Shown here in pieces: positions 1 through 64,000 of a stretch of DNA of 64,000 bases. The stretch spans positions 1 through 64,000 of the forward strand of contig JALOOU010000045.1 of NCBI GenBank assembly GCA_025454255.1, in the 5' to 3' direction. Below the pieces are notes generated by a model. That model did not search any database and was not told the DNA's origin. It saw nothing but the letters and a program-made list of their open reading frames with translations. The stretch comes from Desulfobacterales bacterium (GTDB lineage: Bacteria; Desulfobacterota; Desulfobacteria; Desulfobacterales; SpSt-501). Position 1 is the first letter of the stretch, and the number at the start of each line of letters is the position of its first letter. The position numbers were made by a program, and so were the translations under genes.

Positions 1-333
1 TTGTAAAATCCTTTTTATGCCCCCCGGGTCGGCCACCCCGCTCGGCTCAATGACGATAAGGTTCGGATCAAACTCCTCACGGATTGCCTCGATGGACGAC
101 AAGAGGTCGGCCCCCATGGTGCAGCAGATGCATCCGCTGTGGATTTCCTTGACCCGCAGGCCGTATTTCTGCATGACTTTTCCATCGATTCCGATGCGTC
201 CGAAATCGTTGACCAGGATGGCGACTCTTTGCGATTGCAGACGGGACGGCCTTCCCAGGATGGTGAGGATGAGCGTCGTCTTCCCGGAGCCAAGGAACCC
301 TGAAATCAGGGCGATTTTATAACCACTAGCCAT
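1..333 (-). CDS. CobW/G3E-family P-loop GTPase, N-terminal part (runs off window)
   Basis: Reverse-strand reading from ATG at 333: MASGYKIALISGFLGSGKTTLILTILGRPSRLQSQRVAILVNDFGRIGIDGKVMQ...EIHSGCICCTMGADLLSS; Walker A GFLGSGKTT and G3E CxCC motif. Absent from the ORF track because it is open at the window edge. Confidence 0.85.
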   Translation of the reverse strand, partial: MASGYKIALISGFLGSGKTTLILTILGRPSRLQSQRVAILVNDFGRIGIDGKVMQKYGLRVKEIHSGCICCTMGADLLSSIEAIREEFDPNLIVIEPSGVADPGGIKRILQ

Positions 334-754
334 TGAAACCATTTCCTTGACGATGTCCAATGCGCAGGAGATTGAATTGGACGGCATCAGCCGCACGGCC
401 ACGCGGCGATCAGGCCGCTTCCCCCCGATCCGTCAAGCGGTGTTAGTGCAGTGTCCATCTATGAACGGCGTCTTGCGGCGTGTGGCTGGCGTTCTCGCTC
501 TTCGCAAACCTCACCGTAGCATGGAATCCGCCTGCGGTTGCGAAATCGCCGCGGCCTTGGCCGGAGCCGACGTCCACCCTTTCTGGATGGACCTTAGCAT
601 AAATCCTGCCAGAAAGGCTGAGCGGTTTTTGACCGTTCCGGAGAAACCATTCAACTCTTCAGGCGCGGGTGGGCTTCTTGGCCGCGGCCTCGGGTGGGGG
701 CATTCCTCTTATGGCCGCATCTTTGGTGCTATTTTGCGTTTCAGCCCTATATCT

Positions 755-770
755 GGTTTGATATTGCACC
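755..770 (+). promoter_or_regulatory. Candidate activator-binding site GGTTTGATATTGCACC
   Basis: 12/16 match to GGTGTAAAGTTGCACC at 6769-6784; each lies about 95-130 bp upstream of a sigma54-like promoter. Confidence 0.4.
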
Positions 771-863
771 AACTTGCTCGTTCCAAAAACTACTTTTTGC
801 ACCGGGCATGATCCAAAAGTATGTTTTTGCATCAAAATTTCGATGCAACCGAAAGCCCTGCCC

Positions 864-880
864 TTGGTTCGTTATTTGCA
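864..880 (+). promoter_or_regulatory. Sigma54 (-24/-12) promoter candidate TTGGTTCGTTATTTGCA
   Basis: TGG-N2-CG-N4-TTGCA, GG to GC spacing of 10 nt, matches consensus TGGCACGN4TTGCW; upstream of the ABC operon; sigma54 activator encoded at 11707. Confidence 0.65.
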
Positions 881-1112
881 TACTTAATAGGGGATTAGAT
901 GGGACAAGGCCGGCAGGAATTAAATAACATCTTAGTATAAGATCAAAATAAAATGATATCGTTTCGATAGCCATTCCAATCTGGAATTGTTCGACAAACG
1001 GAAATGGCTACCACCTCCGGCTTCGTTGCGGCTCAATCCAGTTGAATCGTTCGTCCCGGAAGGGTAAATGATGCAGAAATTTGTTTAACTATTCCAAAAG
1101 GAGAGCCAGACC

Positions 1113-2309
1113 ATGGAAAACCAGGACAAGTTGGCGCAGTTGATCACAGATTATCAGAACGGCCGGATCAATCGCAGATCTTTTATCAAGCGGGCCGTGA
1201 TGTTGGGCCTTGCGCTCTCCAGCATCGGCACGTTTCTATCCTTCGAAAACCTTTCGGTTCCCGAGGCTATGGCTCAAGCTCCGTCCGGCAAGCCGGTCGA
1301 CCTGACCGTCGGCTTCTTCCCCAGCTGGGTCGGCGGATGGTCCGGAGTGGTCATCAAGCATCTCGACCTCTGGAAGAAACACCTCCCCCAAGGCAGCAAG
1401 GTCAGCTGGGACATTCAGGTGGTCGGCCCCCCTATTGTGGCCAACCTCATGGCCGACAAGAGCCAGATCGGTTACATGGGGGACATGCCGGCCCTCGTTG
1501 CGACAACCAAACGCGACATCGCCGACCTTCGTATTGTCGAGATCAACACTTTCTCCGAAACCGGCCAGATTTGCTCCGTAATGATGGTGCGGAGCGACGC
1601 CCCGGACTTCGCAAGCCTGGATGAGGCCGTGAAATGGCTCAAGGGCAAGAAAATCGGCGTCTCGGGCAAAGGCTCCTGCGGCGACCGGTTCGTCTCCAGC
1701 CTTCTCCGCAAGACAGGCGTCGAGGCCGAAGTCCAGTATCTCGACCCGACCATCATCAAGACGTCGCTTCAGGCCAAGAAGGTGGACGCCGCCCAGGCCT
1801 TCCAGCCGCACGTCGCCCAGATAATGAACCACGGCTTCGGCAAGATGGCCTTTTCAGGCTCCACCTGGGCCGCCCAAGATGCCAACTTCATCCTGATGCG
1901 CAAGGATTTTATCGACAAGTACCCTGAAGCGGCCAAGGGATGGATCAAGGCTGACATCGAGGCGATGCTGTACATCATAAAGAATCCTGTCGAGACGGCT
2001 GGCATGGTAGCCAAGGAGCTTCCGGGATACAGCGTCAAGGACCTTTGGATGGCGATGTACGGGCGCTACCCGGACAATACCGGCTCCAAGGAAAGCAACA
2101 CCCTGATGCAGGCAGGCTTCGACGACAAGGTGATGAGCTTCATCGAAGAGAGCTTCAAGTTCCTCCACGAGCGCAACGCCATCACCGTTGAAAAACCGCT
2201 GCCCGGGGGTATTTATACCCAGTTGGTGGAAGAAGCCTTGAAAGAGATGAATCTGAAGGCGCCGCTGGGCGTCATCAAGGGGTTGCCTCTAAGCGAGTTC
2301 AAGGGATAA
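1113..2309 (+). CDS. ABC transporter substrate-binding protein, NMT1/TauA-like, Tat-exported
   Basis: N-terminal Tat motif NRRSFIKRAVMLGLALSS; periplasmic binding fold sequence VDLTVGFFPSWVGGWSG...; RBS aaaggagag upstream. Confidence 0.88.
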   Translation: MENQDKLAQLITDYQNGRINRRSFIKRAVMLGLALSSIGTFLSFENLSVPEAMAQAPSGKPVDLTVGFFPSWVGGWSGVVIKHLDLWKKHLPQGSKVSWDIQVVGPPIVANLMADKSQIGYMGDMPALVATTKRDIADLRIVEINTFSETGQICSVMMVRSDAPDFASLDEAVKWLKGKKIGVSGKGSCGDRFVSSLLRKTGVEAEVQYLDPTIIKTSLQAKKVDAAQAFQPHVAQIMNHGFGKMAFSGSTWAAQDANFILMRKDFIDKYPEAAKGWIKADIEAMLYIIKNPVETAGMVAKELPGYSVKDLWMAMYGRYPDNTGSKESNTLMQAGFDDKVMSFIEESFKFLHERNAITVEKPLPGGIYTQLVEEALKEMNLKAPLGVIKGLPLSEFKG

Positions 2310-2435
2310 GGGCCGCACCGTTTAGGCTGTGCGATTTTTACCACCTCCGGCAGGATAGACTGTGGCGGGAGTTTGAAAGGGCCGGACGCTCATGTGAGCT
2401 CCCGCCATGGCCGCCGGATGAAGGAGACACCCCGG

Positions 2436-3248
2436 ATGTCGACAAGTCGAAAGACCGGGCTCTTGAATCCCCAAATCATGAGGGCCTTGATAGGCATTGG
2501 CGTCTTTCTGGCTCTTTGGTATCTGCTAACGGCCGTTCTGCAACTGCCGCGTTTCAAACTGCTGCCCAACCCCTTGTCGGTCATTGCGGAATGGATCAGC
2601 TTTGAACCGGTTTCCGGAAGGTCCATATTCACCAAGGCCTTTTATCTCGACATGGGCTTCAGCATCGCAAGGACATTGATCGCTTTTTCGCTGGCGACTT
2701 TCCTGGGCGTGCTGTTGGGCCTCATTATGGGATGGAACAGGATTTTTTACGATTTCTCTTTCCCGATTGTCGAAATCCTGCGGCCCATGCCACCGCTGAG
2801 CTGGATCCCGCTTGCGGTGCTCATCCTGCCGGGGGTCGAGTTGGCGGTGGTCTACGTGACCTTCATCGCGGCTTTTTTCGCCACCGTGCTCAACACCCTC
2901 CTGGGAGTCTTTTCCATCGACAAGAATTACTTCCTGGCGGCGAGCTGCCTCGGCTCCAAACCCAAGCATATCTTCATCAACATCGTCGTCCCCGGGGCTC
3001 TGCCGTTTATCTTCACCGGCCTGCAGATTGCCATGGGCGTGTCTTGGATGTCCCTGGTTGCGGGGGAAATCATCTCCGGCCAGCAGGGGCTGGGCTATGC
3101 CATTTATGAGGGCTACTCGCTGTTCCAGTTTGATCAGGTGGTCTGTTACATGTTCACTCTGGGAATTCTGGGATACATCAGCAGCGCGGGGATAAGGGCG
3201 CTCGGCCGCCGCTTGATGGCCTGGGAATCCAGAAGGCGAGGGGCGTAG
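2436..3248 (+). CDS. ABC transporter permease (NitT/TauT type)
   Basis: Multi-TM; EAA-like loop AASCLGSKPKHIFINIVVPGALPFIFTGLQIAMG; RBS aaggag before ATG 2436. Confidence 0.88.
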   Translation: MSTSRKTGLLNPQIMRALIGIGVFLALWYLLTAVLQLPRFKLLPNPLSVIAEWISFEPVSGRSIFTKAFYLDMGFSIARTLIAFSLATFLGVLLGLIMGWNRIFYDFSFPIVEILRPMPPLSWIPLAVLILPGVELAVVYVTFIAAFFATVLNTLLGVFSIDKNYFLAASCLGSKPKHIFINIVVPGALPFIFTGLQIAMGVSWMSLVAGEIISGQQGLGYAIYEGYSLFQFDQVVCYMFTLGILGYISSAGIRALGRRLMAWESRRRGA

Positions 3249-3254
3249 GCGTAG

Positions 3255-4091
3255 ATGGCCAGCGAGACGAAAGAGCCTGGAGCGATCCGCATCAAGCACG
3301 TGAGCAAAATCTACGACCCGCAGGGCGTCCACGTCGAGGCGATGCGCGACTGCTCCTTCGACATCGCCGCCGGCGAGATGGCGATCATCGTCGGGCCGTC
3401 CGGCTGCGGCAAGACCACGTTGCTGAACGCAATTGCGGGCTTCGACGACATCACCGCGGGCGAGATCTTCCTGGACGGCGAGCTGATCTCGTCCCCCACG
3501 TATCAGATCAAGCCCAACGTCGATCGTATGGTGGTCTTTCAGAACGGGGCGCTGTTTCCGTGGAAGACCGTCATCGAGAACATCGCCTACGGTCCCATGG
3601 TCCAAGGCAGGCTGACCAAGGCTGCGGCGCGGGACAAGGCCCGGGAGATGCTCGAGTGGGTGTGCCTCAACGGCATGGAGGAAAAGTACCCGGAGGAGCT
3701 CTCCTCCGGCGTCCAGCGGCGAGTCGAAATCCTGCGGGCGCTGATCAACGAACCTCGGGTGGTCATGCTCGACGAGCCCTTCCGCGGTCTCGATGCCGTT
3801 TCGAAGACCGTGATGCATGAGTTTCTGATGCAACTTTTCTGCAACAGAAACCGCACGATGTTTTTCATCACGCACGATCTGGACGAGGCTATTTTTCTTG
3901 GCCACAAGGTCGTCATCATGACGACCCGGCCTGCGCAGGTTAAAAAGATCGTACCGATCGATTTGCCATGGCCCCGGGAGCATCGCATCATGAACTCGAA
4001 GCGCTATCTGGAATTGAAAGGTGAAATCCTCGAAGCGGTGCACGAGGAGGCCAAGAAGGCTTTCCAGGCCGGCGAACGCGAATTGGCATAA
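3255..4091 (+). CDS. ABC transporter ATP-binding protein (NitT/TauT type)
   Basis: Walker A GPSGCGKTT, Walker B VVMLDEPF, degenerate signature ELSSGVQRR. Confidence 0.9.
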   Translation: MASETKEPGAIRIKHVSKIYDPQGVHVEAMRDCSFDIAAGEMAIIVGPSGCGKTTLLNAIAGFDDITAGEIFLDGELISSPTYQIKPNVDRMVVFQNGALFPWKTVIENIAYGPMVQGRLTKAAARDKAREMLEWVCLNGMEEKYPEELSSGVQRRVEILRALINEPRVVMLDEPFRGLDAVSKTVMHEFLMQLFCNRNRTMFFITHDLDEAIFLGHKVVIMTTRPAQVKKIVPIDLPWPREHRIMNSKRYLELKGEILEAVHEEAKKAFQAGERELA

Positions 4092-4123
4092 GCTGTGTCC
4101 GAATTCAACAAGGGTCGATTGCT

Positions 4124-4951
4124 GTGTCCGAATCCTCAACGACAATGCCACCGGATGCCGTTTTGAAAACGCCCCGAGGGAAACTGCTCAAGAAGGTGTT
4201 CAGCGCCAGGACGCTGCGGGGCCTATCCTCGATTGTACTCTTCGTGGTTCTCTGGCAGCTGGTGGTCTACCTTAAGGTGCCCTATCTGCAAAACCTGCCG
4301 TACCCCGAGGACGTGGCCTCGCATGGATTGGCCGCCGCCGTCTCTACCGGCTACTGGATAGACTGGGGCTTGAGCCTTTCACGGATCTTCATCGGTTTTA
4401 TCGCGGCGCAGCTGCTCGGGATCCCCCTGGGCCTGGCCATCGGGATCAGCCGGGTCTTCCGGGGGTTCACCTTCCCGGTCTTCGAGATCCTGCGACCCAT
4501 TCCACCGATCGCCTGGATCCCGCTGGCGATCCTTTTCTGGCCGACGCGCGAGCTTTCCATCTACTTTCTGGTTTTCATCGGCGCCTTTTTCATCATTGTC
4601 ATCAACGTGATCCAAGGCGTCTCCAACATATCCGTCAATCTGAAATGGGCGGCCTTCTCGCTGGGGGCCAAACCCAATGATATTTTCTGGCGGATTTTGC
4701 TCCCGGGCTCCCTGCCCTCAATTATCACCGGAATGACCGTCGGAATGGGCGTAACCTGGAACGTGCTCATCGCGGCGGAGATGATCGCCGCCCAGGGCGG
4801 CCTTGGGCGGACCACCTGGGAGGCTTACACGAATCACAACATCCCGTACATCGTGGTCGGCATGGTCAGCATCGGCATAGCCGGCTATCTTTGCAGCACG
4901 CTGCTGCGATGGCTTGGAGAAAAAGCCATGCCATGGAAGCGCAAGTTTTAA
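4124..4951 (+). CDS. ABC transporter permease (second, NitT/TauT type)
   Basis: Same architecture as the 2436 product; EILRPIPPIAWIPLAILFWP and AFSLGAKPNDIFWRILLPGSLPSIITG. Confidence 0.88.
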   Translation: MSESSTTMPPDAVLKTPRGKLLKKVFSARTLRGLSSIVLFVVLWQLVVYLKVPYLQNLPYPEDVASHGLAAAVSTGYWIDWGLSLSRIFIGFIAAQLLGIPLGLAIGISRVFRGFTFPVFEILRPIPPIAWIPLAILFWPTRELSIYFLVFIGAFFIIVINVIQGVSNISVNLKWAAFSLGAKPNDIFWRILLPGSLPSIITGMTVGMGVTWNVLIAAEMIAAQGGLGRTTWEAYTNHNIPYIVVGMVSIGIAGYLCSTLLRWLGEKAMPWKRKF

Positions 4952-4968
4952 CAGGAGGCTCGCGCTGC

Positions 4969-5859
4969 ATGAACCAGGTTCTCACCCCGGCCGCGGGGAT
5001 TACGAAAGGCAGCTTCGGGGAAGTTCGCCTCGAGAGGGTCGGCAAGATTTATGAGAAAGAAATCGAGCGGCTGGTCGCCTTGGATGAGTTCAGTCTGACG
5101 ATCGAGCGGGGAAAGCTCACCGTCCTCATGGGCCCCTCGGGCTGCGGCAAGACGGTCTTGATCAACATGATCGCCGGCTACGAACAGCCCACTTCGGGGA
5201 CGATCACCCTCGACGGCCGTCCCGTGCAGGGGCCGAGCTGCGATCGGTTGGTGGTCTTTCAGGAAAGCGCGCTTTTCCCGTGGATGAGCGTCTATTCCAA
5301 CGTCGTTTTCGGCTGCCAGGTGCAGGGCATCGACCCGGCGGAAATCCGCGCCAAGGCCGAACTCATCCTCAGAAAGGTCGGGCTCTTCGAGTTTCGGGAT
5401 AAATACCCGGCCCATCTCTCGGGCGGGATGCAGCGGCGGGCCGAACTGGCGCGGGCGCTGATCAACGACCCCAAGATCCTGATTCTGGACGAGCCCTTTC
5501 GCGGGCTTGACGCCATGACGCGCGAGCTGATGCAGGAATTCTACGTGGGGCTTTTCGAGGAATTCGGCCGGACCAATCTGTTCATCACCCATGAAATCGA
5601 CGAGGCGATCTTCCTAGCGGATAAATTGGTCATCATGACCTATCAGCCCGGGAAGGTGAAGGCGGAAATTGAAATCGACCTGCCGCGGCCACGGGATTTT
5701 AAGATGCTGGCCTCGTCGCGCTTTATGCAGATCAGGGCCCAGACGCTGGAGCTGCTCTATGAGGAGTCCTCCAAGGCTTTCGCTTCCGGAAGCAAGGCTG
5801 CCTTCGATCTGGTCGGGGCCCTGGCGAGCTCAAAGGATTCATGCCGCATTGCCGGATAG
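4969..5859 (+). CDS. ABC transporter ATP-binding protein (second)
   Basis: Walker A GPSGCGKT, signature LSGGMQRR, Walker B ILILDEPF; probable start MNQVLTPAAG after aacaggagg. Confidence 0.9.
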   Translation: MNQVLTPAAGITKGSFGEVRLERVGKIYEKEIERLVALDEFSLTIERGKLTVLMGPSGCGKTVLINMIAGYEQPTSGTITLDGRPVQGPSCDRLVVFQESALFPWMSVYSNVVFGCQVQGIDPAEIRAKAELILRKVGLFEFRDKYPAHLSGGMQRRAELARALINDPKILILDEPFRGLDAMTRELMQEFYVGLFEEFGRTNLFITHEIDEAIFLADKLVIMTYQPGKVKAEIEIDLPRPRDFKMLASSRFMQIRAQTLELLYEESSKAFASGSKAAFDLVGALASSKDSCRIAG

Positions 5860-5987
5860 CAACGGCGGGCACCCGGCCCAACGCCCGTGCGCCTGGGGGG
5901 GGATCCCTGCCGCGGGCCCGGCTAGCGGATCCGCCCGGCGGGCGGCGCGAGAAAAAGGTAAGTCTGTCTTTTTTTCTGGGAGCCTTG

Positions 5988-6656
5988 ATGCCGCCTGACG
6001 TCCAAGTCATTGCCTGTCGTGCACTGGCCCCGGAGCTGAGGGCCTTCGGCGTCCCTCCAGAGCGGCTGCGGCTTCTAGATCAAGGGCTGCACCGTTGTCC
6101 GCAGATCCTCCGAGAGGAGCTGGCGCGAACGCTGGGGGAGGTGGAATCCCAGCCCGGTGTTTCGCGCGTGGTGCTGGTATACGGGTATTGCGGCGGAGGC
6201 CTCGAAGGGCTTGCGCCCCATAAGGCCGAGTTGGTGCTTCCAATAGTGCATGACTGCATCCCTCTGCTGCTCGGTCCTGACGGCGAACCCGGCGCGGCCG
6301 ATGCCGGAGGAACCTATTATCTCAGTCCGGGATTGATCGATTACGGCCAGACTCCCTATACGGAATTCCAGCGGATCCGGGAACGATTCGGCGATGAAGA
6401 GGCCTTATGGGCGGTAAAGGAAATGATTAAGAACTACCGTGAGGTGATTCTGATTCGAACCGCTGCCGGCCTTAAACGGTCCCACCGCCTGCATGCCCGC
6501 AGAATGGCCCACTTGCTGGGGCTCGCCTACCGGGAAGCGCCCGGCGACGGCCGCCTATTGGCAGATCTTTTAGCCGGGCGATGCCGGGAAGGGATCCTGC
6601 GCCTGAAGCCGGGCGAAGCCATGAGCGCGAGCCGTCTGAAGCGCAGCCCCGTATGA
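5988..6656 (+). CDS. DUF1638-family protein
   Basis: VIACRALAPEL..., VVLVYGYCGGGLEGL, LPIVHDCIPLLLG, GTYYLSPGLIDYGQTPYTEFQRI: Cys-containing blocks typical of DUF1638. Confidence 0.75.
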   Translation: MPPDVQVIACRALAPELRAFGVPPERLRLLDQGLHRCPQILREELARTLGEVESQPGVSRVVLVYGYCGGGLEGLAPHKAELVLPIVHDCIPLLLGPDGEPGAADAGGTYYLSPGLIDYGQTPYTEFQRIRERFGDEEALWAVKEMIKNYREVILIRTAAGLKRSHRLHARRMAHLLGLAYREAPGDGRLLADLLAGRCREGILRLKPGEAMSASRLKRSPV

Positions 6657-6768
6657 CCATAGCGTCTCGCTCAGCCGAGACCGCCGCGGACTGTCGGTTT
6701 TCTTTTATCGAGTAAAATTTAGCCGCACTGGGGTTACTGATGTTTTCGAAAAAGTAGTGATCCGGGGC

Positions 6769-6784
6769 GGTGTAAAGTTGCACC
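6769..6784 (+). promoter_or_regulatory. Candidate activator-binding site GGTGTAAAGTTGCACC (imperfect inverted repeat)
   Basis: GGTG-N-AA-NN-TT-N-CACC symmetry; matches the 755-770 site; 130 bp upstream of the 6914 promoter. Confidence 0.45.
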
Positions 6785-6913
6785 GGCGGAGATGAATCCG
6801 GTGCGGAATCGAATCGGCGCCGGAAGGCCATGTGAAGAATACGCTTAAACAAAACTATTTGATATTCAAAACAATAACGATAGATCGAATCGATTTCTCG
6901 ATTCAACTCGACT

Positions 6914-6930
6914 CTGGTGCAGAGCTTGCA
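6914..6930 (+). promoter_or_regulatory. Sigma54 (-24/-12) promoter candidate CTGGTGCAGAGCTTGCA
   Basis: TGG-N8-TTGCA with GG/GC spacing of 10, upstream of the methyltransferase operon start at 6991. Confidence 0.6.
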
Positions 6931-6990
6931 ATACCTTTCTGACCTGGAATCGAACGTGGAACGCCAAGCGAAGCAAAGAGGAGAGCGGCA

Positions 6991-8049
6991 ATGAATCAAA
7001 TAGGTCGAGACCAAATCAGGCTGCAGGTCGGTTTTTATCCCGACTGGTTTTACAAGCACTACGGCATCTCCTTCGACAAACGGTACTACTTCGATCCGGA
7101 AACCCGCGTGGAAGCGCGCTTGGCCATCGACAAGGCACTTTATGAGCGTTTCGGCGACGTCGGTCTCGGCAGCGCTAAGCCAGTGCCCACTCCCACCATT
7201 ACGGCCGGGATGATCACGCTGCCGGCAGTCTTCGGCTGCGAGATCGTCTATGAAAACGAGGCGATTCCCTGGGCGATGCCCCTCAATCTCTCCGATGAGG
7301 CGGTGATGAAGCTTGAAGTCCCCGACATCTTGAATTCCTGGCCGATGACCGAATGGATCAAGCAGATCGAATACCTGAAGTCGAAGTACGGGAGGGTGGT
7401 CGGAGACATCAACACCACCGGCGTGCAGAATCTCGCGCTCAAGCTTCGCGGGGATCAGCTCTACATTGACTATTTCGAAAACCCGGATCTCTGCCGCCAT
7501 CTGCTCGAGGTCTGCACGGAAAGCGTCCGGCAGATGTTCGAGTTCAACTTCAAGGCGACTGGCACGGGCTCGGTGGACGTCACCCCCATGGCCGATCCGA
7601 AGCTGGCGACATTGGTCAACTGCACGATCGAGCAGATTTCAAACAATACCTACGAAGAATTCCTGCTCGAGTACGACAACCGGATAGCAGACGCATTTCA
7701 GCATGTCGGCTTGGGGGTTCACCACTGCGGCTCCGTCGACCAGGTGCTGCCCGGATACGCGAAGTTGCGGCATCTCAAGTTCGTCGAGGTCGGTTTCGGC
7801 TCGGACGTCCGGAACTGCCGTGACGTTCTCGGGCCCGATGTGGCCGTCAACGCGCGCATCAGTCCGGTCTTGATGAAGAACGGGTCCGCCGGGGAGGTTG
7901 AGGCCGAGGTCAAGCGGCTGATCCGCGACGGAGCGCCGCTCGATAGTTTCTCGATCGACGCGGTGGGGCTGACCTATGGAACCCCGGATGAAAATGTGAA
8001 GATCGCCCGGCGCACGGCAGCCGAATTCGGAAAGATTGGAACGAACTGA
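6991..8049 (+). CDS. Uroporphyrinogen decarboxylase-family (MtaA/CmuA/MT I-like) methyltransferase
   Basis: GLGVHHCGSVDQVLPGYAKLRHLKFVEVGFGSDV...GTPDENV; located with pterin MT, corrinoid protein and RACo. Confidence 0.85.
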   Translation: MNQIGRDQIRLQVGFYPDWFYKHYGISFDKRYYFDPETRVEARLAIDKALYERFGDVGLGSAKPVPTPTITAGMITLPAVFGCEIVYENEAIPWAMPLNLSDEAVMKLEVPDILNSWPMTEWIKQIEYLKSKYGRVVGDINTTGVQNLALKLRGDQLYIDYFENPDLCRHLLEVCTESVRQMFEFNFKATGTGSVDVTPMADPKLATLVNCTIEQISNNTYEEFLLEYDNRIADAFQHVGLGVHHCGSVDQVLPGYAKLRHLKFVEVGFGSDVRNCRDVLGPDVAVNARISPVLMKNGSAGEVEAEVKRLIRDGAPLDSFSIDAVGLTYGTPDENVKIARRTAAEFGKIGTN

Positions 8050-8903
8050 TGGAAACCATACTTCAACGCAACACATGCACGGTGACTATCGGGCCGCAAC
8101 ACCCACTTGTCATCATCGGCGAGAGGATCAATCCGACTGGCCGGAAGAAGCTCGCTTGCGCCCTGGAAAAGGGCGAGCTCGACCTCGTGAGGGATGAAGC
8201 CGTTAAACAGGTGGCGGCAGGAGCGCACGTGCTGGACGTCAATGTGGGCGTTTCGGGCATTGACGAGCCCGGCCTACTCAGAGATGCCGTGAAGGTCGTC
8301 TGCGCCGCGGTCGCGGTCCCACTGTGCATCGATTCGGCCCTGCCGAGCGCGCTCGCGGCCGGGCTGAGCGTCTATGAAGGCAAGGCCCTGGTGAACTCCG
8401 TGAACGGAGAGGAGCGCAAGCTCAAGGAGGTGCTGCCGATCGTCAAGCACTACGGCGCCGCGGTCGTGGGGTTGACCATGGACGATGACGGCATCCCCCG
8501 GGATGCCGGTCGGCGCCTGGCCATAGCGGAAAAAATCGTGAACGCCGCCCAAAAAGAGGGCATCCCGATCGAGGACGTCATCATCGATCCCCTGGCGATG
8601 GCCGTCAGCACGGATTCCATGGCGGCGGTGGAAACCCTCAAAGCCATATCGCGGGTGCGCGAGAAGTTGGGCGTCAACCAGACGCTGGGTGCGAGCAACA
8701 TCTCTTTCGGCCTTCCGGAACGGCATGCGGTCAACGCGCTCTTCACCGCGCTGGCGGTTGCCAACGGCGTCACCTGCCCCATCCTGGATCCCACGGTTTG
8801 GGATATCCGGCGCGCAGCGCTGTTGACTGATCTGCTGCTGGGCAAGGACGAGTGGTGCATGAATTTCATCAGCGTGTACCGGGAGAAATTTCCTTTGGAC
8901 TGA
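8049..8903 (+). CDS. Dihydropteroate synthase-like (pterin-binding) methyltransferase, MtgA/AcsE-like
   Basis: IIGERINPTGRKKL, GAHVLDVNVGVSGIDE, ASNISFGLPERHAVN. Confidence 0.88.
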   Translation: METILQRNTCTVTIGPQHPLVIIGERINPTGRKKLACALEKGELDLVRDEAVKQVAAGAHVLDVNVGVSGIDEPGLLRDAVKVVCAAVAVPLCIDSALPSALAAGLSVYEGKALVNSVNGEERKLKEVLPIVKHYGAAVVGLTMDDDGIPRDAGRRLAIAEKIVNAAQKEGIPIEDVIIDPLAMAVSTDSMAAVETLKAISRVREKLGVNQTLGASNISFGLPERHAVNALFTALAVANGVTCPILDPTVWDIRRAALLTDLLLGKDEWCMNFISVYREKFPLD

Positions 8904-8938
8904 TGATCGATCCCTTTTCGGAAAGGAGTTGGAACTTG

Positions 8939-9580
8939 GTGAATCTCGATGCCCTTACAGAAGCCGTGGTCAAAGGCAAGCGCAAGGACGCCGTCGAATT
9001 GACACAGCAGGCCATACGGGATGGTCATGATCCCGAAAAGATCATCAACACCTACCTGATCCCCGGCCTCAACAGGGTCGGGGAAAGGTTCCAAAAACGG
9101 GAGATCTTCGTCCCGGAGATGATGATATCGGCAAAGACGATGCAGGCCTGCGTCGAATTGCTGAAGCCGCTCATCGCTAAAGACACCGCGCCCGCGCTGG
9201 GTGTGATCGTCATCGGAACCGTTTTCGGCGATCTGCACGACATCGGCAAGAACCTGGTCAAGCTGCTCCTGGAGAGCTCCGGCTTCAAGGTGGTGGATCT
9301 AGGGGAAAACGTGCCGTCCCAAAAATTCGTTGAGGCGGCGCGGCTTCACGACGCGTCGGTCGTGGGCCTCTCCTCGCTGCTGACGACAGGGGATCCCTAC
9401 GTCGAGGAGACGGTCAAGGCCATCAAGGCGAGCGATGTCGGCGCCAAGGTAAGGATCATCTGCGGCGGAGCGGCGCTCACCCCGAAATTCGTCGAAGGCC
9501 AATGCGGAGCCGACGCCTATGCCAAGGATGCCGCGGACGGTGTCAATAAAATCAAGAAACTGCTGGAGATCGCCGTCTGA
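8939..9580 (+). CDS. Corrinoid (B12-binding) methyltransferase protein
   Basis: B12-binding motif GTVFGDLHDIGKNLV (DxHxxG), GLSSLLTT; GTG start after ggag. Confidence 0.92.
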   Translation: MNLDALTEAVVKGKRKDAVELTQQAIRDGHDPEKIINTYLIPGLNRVGERFQKREIFVPEMMISAKTMQACVELLKPLIAKDTAPALGVIVIGTVFGDLHDIGKNLVKLLLESSGFKVVDLGENVPSQKFVEAARLHDASVVGLSSLLTTGDPYVEETVKAIKASDVGAKVRIICGGAALTPKFVEGQCGADAYAKDAADGVNKIKKLLEIAV

Positions 9581-9643
9581 ACCGGCTGTTTTTGAAGGTC
9601 TACATGGCCTTAGCCGCTGGCATGATGGGACCACCTCGCTGAT

Positions 9644-11509
9644 GTGAAGCAGGTTATGGTACACTTTCCGGAAACGGGCCGCCAGGAAACTGCGCGAGAA
9701 GGGGAAACGCTGCTCGATCTGGCCCGGCGGATATACCTGCCGATCTCCTCCGTATGCGGAGGCCAAGGCCGATGCGGCAAATGCCGGATCATCGTGGAGC
9801 AGGCGGAACCCGGCCTGCCGCCCCCAACGGAAAAAGAAGGTCGGCTCCTGGGGGATCTCATCCATAAAGGCTATCGGCTCGCCTGCGAAACCCCCGCTTC
9901 CGGCGCATCGGAGGTGCGTTTCCCCCTCGCCAGCCGGCATCATGGCCATGTAATTTTGACCGCACCTGCGGCACTCTCCGCCGCGCTGAAGCCGCGGCCC
10001 AACCTGGAAGCTTACGAGGTAATCGTTCCGGAACCCGTTCTGGCACCGCCTGTGGCCGATCGCGAGCGGCTGCTCCAGGCGCTCGGGAATGTCCTGGCGC
10101 TCAAGTCCCGCCGCCTTCAGGCCGATCCGTCGGTTCTGCGGCGGCTGCCGCACGTGCTGCGGTCCGCCAACCACCATGTGACAGTAGTGATCCGCAACCG
10201 GCGCGAAATCGTGGACGCGCGCCCGGGCGGCCGGCAGCGTCTTTACGGCATCGCCTTCGACGTCGGGACGACGACGGTGGTCGGGTATCTGCTCGACCTG
10301 CAAAGCGGAGAGACGCTGGCCGTCAGGTCCGCGCTTAACCCCCAGGCCGCCTACGGGGCCGACGTCATCAGCCGGATCACCCACAGTATGAAGCAGGCGG
10401 CCGGCCTTGTCCAGCTCCAGGCGGCGGTTGTGGATTGCCTAAATAGGATTACCGCGGTTGCCAGCTCGGATGCCGGAATCGCTCCGGACGACATCGTCGA
10501 GGCTTGCGCCGTAGGTAATACCGCCATGCACCATTTTCTCTTCGGCCTGGACCCGCGTTATTTGGCGGCGGCCCCTTACCCGGCGGCGCTTCAGCGCGGT
10601 CAGGAGTTCCGTGCGCGCGATTTCGGCCTCAATATCTGCCCTGCCGGCTATATCTACCTGCCCCCTTTGAAAGCCGGTTTCGTCGGCAGCGATGCCATCG
10701 CCTGCGTCGTCGCCACACGCATGCACCATAGCCGGCTGCCGACCCTTCTTGTCGACCTCGGAACCAACGGAGAGATTGTTTACGGCAACCGAGAGAAAAT
10801 GGCCTGCTGCTCGACGGCGGCCGGCCCTGCGTTCGAGGGCGGCCATATTCGATGGGGCATGCGGGCCGCGAACGGGGCGATCGAGCGCCTCCGTCTATCG
10901 CCCGGCAGCCTCGAGGTGGAGGCCGTCACGATTGGGGGGCAGCGTCCCGTGGGAATATGCGGCTCAGGGCTGATCTCTGCAGCGGCGGAGCTAATCCGGT
11001 ATGGGGTCTTGCTGCAGACGGGAAGTTTCAACCCAAAGCTGCAGCATCCTCGTCTTCGTCGCGGCCGAGATGGGTGGGAATTCGTCCTGGCCTGGGAGCC
11101 GGAGACCGATGTCGGCGAGGACGTCGTCATGACCCAGAAGGATGTCTCCGAATTGATCATGGCCAAGGCAGCCATCCACGCGGGCGCTTCGCTGCTGATC
11201 GAGCAGCTGGGGATCGGATCTCCCGCGCGGATCCTCATGGCCGGTGCCGGCGGCAATTACATCGCGCCCCAGGATGCCGCAGCCATCGGGCTTCTTCCGG
11301 GCTGCGGGCAAGAGAGGCTCCAGGGCGTGGGGAATGCGGCAGGTTATGGCGCCTGCATGATGCTCCTCAACTCGTCCATGCGCGGGACGGCGGAACGGAT
11401 TTCTCGAAGGATCGATTACCTCGAATTGGCCGCCGAAAAGCGCTTCCAGGAGCTCTTCGTATCCGGGATGTTTTTTCCATCCGCCTCCGACTATGGCAAC
11501 GAATTCTGA
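9644..11509 (+). CDS. RACo-type corrinoid activation protein (2Fe-2S ferredoxin domain + ASKHA/DUF4445)
   Basis: N-terminal CGGQGRCGKC...LAC 2Fe-2S motif; FDVGTTTVVGYL, DLGTNGEIVYGN, ICGSGLISA. Confidence 0.92.
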   Translation: MKQVMVHFPETGRQETAREGETLLDLARRIYLPISSVCGGQGRCGKCRIIVEQAEPGLPPPTEKEGRLLGDLIHKGYRLACETPASGASEVRFPLASRHHGHVILTAPAALSAALKPRPNLEAYEVIVPEPVLAPPVADRERLLQALGNVLALKSRRLQADPSVLRRLPHVLRSANHHVTVVIRNRREIVDARPGGRQRLYGIAFDVGTTTVVGYLLDLQSGETLAVRSALNPQAAYGADVISRITHSMKQAAGLVQLQAAVVDCLNRITAVASSDAGIAPDDIVEACAVGNTAMHHFLFGLDPRYLAAAPYPAALQRGQEFRARDFGLNICPAGYIYLPPLKAGFVGSDAIACVVATRMHHSRLPTLLVDLGTNGEIVYGNREKMACCSTAAGPAFEGGHIRWGMRAANGAIERLRLSPGSLEVEAVTIGGQRPVGICGSGLISAAAELIRYGVLLQTGSFNPKLQHPRLRRGRDGWEFVLAWEPETDVGEDVVMTQKDVSELIMAKAAIHAGASLLIEQLGIGSPARILMAGAGGNYIAPQDAAAIGLLPGCGQERLQGVGNAAGYGACMMLLNSSMRGTAERISRRIDYLELAAEKRFQELFVSGMFFPSASDYGNEF

Positions 11510-11706
11510 TTTAGCCGCCGAAATAGGCCGGTGCACAGCTCTCCGCCTGCCCCTTTATTAATCGCGCTGCGGTTGGTATTCTATCCGGGCGCGGCCTCAT
11601 TGTCCTTACAGGGTCATTCCGGCGGGTTCCGGATCAAGTCCGGCATGACGGGACTATTTCCAGGCAGTTTATAGGGCGACTTACTCCCCCATCCAGGAAG
11701 GCACCT

Positions 11707-13455
11707 ATGCCACGATCGGACACCCTTACACAAGAACTGATCTCGGCTGCGGTTGACGCAGGCCCTTGCGGAATGGTCATCAGCGACGCCGATGGCTTCA
11801 TCGTATTTGCGAACCGAAAAGCGGAAGAGCTGCTCTCGGCGAGGCACGGGGGGCTCATCGGACAGAGTGTCAACACCCAGATCACCTTTTTCTCACCCAC
11901 CAAGGAGCAGCCCCACGTTTATCATGCCCCCGCCCACGTGCTGGGAAAGGGGGTCGTGCTCTTCCGCAACCCGCTGGAGGTCAAGGAGCAACCGAGAGGC
12001 GAGTTGTGGCTGCTGTTCGAGGAGAGCTTCATCCTCCCGCTCAAGGCCTCCTGCACCCCGGAGGTCGATCAAACCATCGAGTCGCTCATCGAGGGCTTCT
12101 ACGACGGGATCGTGCTGGTGGAAAAAGATCGTATCATTCGCGTCAACAGCAGCTTTGCCCGCATCACCGGCATCAAGGAGGACGCGATGCTGGGGATCAA
12201 GGTTGGGGAGTTGGATGGCGCAAACCACATCTGTCTTCACACCATCCAGGAAGTCGTGCGGCTCGCCCAGCAGATGCGCAAAAGTGTAACGAGCATGGGC
12301 AAGCTGAGGCATGGAAACGAAATCTACGTTACGGCAACCCCGGTGCAGCCGCGAGCCGATATCGGGTATATCATGGTCAATGTCCGAGACGTCACGGAGC
12401 TTCAGCTTCTCAAGGAGGAGGTGTCGCGGCTGCTAGCGCTTTACCTCTCCACTCCGCAGGAGGTGCGCATCAGCCAAATCACCGGGCAGGAGATCGTGAC
12501 TGAAAACCGCGTCATGCGCGGGATCCTGGATCTGGTCGCCAGGCTGGCCCAGGTCGACTCCACGGTGTTATTCGAAGGGGAGAGCGGTACCGGCAAAGAA
12601 GTTCTGGCCCGGCTCACGCATCGATTGAGTTCGCGAAGAAAAGGTCCCTTCATTTCCGTCAACTGCGGCGCCATCCCGGAGACCCTTTTCGAATCCGAGC
12701 TCTTCGGCTATGCCAAAGGGGCGTTTACCGGTGCGGTAAACGACGGAAAGCCGGGGTTTTTCGAGTTGGCGGACGACGGCGTGCTGTTTCTGGACGAAGT
12801 GAGCGAGATCCCTCTCAACTGCCAGGTCAAGCTGCTGAAGGTAATCGAAAACCTCGAGGTCATGCGGGTCGGCGGGGTGAAGACCACGCAGTTCAACGTG
12901 CGCGTCATCGCCGCCACAAACAAGAGCCTGCCCAAGATGGTCAAAGAAGGCACGTTCCGCGAAGACCTCTATTATCGGCTGTACGTCGTGCCCATCAAAA
13001 TACCCCCGCTGCGCGAGCGAAGGGAAGATATCTTCTCCCTGGCGTGGCACTTTCTGAGGGTATGCAACCAGAAATTCAAGCAGTCCAAGCGGTTTTCCAA
13101 GGAAATCATCCAGGCGATGGAGACGTATGACTGGCCTGGGAATGTGCGTGAGCTCCAGAACGTCATCGAACGGTTGACGCTAACCACGGATGATGAACTC
13201 CTCAGACCCGAGCATCTGCCCTTGAGCATATTCCAGGAGCCGCCGGGCGAAAATGCCATGTTGAAAATCAACGGCTTCCTGCCTTTGGAGAGAGCCCGCG
13301 AGGCGGTGGAAAGGCAACTTATCGTCCAAGCGCTCTCGCTTCGAGGGACTACCCGCGAAGCTGCCCGTTTGCTTGGGGTGAACCATTCGACCGTAGTGCG
13401 GAAAGTCAAACGTTACGGGATAAAGGTCCGGGAAGGATTTCCGGGGAAGTCCTGA
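11707..13455 (+). CDS. PAS domain-containing sigma54-dependent transcriptional activator
   Basis: PAS-like N-terminus; FEGESGTGKEVLA Walker A; GAFTGA; C-terminal HTH REAARLLGVNHSTVVRKVKRYGI. Confidence 0.93.
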   Translation: MPRSDTLTQELISAAVDAGPCGMVISDADGFIVFANRKAEELLSARHGGLIGQSVNTQITFFSPTKEQPHVYHAPAHVLGKGVVLFRNPLEVKEQPRGELWLLFEESFILPLKASCTPEVDQTIESLIEGFYDGIVLVEKDRIIRVNSSFARITGIKEDAMLGIKVGELDGANHICLHTIQEVVRLAQQMRKSVTSMGKLRHGNEIYVTATPVQPRADIGYIMVNVRDVTELQLLKEEVSRLLALYLSTPQEVRISQITGQEIVTENRVMRGILDLVARLAQVDSTVLFEGESGTGKEVLARLTHRLSSRRKGPFISVNCGAIPETLFESELFGYAKGAFTGAVNDGKPGFFELADDGVLFLDEVSEIPLNCQVKLLKVIENLEVMRVGGVKTTQFNVRVIAATNKSLPKMVKEGTFREDLYYRLYVVPIKIPPLRERREDIFSLAWHFLRVCNQKFKQSKRFSKEIIQAMETYDWPGNVRELQNVIERLTLTTDDELLRPEHLPLSIFQEPPGENAMLKINGFLPLERAREAVERQLIVQALSLRGTTREAARLLGVNHSTVVRKVKRYGIKVREGFPGKS

Positions 13456-13562
13456 CAGACGAGGCCTCCCTACCGGATTGGGCGCCTGCAGGGGAGATAT
13501 CCGTATCGCTGAAATACCCGGAAGATGGCCGGGAAAAGTCTTAGCTGCCACAAGAGACATGT

Positions 13563-14378
13563 ATGAGCGATATTCTTTATGCCAGTGCTGTCATTGCCTG
13601 CGCCTCGTTTTCGCAATCGGTGTCCGGGGTGGGCTTCGCCATGGTGGCCACGCCGTTTCTATTGACGATCATGAACGTTAAAGACGCCGTGTTGATCGGG
13701 TTCAGTATGGCATGGCTGAGTCAGATAGTTATCGTCTATCGGCACCGGAGTGCGATCCACCCCCAGATGTGCTTCAATTTCGTTTTCGGCAGTGCCGTGG
13801 GCGCCCCGTTTGGTCTATGGATCTTCTCCGCATCCAGCTTCGACTCGCTGAAATTGATCGTTTGCGTTGCGCTGTTTTCCATCGCCCTTTATTCGCTCTG
13901 CACGATATGCCGGAACTGGCGCACCATCGACCGCACCGTTTCCTATCGGTTACTCCAACAAGAGGCCTCTACGCTCTGGGATATAAAGGAGTTCCTGCGG
14001 TGGGGCCGTTCCGGGCGCGTCCAGCTGATCGTCGGAAGCATCGCCGGTTTTTTCGGAGCGAGCATCGGGATGCCCGGAATTCCGTTAACGGTATATTTCA
14101 ACACGCTCAATGTCGAAAAAGACGTCGCCCGAAGCACCTCCCTTGCTTTCTTCATCGTTCTCCTGGGAGCCACACTCGCCATGAACTGGTGGGTGGGAAC
14201 AATCAGCCCGCGCGTGCTGGCGATGGCGCCATGGCTCATTCCTGCGGTCCTCATCGGGATGGTAGTCGGAAACTTGGTTTTCCCGCATATCCCGCAACGC
14301 TGGTTCCAATTGACCTTGAACATGATTCTGCTCTATTCGGGATGCAAAATATTCGTCGACTATCTTGGAATGCCGTAA
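13563..14378 (+). CDS. TauE/SafE-family sulfite/sulfonate exporter-like permease
   Basis: Multi-TM; GVGFAMVATPFLLTIMNVKDAVLIG, GFFGASIGMPGIPLTVYF. Confidence 0.82.
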   Translation: MSDILYASAVIACASFSQSVSGVGFAMVATPFLLTIMNVKDAVLIGFSMAWLSQIVIVYRHRSAIHPQMCFNFVFGSAVGAPFGLWIFSASSFDSLKLIVCVALFSIALYSLCTICRNWRTIDRTVSYRLLQQEASTLWDIKEFLRWGRSGRVQLIVGSIAGFFGASIGMPGIPLTVYFNTLNVEKDVARSTSLAFFIVLLGATLAMNWWVGTISPRVLAMAPWLIPAVLIGMVVGNLVFPHIPQRWFQLTLNMILLYSGCKIFVDYLGMP

Positions 14379-14575
14379 GCAAACTGAACTTTATTTCGAC
14401 CGATTCAGGGATCCATGTCGATGCGGATCTTTTCTTACGTCCTCACGGCAGCCACCTTTGCCTATCGGGCTGAAGGGAAGGATGGGATTCCCTTTGCTTT
14501 CACCCGGTTGTCCAAGCCTCAGGGGTTGGGCTGCATCTCTACCCAGTCCCCGCGCTGCTTGACATTGGAGTTCTA

Positions 14576-14760
14576 ATTCGGGCTTTCCGTGAGAATATAG
14601 TCCTCGCAGCGGTTGGCCCAGACCTGCCGGTACGTGGAAGGCAGTTCGAAGGACTCTGCTCGGACCGGGTATCTATAGGTCTCGGTTCCACGAATGTACT
14701 CGCTCCATGCGCGGTTGAGGCGGTCCTGGCGGCGGTTGGTGTCCTGCCACTGCTGCTGCG
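14576..14760 (-). pseudogene. C-terminal remnant of an unidentified protein gene
   Basis: Reverse-strand reading QQQWQDTNRRQDRLNRAWSEYIRGTETYRYPVRAESFELPSTYRQVWANRCEDYILTESPN*, with a stop immediately upstream and no start or body. Confidence 0.5.
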
Positions 14761-14954
14761 CTGGTCGCTAATTTAGGCACTGGTGCGCGACAGCGCCCGA
14801 CCGGCGACCTTCCTCTTCAGGGTACTACGGGTCCAACGGGTCGAAGTTGATTAAGGGGTGATGGCCAACGTGGTGATTGGGGTTGGTTGCAATGCGTTCG
14901 GGCCGGTGCCGGAGTACACGATTATTGTCCCCTTCTGGGATTGGGAGAAAACCC

Positions 14955-15470
14955 TCGCCTTCAGGCGATCCAGTATGGTTGCTGTATGGAACACTATCGT
15001 AGATCGTGCCATACCGTTTACGAGTTGAAATATCATTTGGTATGGATCATCAAATGCCGCAAGCCGGTTTTGACATGAGAGGTCGCCAGCTGGATGCTGG
15101 AGTTGGTGAGATGAGAGATGTTTGCAAGGCGCGAGATGTAGTGATTCTCAAGGGACACATTTCGCGGGAGCATGTGCATATCTTTGTGTCGGTTCTCCCG
15201 CAGCTTTCGATCAGTGAGCTGATGATGTCGATCAAGGGGTTAACGTCACGGAAGATTCTGATGGAGTTCAAGACCCTGAACCGTCAGGTTTGGGGGCGAC
15301 ACTTTTGGACCCGAGGCTACTTTGTGGCCAGCTCGGGGAACATCACAGATAAACGAAATATATCTAACAGCAAAACCAAGAACCTCCGGACGCTGACTTT
15401 AAGATCGGTGGTGATCCGTAAACTTCAGTCGGCTTTCAGTCGACACCAAAGCCACCGGCTTTAGCCGCTG
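14955..15470 (+). mobile_element. Decayed IS200/IS605-family element
   Basis: Left-end hairpin TCGCC-TTCA-GGCGA (14955-14968), tnpA remnant, right end CTTCAGTCGGCTTTCAGTCGACACCAAAGCCACCGGCTTTAGCCG hairpin. Confidence 0.8.
15001..15420 (+). pseudogene. tnpA: IS200/IS605 TnpA (Y1 transposase) pseudogene
   Basis: HTVYELKYHLVWIIKCRKPVLT* then frameshift to MRDVCKARDVVILKGHISREHVHIFVSVLPQLSISELMMSIKGL...; C-terminal EPPDADFKIGGDP in a third frame; HUH (HVH) motif present. Confidence 0.88.
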
Positions 15471-15749
15471 TTGTTGTTTGCTTTTTCATTAAAAAAAATC
15501 CCCAAGATGAAGCCACTGCATGATCCGCCGATTAACCGCCCCAATTATCCCAGCAACTTCCTCCGAGATGTCTCCTGAAGGCCGCAGCTGCATCTGATAC
15601 AAATCAGCACATAGCGTGCCTGGTTCGAAACGTATGAAGGATGTCATGGAGGTTGGGATTAACTGAGCAAAGGTGCAGAAGCCGTAAGGGTTGCCTTAAT
15701 CGCCGATATCATTAAGGGCCGGCCATATCATGACATCAATATTTGTGAT

Positions 15750-16544
15750 CTAACGTCGCCACTGGTAAGGCAACTCGCGGATGGTGCCTGGCATGTCCAT
15801 CGTCTTTAGGGCCTCTAAACAATCTAAGACGATGCACCGTTGGCGTTCCACATTTCCAGGCTCGCCAAACATGCTGCCCCGCCCGAACTTGACCCGAAGC
15901 GCGCGTGGCGGCTTGATCTTAGCCATGCGCTCTGGTTCGTTCCCCATAGAGATGGTGTAAAAACCGGATTGCTCCGCAGCGCGCTGGATCAGACCGACGG
16001 TCTGATGGCATTTGGGTCAGACAGGGACCAAAAGGAGGATGTTGACCTCGGCCGCCTTCAGTTGCTGTAATAGTTGTGGGACAGATTCAGTAAGCAACGT
16101 CACAATGTCGTTCACGTAGCTGAAGCTGTAGTGCGTTTTCGCAATCTTGCCGATGATTTTCTCCCTTTCCAGCTCTATCAACCGCTGGAGAGGAAAAATT
16201 ACGTTGATGTCCTGCTCTACAAGGCTATGGTCGTAGTGGGCGTGGGCAATGCCGAAGTCTTCCTGTCGAGCGGTTTTGGGAATTTCCCGGAACGAGGGGT
16301 CGCCGTGAATGGAGGTGGTGTCGAAGGGTGGCTGACTTCTTTTGAGATACAGGCCGCCGCTGGTGATCAGGGCAATGGCCTGCTCCGACGGTTTTCCCCG
16401 GTAGACAGTCCAGGGCACTTCTTCACTAACGATCAGCGGATAGCGCTTGACGACTTCCAGCACGTTGCCGGCCTGGAATTCGGCCAAGCCCTCCTCAACC
16501 CATTTATCGTATGCGATTTTGAACGACTCGAGATTGATAAGCAT
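15750..16544 (-). CDS. Glycine/sarcosine/betaine/D-proline reductase selenoprotein B-like protein (GrdB/PrdB family), Sec at in-frame TGA 16019-16017
   Basis: ORFs 16017..16544 and 15750..15947 are in the same frame; readthrough gives ...AEVNILLLVPV-U-PKCHQTVGLIQRAAEQSGFYTISMGNEPERMAKIKPPRAL...; UxxC at the family's CxxC position; SECIS-like hairpin follows the UGA. Confidence 0.9.
15988..16006 (-). promoter_or_regulatory. Bacterial SECIS-like hairpin (ATCAGACC-GTC-GGTCTGAT)
   Basis: Perfect 8-bp stem, 3-nt loop starting with G, stem begins 10 nt and loop 18 nt after the UGA. Confidence 0.8.
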
Positions 16545-16704
16545 GAAATACCTGAAACGGTTGCCATGACGATTTCAGGCCACAAGACCTGCGCAGCAGT
16601 ATTTGATTGCTACATCATCGTCAGCGAGGAGGATTAAGCCACTGACAAAGAATTTGGAGCGCCGATAAAATTATAACTATCTTAAATCATTATAAATTTT
16701 AAAG

Positions 16705-16789
16705 TGCCCGGGGCCGGAATCGAACCGGCACGGAGCTTAGCTCCAAGGGATTTTAAGTCCCTTGCGTCTACCAATTCCGCCACCCAGGC
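16705..16789 (-). tRNA. tRNA-Leu (TAA anticodon)
   Basis: Reverse strand GCCTGGGTGGCGGAATTGGTAGACGCAAGGGACTTAAAATCCCTTGGAGCTAAGCTCCGTGCCGGTTCGATTCCGGCCCCGGGCA; 7-bp acceptor stem, long variable arm, anticodon loop CTTAAAA. Confidence 0.97.
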
Positions 16790-16915
16790 AGGCGGCGATC
16801 CGAACGGATCAGTTGCCAGCATACACAAAAGCGAGCAGAGGCGAATTGACCCAGATCAAGGCTTCCGGCTTGATAATCCGGCAAGCTGCGCCTAATCTGA
16901 ACGAGGAGCGAGCCC

Positions 16916-18148
16916 ATGCCCATCAACCTGCAGGACCTCAGGGAGTCCAACGAGTTTCTCAACACCATCCTCGACAACATGGGGGCGGCGGTCCTGATCG
17001 CCGACGAAAATTACCAGATCCACCAATTCAACGACTCCTTCCTCGCCCTCTTCGACAGCGCCACCATCTCCGCGATGAAGAGCTTCGGCGAGGTCAGCGG
17101 CTGCGTCAACGCCGTCAGGGAGAACAAGGCCTGCGGCGAGACCTCCGCCTGCGCAGCCTGCGTCCTGCGGCACTCGCTCATCCAAACCCTGGTCGCCGAT
17201 GCGCCGGTGAACCGCAAGCCCCTCGAACGGGTTTTCTACATCCGCGGCCAGGCGGTCCACAAGTACCTGCGCTTCACCACCCGGCGCATCGTCTACCGCG
17301 GCCGCACCATGATCCTCGTCATCATCTACGACGTGTCGGACATCGAGCGCCAGAAAGTCGAGCTGCAGCGCAAGCAGGCGCTGATCGACGAGGATCTCAA
17401 GGCCGCCGCGGCGATTCAGCGCAGCCTGCTGCCCGAGGGGGACCTCTCGCTGCCGAACCTCCGCCTAGCCTGGAAATTCGACCCCTGCGAGCGCATCGGC
17501 GGCGACATTTTCAACATCCAGCGCGTGGACGACGACCAGGTGGGCCTCTACATGATCGATGTCTGCGGCCACGGGGTGCCCGCGGCGCTGATATCGGTGG
17601 CGGCCTCGCAGTATCTCGCGGGGCCGCGCGGCCTGCTGGGAAGCGGCTGCCAGCTGGCCTCCCCGGCGACTGTGCTCAACCACGTCAACGCGGCCTTTCC
17701 GTTCGAGCGCTTCGACAGCTATTTCAGCATCGTCTGCATGAGCATCGACACCCGCCGCGGCATCCTCACCTACAGCGGCGCGGGGCATCCGCCCCCCGTG
17801 CTCGTGCGCGGCCCCGGAACGCTCGAGATGCTGGACCGCCGCGGCCCGGTCATCGGTTCCAGCCCGGGCGACCCCTACGGCCAGAGCGAGGTGCGCCTGG
17901 AGCCGGGGGACAAGATCATCCTCTACACCGACGGCCTCACGGAAAACCGCGGCCGCGCGGGCCGGGCCTTCGGCCGGGAGCGGTTTCACCAAATCCTGCG
18001 GGAAAGCGGTGGCCGGCCGGCCGCTGAACTGATCCGCGGCCTGCACGAGCAGGTCCGGGCGTTTCTCGAGGGCGTCAAACCGGACGACGACATCAGCGTG
18101 CTGGGCGTCGAGTACACCGGGGCGGCGGGCCATCACTACACCATATGA
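16916..18148 (+). CDS. PAS + PP2C/SpoIIE-type serine phosphatase
   Basis: AAAAIQRSLLPEGDL, GGDIFNIQRVDDDQVGLYMIDVCGHGVPAALIS, GDKIILYTDGLTE, PDDDISVLGVEY. Confidence 0.92.
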   Translation: MPINLQDLRESNEFLNTILDNMGAAVLIADENYQIHQFNDSFLALFDSATISAMKSFGEVSGCVNAVRENKACGETSACAACVLRHSLIQTLVADAPVNRKPLERVFYIRGQAVHKYLRFTTRRIVYRGRTMILVIIYDVSDIERQKVELQRKQALIDEDLKAAAAIQRSLLPEGDLSLPNLRLAWKFDPCERIGGDIFNIQRVDDDQVGLYMIDVCGHGVPAALISVAASQYLAGPRGLLGSGCQLASPATVLNHVNAAFPFERFDSYFSIVCMSIDTRRGILTYSGAGHPPPVLVRGPGTLEMLDRRGPVIGSSPGDPYGQSEVRLEPGDKIILYTDGLTENRGRAGRAFGRERFHQILRESGGRPAAELIRGLHEQVRAFLEGVKPDDDISVLGVEYTGAAGHHYTI

Positions 18149-18151
18149 ACT

Positions 18152-18182
18152 CGGCCCCCGGCCCGGCGGCCGGGCCTTTCGG
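18152..18182 (+). terminator. GC-rich hairpin after the phosphatase gene
   Basis: ggcccggcggccgggcctttcgggc directly after the stop at 18148; short T-run only. Confidence 0.35.
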
Positions 18183-18197
18183 GCGTGCCGGAGGGGG

Positions 18198-19388
18198 TCA
18201 GGAGAAAACCGCCGGGGCGAACTCGAAGCGGTGCTGGTGGATGAGGGCCACGCAGGCGTCGACGGCCTCGGGGTCGTAGAGCACGCCCCGTTTTTCCGAG
18301 ATCTCATCCAGCGCCTTGTCCAGCCCCATGGAGGGCCGATAGGGGCGGTGGGAGGACATGGTCTCGACCACGTCGGCCACCCCCACGATGCGCGCCTCCT
18401 GCAGGATGCCCTTCCCGCTCAGCCCCTGCGGGTAGCCGCTGCCGTTGAGCCGTTCGTGGTGCTGGAGCACGATGCGGGCCACCGGCCAGGGGAACTCGAC
18501 GCTCTGCAGGATGTCGAAGCCGGCCTGGGAGTGGCCCCTGACCATGCTCATCTCCAGGGCATTCAGCTGCGCGGGCTTGGCGAGAATCTCCGCCGGCAGG
18601 GAGATCTTGCCGATGTCGTGGATCGCCGAGGCGATGGCGAGCCCCTCGAGCCGCTCGGGCGAGAGGCCCATCTCCCGGCCGATGGCGCGGGCGAGCTCCG
18701 CCACCCGGCGCTGGTGGCCGGAGGTGTAGGGGTCGCGCTTCTCCACCGTCTTGGCGATGGCGAGCACGGTGCCCCCGATGACCTTCTTCAGCTGCTCGAG
18801 GCTCTGCAGCAGCTCCTGCTGGGCGTGCTCGCGGCGTTCGACCTCGCAGCGCAGCAGCTCGTTGCTTTTGAGGAGCTCTTCGGTCCGCTGGCGGACGAGC
18901 CACTCGAGGTTGCAGTTGAGCGTCTGCACCTGCCGCTCCGCGCGCCACTTGGCGCTCAACGCGGACCCGAACTGCACGATCTCCTGGGGGTGGAAGGGTT
19001 TCTGCAGAAACAGCAGCCGGTCGGAGAAGCCCAAAGAGCGCGGCAGGCGGCCGAGTTCGCTGCCGATGTAGCCGGTCACCAGGACGATGTTCGCGGCCGG
19101 GTCCAGGTGCAGGATCTGCTCGGCGGCCCAGATCCCGGAGGGCCCCGGGGGCATGTTCACGTCGAGAAACACCGCGGCAAATGAGTCGCCCCGCGCCGCC
19201 GCCCGGCGGACCTCCTCCACGGCCTCCACTGCCTGGCAGCGGCACACCGTCCGGAAGGAGGCGGCCTCCGGCCATTCAGGATCGCCCCCCTTGCCCGAGG
19301 CCCCGGGCCGGGCCGGGGCGGATTCGAGGATCTCCCTGTAGATTTCTAAGATGGACGGGTCGTCGTCGACCGCAAGGATGCTGAACAC
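18198..19388 (-). CDS. Response regulator receiver + HD-GYP domain protein
   Basis: FSILAVDDDPSILEIYREIL, VFLDVNMP; HD-GYP: HDIGKISLP, HHERLNGSGYPQGL; probable GTG start at 19388. Confidence 0.92.
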   Translation of the reverse strand: MFSILAVDDDPSILEIYREILESAPARPGASGKGGDPEWPEAASFRTVCRCQAVEAVEEVRRAAARGDSFAAVFLDVNMPPGPSGIWAAEQILHLDPAANIVLVTGYIGSELGRLPRSLGFSDRLLFLQKPFHPQEIVQFGSALSAKWRAERQVQTLNCNLEWLVRQRTEELLKSNELLRCEVERREHAQQELLQSLEQLKKVIGGTVLAIAKTVEKRDPYTSGHQRRVAELARAIGREMGLSPERLEGLAIASAIHDIGKISLPAEILAKPAQLNALEMSMVRGHSQAGFDILQSVEFPWPVARIVLQHHERLNGSGYPQGLSGKGILQEARIVGVADVVETMSSHRPYRPSMGLDKALDEISEKRGVLYDPEAVDACVALIHQHRFEFAPAVFS

Positions 19389-19458
19389 GTTGTCACCCAA
19401 GGTGCGCGTTTGATCCTTTTCAAGCCAGCGGAACTTCAGCCCGACCTGATGCAAAATC

Positions 19459-19497
19459 GGCACCAACCGGCTGCGCGCAGCGCAGCCGGTTGGTGCC
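19459..19497. repeat. Perfect 18-bp inverted repeat, 3-nt loop
   Basis: GGCACCAACCGGCTGCGC-GCA-GCGCAGCCGGTTGGTGCC. Confidence 0.95.
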
Positions 19498-19766
19498 TTG
19501 GCTTGGGCGTTTCGGCGCGCGCGGGCCGGCGGCCCACTTTTTTTCCGTAAACTACCCGGAATCACATTTAATAATTTATATCGCAGTTTGCGCCGCGCTG
19601 CGCCGCCGAAAGGGCGCTGGCGGCCGGGCAGCAAGTTCCGGGAGGCGCCGGGAGAGTCGGCGGCCGCAGACCGTCAAGCCCGGCCGCGCCCCTGGGCCCC
19701 GGGCATGCGGTGAACCTTGACGATCGAGCCTTGTCAAGGAGGGGCAGTTCTGTTAGATGGGGCCCC

Positions 19767-20399
19767 ATGAAAGTGCCTGAAGTGAATCCGAAAATCATTT
19801 TGGCGTCGCAGTCCCCGCGGCGCCGCTACCTGCTCGAGCGCGCCGGGCTGAAATTCAGCGTCATCCCCAGCACGGTCGACGAGGCCGCGCTACCGGCGGA
19901 TGACCCGGCCCTGCTGGTGCGGGCCCTGGCCGAGGCCAAGGCCGCCGATGTGGCCGGCCGTTTCCCGCAGAGCTGGGTGATCGCGGCCGACACGATCGTC
20001 CTGGTGGAGGGCCGGGTCCTGGGGAAACCCGGCTCCGAGAACGAAGCGCGCGCGATGCTCGCCCGCCTGAGCGGCCGCACCCACCAGGTGCTGACCGGCT
20101 ACTGCCTCTGCTGCCGCGGCCTGGATCGGCGGGTGAGCGAGGTGGTTTCAACGGATGTGCTCTTCAAGCTGCTGACCCCGATCGAGATCGACTGGTACAT
20201 CCGCACCGGCGAGCCCTTCGACAAGGCCGGCGCCTATGCCATCCAGGGCATCGGCACCTTCCTGGTCAAGCGCATCAACGGCTCCTACACCAACGTGGTC
20301 GGGCTGCCGGTGTGCGAGGTGATCGAGCACCTGATCCGGGAGGGGGTCGTCGGCTGGGACCCGGCCGCGGCCAACGCCCTCGAGGCCAAGACCCCATGA
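19767..20399 (+). CDS. maf: Maf-family nucleoside triphosphate pyrophosphatase
   Basis: KIILASQSPRRRYLLERAGL; AADTIVLVEGRVLGKP; GAYAIQGIGTFLVKRINGSYTNVVGLP. Confidence 0.95.
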   Translation: MKVPEVNPKIILASQSPRRRYLLERAGLKFSVIPSTVDEAALPADDPALLVRALAEAKAADVAGRFPQSWVIAADTIVLVEGRVLGKPGSENEARAMLARLSGRTHQVLTGYCLCCRGLDRRVSEVVSTDVLFKLLTPIEIDWYIRTGEPFDKAGAYAIQGIGTFLVKRINGSYTNVVGLPVCEVIEHLIREGVVGWDPAAANALEAKTP

Positions 20400-21091
20400 G
20401 CGAGCCCATCGCCCTCCGCCTGGAAGCCGTGGCCGGCCGCATCCGCGCCGCCGCCGCCGCCTGCGGCCGGCACGCCGACAGCGTGCGCCTGGTGGCCGTT
20501 GCCAAGACCTTCCCGCCCGAGGCGGTCCGCATGGCGGCGGCGGCCGGGGCGCAGGACATCGGCGAGAACTACATCCAGGAGGCGCGCGACAAATACGCCG
20601 CGCTCCAGCCGCTGCCGCTGCGCTGGCACTTCATCGGCCGGCTGCAGACCAACAAGGCACGGACCGCCGTGCGCATCTTCGAGCTGATCCACACCGTGGA
20701 CTCCGTGAAGCTCGGCCGCGAGCTCGACCGCTGCGCCGGCCGCATCGCCAAGCTCCAGAAGGTGCTGGTCCAGGTCAACGTGGCCGGCGAGGCCGCCAAG
20801 TCCGGGGTCGCCCCGGAGCAGGCCCCGGCCCTGGTGCGCGAGCTCTCGCGCTTCGAGCACATCGCGGTCAAGGGGCTGATGACCCTGCCGCCCTTCTTCG
20901 ACGACCCGCAGCGGGTGCGCCCGATCTTCGCCGCCCTGCGGCAGCTGAGCGAGCGGATCCGCGAGGCGGCGCCGGCCGGGGTCGAGATGCAGGAGCTCTC
21001 CATGGGCATGACCGGGGATTTCGAGGCCGCGATCGCCGAGGGGGCGACCCTCGTGCGGATCGGAACGGCCATCTTCGGGGAGCGCGCATGA
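20396..21091 (+). CDS. yggS: YggS-family PLP homeostasis protein
   Basis: VRLVAVAKTFP, DIGENYIQEARDK, WHFIGRLQTNKAR, LSMGMTGDFEAAIAEGATLVRIGTAIFG. Confidence 0.95.
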   Translation: MSEPIALRLEAVAGRIRAAAAACGRHADSVRLVAVAKTFPPEAVRMAAAAGAQDIGENYIQEARDKYAALQPLPLRWHFIGRLQTNKARTAVRIFELIHTVDSVKLGRELDRCAGRIAKLQKVLVQVNVAGEAAKSGVAPEQAPALVRELSRFEHIAVKGLMTLPPFFDDPQRVRPIFAALRQLSERIREAAPAGVEMQELSMGMTGDFEAAIAEGATLVRIGTAIFGERA

Positions 21092-21624
21092 GGATCCTGC
21101 TGCACGCCTGCTGCGGCCCCTGCGCCATCTTCCCGGTGCAGCAGCTGCGCGCGGAGGCCATGGCGGTGACGGGCTTCTTCTACCCCCACAACATCCACCC
21201 CTACGCCGAGTGCCTGCGCCGCCGGGAGACGCTGCAGGCGTATGCCGACCGGATCGACCTGCCGCTTGTCATCGACGGCGGCTACGACCTGGAGGGGTTC
21301 CTGCGCGCCGTCGTCCACCGCGAAGAGGAGCGCTGCGGCATCTGCTACCGCGAGCGGCTCACCGCCGCCGCGCGCGCCGCGAAAAACGGGGGCTTCGAGG
21401 GGTTCACAACCACCCTGCTCTACAGTCGGTTCCAAAAGCACGATGCCATCCGCCGCACCGGCGAGGCGGTGGCCGGGTCGATCGGCATCCCCTTCGTGTA
21501 CCGGGATTTCCGTGCCGGGTGGCAGTACGGCGTGCAGGAGTCCAAGCGGCTGGGGATGTACCGGCAGCCATACTGCGGATGCATTTACAGCGAAAAGGAG
21601 CGCTATTTCAGGACGGCTTCGTAG
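21088..21624 (+). CDS. queH: Epoxyqueuosine reductase QueH
   Basis: LLHACCGPCAIFPV, RCGICYRERL, GFTTTLLYSRFQKHDAI, YRQPYCGCIYS. Confidence 0.92.
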   Translation: MRILLHACCGPCAIFPVQQLRAEAMAVTGFFYPHNIHPYAECLRRRETLQAYADRIDLPLVIDGGYDLEGFLRAVVHREEERCGICYRERLTAAARAAKNGGFEGFTTTLLYSRFQKHDAIRRTGEAVAGSIGIPFVYRDFRAGWQYGVQESKRLGMYRQPYCGCIYSEKERYFRTAS

Positions 21625-21677
21625 ACGGCCGAACCTCTTCCCGCCGCCGGCTGGATTCAGCATCCTGCGCGTACCTG

Positions 21678-21698
21678 TCGCGGCTGGAAGCCGCTCCC
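21678..21698. repeat. REP-like 21-mer TCGCGGCTGGAAGCCGCTCCC, copy 1
   Basis: Identical 21-mer at 36816-36836. Confidence 0.7.
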
Positions 21699-21767
21699 GC
21701 GGGAGAACACTCAACGCATTGACCGAGACGATCCATCGCGGCCCGAACCCTTGACCTCCGACAATTT

Positions 21768-23597
21768 ATGTTCGGCAACTTCATCTATTTCATCCTGGTC
21801 CTGCTGATCTACCTCACCTACACCCCGGCGGAGCAGACCCATTTCAGCGCGGCCGAGAGCCTGCTGCTCGCCGGCCTCCTGAGCCTCGCCTTCGCGGCCG
21901 CCACCCGCCACGGCTTCAAGCGCATCGAGCTCGGGATGGGACGGATCGGCTCGGGTTCGGCCGCGGCCCGCTTCCAATCAGCGCAGCTGCGCGGCTCGGT
22001 CCTGGCAGTGGCCGTGTTCGCCCTGGATGTGTACGGGCTCAACCTGCCCTCCTTTCTTATCGACGCGCCGCTCTTCAGCCGTGCGCCCACGCTGCAGGCG
22101 CTCCTTTTCCTCGCGCTTTTCACCGGGCACCTGTGCCTGGTCTGGGCGTTCGGCTTCGAGGTCTACCGCCGGCTGCACCCCTTCGCCGGGGGGAACCGCC
22201 GCCATTATGTGGGCTCGCATGTCTCCTTCTCGCTGCCGGTGCTGATCCCCTGGGCGCTCACCTCGGCCCTGGCCGATGCCGTCAACGCCCTGCCCTTCGA
22301 ATCGCCCCGGGCCTTTCTATCGACGACCGAGGGCCAGTTCGCCTACTTCGGCCTGATCATGCTGGCCATCGCCCTGGTCGGGCCGTTGATGATCCAGAAG
22401 CTCTGGCGCTGCACCCCGCTGGCGGCCGGGGGGCACCGGGAGCGGATCGAGGCCCTGTGCCGGCGGGCCGGCATGGACTACCGGGACATCCTCTCCTGGC
22501 CGCTCTTCGGCGGCCGGATGGTCACCGCCGCCGTGATGGGGCTGATCCGCCGCTTCCGCTACATCCTGGTGACTCCCGCCCTGCTCGACCTGCTCGAGCC
22601 CTTCGAGGTCGACGCCGTGGTCGCCCACGAGATCGGCCACATCAAGCGCCGGCACCTGGTCTTCTACCTCGTCTTCTTCGCCGGCTACCTGCTGGTCGCC
22701 TACGTCGCCTTCGATCTGATCCTCTACCTGATGCTCTTCGTCGAGCCGGTCTGGTGGCTGGTGCACCACAGCGGGGTCAACGAGGCGACCGCCGCCTCGA
22801 CGATCCTGAGCCTGATGATGATCGGCGTCTTTCTCGTCTATTTCCGCTTCGTGTTCGGCTATTTCATGCGCAACTTCGAGCGCCAGGCCGACACCTACGT
22901 CTACCGGCTCTTCGACAGCGCCCGGCCGCTCGTCACCACGCTGCAGAAAATCGCCTTCACCAGCGGCGAGCCCCGCAACCAGCCCAACTGGCACCACTTC
23001 GGCATCGGCGAGCGCATCGACTACCTGCAGCGCTGCGAGCGCGACCCGGACTGGATCCGGCGCCACGACGTCAAGGTGCGCCGGAGCATCGCCGTCTACC
23101 TGGCCGGCCTCGTCCTGCTGGGGACGGTCGGCTACCAGCTCAACCTGGGCACGATGGGCGCGCGCATGAACAACCACCTGTTCGCGAAGGTCATCGTCCG
23201 CCAGCTCGAGCGCCAGCCTGCCAACCCGGCCCTGCACGGGCTGCTGGGGGATTTCAAGTACGCCCGAAAACAGTACGCAGAGGCGCGCAGCGCCTGGGAA
23301 TCCGCGCTGGCCTTGAAACCCGACACCCCCGCCGTGCTCAACAACCTGGCCTGGCTGCTCGCCACCTGCGAGGAGCCGGGTCTGCGCGACCCCGTCCGCG
23401 CCTTGGAGCTCGCCGAGCGGGCGGCCGGCCTGGAGCAGTCCGCCTACATCCTGGACACCCTGGCCGAGAGCTACCACGTCAACGGCCGCCATGCCGATGC
23501 GGTCGCCGCCGCGCGGCTGGCCCTGCGCCTGGCCACGGGGGACCCCGCCCACTACGAGCGGCAGCTCGCGAAATTCCTCGCAGCCGCGGGGGAGTAA
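21768..23597 (+). CDS. M48-family membrane metallopeptidase with C-terminal TPR
   Basis: VVAHEIGHIKRRH (HExxH), several TM segments, TPR-like tail ARSAWESALALKPDTPAVLNNLAWLLATC. Confidence 0.9.
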   Translation: MFGNFIYFILVLLIYLTYTPAEQTHFSAAESLLLAGLLSLAFAAATRHGFKRIELGMGRIGSGSAAARFQSAQLRGSVLAVAVFALDVYGLNLPSFLIDAPLFSRAPTLQALLFLALFTGHLCLVWAFGFEVYRRLHPFAGGNRRHYVGSHVSFSLPVLIPWALTSALADAVNALPFESPRAFLSTTEGQFAYFGLIMLAIALVGPLMIQKLWRCTPLAAGGHRERIEALCRRAGMDYRDILSWPLFGGRMVTAAVMGLIRRFRYILVTPALLDLLEPFEVDAVVAHEIGHIKRRHLVFYLVFFAGYLLVAYVAFDLILYLMLFVEPVWWLVHHSGVNEATAASTILSLMMIGVFLVYFRFVFGYFMRNFERQADTYVYRLFDSARPLVTTLQKIAFTSGEPRNQPNWHHFGIGERIDYLQRCERDPDWIRRHDVKVRRSIAVYLAGLVLLGTVGYQLNLGTMGARMNNHLFAKVIVRQLERQPANPALHGLLGDFKYARKQYAEARSAWESALALKPDTPAVLNNLAWLLATCEEPGLRDPVRALELAERAAGLEQSAYILDTLAESYHVNGRHADAVAAARLALRLATGDPAHYERQLAKFLAAAGE

Positions 23598-23729
23598 GGA
23601 AGGGAGAGGAAGCGGGGTGCGGGAGTCAACGATCCGTTGTGCGCACTGCGGAGAGGCTAGCGTTTCGGGTTCACGACGGGGGCATAACCGATTGCGGGGG
23701 GACCGGCTGCGGGCCGACCGGCGCTACCC

Positions 23730-23969
23730 TCAGCGCGGCGGGGGGTTGCGTTTGCGGTAGTGGATGAAAAGCTTGCGGGCGCCCCCGGCGACGAGAAAGA
23801 GCGCCACGAAGTAGAGGCTGAAATAGATGAAGGCGGTGGCCCCGGAGAACTGCTCGATCTGCCGAATCTGGGGCATGACCTGGGGGATGCGGAAGCAGAG
23901 GCCGACGCCGGCCAGCACCAGCAGCACCCCCCAGGCGAGTTGAAGTCCCTGCTTAAGATTGTCGTCCAT
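23730..23969 (-). CDS. Small two-TM membrane protein, function unknown
   Basis: MDDNLKQGLQLAWGVLLVLAGVGLCFRIPQVMPQIRQIEQFSGATAFIYFSLYFVALFLVAGGARKLFIHYRKRNPPPR; start chosen at MDDN. Confidence 0.6.
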   Translation of the reverse strand: MDDNLKQGLQLAWGVLLVLAGVGLCFRIPQVMPQIRQIEQFSGATAFIYFSLYFVALFLVAGGARKLFIHYRKRNPPPR

Positions 23970-23988
23970 GGATGAAGCAGTAGACAGG

Positions 23989-24016
23989 GTGTTTCGTGTT
24001 TGGTGTTTCGTGTTTA
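23989..24016. repeat. Heptad tandem repeat (GTGTTT-C/G/C/A x4)
   Basis: GTGTTTC GTGTTTG GTGTTTC GTGTTTA; 14-bp unit GGTGTTTCGTGTTT perfectly duplicated at 23988-24015. Confidence 0.85.
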
Positions 24017-24107
24017 GTGAATGCAGGGCGCACGGCTGAACCACCTGAAAAAATCGATTCGCGCAACCCCTTTCCTCACCGTAAACCGTGCACCGGGAAG
24101 CGATCGG

Positions 24108-24899
<792 letters not shown>

Positions 24900-24955
24900 G
24901 TTTCCTCCCTGAAGCGGTTCGTGTGGTTGCCGGCCGCGGCACCGGGCGGCGGGGG

Positions 24956-27069
24956 CTACCCCGCGGATCCGGGCGGCGGCGCGCCCAGCGCCGTGGGGCT
25001 GATGTCCTGGATGTAGCTGCGGATGCCGCGTACGATCGAATTGGCCACCTGCTCCTGGAACGCGGGCGTGGTCAGCAGCCGGCACTCGTCGCGGTTGCTG
25101 ATGAAGGCGGTCTCCACCAGGACCGACGGCATGCGCGCCCCGAGCAGCACGTAGAAGGGCGCCTGCTTCACCCCCTTGTCCTTGATGCGCGGATAGCCGT
25201 TGGCGGCGAGGTGCGTGACCATCCCGGACTGTACGAAGGCCGCCAGGCGGCTCGACTCGTTGATCTTGGCGTTCTTGAGCAGATCGTTCAGGATGGAGTG
25301 CAGGTCGCTGATGTTCTTGGTGGAGGTGGCGTTCTCCATGGCGGCGACCCGGATCGACTCGTCGTCGGTCGCCAGGTTCAAAAAGTAGGTCTCCGTGCCG
25401 TAGGCGCGCGGGTCGCGCGAGGCGTTGGTGTGGATCGAGATGAAGAGGTCCGCGCGGTGAGTGTTGGCGAAGGCCGTGCGCTCCTCGAGCGTGAGGTAGC
25501 GGTCGTCGTTTCTGGTCATCAGGACCTCGAGGCCGACATCCTCTTGCAGCTTGCGGGCCAGACGCCGGGCGATCTGCAGCACGATGTCCTTTTCGTGCAC
25601 CCCCGGGATGAACCCGGGCGCACCGAAGTCCTTGCCGCCGTGGCCCGGGTCGATCACCACGCGCCGCACCCCCAGGGCCAGCTGCTTGGCCAGCGCCCCG
25701 CGCGGCATCTTGCGGGTCTTGTCGACGAGCGCCTCGCCGGCCGCCCCCCCTCTGCCGGGGGTCGGCGGGGGGGCCGCGCCGTTTGCGCCCCAGACGTCGA
25801 TGACGATGCGGAAAGGGTCCTTGAGCGAGAAGACCTTGTAGGTCTCGAAGGACTTGATGTCGAGCACCACGCGCACCGAGTCCAGGGTGTTGCGCGCGGC
25901 GCGGGCGTCGCTCAGGAGGTCGTCGTTGATCGGGATGGATTTCTGAACCCCCTCGCCGATGGTGCTGTGGGCCAAATCGACGTAGAGCCGCGGCGGCTTG
26001 TCGATGGAGGGGTCCGCCCGGAGCAGCCGGTGGCTGAAGTCGGTCTCGCGGTCGGCGTAGACCACGACCCGGGTGTAGTCCGGGTTGGACCAGTGGCGCA
26101 GATCCTGCACGATCGAGAGCCCCTCCTCCTCGGGGGCGGGCTTGGCGGGTGGCTTCGCGGACTTCGCCGCCGCCGGCTCGGCCTCGGCCGCCGGCGGCGG
26201 CGCCTGCGGCCGGCGGGCCACACCCGCCGGCGGGGCCCAGGGCCGCGGCATGCCCTGCAGCTCCTTGGTGGCCATGCCGGCGTAGGGGCTCTCCGGGTGC
26301 TCCTTGACGATCTTTTCGAAATTTTCCTGGGCGGCCTTCAGGTCCGAGTTGAACTTGAGCCCCTTGTGCAGGTCGTAGTAGAGCATCCCCTCCATGTAGA
26401 GGCTCGCGGCGACCCACTCCCCGGCCGGGTCCTCGAGGGGCCGATGCACAGCATCCACTCGCGCCGGTTGGCCTCGGTCGGCTTGCCGCGCCGCAGCTGC
26501 TTAAAACACGCCTCGGCGCTCTGGTAGCCCTGTTTCGCCGCGCGCGCCTCGGCGCTGCTCTTTCGGGGCGCGGCCGGGGCCTCCTTGGGGGCGGCAGCGG
26601 CCGCAGCGGCGGTGCTCTTTTCCCGGGCGGGTGCCTTGCCGGGCTTCTCCTCCCGTGCTGCCGGCTCGCTCATCTTCTGGAGCTCGGCCGCGGCCCGCTC
26701 GCGGTAGGCGCTGCCCGGGAACTGCTTCTGGATCTGCTCGAAGAGTTCGGCCGCCTTCCTGCCGTCGGCCGGTTTTTGGGAAAATTTGGCAAGGTCCCGG
26801 TAAAGCGCACCGGACTGGAAGAGGCTCGCCGGCGCCCAGGGCCCGCGGTTGTCCTGGCGGTAGACCGCCTGGAACTTCTCGATGCACCGCTCCCAGTTCT
26901 GGCGCTGCTTCTGGGCGGCCGGATCCTTGCGCAGCGCGCGCACGCAGGCGTCGGCGTCGAAAAACGCGTTGCTCAGGTCGGCGGCGGCGGTTTCACCGGG
27001 CGGGACGACCCCGGCCAGGAGAAGCCAGAGAAGCGCCCAACAGACCAACTGTGCACGGGCTCGCGGCAT
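24956..27069 (-). pseudogene. N-acetylmuramoyl-L-alanine amidase (AMIN + Amidase_3) with N-terminal repeats, frameshifted near 26440
   Basis: N-part frame (26338..27069) has signal peptide and TPR-like repeat; C-part frame (24956..26458) continues the second repeat then AMIN and VVIDPGHGGKDFG...; junction lacks about 6 codons compared with repeat 1. Could be an assembly error. Confidence 0.75.
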
Positions 27070-27112
27070 GCAACCAAGTGTTCGGTGGTGCCCCGGATGG
27101 GCAGATGGATGT

Positions 27113-29803
27113 TTACGGGTCGATTCGTTCAGACTTTACCCCAAATCGATTGGAAATTCCAGGCGAATCGACGGTTTTTTTCGATCCATCGGCCGCATCT
27201 GGCGTGCGCCCGCCGGCCAGCGCCTGCATCCGGCTCAGCGCGTTCAGCGCCTCGAGCGGGGTGAGCGCTTCGAGCTCCAGGCCGCGCAGCTCCTCGAGCA
27301 CCCTGGCCTCGGGGGGGCGGAAGAGCTCCAGCTGCATCGGGCCCGGTTTGGCGTCCCGGGGGGCGGGCATCGAAACCGGGGCGCCGTGCTCCCCGCTCTC
27401 GATGCCGAAGAGGATCCGCTTGGCCCGGCGGATCACCGCCGGCGGGATCCCGGCCAGGCGGGCCACCTGGATCCCGTAGCTGCGGTTGGTGCCGCCGGGC
27501 ACGAGCTTGTGCAGGAAGATGATCTCGTCGTTCCACTCCTTGACCGCGATGTTGAAGTTCTTGACGCGCGGCTTGCGGTCGGCCAGATCGGTGAGCTCGT
27601 GGTAGTGGGTGGCGAAGAGGGTCTTGACGCCGGTGCCGTTCAGGTCGTGCAGGTACTCGGCCACGGCCCAGGCGATGCTCAGCCCGTCGAAGGTGCTGGT
27701 GCCGCGGCCGATCTCATCGAGAATGACCAGGCTGCGGCCGGTGGCATGGTTCAAAATGTTGGCGGTCTCCTGCATCTCGACCATGAAAGTGCTCTGGCCC
27801 TGGGAGAGGTTGTCGAGCGCGCCGACCCGGGTGAAGATCCGGTCGACGATGCCGACGGCGGCCTTGCGCGCGGGGACGAACCCCCCCATCTGGGCCATGA
27901 TGACGAGCAGGGCCGCCTGCCGCAGCACGGTGGACTTTCCGGCCATGTTCGGCCCGGTGATGATCAGCACCTGGTTGGCCGCATCGTCCAGCTCGAGCGA
28001 GTTGGGCACGAAGCGCTCCCCGCCGATCATCTTCTCCACCACCGGGTGGCGCCCCTCCTCGATGAGCAGGCGCCCGTCCTCGAGGATCTCCGGTCGGCAG
28101 TAGTGGTTCTGGTCGGCCGCCTCGGCCAGGTTCAAAAGGCAGTCGAGCTCGGCCAGAAACCGCGCCACCGTCTGCAGCTGCGGATGGCGCTCCGCGGCCG
28201 CCGCGCGCACCTGCTGAAACAGTCGGTGCTCGAGTTCGGCGCGCTGCTGCTCCGCGCCCAGCACCTTGGCTTCAAAGCGCTTGAGCTCGTCGGTGATGTA
28301 GCGCTCGGCGTTGACCAGGGTCTGTTTGCGCACGTAGTGGGCCGGGGCCGCGTGCGCGCGCGCCTTGGGCACCTCGATATAGTAGCCGAAGACCCGGTTG
28401 TAGCTCACCTTGAGGCTGTTGACCCCGGTCGCCTCGCGCTCCTGTTTCTCCAGCCGCGCGAGGTATCCTTTGGCGTCGCGGCTGATGGCGGCCAGCTCGT
28501 CCAGCTCGGCGTCGAAGCCGGCCTTGATGAGGTGGCCCTCGTGGATCCCCGGCGGGGCGTCCTCGCGGATGGCGCGCTCGATCAGCCCGGCCAGCCGTTG
28601 GAGCTCCTCGATCGGCCCCGGCGGCGTGAAGCGCTCCGCCGAGAGCCCGCCGAGCTCGGCCCAGAGGACGGGCAGGACCTGAAGCGAGCGCATCAGCGCC
28701 AGGAGGTCGCGCCCGTTGGCCTGGTTCATGACGGTCTTGCTGCCCACCCGCTCCAGGTCGTGCACCGCCTTGAGCCGCTCGCGCAGCGCGCGCCGCGCGA
28801 TCACCCGCTCGCGGGCCTCGGCCACGGCTTCCTGGCGCTGCGCGATGGCCTGCCGGTCGCGCAGCGGGCTGAGCAGCCAGCGCTGGAGCAGGCGCGCCCC
28901 CATGGCGGTGCGGGTGTGGTCCAGCACCGAAAGCAGGGTGCCGCGGCGCGAGCCGGTGCGCAGGTTGCGGGTCAGCTCCAGGTTGAGCCGGCTGGTCTCG
29001 TCGACCACCAGGCAGGCGTCGAGCGAATAGCTTTCCAGGCGCGTAAGGTGCGCGGTCTGCTGCTTCTGGGTCTCGGCGACATAGGCCATCAGCGCCCCGG
29101 CCGCAGCCACGCCGGCGCGGAAGTGCTCGCAGCCGAACCCTTCCAGGTTGACGGTCTGGAATTGCTCGGTCAGCCGGCGGTAGGCCCGGCGGTAGTCGAA
29201 CTCCCGGTCGTTCAGATAGGTGACCGCCGCCGCAAGGCCCTGCTCCGCCTCGGCCCCGCCCCGGGCGCTCTCGGGCAGCAGGATCTCCTTCGGTCCCACC
29301 CGCCGAACCTCCTCCCGCAGCGCCTCGGGATCTGCCGATTCGGTGGCGCGGAAGGTGGCGGTGGAGATGTCGAGGTAGGCCAGCCCCGCGGCGCCGCCGG
29401 CGCGCGCCAGCGCCAGGATGAAGTTGTCGGTGCGGGCGTCGAGGAACTCCTCGTCGACGATCATACCCGGCGTGATGACGCGCACGACCTCGCGGCGCAC
29501 CAGGCCCTTGGCGGCGGCCGGGTCCTCCACCTGGTCGCAGACGGCCACCTTGTAGCCGTTTTCGATCAGCCGGGCGATGTAGCCGGTGGCGGCGCGGTGG
29601 GGCACCCCGCACATCGGCACGGGGGACTCGTCGTTTTTGTTGCGGGAGGTCAGGGTGATGTCGAGCACACGCGCGGCGGTCTCGGCATCTTCGAAGAACA
29701 TCTCGTAGAAGTCCCCCATGCGGTAGAACAGAATGGCATCCGGGTGCTCCCCCTTGATCTGGAGGTACTGCCGCACCATGGGGGTCGACTTGGGGGCGGT
29801 CAT
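27113..29803 (-). CDS. mutS: DNA mismatch repair protein MutS
   Basis: TPMVRQYLQIKGEHPDAILFYRMGDFYEMF; ITGPNMAGKSTVLRQ; ILDEIGRGTSTFDG. Confidence 0.98.
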   Translation of the reverse strand: MTAPKSTPMVRQYLQIKGEHPDAILFYRMGDFYEMFFEDAETAARVLDITLTSRNKNDESPVPMCGVPHRAATGYIARLIENGYKVAVCDQVEDPAAAKGLVRREVVRVITPGMIVDEEFLDARTDNFILALARAGGAAGLAYLDISTATFRATESADPEALREEVRRVGPKEILLPESARGGAEAEQGLAAAVTYLNDREFDYRRAYRRLTEQFQTVNLEGFGCEHFRAGVAAAGALMAYVAETQKQQTAHLTRLESYSLDACLVVDETSRLNLELTRNLRTGSRRGTLLSVLDHTRTAMGARLLQRWLLSPLRDRQAIAQRQEAVAEARERVIARRALRERLKAVHDLERVGSKTVMNQANGRDLLALMRSLQVLPVLWAELGGLSAERFTPPGPIEELQRLAGLIERAIREDAPPGIHEGHLIKAGFDAELDELAAISRDAKGYLARLEKQEREATGVNSLKVSYNRVFGYYIEVPKARAHAAPAHYVRKQTLVNAERYITDELKRFEAKVLGAEQQRAELEHRLFQQVRAAAAERHPQLQTVARFLAELDCLLNLAEAADQNHYCRPEILEDGRLLIEEGRHPVVEKMIGGERFVPNSLELDDAANQVLIITGPNMAGKSTVLRQAALLVIMAQMGGFVPARKAAVGIVDRIFTRVGALDNLSQGQSTFMVEMQETANILNHATGRSLVILDEIGRGTSTFDGLSIAWAVAEYLHDLNGTGVKTLFATHYHELTDLADRKPRVKNFNIAVKEWNDEIIFLHKLVPGGTNRSYGIQVARLAGIPPAVIRRAKRILFGIESGEHGAPVSMPAPRDAKPGPMQLELFRPPEARVLEELRGLELEALTPLEALNALSRMQALAGGRTPDAADGSKKTVDSPGISNRFGVKSERIDP

Positions 29804-29840
29804 TTCACTTTCGGAACGGGTGCGACGGAAGCTCCCCGCC

Positions 29841-30221
29841 TCAACGCGGGTGGGTCGGGGAGGTGATGGAGGACTCGGGCGGGTCGCCGGGCAACGGTTC
29901 GCCCTTGAGCCGCGCCAGCTCGGATTTGAGCGCGTTGGCCTCGGCCTCGCGGTCGGCGGCGGCGGCCGAGAGCTGCTTCAAGGCCTTGCGTTTGCGCACC
30001 TTGTCGGGCAGCGCGAAGACAAAGGCCACCAGCAGCCCGAAGACGAAAAAGATGAGGTAGAACACCGCCAGCGGCAGCTGGGGTGAGCGGTATTCAGGCG
30101 TCACGCCGAGGTTGAACCGCAGACTCTGATCGGTTCCGAAAAAATGGCTCTCGTTCTGGTACATCGCCAGACCCATGACGGCCAGGATGATCAGCCAGAT
30201 GACCAGCTTCGACTTGTTCAT
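29841..30221 (-). CDS. LapA-like small membrane protein
   Basis: Two TM segments then coiled-coil; KLVIWLIILAVMGLAMYQN. Confidence 0.6.
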   Translation of the reverse strand: MNKSKLVIWLIILAVMGLAMYQNESHFFGTDQSLRFNLGVTPEYRSPQLPLAVFYLIFFVFGLLVAFVFALPDKVRKRKALKQLSAAAADREAEANALKSELARLKGEPLPGDPPESSITSPTHPR

Positions 30222-30245
30222 GTGAGCGTCTCCGGAAGAGTGGAT

Positions 30246-30737
30246 TCAAGGCGCGATCGCCGCGAAATGTGGTTTCAGGTTGTCGCAGGTCTCCTTCAGG
30301 TGCTGGGGGATGACGCGAACGTCGGCGAAGACCGCCAGGGCGTTGGTGTCTCCCAGCCAGCGGGGGACCACGTGCAGGTGCAGGTGCTCCTCGATACCGG
30401 CGCCGGCCACCCGGCCTAAATTCAGCCCCACGTTGAAGCCCTCCGGCCGCATCACCCGCTTGAGCACCGCAACCGCCTGCTCAACGGTGGACATGAGCAG
30501 ACCCATCTCCTCGCGGTCGAGCTCCGCGAGGGAAGCTACGTGCCGCAGCGGGGCCACGAGCAGGTGGCCGTTGATGTAGGGAAACTTGTTCATCAGGACC
30601 ATGGTGCGCCGTCCCCGGTAAAGGAGCAGTTCCGCGCTGCCGGAGAGCGCCTGGCAGAAGACGCAGCCGTCAACCTTGTCGGCCAGGATGTACTCGATCC
30701 GCCAGGGGGCCCACATGGTTTTCATCGTCGTCGTCAT
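30246..30737 (-). CDS. HIT-family hydrolase
   Basis: CVFCQALSG, NKFPYINGHLLVAPLRHVASL, GAGIEEHLHLHVVPRW. Confidence 0.93.
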   Translation of the reverse strand: MTTTMKTMWAPWRIEYILADKVDGCVFCQALSGSAELLLYRGRRTMVLMNKFPYINGHLLVAPLRHVASLAELDREEMGLLMSTVEQAVAVLKRVMRPEGFNVGLNLGRVAGAGIEEHLHLHVVPRWLGDTNALAVFADVRVIPQHLKETCDNLKPHFAAIAP

Positions 30738-30812
30738 CCGCCGCTGCCCATTTGCCCGAGCTCAAATCCGCTGTGCGCGCAGTTCAATATGTAAATGCTT
30801 CGGGGCCAAAAT

Positions 30813-31589
30813 TCAACCCTTTTCTAGCGCCAGCGGAACCAGCTCGATCGCACCCCAGAGCGCCATCTGCTCGCCCGCCACGATCACCATCCCCTCCACC
30901 CCGGGGATGCGGCGCCCGTATGCGATGGCCCGGCGCAGATCCCTGGGCGACTGCACGAGGTTGCCGATCGCCGTGGCGGCGGCGTCCGCCAGGGCGCAGG
31001 AGCGTGCCACCACGCAGGCCGCATCGGCCCGACCGAAGCTGAGCGAGTGCCCGACGGTCCCGGAGGAGGTGCACACCGCCGCCGGCTCCCCGCCCCCGCC
31101 CACGACCACCCCGATCCGCAGGCTGAGGGGCGATGCTCCGGCGTAGAGCGCCACCGTGGCCGGGGCCGCGGTCTTCATAAAAATATCGCCCCCGTTTTCG
31201 ACGATGACCTCCTCGCAGCGCTCGAGCAGCCCGCAGCCCACGCGGGCGGCGATGGCCCCGGCGACCGCGGCCATCGGCCCCACCCCGGCCGCCGCCGCGG
31301 CGGCGATCATCTCCCTGACCACCGCGGGGGCCGGGCCCCCGGCCCTCCAGGGGGAGAGCGCGTGCAAGAACCCGGGGTGTTCGCGGAGGTAGGCCTCCAG
31401 GCTCTCCCGTTGCGCGCACACCAGGCGGCGCGCGGCCTCGCGCTCCTCCCGCGAGGCCCGGATCATGAGGTCGGTTTCGCCCACGACCACCTGAAAGCTG
31501 GCCAGCCGGCCGCCGGCCGCGAGGCTGCGGTAGGTGCGCGGTTCGAACCCGCCGGCCGAGGGCGCGCGCGTGAAAGGTGCGCCCGTCAT
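30813..31589 (-). CDS. UPF0280 (ApbE-like) family protein
   Basis: FQVVVGETDLMIRA, GPMAAVAGAIAARVG, VENGGDIFM, SSGTVGHSLSFGRADAACVVA. Confidence 0.85.
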   Translation of the reverse strand: MTGAPFTRAPSAGGFEPRTYRSLAAGGRLASFQVVVGETDLMIRASREEREAARRLVCAQRESLEAYLREHPGFLHALSPWRAGGPAPAVVREMIAAAAAAGVGPMAAVAGAIAARVGCGLLERCEEVIVENGGDIFMKTAAPATVALYAGASPLSLRIGVVVGGGGEPAAVCTSSGTVGHSLSFGRADAACVVARSCALADAAATAIGNLVQSPRDLRRAIAYGRRIPGVEGMVIVAGEQMALWGAIELVPLALEKG

Positions 31590-32770
31590 CCCCCGCCGCT
31601 CTGGATATAGGCCGGCCGCAGATGCGCGGGGCACTGGTCGATGAAGTAGGTGTCGGTCATGCCGGCGATGAAGTCGCGCACGATCTCAGCGGGGGAGTGC
31701 CCCGCGACATACTCCGGCGACATGCCGTTCAGAAACCCCCGGAAGATCACCGAGTCCAGCCGCTGGTCGGAGATGGCGGCGAGGTACTCCGCGAACAGGC
31801 GGCGGAAGAGCTCCCGGATGGCGCCGGTCTGCGGCTTCATGCGCGGGTTCAGGTAGATGCGATCCAGGTTGAACTGCTTAAGCCGGCGCAGGGCCTCGGA
31901 GACCTCCGGGCTGAAGGCCACGTACCCCTTTTCGTGGCTGGTTTTCAGGATGTCGGTCACCAGGTGGTAGACGATCGTGCCGTTGGTGTCGCCGAGCAGG
32001 CGCACGCTCGCCTGCGGCAGATCCTCGCGGCGGATCAGCCGCAGGCGGATGGCATCCTCAATGTCGCGGCCGATGTAGCTCACGGTGTCGGCCATGCGCA
32101 CCACGCAGCCCTCCAGGCTCATGGGGGTGAGCTCGGTGTCGGGCCGGTCCTTCTTGGCCTGCATCTCGGCCGCGAGGCTCGCGAAGCTCTTTCCCGGCAG
32201 CGGCGCAAGGCTCTGGTTGTGCACCTCCCCGTCGTGGCAGAGGATCCCGTCCAGGGTCTGCAGGCAGAGGTTCCAGCCCTGCCCCTTGCGCTCGACCAGG
32301 TCGAGGAAGTGCACGCTCTGCACGTTGTGCTGGAAGGTGCCGATCCCGTGCTCCACGCACAGCTCGGAGAGAAACCGCTCGCCGTCGTGGCCGAAGGGGG
32401 TGTGGCCGATGTCGTGGCCGAGAGCGATCGCCTCGATCAAATCCTCGTTCAGGCCGAGGAAGCGGCCGATGCTGCGGCTGATCTTGGAGACGAGCTGGAC
32501 GTGCAGCACGCGGTGGGTGATGTGGTCGTTGCGGATCAGGTAGAAGACTTGGGTCTTGTCGATGTAGCGCGCGTAGGCGCGCGAGTGCAGGATCCGGTCC
32601 ACGTCAACGGAAAACGCCTGCCGGTAGCCCTCGGTCAGAAACTCCTCCGTGCGCCGGCGCAGGGCGTCCGTGTTCCTGACGGCGTGGGCCGAGAGGCCGG
32701 CGGCGTGGCGCAGGTCGAGCTGCTCGCGGATGCTGCGCAGCGGCGGCGGGTCAGATCTCTCCATTTGCAA
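31586..32770 (-). CDS. Deoxyguanosinetriphosphate triphosphohydrolase-like HD protein
   Basis: HDIGHTPFGHDGERFL, SRAYARYIDKTQVFYLIRNDHITHRVLHV. Confidence 0.92.
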   Translation of the reverse strand: MQMERSDPPPLRSIREQLDLRHAAGLSAHAVRNTDALRRRTEEFLTEGYRQAFSVDVDRILHSRAYARYIDKTQVFYLIRNDHITHRVLHVQLVSKISRSIGRFLGLNEDLIEAIALGHDIGHTPFGHDGERFLSELCVEHGIGTFQHNVQSVHFLDLVERKGQGWNLCLQTLDGILCHDGEVHNQSLAPLPGKSFASLAAEMQAKKDRPDTELTPMSLEGCVVRMADTVSYIGRDIEDAIRLRLIRREDLPQASVRLLGDTNGTIVYHLVTDILKTSHEKGYVAFSPEVSEALRRLKQFNLDRIYLNPRMKPQTGAIRELFRRLFAEYLAAISDQRLDSVIFRGFLNGMSPEYVAGHSPAEIVRDFIAGMTDTYFIDQCPAHLRPAYIQSGGG

Positions 32771-33536
32771 TCATCGTCTCCATGAGCTGGGTGTGGTCGA
32801 TCCCGGCCCGGCGGAAGCCCTCCAGGCCGTATTTCATGTTGGCCTCGAGCACGCCGTAGCCTTCGCCGCAGCGGCAGATGTCGACGCCGACATCGTCCCA
32901 GCCGCAGGCCTCCGCCGTTCGCGCGGCGAGCGTCCGGGCCGCCGCGGGGACCGGCGCGAGGTCCACCCGGCCGCCGGCGGCGAGGTTCGAACGGAACTCC
33001 CCTGCGGCGCAGATGCGCCAGTAGGCGTGCACGACCCGGCCGCCGATGACGACCACGCGCATGTCCCGGTCGGCCGGCAGGTACTCCTGGATGTAGGCGA
33101 TCCGGGTCTTCGCGCAGTAGTCGTGCAGCTCGCCCGGGGTGGTGATCAGGTAGACGCCCCGGCCCAGCGCGGAGCCGCGGGGGATCTTGCCCACGAACGG
33201 AAAACGGAAATGCTCGCGGATGCGCGCTTTCTGCACCGGCCCGTAGAAGACCCGGGTCCGCGGGTGCGGAATGCCCAGCAGCGAAAACAGGGCGCTCTGC
33301 CGGATCTTGTCCTGGGCGCAGGCATAGGTGTTCCAGCTGGGGAAGGTGCGTTTGCCCAGGGTGTGGAACAGGCTGGCGTAGAAGGCCGACGGGTAATAGA
33401 CCGTCCCGGCCGCATGCATCAGGGCCCGCTCCCCCTCGCTGTAGTCCTCCAGGTTGGGTCGCACGCCGAGCGTCTGCACGTTGCGGCAGTTTCGCAGTCG
33501 GCGCTCAAGGGCGATCACTTTGCGCGTAACGCTCAT
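32751..33536 (-). CDS. ATP-grasp (RimK-like) protein
   Basis: FPFVGKIPRGSALGRGVYLI, YIQEYLPADRDMRVVVIGGRVVHAYWRI, DICRCGEGYGVLEANMKYG. Confidence 0.8.
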   Translation of the reverse strand: MSVTRKVIALERRLRNCRNVQTLGVRPNLEDYSEGERALMHAAGTVYYPSAFYASLFHTLGKRTFPSWNTYACAQDKIRQSALFSLLGIPHPRTRVFYGPVQKARIREHFRFPFVGKIPRGSALGRGVYLITTPGELHDYCAKTRIAYIQEYLPADRDMRVVVIGGRVVHAYWRICAAGEFRSNLAAGGRVDLAPVPAAARTLAARTAEACGWDDVGVDICRCGEGYGVLEANMKYGLEGFRRAGIDHTQLMETMIANGEI

Positions 33537-34066
33537 GGCCTCGCTTCGAACAGTCTCTGGATCCGCTCCAGGCTGCGGGCGGTGTGGGTCCCGGCCCAGT
33601 AGAGTCTCAGGCAGCGCGGGCAGCGGCCGAACCCGGGTGCGGTCTGCCAGACGTAGTCGGGCACGGCGCCGCGGGCCTGCTGCCGGCCGATGGCCTCGAT
33701 CGGCAGATTGCAGCGCAGGCAGCGGCTGAAGGGCCTGAGGTCGCACGCCGACAGCCCCAGCTCCCGGAGCACCTGCGCGGCCTGCGCGAACGGGTCGTCG
33801 GCGCGGATGAAAATCGCGGCCCGCTCCGGGAGCGCGGCGAGCACGCGGCGCGTGCGCGTCAGCAGAATGCGCCCCTCGCCGCAGCGCTGCGGGAACTTGG
33901 CCGGCGGGCACTCGGTTTCAAGGAGCGCATCGAAGCCCAGCAGGCGCAGCCATTTGCCCAGCCGGCCCAGCGTGCGTTCGACGGCGAATGCGGGGGCTCC
34001 TGGCGGCGAAGCGCCGGAGGGCGAAGCGTGCGTATGCATCGATAACCCGGGCACGTGGCGTTTCAC
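33533..34066 (-). CDS. Mut7-C PIN-like/zinc-ribbon protein
   Basis: VERTLGRLGKWLRLLGFDAL, ILLTRTRRVLA, CLRCNLPIEAI, RCPRCLRLYWAGTH; start uncertain. Confidence 0.85.
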   Translation of the reverse strand: MKRHVPGLSMHTHASPSGASPPGAPAFAVERTLGRLGKWLRLLGFDALLETECPPAKFPQRCGEGRILLTRTRRVLAALPERAAIFIRADDPFAQAAQVLRELGLSACDLRPFSRCLRCNLPIEAIGRQQARGAVPDYVWQTAPGFGRCPRCLRLYWAGTHTARSLERIQRLFEARP

Positions 34067-34316
34067 GGGGGTTTCCGTCCAAACCCGGCCAGCGGCACTA
34101 TAGCCAAAGCCTGCGGGCAGGTCAATTGCAGGAATTAACCACCGCTCAAGAATTCCCGCAAGTTGCCGATACTTCTAGAGCTGGCTTCGCAGCCGCTGCT
34201 GTCTGTCCGCCGGCGCCGCCCCAACCGCCCGACCGGCGGTGCGGCCGGGCCCCGATGGGGGCGCGAGCGGCTGCCGGCGCATCAACGCAAATTGCCATAA
34301 GAATGGACCCCGACGC

Positions 34317-36767
34317 ATGCGCAGGCGGAAACTTCTTCTGGGCGTTTTTTTAATTTTGATAGTTGGTGTTGTCGCGATGGTGGCGGCCGAGCTGAACCGG
34401 GAGGTCATCCAGCTGCACGACGGCAGGCTGATCCCGGTCGAGCGCATCTGGCAATCGGGAACCGACCTCTTCTACGAGAACGGCAAGGAGATCGGTTTTG
34501 TGAGCCGGGCGCAGGTCAAATCGGTCGGGGCGCTCGGCGCCAAGCAGAGCCTGCAGGCGGCCGGCGGCCGGGTCGCACGGTTTTTCGACCGCCGCCTGAT
34601 CGACCTCGGCCCGCTGCTCGGGCGCGCGGCCGCCTCGACGGCCGCCTGGCCGATCCACCCGGCAGCGGCGGCGGCGCCGCTCGCTCTCGTCCTGCTCGTC
34701 GTGGCGCTGCGCCGGCTCCGCGGCCGCCTGCCCGCCGGGCGCACCGCGGCAGCCGCCGCCGATGCCCCGGCCCCCCCGCGCGCGCCCAAAACCGATGAGC
34801 TCCCCCGCCGCGCCGACGTGGTCCGGTTTTTTCTGAACCTCTACCGCCACCAGCTCGGGGCCGACGCCGATGCCCCGGCGGAGTTCATCCACCTGCCCTG
34901 CGGCTCCGGGCCCAACCGGACCTACGAGCTGCGCGTCAAACACCATGCCGACTGGATCAAGCGCCGCATGAGCATCGGCCCGCTGGGCGAGGACAGCGGC
35001 AGCAAGAGCACCTGCTACTACGTCATCTTCGACCAGCACCTGGTGGTCAAGATTCCGCCCAAGCCCATCCTCAACTTCGAGGACTACGTGACCGGCCTGA
35101 AAAAAGAGCGCCACATCGTCGCGCGCCTGGCGCCGCGGGAGTGCATCGTCCCGACGGTCTCGGTGATCCTGGATCGGCTCCACCCGACGTCGGCCGGTCC
35201 CGGCGCGACCGCGGAAACCCAGGACGAGAAGCACATCGGCTGGCTGCAGAAATCGGTCGAGGCCCAGGAGCACCTTAAGATCAACGGCACCTTCGTCTAT
35301 TTCATGGACCTCTCCCAGCATCGCTTCCTCAGCCACATCATCGACGCCGCCCACGACATTACCGACGCCGTGCACGCGGAAATCACCGCCGTGCCCGAAA
35401 TTCTGCGCAACCCGGGCAAGTTCAAGGACCGCTACGTCGCCGAAAACGAGTCGGTGGGCTTCGAGATCCGCGACCTGTTCAACCAGTGCGAAGTCGAGAT
35501 CACCCGGCAGTTGAAGCAGCTGGGCAAATCGGCGGTCGTGCCCCCCTACCGGATCCAGAAATGGTTTCTGCAGTACCTGGAATCCCGCGCGCTGGGGGAG
35601 ATGGGGGAAGGCATCACCGCCGAGCTGGCCAACTCCATCACCTATGTGTTCGCCGCCCAGTTCCAGAAGCACCGCGCGAGCGTCGAAGCCTTCCTCGCTG
35701 CGGCCCGGCGCTACTCGGCGCGGCTGGCTCTGGACCAGAACCGGCAGGTCGTCTCCGGGATCATCGCCAAGCTGCTGGACCTGCTGGCGGAACTCGACCA
35801 AAAGCAGGTCGCCATGCGCGACCTCAAACCCGACAACCTGCTGGTGGCCGGCGACCCGCAGCGCTACCCGGCCTTCCTGCGAACTCCAGGGGAATATTCG
35901 CTGGGAATCATCGACGTCGAGACGGCGGTGGTCTTCGAGCCGGCCGAGGCGGGCCCGATCCGCCAACCCCTGCTGGGCGGCACCCCCTACTATGCCACGC
36001 CCTCGCACCTGCTGCCGAACGCGGTGCTCGCGCGCTGCTACGCGCAGCCTGGCCGCATCCTGCACTTCCAGGATTGGCACGCCGTTCTCGTCATGATCTA
36101 CAAGACCGTCACCGGCGAGCTGCTCTTCGAGCGCACCGCCCAGAAGTTCGTAGAGACCAAGACCGAGGTGATCCAGGCCCTGAAGGAGCGGCGCGCTCTC
36201 GAGGAGCTGGTGCCGGAGTTGAGCCGCGGCTTCTGGCGCAACGCCGTCGCGGAGTTCCAGGCCGGCATGCGGGCGCGGGAGGCCTCCCTGCGGCAGATCG
36301 AGGTCGACCTGCCGGCCTCCGCGCGGAAGTTGTTTTTGCAGACCCTGCGGCGCGATGCGGCCGCGACGGTGGATGCCATCCGGCGCCTCGTCGCCGCCCA
36401 GACCCAAATCCAGTCGGCCGCGGAACGCGAGCAGCTGATCGCCTGCTCCCACGCCCGCATCGGCCGGCTGATGCAGGAAATCGAGTTCAAATCCCGAGCC
36501 GGGGCCGTTTCGGCCGAGTCGGCCCGGCAGGCCCTCACGGTGTTCAAACGCCTCATGAACCTCAAGGCCCTCTACGAACGCAAGGCCCAGCTCGCGGCGG
36601 CCGTGGCGAGCCCGTCGATCCGTTTGAGCGCCTACGAGCTGCTCACTTTCATGTTCAACATGGTGCTCAAGACCATGTACCGCGAGGAGTGGACGCCTTT
36701 GGCGGAAGAGGCGGCCGCGACGGCCTGCCGCGCGGACGACGAGCTCTCCCTGGCGACCACGATCTGA
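34317..36767 (+). CDS. Membrane-anchored, divergent protein-kinase-like protein
   Basis: Two TM segments; LVVKIPP lysine, catalytic-loop-like AMRDLKPDNLLVAG, IIDVETA in place of DFG. Confidence 0.75.
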   Translation: MRRRKLLLGVFLILIVGVVAMVAAELNREVIQLHDGRLIPVERIWQSGTDLFYENGKEIGFVSRAQVKSVGALGAKQSLQAAGGRVARFFDRRLIDLGPLLGRAAASTAAWPIHPAAAAAPLALVLLVVALRRLRGRLPAGRTAAAAADAPAPPRAPKTDELPRRADVVRFFLNLYRHQLGADADAPAEFIHLPCGSGPNRTYELRVKHHADWIKRRMSIGPLGEDSGSKSTCYYVIFDQHLVVKIPPKPILNFEDYVTGLKKERHIVARLAPRECIVPTVSVILDRLHPTSAGPGATAETQDEKHIGWLQKSVEAQEHLKINGTFVYFMDLSQHRFLSHIIDAAHDITDAVHAEITAVPEILRNPGKFKDRYVAENESVGFEIRDLFNQCEVEITRQLKQLGKSAVVPPYRIQKWFLQYLESRALGEMGEGITAELANSITYVFAAQFQKHRASVEAFLAAARRYSARLALDQNRQVVSGIIAKLLDLLAELDQKQVAMRDLKPDNLLVAGDPQRYPAFLRTPGEYSLGIIDVETAVVFEPAEAGPIRQPLLGGTPYYATPSHLLPNAVLARCYAQPGRILHFQDWHAVLVMIYKTVTGELLFERTAQKFVETKTEVIQALKERRALEELVPELSRGFWRNAVAEFQAGMRAREASLRQIEVDLPASARKLFLQTLRRDAAATVDAIRRLVAAQTQIQSAAEREQLIACSHARIGRLMQEIEFKSRAGAVSAESARQALTVFKRLMNLKALYERKAQLAAAVASPSIRLSAYELLTFMFNMVLKTMYREEWTPLAEEAAATACRADDELSLATTI

Positions 36768-36815
36768 AAGCGCTTGCCCTGCCTGCGGCCCGAATGCAGC
36801 GTCAAGCCAGTCGCT

Positions 36816-36836
36816 ATCGCGGCTGGAAGCCGCTCC
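36816..36836. repeat. REP-like 21-mer TCGCGGCTGGAAGCCGCTCCC, copy 2
   Basis: Identical to 21678-21698. Confidence 0.7.
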
Positions 36837-36977
36837 CACACCAGCTGAAGCATATCGTCGAAATCGTTCCGCCGCGCGTTGACATGCGCGCGGCGGCGGG
36901 TTGACAGCGGCGTGCCGGGCGGGGTAGGCTCCCCACGCCCCGGATGGGGGCTCGAGAAAGAGAGGTTGGAGCAGACG

Positions 36978-37574
36978 ATGCCCGAGAGCGCAGAACCGCC
37001 CCCGGAACTGACCCATGAGCAGGGCCGGGCCCTCCTCCGACTGGCCCGGCGGACGATAGCAGAGAAGCTGGGGCGGCCGCCGGGGCCTTGCGGTGAAGAG
37101 CCGCCCGCCTTGACGGACCCGGCGCTCGAGAGGCGGGCCGGGGTGTTCGTGACCCTGGAACTCGGAAAGCGCCTGCGCGGCTGCATCGGCACGCTCCACC
37201 CCAACGAGCCCATCGTTGCAGGGGTGCGCAGCAACGCGCTCAATGCCGCCTTCCACGACCCGCGCTTCAAACCCCTGGCCGGGCGCGAGCTCGACCGGGT
37301 GCGCATCGAAGTGAGCGTGCTCTCCCCGCCCCGGCCCCTGAGCTACACCGGCCCCGCCGAGCTTCTCGCCCAGCTCACGCCCCATGTCCACGGGGTCATC
37401 ATCCGCCGCGGCCACGCCGGCGCCACCTTCCTGCCCCAGGTCTGGGGGCAGCTGCCCAAGGCGGAGGATTTCCTCAACCACCTCTGCCAAAAGGCCGGCC
37501 TGGCGCCGGAGGAGTGGCGGCGCGGCGGACTGGAGGTCTCGACCTACCGGGTCCAGTGCTTCAAAGAAGAGTAG
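36978..37574 (+). CDS. AMMECR1-domain (AmmeMemoRadiSam system A) protein
   Basis: GVFVTLELGKRLRGCIGTL, NALNAAFHDPRFKPL, FLPQVWGQLPKAEDFLNHLCQKAGL. Confidence 0.92.
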   Translation: MPESAEPPPELTHEQGRALLRLARRTIAEKLGRPPGPCGEEPPALTDPALERRAGVFVTLELGKRLRGCIGTLHPNEPIVAGVRSNALNAAFHDPRFKPLAGRELDRVRIEVSVLSPPRPLSYTGPAELLAQLTPHVHGVIIRRGHAGATFLPQVWGQLPKAEDFLNHLCQKAGLAPEEWRRGGLEVSTYRVQCFKEE

Positions 37575-37722
37575 CCGCAGGCTCTCGCCCGCGGCGACGC
37601 TTAGGGTGAGCAAGCGAAGGGGGCGGCGGCCCCCTCGCTCGTCTTGCTGTTTTTCTCCCTGCCCTCCTCTTCCCTGCCCATTTCAGCCCTGCGCCTTGAG
37701 CCGTGCGGCGCGGAGCGATTTT

Positions 37723-40700
37723 TCAATTATGCTTCCAGGACTCCACCCGGATTCTGTTCTGCGGGATGTTGACCTTGAAGGCGTTCAGGCCCGTCGGGTT
37801 GCCCAGCCCATTGTTGCCCAAGTTGCCGTCGAAGTCGGTCAGGTTGGAGTTGGAGGTCGTGACGAACATCGTGTCCTGGTGCAGCACCGGCTGGGAGCCC
37901 ACCCCGCGGCCCACGTAGACGCCGACCGGCGCGACCTTGCTGCCGTCGATCGTCAGTTTGTCCGCGTCGGTGAACTTGCCGTCGGCGTTGAGGTCGAAGA
38001 CCGGCTTGGTCGGCGGCAGGCCGGTCTTGTAGTCCAGGGCGAAGAGCCAGGTGTCCCCGCTACCGGTGCACTGGTCCGCGTCCGGCACGAAGGTGGTGAA
38101 GAAGACGATCCCGCCCACCACGAGCGGCTTGGTGAAGACCCGCTCGCTGCCGCCGCTGCCGGCCGGCCCGTTCCAGCCGGCTTGCCCCGCGTAGAGCTTG
38201 AGGGCCCAGGAGTTCGCGGAGGGGTTCGCGCCGTAGACGGTGCGCACCGTGCGGGTGCGGTCCCCGAAGGTGGCGCTCGTGAAGCGTGCCTCCAGCGCGC
38301 TCAGGTCGGCCAGGCTGAGAGCGGTCGCCCGCGGGGCGGCGTTGTCCTTCAGACCGAAGAAATACTGCTGCTGGCTGCTGACCTTGTCGCCCGCGGTCTC
38401 GTAGCGGCCGGTGCCATAGAACACCCAGATCAGGTCGGCGGCGTCGCTGTAAGCGGTGCTGGCCTTGCCGCGGATCGGCTGCAGGTCGGGGCTGGCCGGA
38501 TAAGGGTTGAACTTGAAGAGCCGGGAGACGCTGGGGCTCTGGCCTTTGCCGATCGTGTCCACGCGGAACAGAGTGCCGTAGAGGTCGCCCACGTAGATGC
38601 AGTCCTCCTTGCCGTCGGCGGGGTTGAAGTTGGCCGTCACCGGGCTGTTGAGGGCGTTGTTCGGCTGGGCCCCGATGGTCTGCTGCATGTTCGTGTTGGC
38701 GGTTGCCATGCGGCTGGTCGGGGCCCCCGGCACGATGTTTCCCGGGAAAAAGATGGGGTCGTTCGTTTTGATCGTATCCGTTCCAGTGACGTTGGTCAGG
38801 TACAAGGTCCCGGAGGTGGGGCTGGTCGCCGTCACCGAGGCGACCGTGGCTTCAAAAGTGGTAGGCCGCGTGAAGATGAGGGCTTTCATCCCGGGGAAAA
38901 GCGCTCCGCCCAGAAGATCCCGGTAATCCACTTTGTACTGCTCCGCAATGAGCTTGACCTTGCTCTGCCCGCCGGCCCAGAGGCCGGCGCCCGTGTCGGC
39001 CTGGACCCCGAAAAGATAAGCCTCCTTGGTGGGCTGCAGGTTTTTGTTGACGGCGTAGCCCGAGCTGACGAAGACGCCCCAGGCGGAGCCGCTGGCGCCA
39101 TCGGCCACGCGCTCGATGGCCGCATCCGTCCAGGTTTCGCCCATCTCGGCGTCCGTCAGTTCCCACAGGAATCTGGCCGGGCCGGATGCCGCGCCGGGCG
39201 AATTGCCCGTGGTGATGTCGAGCGCGGTGTAGGCCGCGCCGCCCTGGCGCTGGCCGATGACCAGCAGGGTGCGCCACTGGTCGCTGAGCGCGCCGAACTT
39301 GGCATAGACGTCGGCCACCTGCGGCGAGCCGTCCAGCAGGTACTGGTGGCAGTAGCCGGTTGCGCAGGGGTTGGTCAGCGGGTTGGCGAGCGCCTCCGCC
39401 AGCTTGGGCTTGAGGCTGGGCGGCAGAAACGCCCATTTCTCGGCCCCGGTCGCCAGGTCGATGGCGTGCAGCAGCCCGTCGTTGGCGCCCACGTAGATCG
39501 TCTTCGGCCGCGGGGCCGAAACCGAGTGCTGGCGCTTGAAGGCCGGATAGTCGTCGAAGCGGTAGAAGAAGGGCGGAGCCCCCACCACCACCGGGGTCGA
39601 GTTGATAATGTCGCCGATCGGCCGGCACAGGTAGTCGGAGAGCGCACTGCCGTAGTCGATGGTGTTGCCGCTTTCGTCTACGGTGAACACCTTGCGGACC
39701 GCGGGCACTTCGTCCTTCGCATCCCACAGCAAATGGCTCCAGGAGCCGTCGCTGTTCTTGGCGATGGCCTGGAGGTTGCCGGTCCAGTTGGCGCCGTTGA
39801 AGGAGGAGAGGATGACCGTGTCGCCCAGGTCGGTGGAGGTGGTGGCCGCCGGCGCCGAGCCGTAGAAGACGATGCCCTTCACGTTGTTCATGATGGCGCG
39901 GAAGGCGTTGGTCAGGTCGTCCTTGTTGCCGGCCATGTAGGGCAGGGCCTTGCCGCCGGCATCCTCGGTGTGCATCGCATACAGGCTGTCGCTGCTCGAG
40001 GCCTTGCCGCGGGCGTTGGCCACGGCGGCAAAAGCGAAAATCTGCTCCTTCTCCCCCTCCGGGACCCCGAAGCCGATGCCCACCGCGCTCACGCCCTGGT
40101 CGGCGAGCAGCCCGGTGCGCTGCATGACGTTCTCGTTGGTGGAGTCCACGTTGCCCAGCCCGTCGGTCACCTGGATCAGAAACTTCGGCTGGCAGGCGGC
40201 CGGCTGGAAGAGAGCGCCGTAGGCGTCCGCCTTCTCCGCGGCGAAATACTTCTTGGCCGCGAGGATCGAGGGCGAGAAGGGCGTGTCGTTCTTGGGCTGC
40301 ATCAACAAGTCCAGGGCCGCATAGATCTTGGCCTGGTGCTCGGCGGTGTGCGGGCTGCAGCCGACGTGGACCTTGGTGAAGTCGATCGCGGCGCCGTAGC
40401 CGTCGGCATCGCTGTTGACCCAGGTGGCGAAGCCCCAGGCGATGCTCGTGTCCTTGACCAGCTCCTTGATCACCGTCTTGGCCGAGTCGATCTTCTTTTC
40501 GATCGTCACCCCGACCCACGGGTTGGGGCTCCAGACGACGTTGGCGAGAGTCCGCGGCCGCGAAGCCATGCTGACCCCGTTGAAGAAGGTCGCGGAGTTG
40601 TTGCTGTCGTCCGCCGAGATCTTGAGGTTGAGCGCGCCGTCGTTGCTCTGGAAGGGCACGAAGCGCAGGTGGGCCTTGTTGATGACCGCGTTCTTGGGGA

Positions 40701-42702
40701 TGGTGATCTCCTGAAACCTCACCCCCACCGCGCCGGCGCCCAGGTCGAGGTAGGCCGTGGTCGTGTTGATCGCGCCGACGCTCCCGGCGATGGCGTCGTC
40801 GGAGGGCTGCTTGACGCTCGCATAAAGCGTCTTGACCTCGTCGCCGTCCACGTATTCGACCTCGAGCTTCGCGGCCGAGGGGCTGTAGCCGTCGAAGGAG
40901 CGCGCCGGCCGCCGGCCGGCGCCGCCGACGGGGTCGATGAGGAAGCTGATCGCGTTACCCGCGACCCACCCGCTCCTGTTCACGATGGCCTGAACCACTG
41001 CTTTCAGGTCGGGGGTGGTGCTGGCGGTCCAGTCGAAGTAGTCGGGGATGACGTCGACCTCGTCGCGCATGCTGCCGGAGAGGTCCAGAAAAATCATCAC
41101 CGCCGGGCTGACGATGTTCTGGGTGTAGAGCGGGATGTCCCCGCAGCTGACGCTGCCCTCCTTCAGCACGCTCAGGCTCACCCGGACCACCGTTTCGGCC
41201 GGTTCGGCGCCGGGGGCGCTGAAGGTGATGAAGGCTTCGTAGGTGCCCGCGGTGAGGCCTGTCGTGTCGAAGACGAGGCTGAAATTCTGACGCTCGCCGG
41301 CGCCCAGCGTGCCCGAGGCGGCCGCCGGGTAGATGCTCAGCCACCCCGTCGGGGAGCTGGGGGTGAAGCTGATGGTCCGGGTGTAGCTCATGGCCGAGCC
41401 GCCGCTGTTGATCAGCTCGAAGAAGTGGCCCTCCGGCGCGCCGCCCTCGAAGCAGGAGCGGCCGAGCTCCGATTGGCTCAGCTGCATGGCCGCCGGCGTG
41501 CTGACCCCGCCGCCGCCGCTTTCGCCGTATTCGATGTAGAGCTGGGCGGCCTTGTTGGGATCGTTTTCAAACGCAACCACCTGCCGCGTCTGGCCGTTGA
41601 GGCTCGGCGTGGCCGTATAGAAGATTAGCGCCAGCGACTTCGAGCTGTTGTTCCAGCCCGGCTGGCCCACGATCTCCTGCACGATGCTCTTGACGTCCAC
41701 CGATGCGTATTCCACGCCCGCCTGCCAGGCCGGCAGGTTCGACCACTGCACATATGCCGTTTTGGGAATGGCGCTGTTCAGGTAGCGTCTCATCGGCGTG
41801 TCGGCGTGGTTGAGTGCGGTGGTAAACGTGGGGGCATTGAGCCGCCGCTCCCCCAGCAGCCGATAGGCCCCGGTCACGGCGTTGTAGCTGCCGGTGGATA
41901 CGAACTTGAGAAAGGCCGATTTGATCGTGGTGCCCTCGGGGACATCCACGTTTTGAAAGCGCCAGCCCGAATACATGTATAAGCTGGTGGACAGGAGCAC
42001 GGACACATTGTTGTTTACGACCGTCCCGGTGGAGCTTTGGTGGAGGTCGTCGGTCGAGGCGGATATCCGCGCGGTGAAAATGGAGGCTGTGTACTCGATG
42101 TGCAGCAGGGGGGCCTTGGCCGGGTCCATGTCCCAGGATTTGGCCCGGCGGAAGACCTCGCCGGTGCCCTCGATGACGAAGGCCATGGCGTTGCCGGAGG
42201 CCCAGCCCGGACGCTTGACGAGGGCCTGGACCAGGGTTTTCAGCTCGGGGCTCTGGTGCACCATGTCCACCGTTTGCCAGGCATAATCGATCGTCCACTC
42301 GATCGGCGGATCGAGCATGACCCGGGTTGAGATATCGAAGGCGGCGGTGCTGAATTGAGACGGGTTGTCGGTGGCGTGCGCCGAAACCTTGACTTTCGTG
42401 CTGGCGCTGTCGGCGCCGCCCACGGTGAACTCGATGTAGGCGCGCGTGATCACCGCGTCCCGGGGGATCGTGATGTTGGCGAAGCGCAGACCCACCCGGC
42501 GGTAAAGCCCACCCAGGTCCAGCACGGTTTCGCCCAGGGCCACGGTACCGAGATGGTTCTCCTCGGCGTCGTTGGCGCTGCCGGAGAGGCGCACCTCGAA
42601 CACCTGGTCGACGGCCCCGGCCGGCACGGGAACAGACAGCCATGCGGCCGCGATCAAAAGCACGGCCGCCGCTGCACGCTGGATCTCGGATCTGGTCTTC
42701 AT
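37723..42702 (-). CDS. PilY1/PilC-like pilus adhesin with DNRLRE-like modules and interrupted vWA domain
   Basis: Signal peptide; DNRLRE-like repeats; MIDAS DLSGSM; C-terminal PilY beta-propeller YVGANDGLLHAIDLATGAEKWAFLPPSL, VYVGDLYGTLFRVD. Confidence 0.88.
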   Translation of the reverse strand: MKTRSEIQRAAAAVLLIAAAWLSVPVPAGAVDQVFEVRLSGSANDAEENHLGTVALGETVLDLGGLYRRVGLRFANITIPRDAVITRAYIEFTVGGADSASTKVKVSAHATDNPSQFSTAAFDISTRVMLDPPIEWTIDYAWQTVDMVHQSPELKTLVQALVKRPGWASGNAMAFVIEGTGEVFRRAKSWDMDPAKAPLLHIEYTASIFTARISASTDDLHQSSTGTVVNNNVSVLLSTSLYMYSGWRFQNVDVPEGTTIKSAFLKFVSTGSYNAVTGAYRLLGERRLNAPTFTTALNHADTPMRRYLNSAIPKTAYVQWSNLPAWQAGVEYASVDVKSIVQEIVGQPGWNNSSKSLALIFYTATPSLNGQTRQVVAFENDPNKAAQLYIEYGESGGGGVSTPAAMQLSQSELGRSCFEGGAPEGHFFELINSGGSAMSYTRTISFTPSSPTGWLSIYPAAASGTLGAGERQNFSLVFDTTGLTAGTYEAFITFSAPGAEPAETVVRVSLSVLKEGSVSCGDIPLYTQNIVSPAVMIFLDLSGSMRDEVDVIPDYFDWTASTTPDLKAVVQAIVNRSGWVAGNAISFLIDPVGGAGRRPARSFDGYSPSAAKLEVEYVDGDEVKTLYASVKQPSDDAIAGSVGAINTTTAYLDLGAGAVGVRFQEITIPKNAVINKAHLRFVPFQSNDGALNLKISADDSNNSATFFNGVSMASRPRTLANVVWSPNPWVGVTIEKKIDSAKTVIKELVKDTSIAWGFATWVNSDADGYGAAIDFTKVHVGCSPHTAEHQAKIYAALDLLMQPKNDTPFSPSILAAKKYFAAEKADAYGALFQPAACQPKFLIQVTDGLGNVDSTNENVMQRTGLLADQGVSAVGIGFGVPEGEKEQIFAFAAVANARGKASSSDSLYAMHTEDAGGKALPYMAGNKDDLTNAFRAIMNNVKGIVFYGSAPAATTSTDLGDTVILSSFNGANWTGNLQAIAKNSDGSWSHLLWDAKDEVPAVRKVFTVDESGNTIDYGSALSDYLCRPIGDIINSTPVVVGAPPFFYRFDDYPAFKRQHSVSAPRPKTIYVGANDGLLHAIDLATGAEKWAFLPPSLKPKLAEALANPLTNPCATGYCHQYLLDGSPQVADVYAKFGALSDQWRTLLVIGQRQGGAAYTALDITTGNSPGAASGPARFLWELTDAEMGETWTDAAIERVADGASGSAWGVFVSSGYAVNKNLQPTKEAYLFGVQADTGAGLWAGGQSKVKLIAEQYKVDYRDLLGGALFPGMKALIFTRPTTFEATVASVTATSPTSGTLYLTNVTGTDTIKTNDPIFFPGNIVPGAPTSRMATANTNMQQTIGAQPNNALNSPVTANFNPADGKEDCIYVGDLYGTLFRVDTIGKGQSPSVSRLFKFNPYPASPDLQPIRGKASTAYSDAADLIWVFYGTGRYETAGDKVSSQQQYFFGLKDNAAPRATALSLADLSALEARFTSATFGDRTRTVRTVYGANPSANSWALKLYAGQAGWNGPAGSGGSERVFTKPLVVGGIVFFTTFVPDADQCTGSGDTWLFALDYKTGLPPTKPVFDLNADGKFTDADKLTIDGSKVAPVGVYVGRGVGSQPVLHQDTMFVTTSNSNLTDFDGNLGNNGLGNPTGLNAFKVNIPQNRIRVESWKHN

Positions 42703-43011
42703 GGCAGGCCTCCTCGCCTCGCTCGGTCATCGATAGATCATCAATAAAACCCTTCGAAAACATCAGCAAGCAAGTTGAATGCCATAGTTTTTTAGCGTGC
42801 GCCGGCGGGGAGTGAAATTGATCTCATCTTTCTGGATTATATTGGTTTTGTTTCTTGCGGACGCGATGGGAGGCATGCCGGTGAGAGAAGGGCGGGATGG
42901 CTCGGCGCGATGGGGGCTGCGGCAAAATGTTTTCAGGCTATTAAAATCTTTTATGGCCTCTGCGGCCGGGGGGAATACGGCGGTGCCGGCGGATTTGCGG
43001 GGCGGGGGGGA

Positions 43012-43395
43012 TCAGGCCGGCTTCGCCGCGGCAGACCGGCTGCCGCTCTTCGCCGCGGCCGGATCGATCATCCTGGATGTGCCTTCGAAAACCGCGCCTT
43101 CGCGGATTTCAAAGGATGCGGCCGTGCACTCGCCGTGGAAACGCCCGGTGGGCTGGATCTCGAGCTGCTGGCGGGCGGTCACCTTGCCGGCGAGGCTGCC
43201 CTGGACGACGACGTTGCGGGCCTCGACCTCGGCCTCGACCACCCCGCCGGCGCCCACGAAAAGGTCCCCGGAGAGGCGCACGAACCCCTTGACGCGGCCG
43301 TCCACGTGCAGGCTCTCCTCGCCGCTGATTTCACCCTCGATGAGGAGCTCGCGGCTGACGAGCGAGGTGGATCCAGGGGGCACGCTGGCGTTCAT
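43012..43395 (-). CDS. Bactofilin family protein
   Basis: LIEGEISGEESLHVDGRVKGFVRLSGDLFVGAGGVVEAEVEARNVVVQGSLAGKVTARQQLEIQPTGRFHGE. Confidence 0.92.
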   Translation of the reverse strand: MNASVPPGSTSLVSRELLIEGEISGEESLHVDGRVKGFVRLSGDLFVGAGGVVEAEVEARNVVVQGSLAGKVTARQQLEIQPTGRFHGECTAASFEIREGAVFEGTSRMIDPAAAKSGSRSAAAKPA

Positions 43396-43823
43396 GGCTC
43401 ATCCTTTCCGGCCGCGGCCTTTTTGGGCTCCGCCCGCTTCGCGCTCGCGGCGCTCTGCGGCCCGGGGGGCATCCGGCTCTCGCCGTTGAAAAATGCCCCG
43501 TCTTCGACCGCAAGCCGTGGGGCTGCCAGCGTGCCCTGCACCCGGGCGCTCTTTTCGAGGTGGATCCGCTCGCGCGCGCTCAACGTGCCCTGGACCGCGC
43601 CGCTGACGGAGAGCGTCACCGCCTTGACCTCGCCCTTCACCTCGGCCGGGGGGGAGATGACGAGCTCGCCGTCCAGGTCGAACTCGCCCTCGAGCCTGCC
43701 CATCATGATGAGGTTGCCGCTTCCGGAAACCTTGCCCTTGATCGTCAGGCCGGCCCCGATGAAGGCGGTCCCTTGACCCCCCTTGGCCGGCGCGCTCGTC
43801 TTCGTTTTGCCGAATAGGCCCAT
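43392..43823 (-). CDS. Bactofilin family protein
   Basis: FIGAGLTIKGKVSGSGNLIMMGRLEGEFDLDGELVISPPAEVKGEVKAVTLSVSGAVQGTLSARERIHLEKSARVQGTL. Confidence 0.92.
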   Translation of the reverse strand: MGLFGKTKTSAPAKGGQGTAFIGAGLTIKGKVSGSGNLIMMGRLEGEFDLDGELVISPPAEVKGEVKAVTLSVSGAVQGTLSARERIHLEKSARVQGTLAAPRLAVEDGAFFNGESRMPPGPQSAASAKRAEPKKAAAGKDEP

Positions 43824-44056
43824 GTGGCGGATGCTCCGTGACGGTCTCCCCGGCGGCGGGCAGGCGGCCTGCTCGAGGGCACACCGCCTTGCTCCATATG
43901 ACATCGCATGCGCCGGGAAATTGCATTCAGGTGCGGGTGCGCCCTTGTTCCGACTATATATGAAATCGGGAAAAAAACAAACCGCTCACCCTGCCTTACC
44001 GCCGCCGGGACTTTGTGCTATAGACTGGAAACAGACGCCGCCCCGGGAGGTGGATC

Positions 44057-44770
44057 ATGCGGATGCTTTTTTGGTGCCTCTGCTCTCTTTTGCTTGTCAC
44101 CCAACCGGCAAAGGCCGATGAGACCCCGCAGACCTCGGCGGCGCGCGAGCGCATGGTGCGCGAGCAGATCAAGGCGCGCGGGATCGCCAACCCGGCCGTG
44201 CTCGCGGCCATGGGCACCGTGCCGCGCCACCGTTTCGTGCCCGCCGATCAGCTGCGCGCCGCCTACGACGACCGCCCGCTTCCCATCGGCGAGGGCCAGA
44301 CCATCTCCCAGCCCTACATCGTGGCGCTCATGACCGACCTGCTCGGGCTTGCACCCGCCGCGCGCGTGCTCGAGGTCGGCACCGGCTCCGGCTACCAGGC
44401 CGCCGTGCTCGCCGCCCTGGGCGCGGAGGTCTACACGGTCGAGATCAAGCAGCCGCTGCATGCGAAGGCAGCCGCCGCTTTCGAGCATCTCGGCTACCGC
44501 AGCATAAAGAGCCGCCATGGCGACGGCTACTTCGGCTGGGAGGAGGCAGCGCCCTTCGATGCGATCATGATCACCGCCGCCGTCGACCACATCCCCCCGC
44601 CCCTGCTCGCCCAGCTCAAGGAGGGCGGCCGTCTGGTGCTGCCGCTGGGAAGCCCGTTCGGCTACCAGAACCTCGTCCTCGTCACCCGGCGCGGGGGCGA
44701 CCACGAGGTGCGCCAGATCGCGGGCGTGCTCTTCGTGCCCCTGACCGGCCGCGCGCTGGAGAAAAAGTAG
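44057..44770 (+). CDS. pcm: Protein-L-isoaspartate O-methyltransferase, exported
   Basis: VPRHRFVPADQLRAAYDDRPLPIGEGQTISQPYIVALMTDLL, VLEVGTGSGYQAAVLA; N-terminal signal peptide. Confidence 0.95.
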   Translation: MRMLFWCLCSLLLVTQPAKADETPQTSAARERMVREQIKARGIANPAVLAAMGTVPRHRFVPADQLRAAYDDRPLPIGEGQTISQPYIVALMTDLLGLAPAARVLEVGTGSGYQAAVLAALGAEVYTVEIKQPLHAKAAAAFEHLGYRSIKSRHGDGYFGWEEAAPFDAIMITAAVDHIPPPLLAQLKEGGRLVLPLGSPFGYQNLVLVTRRGGDHEVRQIAGVLFVPLTGRALEKK

Positions 44771-44776
44771 GCCGCC

Positions 44777-47128
44777 ATGACCCTGGCCGCGGTCTTCCTG
44801 GTCTCGTTTTCCACCCTGGCCTTCGAGGTGCTCCTGGCCCGGGTGTTCGCCGTCAGCCAGTGGAACCACCTCTCGTTTCTCGTGATCAGCGTCGCCCTGT
44901 TTGGTTTTGCGGCCAGCGGCACGGTTTTGGCCGCATTGAAGTCGACCCGCTCGGACGGCAGCGACCCGTTTCCGCAGCGCTGGGTCCCTTTTGCGGCGCT
45001 CCTCTTCGCGGCATCGCTCTTGGCCGTGCTCGTCTGCCTGAACCGCGTGCCCCTTGACTACCACCGCCTGCCGCATCAGCCGGCCCAGGCGCTCTATCTG
45101 CTCGTCGTCTACCTGGCGGTCGCCGTGCCCTTTTTCTTCTCGGGCGCCCTGGTCGCGGGGGCCTTCATCCGCCTCCCCGCGCACCCCGGCACCGTCTATT
45201 GGGCCTCGATGTCCGGCTCGGCCCTGGGCGCGCTGGCGCCCGCGCTGCTGCTGCCTTTTTTAGACGAGGCGCGCCTTCTGATCGCGGCGGCTCTGCTGCC
45301 GCTCGCGCTTTTCGCCTTCGGCGCCGGCCCGGGGCGGGGTGCGGCGGCCGCCGCGCTCCTGGTCGCGGCCGCCGCAATATTCCTGCTCACGCCGGGGGCG
45401 GCGCCGTTGCGGGAGATCGCACCCTCCGAGTTCAAGTTCCTCTCCCAGGTCCTGCAGTTTCCGGAGACGCGCGTGGTCGAGGCCCGCACCTCGGTGCGCG
45501 GCCGGATCGAGCGGGTCGCAAGCCCGCACCTGCGCTTTGCGCCGGGGCTGAGCCTTCAATACCCCGGCGCGCTGCCCGCCGCCCAGGCCGTCTTCAGCGA
45601 CGGGGACCGGCCCCTCTTCCTCTACGACACCGCCGCCTCCGGGTGGCCGGATTTCGCCCGCCACAGCCTCTCGTTCACGGCCTACGCGGTTGCCCCCCGG
45701 CTGGAGAGGGTGCTGGTGATCGCGGGCGGGGGCGGGCTCGCCATCGCCTGCGCGGCGGCCTCCGGCGCAGCCGAGGTCCTCATTCTGCACCCGAACCCGG
45801 CGGTGGCGCAGATGATCGGCCGCCACTACCGGATGAACGCAGCTCCCGAGCAGGCGCGCACGCGCCTCGCGCGGGCCGAGGAGCGCTTCGATGTCATCCA
45901 CCTCGAAAACTGGGGGGCGACCATCCCGGGCGCCGGCGCGCTCGACCAGGACCACACCCTGACGGTCGAGGCTTTTTCGGCCTACCTGCAGCGCCTGACC
46001 CCCGAGGGACTCTTCGTCGTCTCGCGCCGGCTGCTCCTGCCGCCGGCCGACTCCCTGCGCCTGTGGTCCGCCGCCCGCCAGGCGCTGGCCGCGGCCGGGG
46101 TGGCCGAGCCCGAGCGCTGCCTGGCGCTCCTGCGCAGCTGGGACAGCTTCACCCTGCTCATGGCCCGCAGCCCGCTGCGGGCCACCGCGCCCCTTCTGGA
46201 AAGGGCCCGCAGCCTCAACTTCGACGTGGTCTTTTTGGCGGAGGCCGGCGCGGAGCTCGCCAACCGCTACAGCGTCTTCGATGCGCCCTATCACTATCAG
46301 GAGCACCTGCGGCTGGCGCAGGCCTATTCGGCCGGCCGGGCGCAAGAGTACTTCCGGGACTACCTGATCGATGCCGCGCCCCAATCGGACCTGCGCCCCT
46401 TTCCGGAGCGCTTTCTCAAGTGGAGCCGGGCCGGGGAGCTGCACCGCACGCTGGGCGGCCGCAGCCACGTCTTTCTTTTCTCCGGCGAGGCCGTCGTCGC
46501 CGTGGTCTTCGCCGAGGCGCTGCTGGTCAGCCTCGCGCTGCTTCTGATCCCGCGGCGGCTGGGCCCGGAGGGCACCCCTCGCTTGCGCCCGGCCGTTCTT
46601 TTCTTCTTCCTTTCGATCGGGGCCGGTTTCATGTCGGCCGAACTTTTTCTGGTCTATGCCGGCACCTTCTTCCTGGGGGACCCGGTCCTCAGCCTGACCC
46701 TGGTGGCCGCGGGCGTGCTCGTCGCCGCCGGCGCCGGGGGGCTCGCAGCGCAGCGCCTGGGCGCATCCGCCCTCCGGGGCTCGGCCGTGGCGGCCGTTTT
46801 CTGCGTCGCGCTCGCCGCCCTCGGGCTAGGGGCGGCGGCGGAAACGCTCTTGGCCCTGCCCTGGACCGGGCGCTGCGGCCTGGTGCTGGCGGCGGCCATG
46901 ACCCCGGGCTTCGCCATGGGGATGCTCTTTCCGCTGGGGATGCGGTTTGCGGCCCCGCGGCCGGCAGACAAGGCCTACGCCTGGGCCGCAAACGGCTGCG
47001 CTGCGGTGCTGGCCGCCATCGCCAGCGCTCAGCTCGCCATCGGCATCGGGATCCACGCGATCGCGGCCGCCGCACTCCTCTGCTACGTTGCGGCGGCGCT
47101 GGCAGGCGGCTATGCGCATCGAGGTTGA
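44777..47128 (+). CDS. Integral membrane spermidine synthase-like protein
   Basis: N- and C-terminal TM bundles around a SAM-binding-like core (VLVIAGGGGLAIACAAASGAAEVLILHPNPAV, DQDHTLTVEAFSAYLQRLTPEGLFVV). Confidence 0.8.
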   Translation: MTLAAVFLVSFSTLAFEVLLARVFAVSQWNHLSFLVISVALFGFAASGTVLAALKSTRSDGSDPFPQRWVPFAALLFAASLLAVLVCLNRVPLDYHRLPHQPAQALYLLVVYLAVAVPFFFSGALVAGAFIRLPAHPGTVYWASMSGSALGALAPALLLPFLDEARLLIAAALLPLALFAFGAGPGRGAAAAALLVAAAAIFLLTPGAAPLREIAPSEFKFLSQVLQFPETRVVEARTSVRGRIERVASPHLRFAPGLSLQYPGALPAAQAVFSDGDRPLFLYDTAASGWPDFARHSLSFTAYAVAPRLERVLVIAGGGGLAIACAAASGAAEVLILHPNPAVAQMIGRHYRMNAAPEQARTRLARAEERFDVIHLENWGATIPGAGALDQDHTLTVEAFSAYLQRLTPEGLFVVSRRLLLPPADSLRLWSAARQALAAAGVAEPERCLALLRSWDSFTLLMARSPLRATAPLLERARSLNFDVVFLAEAGAELANRYSVFDAPYHYQEHLRLAQAYSAGRAQEYFRDYLIDAAPQSDLRPFPERFLKWSRAGELHRTLGGRSHVFLFSGEAVVAVVFAEALLVSLALLLIPRRLGPEGTPRLRPAVLFFFLSIGAGFMSAELFLVYAGTFFLGDPVLSLTLVAAGVLVAAGAGGLAAQRLGASALRGSAVAAVFCVALAALGLGAAAETLLALPWTGRCGLVLAAAMTPGFAMGMLFPLGMRFAAPRPADKAYAWAANGCAAVLAAIASAQLAIGIGIHAIAAAALLCYVAAALAGGYAHRG

Positions 47129-47342
47129 GTGCTACGCGGGCTACCGCGGCGAGGAGACGCCGCGGGTTATCCGCTTTCGCGACCGGAGGGTGGCCGCCGT
47201 CGAGGTGCTCGACCGCTGGCTCGCGCCCGACCACCGCTATTTCAAACTCCGCGGGGAGGACGGCGGGATCTACATCATCCGCCACGACGTCGCCGGCGGG
47301 CAGTGGGAGCTGTGCGTTTATGACGCCGAGCGCGCAATCTGA
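47112..47342 (+). CDS. Small conserved hypothetical protein
   Basis: MRIEVECYAGYRGEETPRVIRFRDRRVAAVEVLDRWLAPDHRYFKLRGEDGGIYIIRHDVAGGQWELCVYDAERAI; overlaps both neighbouring genes. Confidence 0.75.
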   Translation: MRIEVECYAGYRGEETPRVIRFRDRRVAAVEVLDRWLAPDHRYFKLRGEDGGIYIIRHDVAGGQWELCVYDAERAI

Positions 47343-48390
47343 GCTGGCACGGCCCTACCGGCCGCCGCTTTTTCTGCGAAACGGGCTGCTCCAGACCCTC
47401 CTGGCCAGCCTGCGCCTGCGCGCCGCGGGGGCGAACCCGATGCGCACGGCCGCCCGCGAGCTGATCCTGGAGACCTCCGCTGGCGTGCGCCTGCTGGGGG
47501 CGCACTCGCCCCAGGCTCCGGCCCCGGGGCGGGGGCTCGCCATCCTCCTGCCCGGCTGGGAGGGCGGCATCGATTCCACCTACATGCTCTGCACGGGCCG
47601 CGCCCTCTTCCGGCGCGGCTTCGACGTCTTCCGCCTCAACTATCGCGACCACGGGCGCAGCCACCACCTGAACCGGGGGATTTTCTACGCGGTCCTGCTG
47701 GATGAGGTGTTCGAGGCCGTCGCCCGGGCCGCGGCCCTGGCGGCGGGCCGGCCGGTGCTCTTGGCAGGCTTTTCGCTGGGCGGAAACTTCGCGCTGCGCA
47801 TCGGCCGGCGCTGCGGGGCGCAGCCCATCCCCGGCCTGTGCCGCATCGTCGCCGTCAGCCCGGCGCTCGACCCGGCCGCGGCCACCGCGCGGATCGACCG
47901 CCACCCGCTGATCCGGGGCTATTTCCTCGAAAAGTGGCGCCGTTCCCTTGCGCTCAAGCAGTCCCTTTTCCCGGAGCTCTACGATTTCGCCCCCGCCCTG
48001 GGGATCCAAACCGTCATGGGGTTGACCGAGCACCTGCTCGCCCACCACAGCCCCTATGCCTCGGCCGCCGCCTATTTTGCCGACTACACCCTGACCGGCG
48101 AGGCCTTGGCCTCGCTGCGCGTGCCGGCCAGCCTGTTGACCGCCGCGGACGACCCCATCGTCGCGGCCGCCGATTTCGAGGCGCTGCGCTGCGGGCCTGC
48201 GACCGAGGTCGTGGTCCATCGCCACGGCGGGCACAACGGGTTCCTGCAGGGCTGGCGCCTGCAAAGCCGCTATGAAAGCGACATCCCCGAGCTCTTCGAG
48301 CGGGTTTGCGCGGGTCGCACGTTGCCATCGGCCGGCGGGATGAATATTGTCCAAGGCGATGCGTCGAGTAAAAGCGATTGCAAGGGATGA
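47320..48390 (+). CDS. YheT-like alpha/beta hydrolase
   Basis: ILLPGWEGGIDSTYMLCTGRALFRRGFDVFRLNYRDHG, LAGFSLGGNFALRI. Confidence 0.88.
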   Translation: MTPSAQSELARPYRPPLFLRNGLLQTLLASLRLRAAGANPMRTAARELILETSAGVRLLGAHSPQAPAPGRGLAILLPGWEGGIDSTYMLCTGRALFRRGFDVFRLNYRDHGRSHHLNRGIFYAVLLDEVFEAVARAAALAAGRPVLLAGFSLGGNFALRIGRRCGAQPIPGLCRIVAVSPALDPAAATARIDRHPLIRGYFLEKWRRSLALKQSLFPELYDFAPALGIQTVMGLTEHLLAHHSPYASAAAYFADYTLTGEALASLRVPASLLTAADDPIVAAADFEALRCGPATEVVVHRHGGHNGFLQGWRLQSRYESDIPELFERVCAGRTLPSAGGMNIVQGDASSKSDCKG

Positions 48391-48479
48391 GAGCCAAGCG
48401 CAACGGCGCGCGCGGCACGGGGTTCCGACCGAGAGATGGATGTTTGGATGTCGACCGACAGCCAGAAACAGGAGGATGG

Positions 48480-48980
48480 ATGAGCGAGGATAGAGCGACC
48501 GAGATTTTAAAGAATGCGATCCTGCTGGAGAAGCGGGGGCAGGCCTTTTACGGCAAGGTGGCCGCCCAGACCTCCGCCGGGGCCGTGAAAGAGTTCTTCG
48601 CCCTGATGGCCGCGGAGGAGGCCCGGCACGTGCAGATCCTCTCGGAGCAGTTCAAGAGCTTCCGGGACACCAAGAAATTCAAGCCCGAGCGCTACACCGA
48701 GCCGGATTTCGCCACGGCCTCCCGCATCCTGACCGAGGAGCTCAAGCGCCAGATCGCTGCGGCCGACTTCGAGGCGGCCGCCGTGGCCGCCGCCATGGCG
48801 ATGGAGAAAAACGCGATCGAAATCTACAACCGCCGGGCGGGCGAGGCGCAGGACCCCGACGAAAAGGCGCTCTACGCCTGGCTGGCGAAGTGGGAGGGCG
48901 AACACCTCGCGTTCCTGTCCAAGCTCGACCGCGAAATCACCGAGCAGGTCTGGAACGACAACAACTTCTGGCCTTTCTGA
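48480..48980 (+). CDS. Ferritin-like/rubrerythrin-type protein
   Basis: Paired ExxH pattern LMAAEEARHVQIL and EGEHLAFL; ILLEKRGQAFY. Confidence 0.85.
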   Translation: MSEDRATEILKNAILLEKRGQAFYGKVAAQTSAGAVKEFFALMAAEEARHVQILSEQFKSFRDTKKFKPERYTEPDFATASRILTEELKRQIAAADFEAAAVAAAMAMEKNAIEIYNRRAGEAQDPDEKALYAWLAKWEGEHLAFLSKLDREITEQVWNDNNFWPF

Positions 48981-48997
48981 GCATCCGCGAGCCGCGG

Positions 48998-49774
48998 CTA
49001 TCGGTTTTTCCAGACCGGGTTTTTTTTCTCGATGAACGCCCGGATCCCGGTCTGGGCGTCCGCGGCCTGAAGGTTCAAGGCGATGGTGTGCGTTGCCAGC
49101 TGCAGGGCCTTGTCGTCCGGCTGGTCCACCTGGGCGTAGAAGCCCTGTTTGCCGATGGCGAGCACCAGGCGGCTCGCCTCCGCGATCTGCGCCGCCAGGC
49201 CTTCGGTTTCGGCTTCCAGCCGGTCGAGCGGCACCACCCGGTTGACCAGGCCCAGCGCCTGGGCCTCCGCGGCGCTGTAGTAGCGGCCGGTCAGCAGCAT
49301 CTCCATCGCGGCCTTCCGGCCTACGGCGCGCGTGAGCGCGGTCATGGGCGTCGTGCAGAAGAGCCCGATTTTGACCCCCGGGGTCGCGAAGCGGGCGCCC
49401 TCCTCGGCCACGACCAGGTCGCACCAGGCCGCCAACTGGCAGCCGGCGGCGGTGGCGACGCCCTGGACCTGGGCGACCACAGGCTGGGGGATGGTGTGCA
49501 GCCGCTGCATCATGCGGCTGCAGCGCTCGAAGATCTCAGTGCTCGCGCGCATCCCCCGGCCCACCATCTCCGTCAGGTCGTGGCCGGCGCAGAAGTGCGC
49601 GCCCGCCGCCCGGAGGATGAGCACCTTGAGGGCCTCGTCGGCCGCCGCGCGCTCCAAGGCGTCGGTCAGCTCCGCGATCATCCGCTGGGAGAGGGCGTTG
49701 ATCCGGCGCGGGTTGTTGAGGGTCAGGATGCCGACGGGGCCCTTGCCGGTGAAGAGGATCTCCGCGTAGGTCAT
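48998..49774 (-). CDS. Enoyl-CoA hydratase/isomerase family
   Basis: MTYAEILFTGKGPVGILTLNNPRRINALSQRM; HFCAGHDLTEM. Confidence 0.92.
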   Translation of the reverse strand: MTYAEILFTGKGPVGILTLNNPRRINALSQRMIAELTDALERAAADEALKVLILRAAGAHFCAGHDLTEMVGRGMRASTEIFERCSRMMQRLHTIPQPVVAQVQGVATAAGCQLAAWCDLVVAEEGARFATPGVKIGLFCTTPMTALTRAVGRKAAMEMLLTGRYYSAAEAQALGLVNRVVPLDRLEAETEGLAAQIAEASRLVLAIGKQGFYAQVDQPDDKALQLATHTIALNLQAADAQTGIRAFIEKKNPVWKNR

Positions 49775-49898
49775 GTCGGCCTCCCGCAAAAAAATGGGGC
49801 CTTGCCCGGAACCGCTTCCCGAACAAAGCCCGTGGCTTCGGCAGCTGCGCGGACGGAGCCGGGAGCCCGGCCCCCGCCCGCCGCGCACGGCGCTGAGA

Positions 49899-50099
49899 CT
49901 ACACCCCCGAGCGCCCGTCGTCGCAGGCGTCGTCGTCGCCGGTGAACCGGCTGTGTTCGGCCGTGGTGCTGACCTCGCACACCGGCAGCTTCTCGGTTGC
50001 CCGCATGGGCTTGCCGCAGCACTCCGGCACCTTGGCAGCCGCCTTGATCTCAGCGGTCTTGCCGCAGTTCTCGCATTCGAATTTGCGCGTGTCGGCCAT
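49899..50099 (-). CDS. Small zinc-ribbon protein
   Basis: FECENCGKTAEIKAAAKVPECCGKPM, two CxxC-type knuckles. Confidence 0.65.
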   Translation of the reverse strand: MADTRKFECENCGKTAEIKAAAKVPECCGKPMRATEKLPVCEVSTTAEHSRFTGDDDACDDGRSGV

Positions 50100-50165
50100 G
50101 AACTCCTCCTGGATGGATTCGGCGTGATCGGAACGGCCGCAGGATAGAAAATCCCCGCGGGCGTG

Positions 50166-51416
50166 TCAAGAAAAAGCGCCGATGATGCCGACGACCGCTC
50201 CGGTCATGCAGGTCGCGAGCGTGCCGGAGACGATGGCGCGCGGACCCAGCGCGACGATCTCGTTGCGCCGGCCGGGAGCCATTGTGCAGAGCCCCCCGAG
50301 CATGATCCCGAGGCTTCCGGGGTTGGCGAAGCCGCACATGGCGTAGGTCATGATCAGAAGCGTGCGCGGACTGAGCGTGTCGGGGGGCAGCCGGCTCATG
50401 TCGATGTAGGCGATCAGCTCGTTTAGGATCGTCTTCGTTCCCATCAGCGCCCCGGCCGCCGCGGACTCGGACCAGGGCACCCCCATCAGCCAGCAGACCG
50501 GCACCATGGCGAGCCCGACGATGCGCTGCAGGCTGAGGGGCTCCCCCGCGATTTCAGGCAGCAGCCCCAGCGCCAGGTTGAGCAGCGTCACCAGGGCCAC
50601 CAGCACGATCAGCATGCCGACGATGTTGACGAGCAGCTGGATCCCCTGCAGCGTGCCCTGCGTGAGGGCGTCCATGGCGCCCGCGGCCGTCGCGGGCGGG
50701 CGCATCTCGCCGGGGGTTGGATCGCCGCTCTGCGGTATCATGATGCGCGCGATCGTGACGGCGGCCGGCAGGCTGATGACCGAGGCGATGAGGATGTGCC
50801 CCATGGCATCGGGCACCTGCTTTCCCAGGATGGTGGCGTAGAGGGCCATCACGGTGCCGGCGACGGTGGCCATGCCGCAGGTCATGACGGAAAAGAGCTC
50901 GCTGCGCGTCAGGCGCGCGAGGTAGGGCCGGATGAAGAGCGGCGCCTCCACCATGCCGACGAACACGTTGCAGGAGTTGGCCAGGCCCTCCGCCCCGCCC
51001 ACCCCCAGGCACTTGCGCAGGCCCCAGGAAAGCCCTCTCACCACCGCCGGCAGGATCCGCCAGTGGAAGAGCAGCGCTGAGAGGGCGCTGACGAGCAGCA
51101 CCAGCGGCAGGGCCTGGAAGGCCAGGATGAAGCTGCTGCCCACGTGGTTCTCGTCGTAGGGCAGCGCATCGCCCCCCAGGTAGCCGAAAACGAACGCGGT
51201 GCCCGCGCCCGCAGCCTCCTGGAGGGCCAGCACCATCCGGTTGAGCAGCACGAACAGCTCGCGCGACAGGGGCAGGTGGATCAGGACGGCGGCCAGGCCG
51301 ACCTGCAGCGCGATCCCTGCGAGGACGAGCTTCACGCTCACCCGCCGCCGGTCTTCGCTGAAAAGCCAGGCAATCCCGGCGAAGGCGGCCAGCCCGGCCA
51401 TGCTCTGCCAGATCAT
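50166..51416 (-). CDS. Concentrative nucleoside transporter (NupC/CNT family)
   Basis: NSCNVFVGMVEAPLFIRPYLARLTRSELFSVMTCGMATVAGTVMALY; CGFANPGSLGIMLGGLCTMAPGRRNE. Confidence 0.93.
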   Translation of the reverse strand: MIWQSMAGLAAFAGIAWLFSEDRRRVSVKLVLAGIALQVGLAAVLIHLPLSRELFVLLNRMVLALQEAAGAGTAFVFGYLGGDALPYDENHVGSSFILAFQALPLVLLVSALSALLFHWRILPAVVRGLSWGLRKCLGVGGAEGLANSCNVFVGMVEAPLFIRPYLARLTRSELFSVMTCGMATVAGTVMALYATILGKQVPDAMGHILIASVISLPAAVTIARIMIPQSGDPTPGEMRPPATAAGAMDALTQGTLQGIQLLVNIVGMLIVLVALVTLLNLALGLLPEIAGEPLSLQRIVGLAMVPVCWLMGVPWSESAAAGALMGTKTILNELIAYIDMSRLPPDTLSPRTLLIMTYAMCGFANPGSLGIMLGGLCTMAPGRRNEIVALGPRAIVSGTLATCMTGAVVGIIGAFS

Positions 51417-51507
51417 GTGAGGACCCTCCTCGGGCAAAAAAAGGGGGCAAGGATTCAAGGGGTCGAGGGCCGCCGGACCTGTCGATTTCAGGCCGTTTCG
51501 CCTTTGC

Positions 51508-52062
51508 TCACTTTTTGACGGCGACCAGCGCCGCCATGACCCGCTCCCCCTCCCGGCCGGTTTCGCCGCCCTCGCGGTAGTAGATGACGTTAAGGGACAA
51601 AAACGCGTGCAGCAGCTCGTTTTCGCGCAGCAGGTAGTCGCGGCAGTGGCCCTCCTCGGCAGCGCTGCCCGGCGCGGCCACCAGGGTCTCGAAGATCAGA
51701 ATCCCCCCCGGGGCGAGCCCCTCGCAGATCTGCGGAAAAAGCCGCCGGTTGAGGTAGAGCACATCGACGATGAGATCGTAGCGCGCCGCGGGGATGTCGA
51801 AGAGCTCCAGGTCGGCGCAGATGATGCGAACGGCGGGGTGTCTCCCGGCAAACAGCGAAAGCCCCGCATCGGCGATGTCGACCGCGTCGACGCGGAAGCC
51901 CTGCCCCGCCAGGTAGAGCGCGTGGCGCCCGTTTCCGGCCGCGATGTCGAGCGCCCGCCGCCCCGGCGCAAGCCGGGCGAACTCCCGCACGACGGCGGCC
52001 GGCGCGCCCGGATGCTCCTGGCGCCGGTACCTCTCGTTCCACTTGAGGCGGTCGGATTTCAT
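51508..52062 (-). CDS. Class I SAM-dependent methyltransferase (TehB-like)
   Basis: ALDIAAGNGRHALYLAGQGFRVDAVDIA. Confidence 0.88.
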   Translation of the reverse strand: MKSDRLKWNERYRRQEHPGAPAAVVREFARLAPGRRALDIAAGNGRHALYLAGQGFRVDAVDIADAGLSLFAGRHPAVRIICADLELFDIPAARYDLIVDVLYLNRRLFPQICEGLAPGGILIFETLVAAPGSAAEEGHCRDYLLRENELLHAFLSLNVIYYREGGETGREGERVMAALVAVKK

Positions 52063-52116
52063 ATCGCTCCGGCACACACGTTATCAAGGGTCTCATAATT
52101 GTCAGGACAATGGTTG

Positions 52117-52242
52117 AAAATCCCCCCGGCCTCCCTTTTTTATGTAGGGAGGGGGAACCCCTCTTTAGCAAAGAGGGGATAGGGGAGATTTGCCGCAGAG
52201 GCCGAATCCCTCCCTTGGCAAAAAGAGGTGCGGAGGGATTTT
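52117..52242. repeat. Intergenic palindromic repeat (CCCCTCTTT-AGC-AAAGAGGGG family), copy 1
   Basis: aaaatccccccggcctccctttttt...aacCCCTCTTTAGCAAAGAGGGGat...ggagggatttt; same hairpin family at 54782-54854. Confidence 0.85.
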
Positions 52243-52248
52243 CGGCGT

Positions 52249-53319
52249 TCAGCCCTTTTTGCGGCCGGCCGCCAGCCTGGCGGCGAGCTTTATGGCCTCG
52301 ATCATCGACTGGGGCGTGGCCCGGCCCTCTCCGGCCTTGCCGAAGGCGGTCCCGTGGTCCACCGAGACCCGGATGATCGGCAGCCCCAGAGTGACGTTGA
52401 CCCCCGCCATCTGGCCCCAGGTGCCGGTCGCGTCGTCGTACTGAAACCCCATGAGTTTGGTGGGGATGTGGCCCTGGTCGTGGTACATGACGACGACCAG
52501 GTCGTACATGCCCCCGCGCATTTTGGAAAAGACCGTGTCGGCCGGCAGCGGACCCTCCGCCCGGATCCCGTCGGCCCGGGCGGCCGCGACCGCCGGCGCG
52601 ATCTCCCGGTCGTCCTCCTCGCCGAAGAGGCCCCCCTCCCCGCAGTGCGGGTTCAGCCCGGCGACGGCGATCCGCGGGGAGTCGATCCCCATCCGCCGCA
52701 GCGCCTCGTCGGCCAGACGGATCACGGTCAGCACCCGCTCCTTCGTCACGCGCTCGCAGGCCGTCTTCAGCGACACGTGGGTCGACACGTGGGCCACGCG
52801 AAAGCGGCCCTCGGCCAGCATCATCGAATAGTCCCGCGTTCCGGTCAGCTCGGCGTAGATCTCGGTGTGGCCGGCGTAGTGGAACCCGCCGGCGTTGATG
52901 GCGGCCTTGTTGATCGGGCCGGTGACGGTGGCGGCGATCTCGCCGGCCATGGCCAGCTCGATCACCTTGGCCACGTATTCGAAGGAGGCCCGCCCCTGCG
53001 CGGCGGTCACCTGCTTGTGGCGCAGCTGCGAAAGCGGCAGGTTGGCGAGGTCGAGCACGTCGACGGCGCCGAGCGCAAACTGCGCCTCGGCCACCTTTTG
53101 GCGCGCGGCGGTTGCGAGCTTCAGGCCGCTGAAGCGCACGGCGTCTTCCATGACACCCGCATCCCCCACCACGATCGGCCGGCAGATGCCGTAAATTTCA
53201 TCCAAGGCCAGCGCCTTGGCGCAGATCTCCGGCCCGATCCCCGCCGGGTCCCCCATGGATATGCCGATGATCGGCAAGCTTTTGTTTTCCAAACGAACCC
53301 CCTTTCCGCATTCGTTCAC
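52249..53319 (-). CDS. pdxA: 4-hydroxythreonine-4-phosphate dehydrogenase family (PdxA/PdxA2)
   Basis: IGISMGDPAGIGPEI, TGPINKAAINAGGFHYAGHTE, YHDQGHIPTKLM, DHGTAFGKAGEGRA. Confidence 0.95.
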   Translation of the reverse strand: MNECGKGVRLENKSLPIIGISMGDPAGIGPEICAKALALDEIYGICRPIVVGDAGVMEDAVRFSGLKLATAARQKVAEAQFALGAVDVLDLANLPLSQLRHKQVTAAQGRASFEYVAKVIELAMAGEIAATVTGPINKAAINAGGFHYAGHTEIYAELTGTRDYSMMLAEGRFRVAHVSTHVSLKTACERVTKERVLTVIRLADEALRRMGIDSPRIAVAGLNPHCGEGGLFGEEDDREIAPAVAAARADGIRAEGPLPADTVFSKMRGGMYDLVVVMYHDQGHIPTKLMGFQYDDATGTWGQMAGVNVTLGLPIIRVSVDHGTAFGKAGEGRATPQSMIEAIKLAARLAAGRKKG

Positions 53320-53393
53320 GGCGAATGCCTTTTCCCCTCTGGAACGATGGGGTTAGCGGCATTCTGGTAATGAACCCAACACTTGCCCCCGGC

Positions 53394-53499
53394 GTCGACT
53401 TCGTAATAAGCCCAAGTTCAAGGCGTGAGAGTTTCGCAGAGCGAGGCGTAGCTGCGAAATGAAGCACAACGCCGAAATTGGGCTTATTCCGAAGTCGAC
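53394..53499. repeat. 106-bp nested inverted repeat
   Basis: Outer arms GTCGACTTCGTAATAAGCCCAA / TTGGGCTTATTCCGAAGTCGAC (21 of 22 pairs), inner TTTCGCAG/CTGCGAAA. Confidence 0.95.
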
Positions 53500-54764
53500 C
53501 CCCGGATCGGCAGCAGGTCCGGCGCATGGGTCAGCACCGCCACCCGGGCGCCCGGCCCCCGGCGCCGCAGGGCCTCCGCCAACGCCCACTGCAGGCTGGG
53601 CGCGTGGGTGTGGCCGAGCTTAACCTTGTGCTCGGCCGGAATGCCCGGCGAAAAGGTGATCACCGAGGCCTTCTCGCGCACCAGGGCCCAGGCCACGGCC
53701 AGGGCCGCGGCCACCCCGTTTTTGATCCGGCCCTCCCGGTAGGCGGCCCTGATCCGGCGCGAGGGCCAGGCGGTGTAATCGAGCAGGTCCGTGTGCACCG
53801 GGCTCACCCCCTCGGGCGCCGGGGTGCAGACGATGATCGTGCCCCCGGGCTTGACCATGCGCTGGGCCGGGTACTGGGCCTTGTGGGACTGCCAGAAGTC
53901 GAGGTCGCAGGGGGCGGAGTTCGCGATCACGATGTCGGGTTGCTCGCGGTAGGCCACCCCGTAGATCCGCCGGGCCGCGCGGACCCCGGCCGCGAAGGCC
54001 GCGCGCATCTCTCCGAAGAAAAGGTCTGTGACCCGCCCCTGGCTGTCCATGACGACGTTGAAGATCGTGCGCATGCCCACCCGGTCGGCCATGTCGTCCA
54101 TGTCCCGGCGCACCGGGTTCTCCTCGATCCCGAGCAGGGAGTCCCCTCCGCCCTCGCAGGAGAGCATGTGGGTTTCGGCCGTGGTCTGCGGGCCGCAGAC
54201 CCCGGGCTGGATGATCTTGGAGCTGCCCGAGAAGCCCGGGATGTGGTGCGGGACGATGGCCCCCAGGCCGATGACGACATCCGCCGCCACCACGGCGCGG
54301 TTGACCATGAGCGGGGTCCCGGCGGCCGAACGGCCCAGATCGACCAGGTTGTCGGGCTCCCGCCACTCGTGGTTGAACACCCGGATCCGCCGCCGGACGG
54401 CGGCGCCCACCTTGGCGTCGATCTCGGGCTCGCTCATGTAGCGGTGGGTGCCCAGGGCCAGAATGCAGCCGATGCGGCCGTCCGGCACGCCGGCCGCATT
54501 GAGCCGGTCGAGCAGCGGGGGGATCATGCGGTCGACCGGGGTGAGCCGGGTGTTGTCGTCGCTTACCAGCAGCACGCGGTCGCCCGGCCGCACCCACTGC
54601 TCGAGCGGCGGCTGCCCGATGGGGTCGGCGAGGGCGGCCGCAATGGCCGCCTGCAGGTCCGCCAGCGGGACGGATGCATGCGGGGCGATGACCTGCGCGA
54701 GGTTGGCCTCCGGGATATCGACGCCCAGCGGTTGGCCGTCGAAGGGGATGGTGACGGTCGTCAT
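53484..54764 (-). CDS. LarA-family nickel-dependent racemase homologue (DUF2088)
   Basis: DRVLLVSDDNTRLTPVDRMIPPLL, LGTHRYMSEPEIDAKVG, HHIPGFSGSSKIIQPGVCG. Confidence 0.88.
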   Translation of the reverse strand: MTTVTIPFDGQPLGVDIPEANLAQVIAPHASVPLADLQAAIAAALADPIGQPPLEQWVRPGDRVLLVSDDNTRLTPVDRMIPPLLDRLNAAGVPDGRIGCILALGTHRYMSEPEIDAKVGAAVRRRIRVFNHEWREPDNLVDLGRSAAGTPLMVNRAVVAADVVIGLGAIVPHHIPGFSGSSKIIQPGVCGPQTTAETHMLSCEGGGDSLLGIEENPVRRDMDDMADRVGMRTIFNVVMDSQGRVTDLFFGEMRAAFAAGVRAARRIYGVAYREQPDIVIANSAPCDLDFWQSHKAQYPAQRMVKPGGTIIVCTPAPEGVSPVHTDLLDYTAWPSRRIRAAYREGRIKNGVAAALAVAWALVREKASVITFSPGIPAEHKVKLGHTHAPSLQWALAEALRRRGPGARVAVLTHAPDLLPIRGSTSE

Positions 54765-54781
54765 GCAGGATCCTGTTCGGC

Positions 54782-54854
54782 AAAATCCCTCCTGACCTCC
54801 CTTTGCCGAAGGGAGGGATCACCCCTCTTTGACAAAGAGGGGCCAGGGGGATTT
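54782..54854. repeat. Intergenic palindromic repeat, copy 2
   Basis: CCTCCCTT-TGCCG-AAGGGAGG and CCCCTCTTT-GAC-AAAGAGGGG hairpins bounded by aaaatccct/agggggattt. Confidence 0.9.
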
Positions 54855-55047
54855 CGGAAACGATGTCAATTCAATTTCGAGACGATCAATAGGTTCGGGA
54901 GAGATGAGTTACTCGATTAGGCGGCTGGAGTCAACCTGGGCCGGAGAACGCGCGCCGGCCGGAGGCCGCTTCCCCCGGCCGTTGACCGCCCCCCGACTGC
55001 TGCGATATCATACGGCATTTTTCGGAATCCGGCGAGGAGAGCTGCAA

Positions 55048-56334
55048 ATGGCGCTCGAAGAGCTGAAAGCGGACCACCTCGCCTCCCGCCGCGGGGGGCA
55101 GGCCGCCGTCTGCTCGGCGCACCCCGAGGTGCTGGCGGCCGCCATCGAACTGGCCGCCGACAACGGCCGCCCGCTTCTGGTGGAGGCCACCGCCGGCCAG
55201 GTCAACCAGTTCGGCGGCTACACCGGAATGACCCCCGCCCGCTTCGCATCCTTTCTGAACGGCGTCGCGGACGGCATGGGGTTTCCCCGCGACCGGCTGC
55301 TGATGGGGGCCGACCACCTGGGGCCCTACGTCTGGAGGTCGGAGACGGCGGCGGCGGCCATGGCCAAGGCCGCCGAGCTGGCCCGCCAGTGCATTTCGGC
55401 CGGCTTCGTCAAAATCCATCTGGACACCGGCTTCGGCTGCAGCGACGATGCCGCCGCGATCCTCCCCCCGGCGCTGGCGGCCGAGCGGGCGGTTGGCTTG
55501 TGCGGCGCCTGCGAGGCGCAGGCGGCCCGCCTGCCGGCCGGCCGGCGGCGCCCGCTTTACGTGATCGGCGCCGAGGTGCCGCCGCCCGGCGGCGCGTTGG
55601 AGCAGCCCGAGGCGGTCGAGCTCACCCGGCCCGAAGAGGTCGCCGAATTCATCGGCTTGGCCGAGAGGGGGTTCCGCCAGGCCGGCCTGGCCCAAGCCTG
55701 GGAGCGGGTGCTCGCCGTCGTCGTCCAGCCCGGGGTCGACTTCGGGGACGCGGGCGTGGCCCGCTACGCGCCGGACAAGGCCCGGGCCCTTTCGCAGTTC
55801 CATGCCGCGCTGCCCGGGATCATGACCTACGAGGTCCACTCCACCGACTACCAGCCGCCCGAGGCCCTGGCGCAGATGGTGGCCGGCCATTTCACCCTGC
55901 TCAAGGTCGGCCCCTGCCTGACCCACGCCTTCCGCGAGGCCGTGTTCGCCCTGGAGCAGATCGAGCTGGAGCTGCTGAAGGCCCGGCGCTCCGCGGCGCC
56001 CTCCGAGCTGAGCCGGGTCATGGAGGGGCTCATGCGCGCACACCCGGCGCACTGGCGTTCGCACTATCGCGGCAGCGCGGAGGAGCTCCGCCGCAAGCGG
56101 CGCTCCAGCCGGCTTGACCGGATCCGCTACTACTGGTCCATGCCGGAGGCGCAGGCGGCGCTTGCGCGGCTGCGCAGCAACCTGGCGCCGGCGGTCCCGG
56201 CCGAACTCGCCGCGATCCATTTCCCGGAAGCCGGCCGGTGGCCGCAAACGGACGGCCGGGGCTGCGAGCCCACCCGGCTGGTCCGCCGCCGGATCCGCGC
56301 GGCACTGGAGCCCTACGCCCTTGCATGCCGGTGA
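55048..56334 (+). CDS. D-tagatose-bisphosphate aldolase non-catalytic subunit family (GatZ/KbaZ-like)
   Basis: CSAHPEVLAAAIELAADNGRPLLVEATAGQVNQFGGYTGMTPARF; GADHLGPYVWR; KIHLDTGFGCSDD. Confidence 0.92.
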   Translation: MALEELKADHLASRRGGQAAVCSAHPEVLAAAIELAADNGRPLLVEATAGQVNQFGGYTGMTPARFASFLNGVADGMGFPRDRLLMGADHLGPYVWRSETAAAAMAKAAELARQCISAGFVKIHLDTGFGCSDDAAAILPPALAAERAVGLCGACEAQAARLPAGRRRPLYVIGAEVPPPGGALEQPEAVELTRPEEVAEFIGLAERGFRQAGLAQAWERVLAVVVQPGVDFGDAGVARYAPDKARALSQFHAALPGIMTYEVHSTDYQPPEALAQMVAGHFTLLKVGPCLTHAFREAVFALEQIELELLKARRSAAPSELSRVMEGLMRAHPAHWRSHYRGSAEELRRKRRSSRLDRIRYYWSMPEAQAALARLRSNLAPAVPAELAAIHFPEAGRWPQTDGRGCEPTRLVRRRIRAALEPYALACR

Positions 56335-56388
56335 AGAAGACGATAGGAGTAGCCAGCAGCCTCTAACCCATACCCGCGGAGGTGTCTC

Positions 56389-57204
56389 ATGGCAAAGCGC
56401 GCTCTGTGCATCGGCATCAACGACTACCCCGGGACCGGCAGCGACCTCGCCGGGTGCGTGAACGACGCCAACGACTGGGCGGCGGCCCTCGCCAAGCGCG
56501 GGTTCAGCGTCGCAACGCTCTTCGACCGCAAGGCCACCGGGGCCGGCATCCGCACGGCGATCAGGACCCTCCTCGATGCCTCCAAGCGCGGGGACAGCCT
56601 GATCGTCCAGTACTCCGGCCACGGCTCCTTCGTGCCGGACGCGGACGGCGACGAGCCGGACGGCACCGACGAGTGCCTCTGCCCCTACGACATCGGCAGC
56701 CGCGGCCCGATCACCGACGACGAGCTCTTCGAGCTGTTCAACGCCAAGGCCGCGGGCGCCCGGCTGGTGATGATCTCCGACTCCTGCCATTCGGGCACCG
56801 TGTCGCGCTTTGCGCCGATCTCCACCCCGCCCACCATGCCCGGCCCGGCGGCGCCCCGGCGCATCGTGCGCTTCCTGCCGCCGGCGGTGTTCCTCTCCAG
56901 GCGCGAGGTGGGCAAAATGGGTCTCTCGCGCGCCCTGCACCGCTCGAGCCCCCCCGGCCGCTACGCCTCGCTCCTGATGTCCGGCTGTCAGGACACCGAA
57001 TACAGCTACGACGCCTGGTTCCAGGGCCGTGCCAACGGGGCCTTCACCTACGTCGCCCTGCGCGCGCTCGCGTCCCTGCCGGCCAAGGCGACCTACCGCG
57101 ACTGGTACAACGCGATCCGCAAGGCGCTGCCCTCGCAGCAGTACCCGCAGACGCCCAACCTGTACGGCTCCTCCAGCATGAAGCGCTGGAAGGCGCTGGG
57201 GTGA
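56389..57204 (+). CDS. Caspase-like (peptidase C14/metacaspase) protein
   Basis: ALCIGINDYPGTGSDLAGCVNDANDW; catalytic His YSGHGSF; catalytic Cys ISDSCHSGTVSRF. Confidence 0.93.
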   Translation: MAKRALCIGINDYPGTGSDLAGCVNDANDWAAALAKRGFSVATLFDRKATGAGIRTAIRTLLDASKRGDSLIVQYSGHGSFVPDADGDEPDGTDECLCPYDIGSRGPITDDELFELFNAKAAGARLVMISDSCHSGTVSRFAPISTPPTMPGPAAPRRIVRFLPPAVFLSRREVGKMGLSRALHRSSPPGRYASLLMSGCQDTEYSYDAWFQGRANGAFTYVALRALASLPAKATYRDWYNAIRKALPSQQYPQTPNLYGSSSMKRWKALG

Positions 57205-57611
57205 CCGCGGGGGCTCTGGATGGCCCTCGTGAAGTTCTACGAGGTCCAGAAGCACTCGATCCTGAAGGGCCGTCTGTAACGCCCCATTCCCGCCTTCATG
57301 GACGAGACGTTTTTTCCGGACCAAGCTCGGTGCCGAGCAGCGCGCGATCGCAGCCGAAGCGGCCGTGTTTCTGGCCCCCCACCCAGCGGCTTTTCGCAGG
57401 AAGCCGACATCCAGGGATCGAGAAGCTCGAGATTGAAGCGGACATTCGCTTCGGCTCGAGGCAAACCGTCTGGGCGGATCGCCGTTACCCCGCGATCTGG
57501 CTGGGCGAGGTGCTCCACCCGGCGGAGCTGATGGCCCGACCCCATGGCCCGGGGGGAATGCGGCGGGGATGAACGCCCCGCCGCTAACAAAATCGCCCAG
57601 GAGAGGTCCGC

Positions 57612-58772
57612 ATGCCCTTGTTGGCCGAAGAGCTTGCCTGCGTCATCGACCTGCGGCGGCGACTGCACCGCACGCCGGAGCAGGCCGGCAACGAAGCCGC
57701 CGCCGCCGGCCTGCTTTTGGGCTTCATCTCCCGCTTTCGGCCGGATGAGGTGATCACAGGCCTCGGCGGGCATGGGGCGGCCGCGGTCTTCAGGGGGCCT
57801 GAGCCCGGCCCCACCGTGGCCTTCCGGGCCGAGCTCGATGCGGTGCCGGTCGCGGAAGTCGACGGCGCCGCCCACTGCTCCCGCGCGCCGGGTGCGTCCC
57901 ACACCTGCGGCCACGACGGCCACGCCGCCATCGTGGCCGGCGTGAGCTGCGTGCTGGCCCGCCGGCCGGTTCGCCGGGGCCGCGTGGTGCTGCTGTTCCA
58001 GCCTTCCGAGGAGACGGGCGAAGGGGCGCAGCGGGTCATCGCGGACCCCAAGTTTCAGCGCATCAAACCGGACTGGATTTTCGCCCTGCACAACCTGCCC
58101 GGCCATGACCGGGGGCAGGTGCTCGTCCGCGCGGGGGTCTTCGCCTGCGCCTCCAGCGGCATGGTGGTAGAACTCACCGGGGCCACCTCCCACGCCGCCC
58201 ACCCTGAGCAGGCCCGCTGCCCGGCCCTGGCCATGTGCGCGATCATAAAAAACTTGATCGCCCTGCCCCGCAGCTTCGACTTTTTCACCCTGGTGACCGT
58301 GGTGCATGCCCGTCTGGGAGAGATCGCTTTCGGCACCACACCCGGCCGGGCGGAGATCATGGCCACGCTGCGCGCCGCCGGGGACGATCAAATGCAGCAG
58401 CTGCTGGCGGCAGCGCGCCGCCTGGCCGCGGAGCAGGCCGCCCGGGAACGGCTGGAGCTCGCGACCCGCTTTTGCGACCCGTTCGCGGCCCTGGCCAACG
58501 ACCCGGCCGCCGTGGACCTGATCCGCCGCGCCGCCTTCGAATCCGGCCGAGAGCTCCGCGAGACCGCCGAGCCCTTCCGCTGGTCGGACGATTTCGGCCG
58601 CTTCACGGCGGTCGCGAAAGGGGCCATGTTCGGCCTGGGTGCGGGCCGGACCCACGCACCCCTGCACAGCCCGACATACGACTTCCCCCACGAGCTGATT
58701 CCCATGGGGGTGGAGCTGTTCGAGCGCATTCTCGCCGGAGTCTCCGCTCCGCCCGAACAAGAGCGTCGTTGA
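57612..58772 (+). CDS. M20-family amidohydrolase
   Basis: LRRRLHRTPEQAGNE, SHTCGHDGHAAIVAG, FQPSEETGEGA. Confidence 0.93.
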   Translation: MPLLAEELACVIDLRRRLHRTPEQAGNEAAAAGLLLGFISRFRPDEVITGLGGHGAAAVFRGPEPGPTVAFRAELDAVPVAEVDGAAHCSRAPGASHTCGHDGHAAIVAGVSCVLARRPVRRGRVVLLFQPSEETGEGAQRVIADPKFQRIKPDWIFALHNLPGHDRGQVLVRAGVFACASSGMVVELTGATSHAAHPEQARCPALAMCAIIKNLIALPRSFDFFTLVTVVHARLGEIAFGTTPGRAEIMATLRAAGDDQMQQLLAAARRLAAEQAARERLELATRFCDPFAALANDPAAVDLIRRAAFESGRELRETAEPFRWSDDFGRFTAVAKGAMFGLGAGRTHAPLHSPTYDFPHELIPMGVELFERILAGVSAPPEQERR

Positions 58773-59016
58773 AATCCCCGGGCGCAAGGCCGGCGCGGGA
58801 TCAGCGCCGCCCGCCCCGGCTAACTCCGCGGGATGCAGCTGGTTGCTCCGAGGCTGAACCATCTTCATCCGTCCGGCGGCATGGGGGGCTTTCCGCTCGA
58901 GCGCCTTGAATTGCCAATTCAGCCCGCCGGTGGTACAACCCATTCACTCGCCGCCACAAGGCGAACACTTTGTTCCCTGAAGATCGGCCGAAGAAATCTG
59001 CTCTGGAGGGGCACCC

Positions 59017-59433
59017 GTGGACGAACGAAAACCTGCCATCATCGTGTCATCGCTCGACTTCGAGCGGCTCGAGGCGCTGCTGGACTCGCTGCCGCCCAAC
59101 AGCTTCCCGGAGGCGGAGCTGCTGGCGGCGGAGCTCGACCGGGCCCGGAAGCTCGATCCGCAAAAAATGCCGGCCGACGTCGTCACCATGAATTCCAGGG
59201 TGCGCTTCGCCGTGGAGCCCTCCGGCAAAGAGTACGAGCTGACCCTGGTCTACCCAAAGGCCATCGACGAGTCCGCCGGCAAGATCTCCATCCTCGCCCC
59301 CGTCGGCAGCGCCCTGCTGGGCCTCTCCGTCGGCCAGGAGATCGAATGGCCCGCGCCGGGCGGAAACATCGTCCGCGTGCGGATCATCGACATCCTCTAC
59401 CAGCCGGAGCGCGCCGGGGATTTCCACCTCTGA
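59017..59433 (+). CDS. rnk: Rnk-type GreA/GreB-C domain protein
   Basis: VTMNSRVRFAVEPSGKEYELTLVYPKAIDESAGKISILAPVGSALLGLSVGQEIEWP. Confidence 0.9.
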   Translation: MDERKPAIIVSSLDFERLEALLDSLPPNSFPEAELLAAELDRARKLDPQKMPADVVTMNSRVRFAVEPSGKEYELTLVYPKAIDESAGKISILAPVGSALLGLSVGQEIEWPAPGGNIVRVRIIDILYQPERAGDFHL

Positions 59434-59458
59434 CGATAGAGGCGGCGCTTTTGGACGT

Positions 59459-59590
59459 TATGCTTTCCAGGGAGGCTCTGGTCCTGCGGGAGGAGGCACG
59501 CGAGCTGGTGCGCCGGGGCTCCGTGCGGGATGATCCCGGAGATGGAGCAGGAGCGCATCCGCCGTCGCAAAGGACCCCGCGCGGGTTTTA
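59459..59590 (+). pseudogene. Acyl-CoA dehydrogenase N-terminal fragment, frameshifted
   Basis: LDVMLSREALVLREEARELVRRGSVR then +frame MIPEMEQERIRR: ACAD N-terminal pattern split across two frames. Confidence 0.55.
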
Positions 59591-60430
59591 GCAGAGGATG
59601 CGCTCCCTGCCGCAGGCGATGATGAGCTCGGACCGCCGGGCGGTGCAGGCGAGGGTCATGTTGAGCGCCCGGCCCATTTCGGCGGCGAGCGCGGTGGGCC
59701 GCGACATCCCGACCACGATGGGCAGCCGCGCGCGGGCGGCCTTCTGAACCATCTCGTAGCTGATGCGCGAGGAGAGGATCAGAAGCGCGGCCGCGGAGAG
59801 CTTCCGGCCGACGAAGGCCTTGCCGATGGCCTTGTCGAGCGCGTTGTGCCGCCCGACGTCCTCGGCGAAGGAGAGCGTCTCCAGGCGGCGGTCGATCAGC
59901 ATCGCCGCGTGCGCGCCCCGCGTGCGGCGGTGGATGACCTGGTTTTCGGCGAGCCGCTCGATGCATTTCAGGAGCTGGTCGATCGAAACCCGGAACGGGT
60001 CCGTGTTGGGGGCGACGACCTGGTAGATATCCTTGACCATCTCCTTGCCGCAGATCCCGCAGCTGGTCTGGCTGACGAAGCTCTTGCGCTCGAGCAGCTC
60101 GCCCACCTTTTCGCGCCGCTCGGGCTTCAGGCGCACCTCGATGATGTTCGGGTCCAGGTCCTTGCAGTAGCCGATGGAGGCAAAATCATCGGGGGAGTCC
60201 GCGATCCCCTCCCCCAGGCAGAACCCCGCCGCGTGGAACAGCTCCTCCCCGGGGGTGCGCATCACGACCGAGTAGGGCTTGCCGTCGATGCGGATGAGAA
60301 GCGGCTCCTCCCCGATGAACTCGCACGCATCGGGCCGGCATGCGCCGGCCTCGCAGCGGAAAATCGAGTTGGGGTGGGCAACCAAGCCGGCCATGTCCGC
60401 GGCGGGCCCGCTGCATGGGTCTTCGCTCAT
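59588..60430 (-). CDS. fdhD: Formate dehydrogenase accessory sulfurtransferase FdhD
   Basis: QTSCGICGKEMVKDIYQVV, RRTRGAHAAMLIDRRLETLSFAEDVGRHNALDKAIG. Confidence 0.95.
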   Translation of the reverse strand: MSEDPCSGPAADMAGLVAHPNSIFRCEAGACRPDACEFIGEEPLLIRIDGKPYSVVMRTPGEELFHAAGFCLGEGIADSPDDFASIGYCKDLDPNIIEVRLKPERREKVGELLERKSFVSQTSCGICGKEMVKDIYQVVAPNTDPFRVSIDQLLKCIERLAENQVIHRRTRGAHAAMLIDRRLETLSFAEDVGRHNALDKAIGKAFVGRKLSAAALLILSSRISYEMVQKAARARLPIVVGMSRPTALAAEMGRALNMTLACTARRSELIIACGRERILC

Positions 60431-61284
60431 GCGGCCGACGGGCTCTTTTCAGCCCCTTTGGTTTTGCGGGCGAGCGTGCGCCGCTCTTCGGGGATCGGCG
60501 GGGGCGCAGGCTGGCCTGAAATTTTGCACACCGCAGCGAAGCGCTCGGGGCAGGCCTCGAAGCAGGTGCCGCACTTGATGCACTTTTCCTGGTCGACGAC
60601 GTGGATGCGGTTTTTGCCCCCGTCGATGGCCTCGACCGGGCACTTGCGGGCGCAGATCATGCAGGCCTGGCATTTTTCGGGGTCGATGTAGTAAGTGACG
60701 ACCTCGCGCAACACCCGCTCGACCTCCTCCCGCGCGAAGAGCTCCCGGTACTCCTCCTCCCGGCTCAGCCGCGAGGCGAGCTTCTCGCGCTGGGTCAGCT
60801 TCAGGTAGGGGACGAGCTTCGCCACGCGCTTGAGCCTTGCGGCCAACTCCCCCCGTTCCAGCCCCTCGCCTTCCCCCAGCGGCCCCAGCGCCTTCATCTT
60901 CTTGCCGAAATCGTTGACCGCCTCGGTAAAGAGGATCCCGTCGGCGGCGGACATGAACTCGATCCGAAGCCGCTCCGGGTTCAGTTCGACGTGCTCCATG
61001 ATCCTGCGGCAAAGGAGCGCCATGTTCAGGGCGTGGAAATTCCCGTGCGTGACGTAGTTGCACTCGTTCAAGCGGCAGCCGCCGATGAACACCCCGTCCA
61101 TCCCGTTTTGGAAGGCGCGCAGCACAAAGGCGAGGTCCACCCTGCCCGCGCACATGACGCGGATCAGCCTCATATCGGTCGCATATTGCAGTCTGGAAAC
61201 TCCAGCCAGGTCAGCAGCGCCGTACGCTCACCAGTGGCATACGAAGCCCAGGAGCCTGGGCCTGAACGTGTGTCCTGCACGCAT
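60427..61284 (-). CDS. MvhD/FrhD-like hydrogenase iron-sulfur subunit fused to 2x[4Fe-4S], Sec at in-frame TGA 61230-61228
   Basis: From ATG 61284: MRAGHTFRPRLLGFVCHW-U-AYGAADLAGVSRLQYATDMRLIRVMCAGRVDLAF...; the track ORF starts only at the internal Met 61173. Confidence 0.9.
61193..61205 (-). promoter_or_regulatory. Candidate SECIS hairpin CTGGA-GTT-TCCAG
   Basis: Stem starts 22 nt and loop (first nt G) 27 nt after the UGA; only a 5-bp core stem. Confidence 0.5.
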
Positions 61285-61337
61285 GCGGGTTCACCCTCTT
61301 TTGTGGTGTTGCCGGTCGTCGCGACGGCCGTTTGAAA

Positions 61338-64000
61338 CTACGCCTCCACCGCCGCGTCGATCTGGCAGAGGAGCTCCTCGTCGGTGAAGTGCTTGAGCAC
61401 GATCGCCCCGGTCGGGCACTTGGCGTTGCACAGGCCGTCGCCCTTGCAGAGCACCGGGTTGACGGCGGCCTTTTTGCCCTGCCGCGTCTCGCGGAACTCG
61501 ATCGCCCCGTAGGTGCAGGCCGCGATGCACTCCCCGCAGGCCATGCACCTCTTCTCGTCCACTTCGCACACCGCGCCGGAGGCGACGACGGTGTCGTGGG
61601 AGAGCAGCGTCAGCACCCGACCCGCCGCCCCATAGGCCTGCTTGATCGTCTCCGGGATGTGCTTGGGGTAGTGCGCCAGCCCGCAGAGGTAGACCCCGTC
61701 GGCCGCGAACTCGACCGGGCGCAGCTTGACATGGGCCTCCTTGAAAAAGCCGTCCGGGCTGAGCGACACCTTGAACAAGCCGGCGATCTCTTTGGTTTGT
61801 TCGGAAGGGACGACCGCAGCGGCCAGCGCGAGCACATCGGCATCGATCACCAAGCCCCGCCCCAGGATGGGGTCGTTTGCCGTCACCCTCAGAACCGCCC
61901 TGCCGCCCTCCTTCAGGGGTTCCACCTGCGGCGGGTCCTGCGGCTCGTAGCGGATGAAACGCACCTCCTTGTCCGCAGCCTCCCGGTAGTGGTCCTCGCT
62001 GAACCCGTAGCTCATCATGTCCCGGTAGAGGATGTAGATCTCAACTGCAGGGTTGAGCTCTTTGAGCTTCAAGGCGTTCTTGATGGCGGCGCTGCAGCAG
62101 ATCCGGCTGCAGTAGTTCCTCTCCGCGTTGCGGCAGCCCACGCACTGGATCATGACGATCCGCTCGGCGTTGACGACCCGCCCCTCCGCCGCGGCGATGC
62201 GCTCCTCGAGCTCGAGCAGGGTCATGACCCGCTCGTCCTGCCCGTAGCCGTATTCACCGGGTTGGTAAAGCTCCGCGCCGATGGCGATGACGGCGGCGCC
62301 GTGTTTGATCTCGGCGGGCCCGCGCTCGGATCGGACCTTTGTGACGAAGTTGCCGACGTAGCCGGTCGCCTCCGTGATGGCGGCATGGGTGTAGACGTGG
62401 ACGAGAGGGTGCCGGTAGATCGTCTTGACGAGCTCGCGCACATAGGCCTGTACGTCCATCCCGTCCAGGGTGTAGTGCAGCCGGCGTGCGATCCCGCCCA
62501 GCTCCGCGTCCTTTTCCACCAGGTGCACCTCGTGGCCCTGCCGGGCGATGGAGAGCGCGCAGGTCATGCCGGCGACCCCGCCGCCGACCACGAGCGCCGC
62601 CTTGTCGACCGGCAGGTCGAACTCCTGCAGCGGCTCCAGGCGGCCGGCGCGCGCCACCGACATGCGCACGATGTCCTTGGCCTTGCGGGTGGCCTCCTCC
62701 TTCTCCTTGGAGTGGACCCAGGAGCAGTGCTCGCGGATGTTGGCCATGTCGAAGTAATATTGGTTGAGCCCCGCCTCGCGCAGGGTGTCGCGGAAGAGCG
62801 GCTCCAAGGTCCGGGGGCTGCAGGCGGCTACCACCACGCGGTTGAGCCCCTTCTCCTTGGCCAGATCCGTGATCTCCTTGGCGCAGTTGGAGGCGCATGA
62901 AAAGAGCTGCTCCTGGGCGTAGACGACGTTGGGCAGCCCGCGCACATAGTCGACCGTTGCGGGCACATCGACGATCCGCCCGATGTTGGCCCCGCAGTGG
63001 CACACGAAGACCCCGATCCGCGGCTCTTCGGCGGCGACCTCCGTTTCCGGCGGGTAGGTCCGCTCCCGGGTCAGCTTGCCGCGCCGGTAGTCCAAAAGCG
63101 CGCCGCAGTGGGCCCCGGCGCCGCTGGCGGCGAAAACCGACTCGGGGATGTCGATCGGCCCCTGGAAAGCGCCGCTGACGAAAACTCCGGGCCGGCTCGT
63201 CGCCATGGGGGCGAAGGGGTCGACCTTGCAGAAGCCGTGCGCGTTGGTCTCGATGCCGAAGGTTGCGGCCAGCCGCTTCGCATCGGCGGGAGGGGTCAGG
63301 CCGACGGAGAGCACCACGAGGTCGAACGCCTCCTCCTTGACGCCGTCGGCAGGGGTCGCATAGCGGATGACCACGTTGTTCGTCTCCGGCAGCTCCTTTA
63401 CGACCGAGACGTAGCTGCGGATGAAGCGCACCCCGGGCAGCTTTTCGGCCCGCTCGCAGAAGCGCTCGAAATCCTTGCCGTAGGAGCGGATGTCGTTGTG
63501 GAAGACGGTGCACTCGGCCGCCGCGTCGTGGTCCTTGGCCAGGATCACCTGCTTCTGGGTGTAGGTGCAGCAGACCGCCGAGCAGTAGCTGTTGTCGCCC
63601 GGGGTCACGCGCCGGGAGCCGACGCACTGGATCCAGGCGATCTTGTGCGGGTGCCTGCGGTCGGAGGGGCGCAGGATCTCGCCCTCGTACGGCCCGGTGG
63701 CGCACAGCAGCCGCTCGAAGTCCATGCTGGTGACCACGTTGGGCATCCGGCCGTAGCCGTAGTCGCCACGCAGCTTGGGATCGAAGGGCTCGAACCCGGG
63801 GGCCAGGATGACGGCGCCGACCTTGATCGCCATCTTCTCGGGCGCCTGGTGGAAGTCGATGGCGTTGTTTTTACAGACGCCTTCGCAGATGCGACATTTC
63901 TTCTCCTTGAGGTAGAGGCAGCTCTCGTCGATGTAGGCGACCAGCGGGATGGCCTGGGAGTAGTAGATGTGGACGGCCTTGTTCGGCGAAAGCTCCTGGT
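61338..64000 (-). CDS. HdrA-like flavoprotein/iron-sulfur subunit (long form), 5' end beyond window
   Basis: Reading frame stays open upstream of the M at 63833 to the window end; YCSAVCCTYTQKQ, VFVCHCGANIGRIVD, LVVGGGVAGMTCALSIARQGHEVHLVEK, C-terminal 2x[4Fe-4S]. Confidence 0.93.
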   Translation of the reverse strand, partial: QELSPNKAVHIYYSQAIPLVAYIDESCLYLKEKKCRICEGVCKNNAIDFHQAPEKMAIKVGAVILAPGFEPFDPKLRGDYGYGRMPNVVTSMDFERLLCATGPYEGEILRPSDRRHPHKIAWIQCVGSRRVTPGDNSYCSAVCCTYTQKQVILAKDHDAAAECTVFHNDIRSYGKDFERFCERAEKLPGVRFIRSYVSVVKELPETNNVVIRYATPADGVKEEAFDLVVLSVGLTPPADAKRLAATFGIETNAHGFCKVDPFAPMATSRPGVFVSGAFQGPIDIPESVFAASGAGAHCGALLDYRRGKLTRERTYPPETEVAAEEPRIGVFVCHCGANIGRIVDVPATVDYVRGLPNVVYAQEQLFSCASNCAKEITDLAKEKGLNRVVVAACSPRTLEPLFRDTLREAGLNQYYFDMANIREHCSWVHSKEKEEATRKAKDIVRMSVARAGRLEPLQEFDLPVDKAALVVGGGVAGMTCALSIARQGHEVHLVEKDAELGGIARRLHYTLDGMDVQAYVRELVKTIYRHPLVHVYTHAAITEATGYVGNFVTKVRSERGPAEIKHGAAVIAIGAELYQPGEYGYGQDERVMTLLELEERIAAAEGRVVNAERIVMIQCVGCRNAERNYCSRICCSAAIKNALKLKELNPAVEIYILYRDMMSYGFSEDHYREAADKEVRFIRYEPQDPPQVEPLKEGGRAVLRVTANDPILGRGLVIDADVLALAAAVVPSEQTKEIAGLFKVSLSPDGFFKEAHVKLRPVEFAADGVYLCGLAHYPKHIPETIKQAYGAAGRVLTLLSHDTVVASGAVCEVDEKRCMACGECIAACTYGAIEFRETRQGKKAAVNPVLCKGDGLCNAKCPTGAIVLKHFTDEELLCQIDAAVEA

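Follow-up and report, generated by a model that had tools for sequence, protein, structure and literature searches.

The window, meaning the whole stretch of 64,000 nucleotides that was analysed, carries on its minus strand a reading frame that runs from an ATG (61284-61282) through an in-frame TGA (61230-61228) to a stop TGA (60429-60427). The ORF finder began this gene at an internal Met (61173) and called a protein of 248 aa, while the read-through translation gives a product of 285 residues. With UGA read as selenocysteine (Sec), its N-terminus is MRAGHTFRPRLLGFVCHW-U-AYGAADLAGVSRLQY. The features of the locus are listed below.

60427..61284, minus strand: bamF, predicted selenoprotein of 285 aa, in which a helical linker joins a FlpD/MvhD domain to a 2[4Fe-4S] domain
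61282..61284, minus strand: start codon ATG of bamF, 18 codons 5' of the UGA, a spacing shared by 89 of 102 orthologs
61292..61298, minus strand: gagggtg, a Shine-Dalgarno-like motif overlapping the in-frame TGA (61293-61291) by which the bamF frame is limited upstream
61228..61230, minus strand: UGA, the predicted Sec19 codon of bamF, at the second position of CxWC/CxxU
61190..61207, minus strand: putative bacterial SECIS hairpin, with a core at 61193-61205 and two outer pairs extending to 61207/61190
60883..61251, minus strand: FlpD/MvhD domain of BamF, aa 12-134, from the PF02662 profile and the fold match to 5odh_D
60535..60693, minus strand: C-terminal 2[4Fe-4S] ferredoxin domain of BamF, about aa 198-250, homologous to the BamH C-terminus
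61338..64000, minus strand: bamE (HdrA-like), running past the window edge to about contig position 64446, with a UGA of its own (CSMU) at 64205-64203
59588..60430, minus strand: fdhD, sulfurtransferase, whose ATG overlaps the bamF stop (ATGA)

The start codon and the operon of bamF

The first-pass annotation had extended the frame through the TGA up to ATG 61284, had pointed to gagggtg ahead of this codon and had considered the listed ORF to be truncated at its N-terminus. The frame agrees letter for letter with the sequence and its translation, and the motif is present at 61298-61292, its gaggg part occupying 61298-61294. An in-frame TGA lies three codons 5' of the ATG. The ATG is found exactly 18 codons ahead of the UGA in 89 of the 102 orthologs, an in-frame stop no more than three codons 5' of the ATG in 46 of 102, like in the window gene, and a purine-rich Shine-Dalgarno-like motif, searched for with a loose pattern, in 83 of 102. 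None of the orthologs starts at the internal Met. The ORF beginning at Met 61173 is a truncated bamF.

The FlpD/MvhD domain of BamF matched PF02662 over profile positions 2-123 of 123 (E 3e-42, 143.9 bits against a cut-off of 22.3). The AlphaFold2 model of the protein (pLDDT 83) matched 5odh_D (E 9.4e-13, target TM-score 0.86), with weaker matches to ferredoxin-type proteins. Among the solved structures, MvhD subunits of heterodisulfide reductase complexes are the nearest. Over the FlpD domain, MvhD of HdrABC-MvhAGD (5odc_D) is 42% identical to BamF, with a target TM-score of 0.85, but it has Cys instead of Sec, lacks the ferredoxin domain and is partnered with a hydrogenase. The Cys and Sec positions of the cluster region are conserved in the BamF alignment, and the binding of a [2Fe-2S] cluster there is predicted.

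The gene order of the operon is bamBCDEF-fdhD: BamB, BamC, BamD and the HdrA-like BamE are encoded 5' of bamF on the same contig (L051), so that the FlpD-domain subunit stands beside bamE in one operon with bamB, bamC and bamD. BamB scored 1270 bits against 4z3w, the benzoyl-CoA reductase subunit of G. metallireducens, compared with 224 for the next protein, an ordinary aldehyde oxidoreductase, and it keeps the five active-site residues E251, H255, E257, H260 and C322 named in PMC12096430. The BamC and BamD homologs follow bamB in an order that is conserved in related genomes. Two proteins of the downstream pathway, BamA and BamQ, scored above the cut-off in this genome and in 0 of 14 controls, and the presence of fdhD within a bam cluster has a precedent (PMC13101534). 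On the strength of these neighbours, the BamB residues, BamA/BamQ and the fdhD precedent, we identify the gene as bamF. We are highly confident that it is the bamF gene of a benzoyl-CoA reductase of class II (tungsten, ATP-independent), starting at ATG 61284 and encoding 285 residues, with a UGA predicted to be read as Sec by means of the hairpin. The term MvhD-like used for this subunit in the first-pass annotation was right as to the FlpD/MvhD family (PF02662), but the protein is not a generic hydrogenase subunit. In the literature, the class II benzoyl-CoA reductases are called W/Se-containing.

The bamE gene also has an in-frame TGA in the context FPTNDCSM-U-ILSPK, located just outside the window at contig positions 64205-64203. 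This TGA was present in all 19 loci where the motif was found, and a strongly conserved stretch, CTGGTCGAGGTCGGCCGG, follows it 3' in these 19 loci and is likely its SECIS. The BamE of Desulfococcus multivorans has been reported as a UGA gene (PMC5109826). Elsewhere in the window (56389-57204, plus strand), there is an ORF with SGHGS and DSCHSG motifs that, on inspection, has the appearance of a caspase-like peptidase.

The UGA codon and the putative SECIS hairpin

In the CxWC motif of FlpD/MvhD proteins, it is the second Cys that aligns with the UGA of bamF (W-C in MvhD of 5odc), in agreement with the earlier claim that this codon replaces a conserved Cys near the iron-sulfur site. Two partly overlapping sets of loci were used for the examination of this codon. 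In the search of 150 related genomes with a pattern open to any residue, TGA stood at the Sec19 codon in 41/41 BamF-type loci, and the top-listed orthologs carried exactly one in-frame TGA. The scan of genome_contigs, in which each species was represented by one genome, yielded 80 loci, and TGA was found in all 77 that cover the codon. Left out of the counts were L042 and L147, which apparently come from the same genome and are masked (N) at this place, as well as L159 and L172, which are cut before the codon. No Cys version of the subunit was found in either set among the orthologs covering the codon; the six TGC cases of the related-genome set are more distant paralogs. The residues on both sides of the UGA are conserved in every ortholog. 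The records with the UGA are labelled Desulfobacterota/Deltaproteobacteria, Bacillota, Chloroflexi and others, some of them being MAGs. Among the cultured carriers are Desulfonema magnum (complete genome), Desulfocucumis palustris, Dethiosulfatarculus sandiegensis, Sporotomaculum syntrophicum, Paradesulfitobacterium ferrireducens and strain NaphS2. As the UGA is invariant in all sampled bamF orthologs and no Cys is found in its place, these results suggest that selenium is indispensable at the Sec19 site.

The genome encodes the machinery for Sec insertion, the absence of which the first-pass annotation had named as an argument against its reading. SelB (364.9 bits) and SelA (622 bits) each scored above the family cut-off. 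SelD (L073, contig C49; 376.2 bits) was also above the cut-off and has one in-frame TGA of its own, as is known for the Sec type of SelD, while tRNA-Sec scored 74 bits against a gathering score of 47.

The hairpin had been noticed earlier as a stem-loop with a G-first loop (61193-61205) at SECIS distance from the UGA. Its core, CUGGA-GUU-UCCAG at 61205-61193, is present, and the loop begins with a G that lies 27 nt 3' of the UGA. For the ranking of codon constraint, we used 105 distinct bamF genes and scored the 42 conserved-residue codons that have four or six synonyms by the frequency of the commonest codon. The five hairpin codons A27-R31 (GCT GGA GTT TCC AGA) took ranks 1-5 of the 42. The commonest codon was found in 105/105 genes for Ser30 (TCC), in 100/105 for Arg31 (AGA) and in 98/105 for both Val29 (GTT) and Gly28 (GGA); for Ala27, GCT was used in 99 genes and GCG in 2. 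The frequency for the next codon below these five was 0.75. Under random ranks, the probability that a given set of five codons fills the top five places is 1 in 850,668. It should be noted that the genes of this set were picked for having U at the site and, therefore, the analysis tests the hairpin and not the UGA. In the Cys paralog of the same genome (C57), the Gly-Val-Ser-Arg residues are encoded by GGC GTC AGC CGC, unlike the hairpin codons.

Four stem pairs are retained in 105/105 genes, and the loop G is present in all of them. The pairs C26-G38, G28-C36 and G29-C35 are invariant, and U27-A37 is changed to G27-C37 in two genes (L152 and L169), the only compensatory change. As the rest of the helix hardly varies, the argument from covariation of the whole helix is weak; such near-invariance fits pairing but falls short of proving it. 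The hairpin was no more stable than shuffled sequences (z = 0.80 for 50 nt and -0.39 for 27 nt), so that the SECIS argument rests on the codon constraint. The search of positions 60900-61340 against Rfam at E up to 5 gave no match and no SECIS family. Bacterial SECIS elements are probably poorly covered in Rfam.

Other ways of reading the UGA were weighed against these data. If it were a true stop and the functional protein started at Met 61173, the ORF would still be open for 248 aa, but such a product would be without the CxWC/U site and without the first strand of the domain, which is conserved among FlpD proteins. Since every ortholog keeps the segment flanking the UGA, and since there is conservation also of the ATG 18 codons ahead of it, this is very improbable. 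The genome is an incomplete draft in 194 contigs, which might favour a sequencing error, or a pseudogene in which TGC/TGT had mutated. However, independent assemblies from several phyla carry this UGA as well, among them the complete Desulfonema magnum genome and the records of Sporotomaculum syntrophicum and Desulfocucumis palustris, and this origin of the UGA, for which we see practically no chance, is refuted by the orthologs. A frame open through the UGA would also be expected if another amino acid were inserted by code reassignment or near-cognate read-through. We give this hardly any credence, since bamF itself terminates at UGA, the paralogs have Cys at the site and the Sec machinery is complete.

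The operon could, in turn, encode an HdrA/MvhD complex that is linked to a hydrogenase or to formate and has no relation to aromatic compounds, as FlpD and HdrA are common to many complexes of this kind and fdhD lies alongside. We regard this as improbable, because the operon opens with a clear BamB having all five active-site residues, the BamC and BamD homologs follow in conserved order, and BamA and BamQ are encoded in the genome. The sequence comparisons support the reading of bamF as a selenoprotein gene, in which UGA 61230-61228 would be decoded as Sec in vivo. The view that a selenoprotein is credible here has gained from the conservation of the UGA, the start and the hairpin and from the Sec machinery of the genome.

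Further UGA genes were also seen. A motif scan of the GC-rich window for additional UGA selenoproteins returned mostly chance matches and one real-looking case, on the minus strand at 15750-16580, with a TGA at 16019-16017 in the context LLLVPV-U-PKCHQTVGLIQRAAEQ. This gene has a weak, although above-cut-off, match to PF07355 (GRDB) and is perhaps the "first" selenoprotein implied when bamF was called the second. Two further FlpD paralogs with an in-frame TGA (L008 and L009, contigs C182 and C57) are encoded in the same genome. The TGA context is CNY-U in one and SG-U-HPGECHY in the other, hence two alternative Sec positions in the FlpD family.

BamF with a ferredoxin domain and the bamGHI genes

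The Bam system of G. metallireducens resembles the window in having the FlpD domain directly after the HdrA-like bamE and in having BamB as the catalytic subunit. Its BamF is annotated as 'hydrogenase, delta subunit; HTH mo' (PMC1924859), whereas BamF of the window ends in a 2[4Fe-4S] domain and lacks the wHTH-like C-terminal end of BamF from eight-subunit clusters; nor are bamGHI adjacent in the window. In seven clusters (L091-L097), a short BamF has the wHTH-like C-terminus and the 2[4Fe-4S] domain sits at the C-terminus of BamH; homologs of nuoE-like bamI and nuoF-like bamH lie nearby in 7/7 and bamG in 6/7. In the window locus and 13 further large loci (L078-L090), the 2[4Fe-4S] domain is on BamF, and no BamG, BamH or BamI genes were found near the fused bamF in any of these 14. 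The 80 smaller loci, with flanks of at most 4.5 kb and often shorter, gave one weak BamG-like match only.

The bamGHI genes are a feature of the eight-subunit BamBCDEFGHI complex, and none was matched in the L051 cluster; therefore, we assigned the operon to the bamBCDEF form. Outside this cluster, the best BamH homologs of the genome reach 53-54% identity over most of the protein, compared with 75-87% in the genomes with canonical clusters. As the genome is 87% complete, the absence of bamGHI elsewhere in it falls short of proof. One less usual feature of the locus is that its BamF ends in a 2[4Fe-4S] domain that is otherwise carried by BamH, in operons without adjacent bamGHI. There may be a widespread second form of the class II enzyme, in which BamF took over the 2[4Fe-4S] domain of BamH, BamGHI are absent and ferredoxin or another partner delivers electrons straight into Sec-BamF; we put this forward tentatively, at somewhat less than an even chance. 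A sulfate reducer with only 'BamB-F' has been described (PMC13416013), which suggests that such a gene set has been seen before.

Proposed role of Sec19 and implications

BamF is the electron-transfer subunit of the tungsten enzyme with which strict anaerobes break aromatic rings. According to the proposed mechanism, SelB, tRNA-Sec and the hairpin just 3' of UGA 61230-61228 would let the ribosome decode this codon as Sec. By homology with MvhD, the resulting CxxU site would lie within the [2Fe-2S] region of BamF, where it may take part in ligating the cluster. MvhD hands electrons to the FAD of HdrA through a [2Fe-2S] cluster (PMC6019823), and BamE is thought to bifurcate electrons, one of which reaches the tungsten site of BamB (PMC9304861). 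By analogy, Sec19 would be located in the cluster region that feeds BamE, and electrons would pass from the [2Fe-2S] region of BamF to the flavin of BamE, the HdrA-like subunit, and then to the tungsten site of BamB, this direction being the presumed one.

A survey of 2006 described FrhD selenoproteins in deltaproteobacteria, one of them in G. metallireducens and also in Syntrophus (PMC1794560), which bears out the remark of the first-pass annotation that selenoprotein FrhD/MvhD-type subunits are known in some members of this group. CxxU is listed for the FrhD/MvhD/VhuD selenoprotein family (PMC13188914). These proteins (PF02662) share with BamF of the window the domain and the Sec at the second position of CxxU, but they belong to [NiFe] hydrogenase operons, while BamF belongs to a benzoyl-CoA reductase operon and has an extra C-terminal ferredoxin domain. 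Sec at CxxU in FrhD/MvhD has been known since 2006. The result for bamF is correct and was to be expected from published work. Gene callers stop at UGA, and in anaerobic degraders of aromatic compounds the BamF proteins, as annotated, may therefore miss their first 37 residues together with the redox-active site. This is relevant to the benzoate degradation and the selenium demand that are predicted from genomes.
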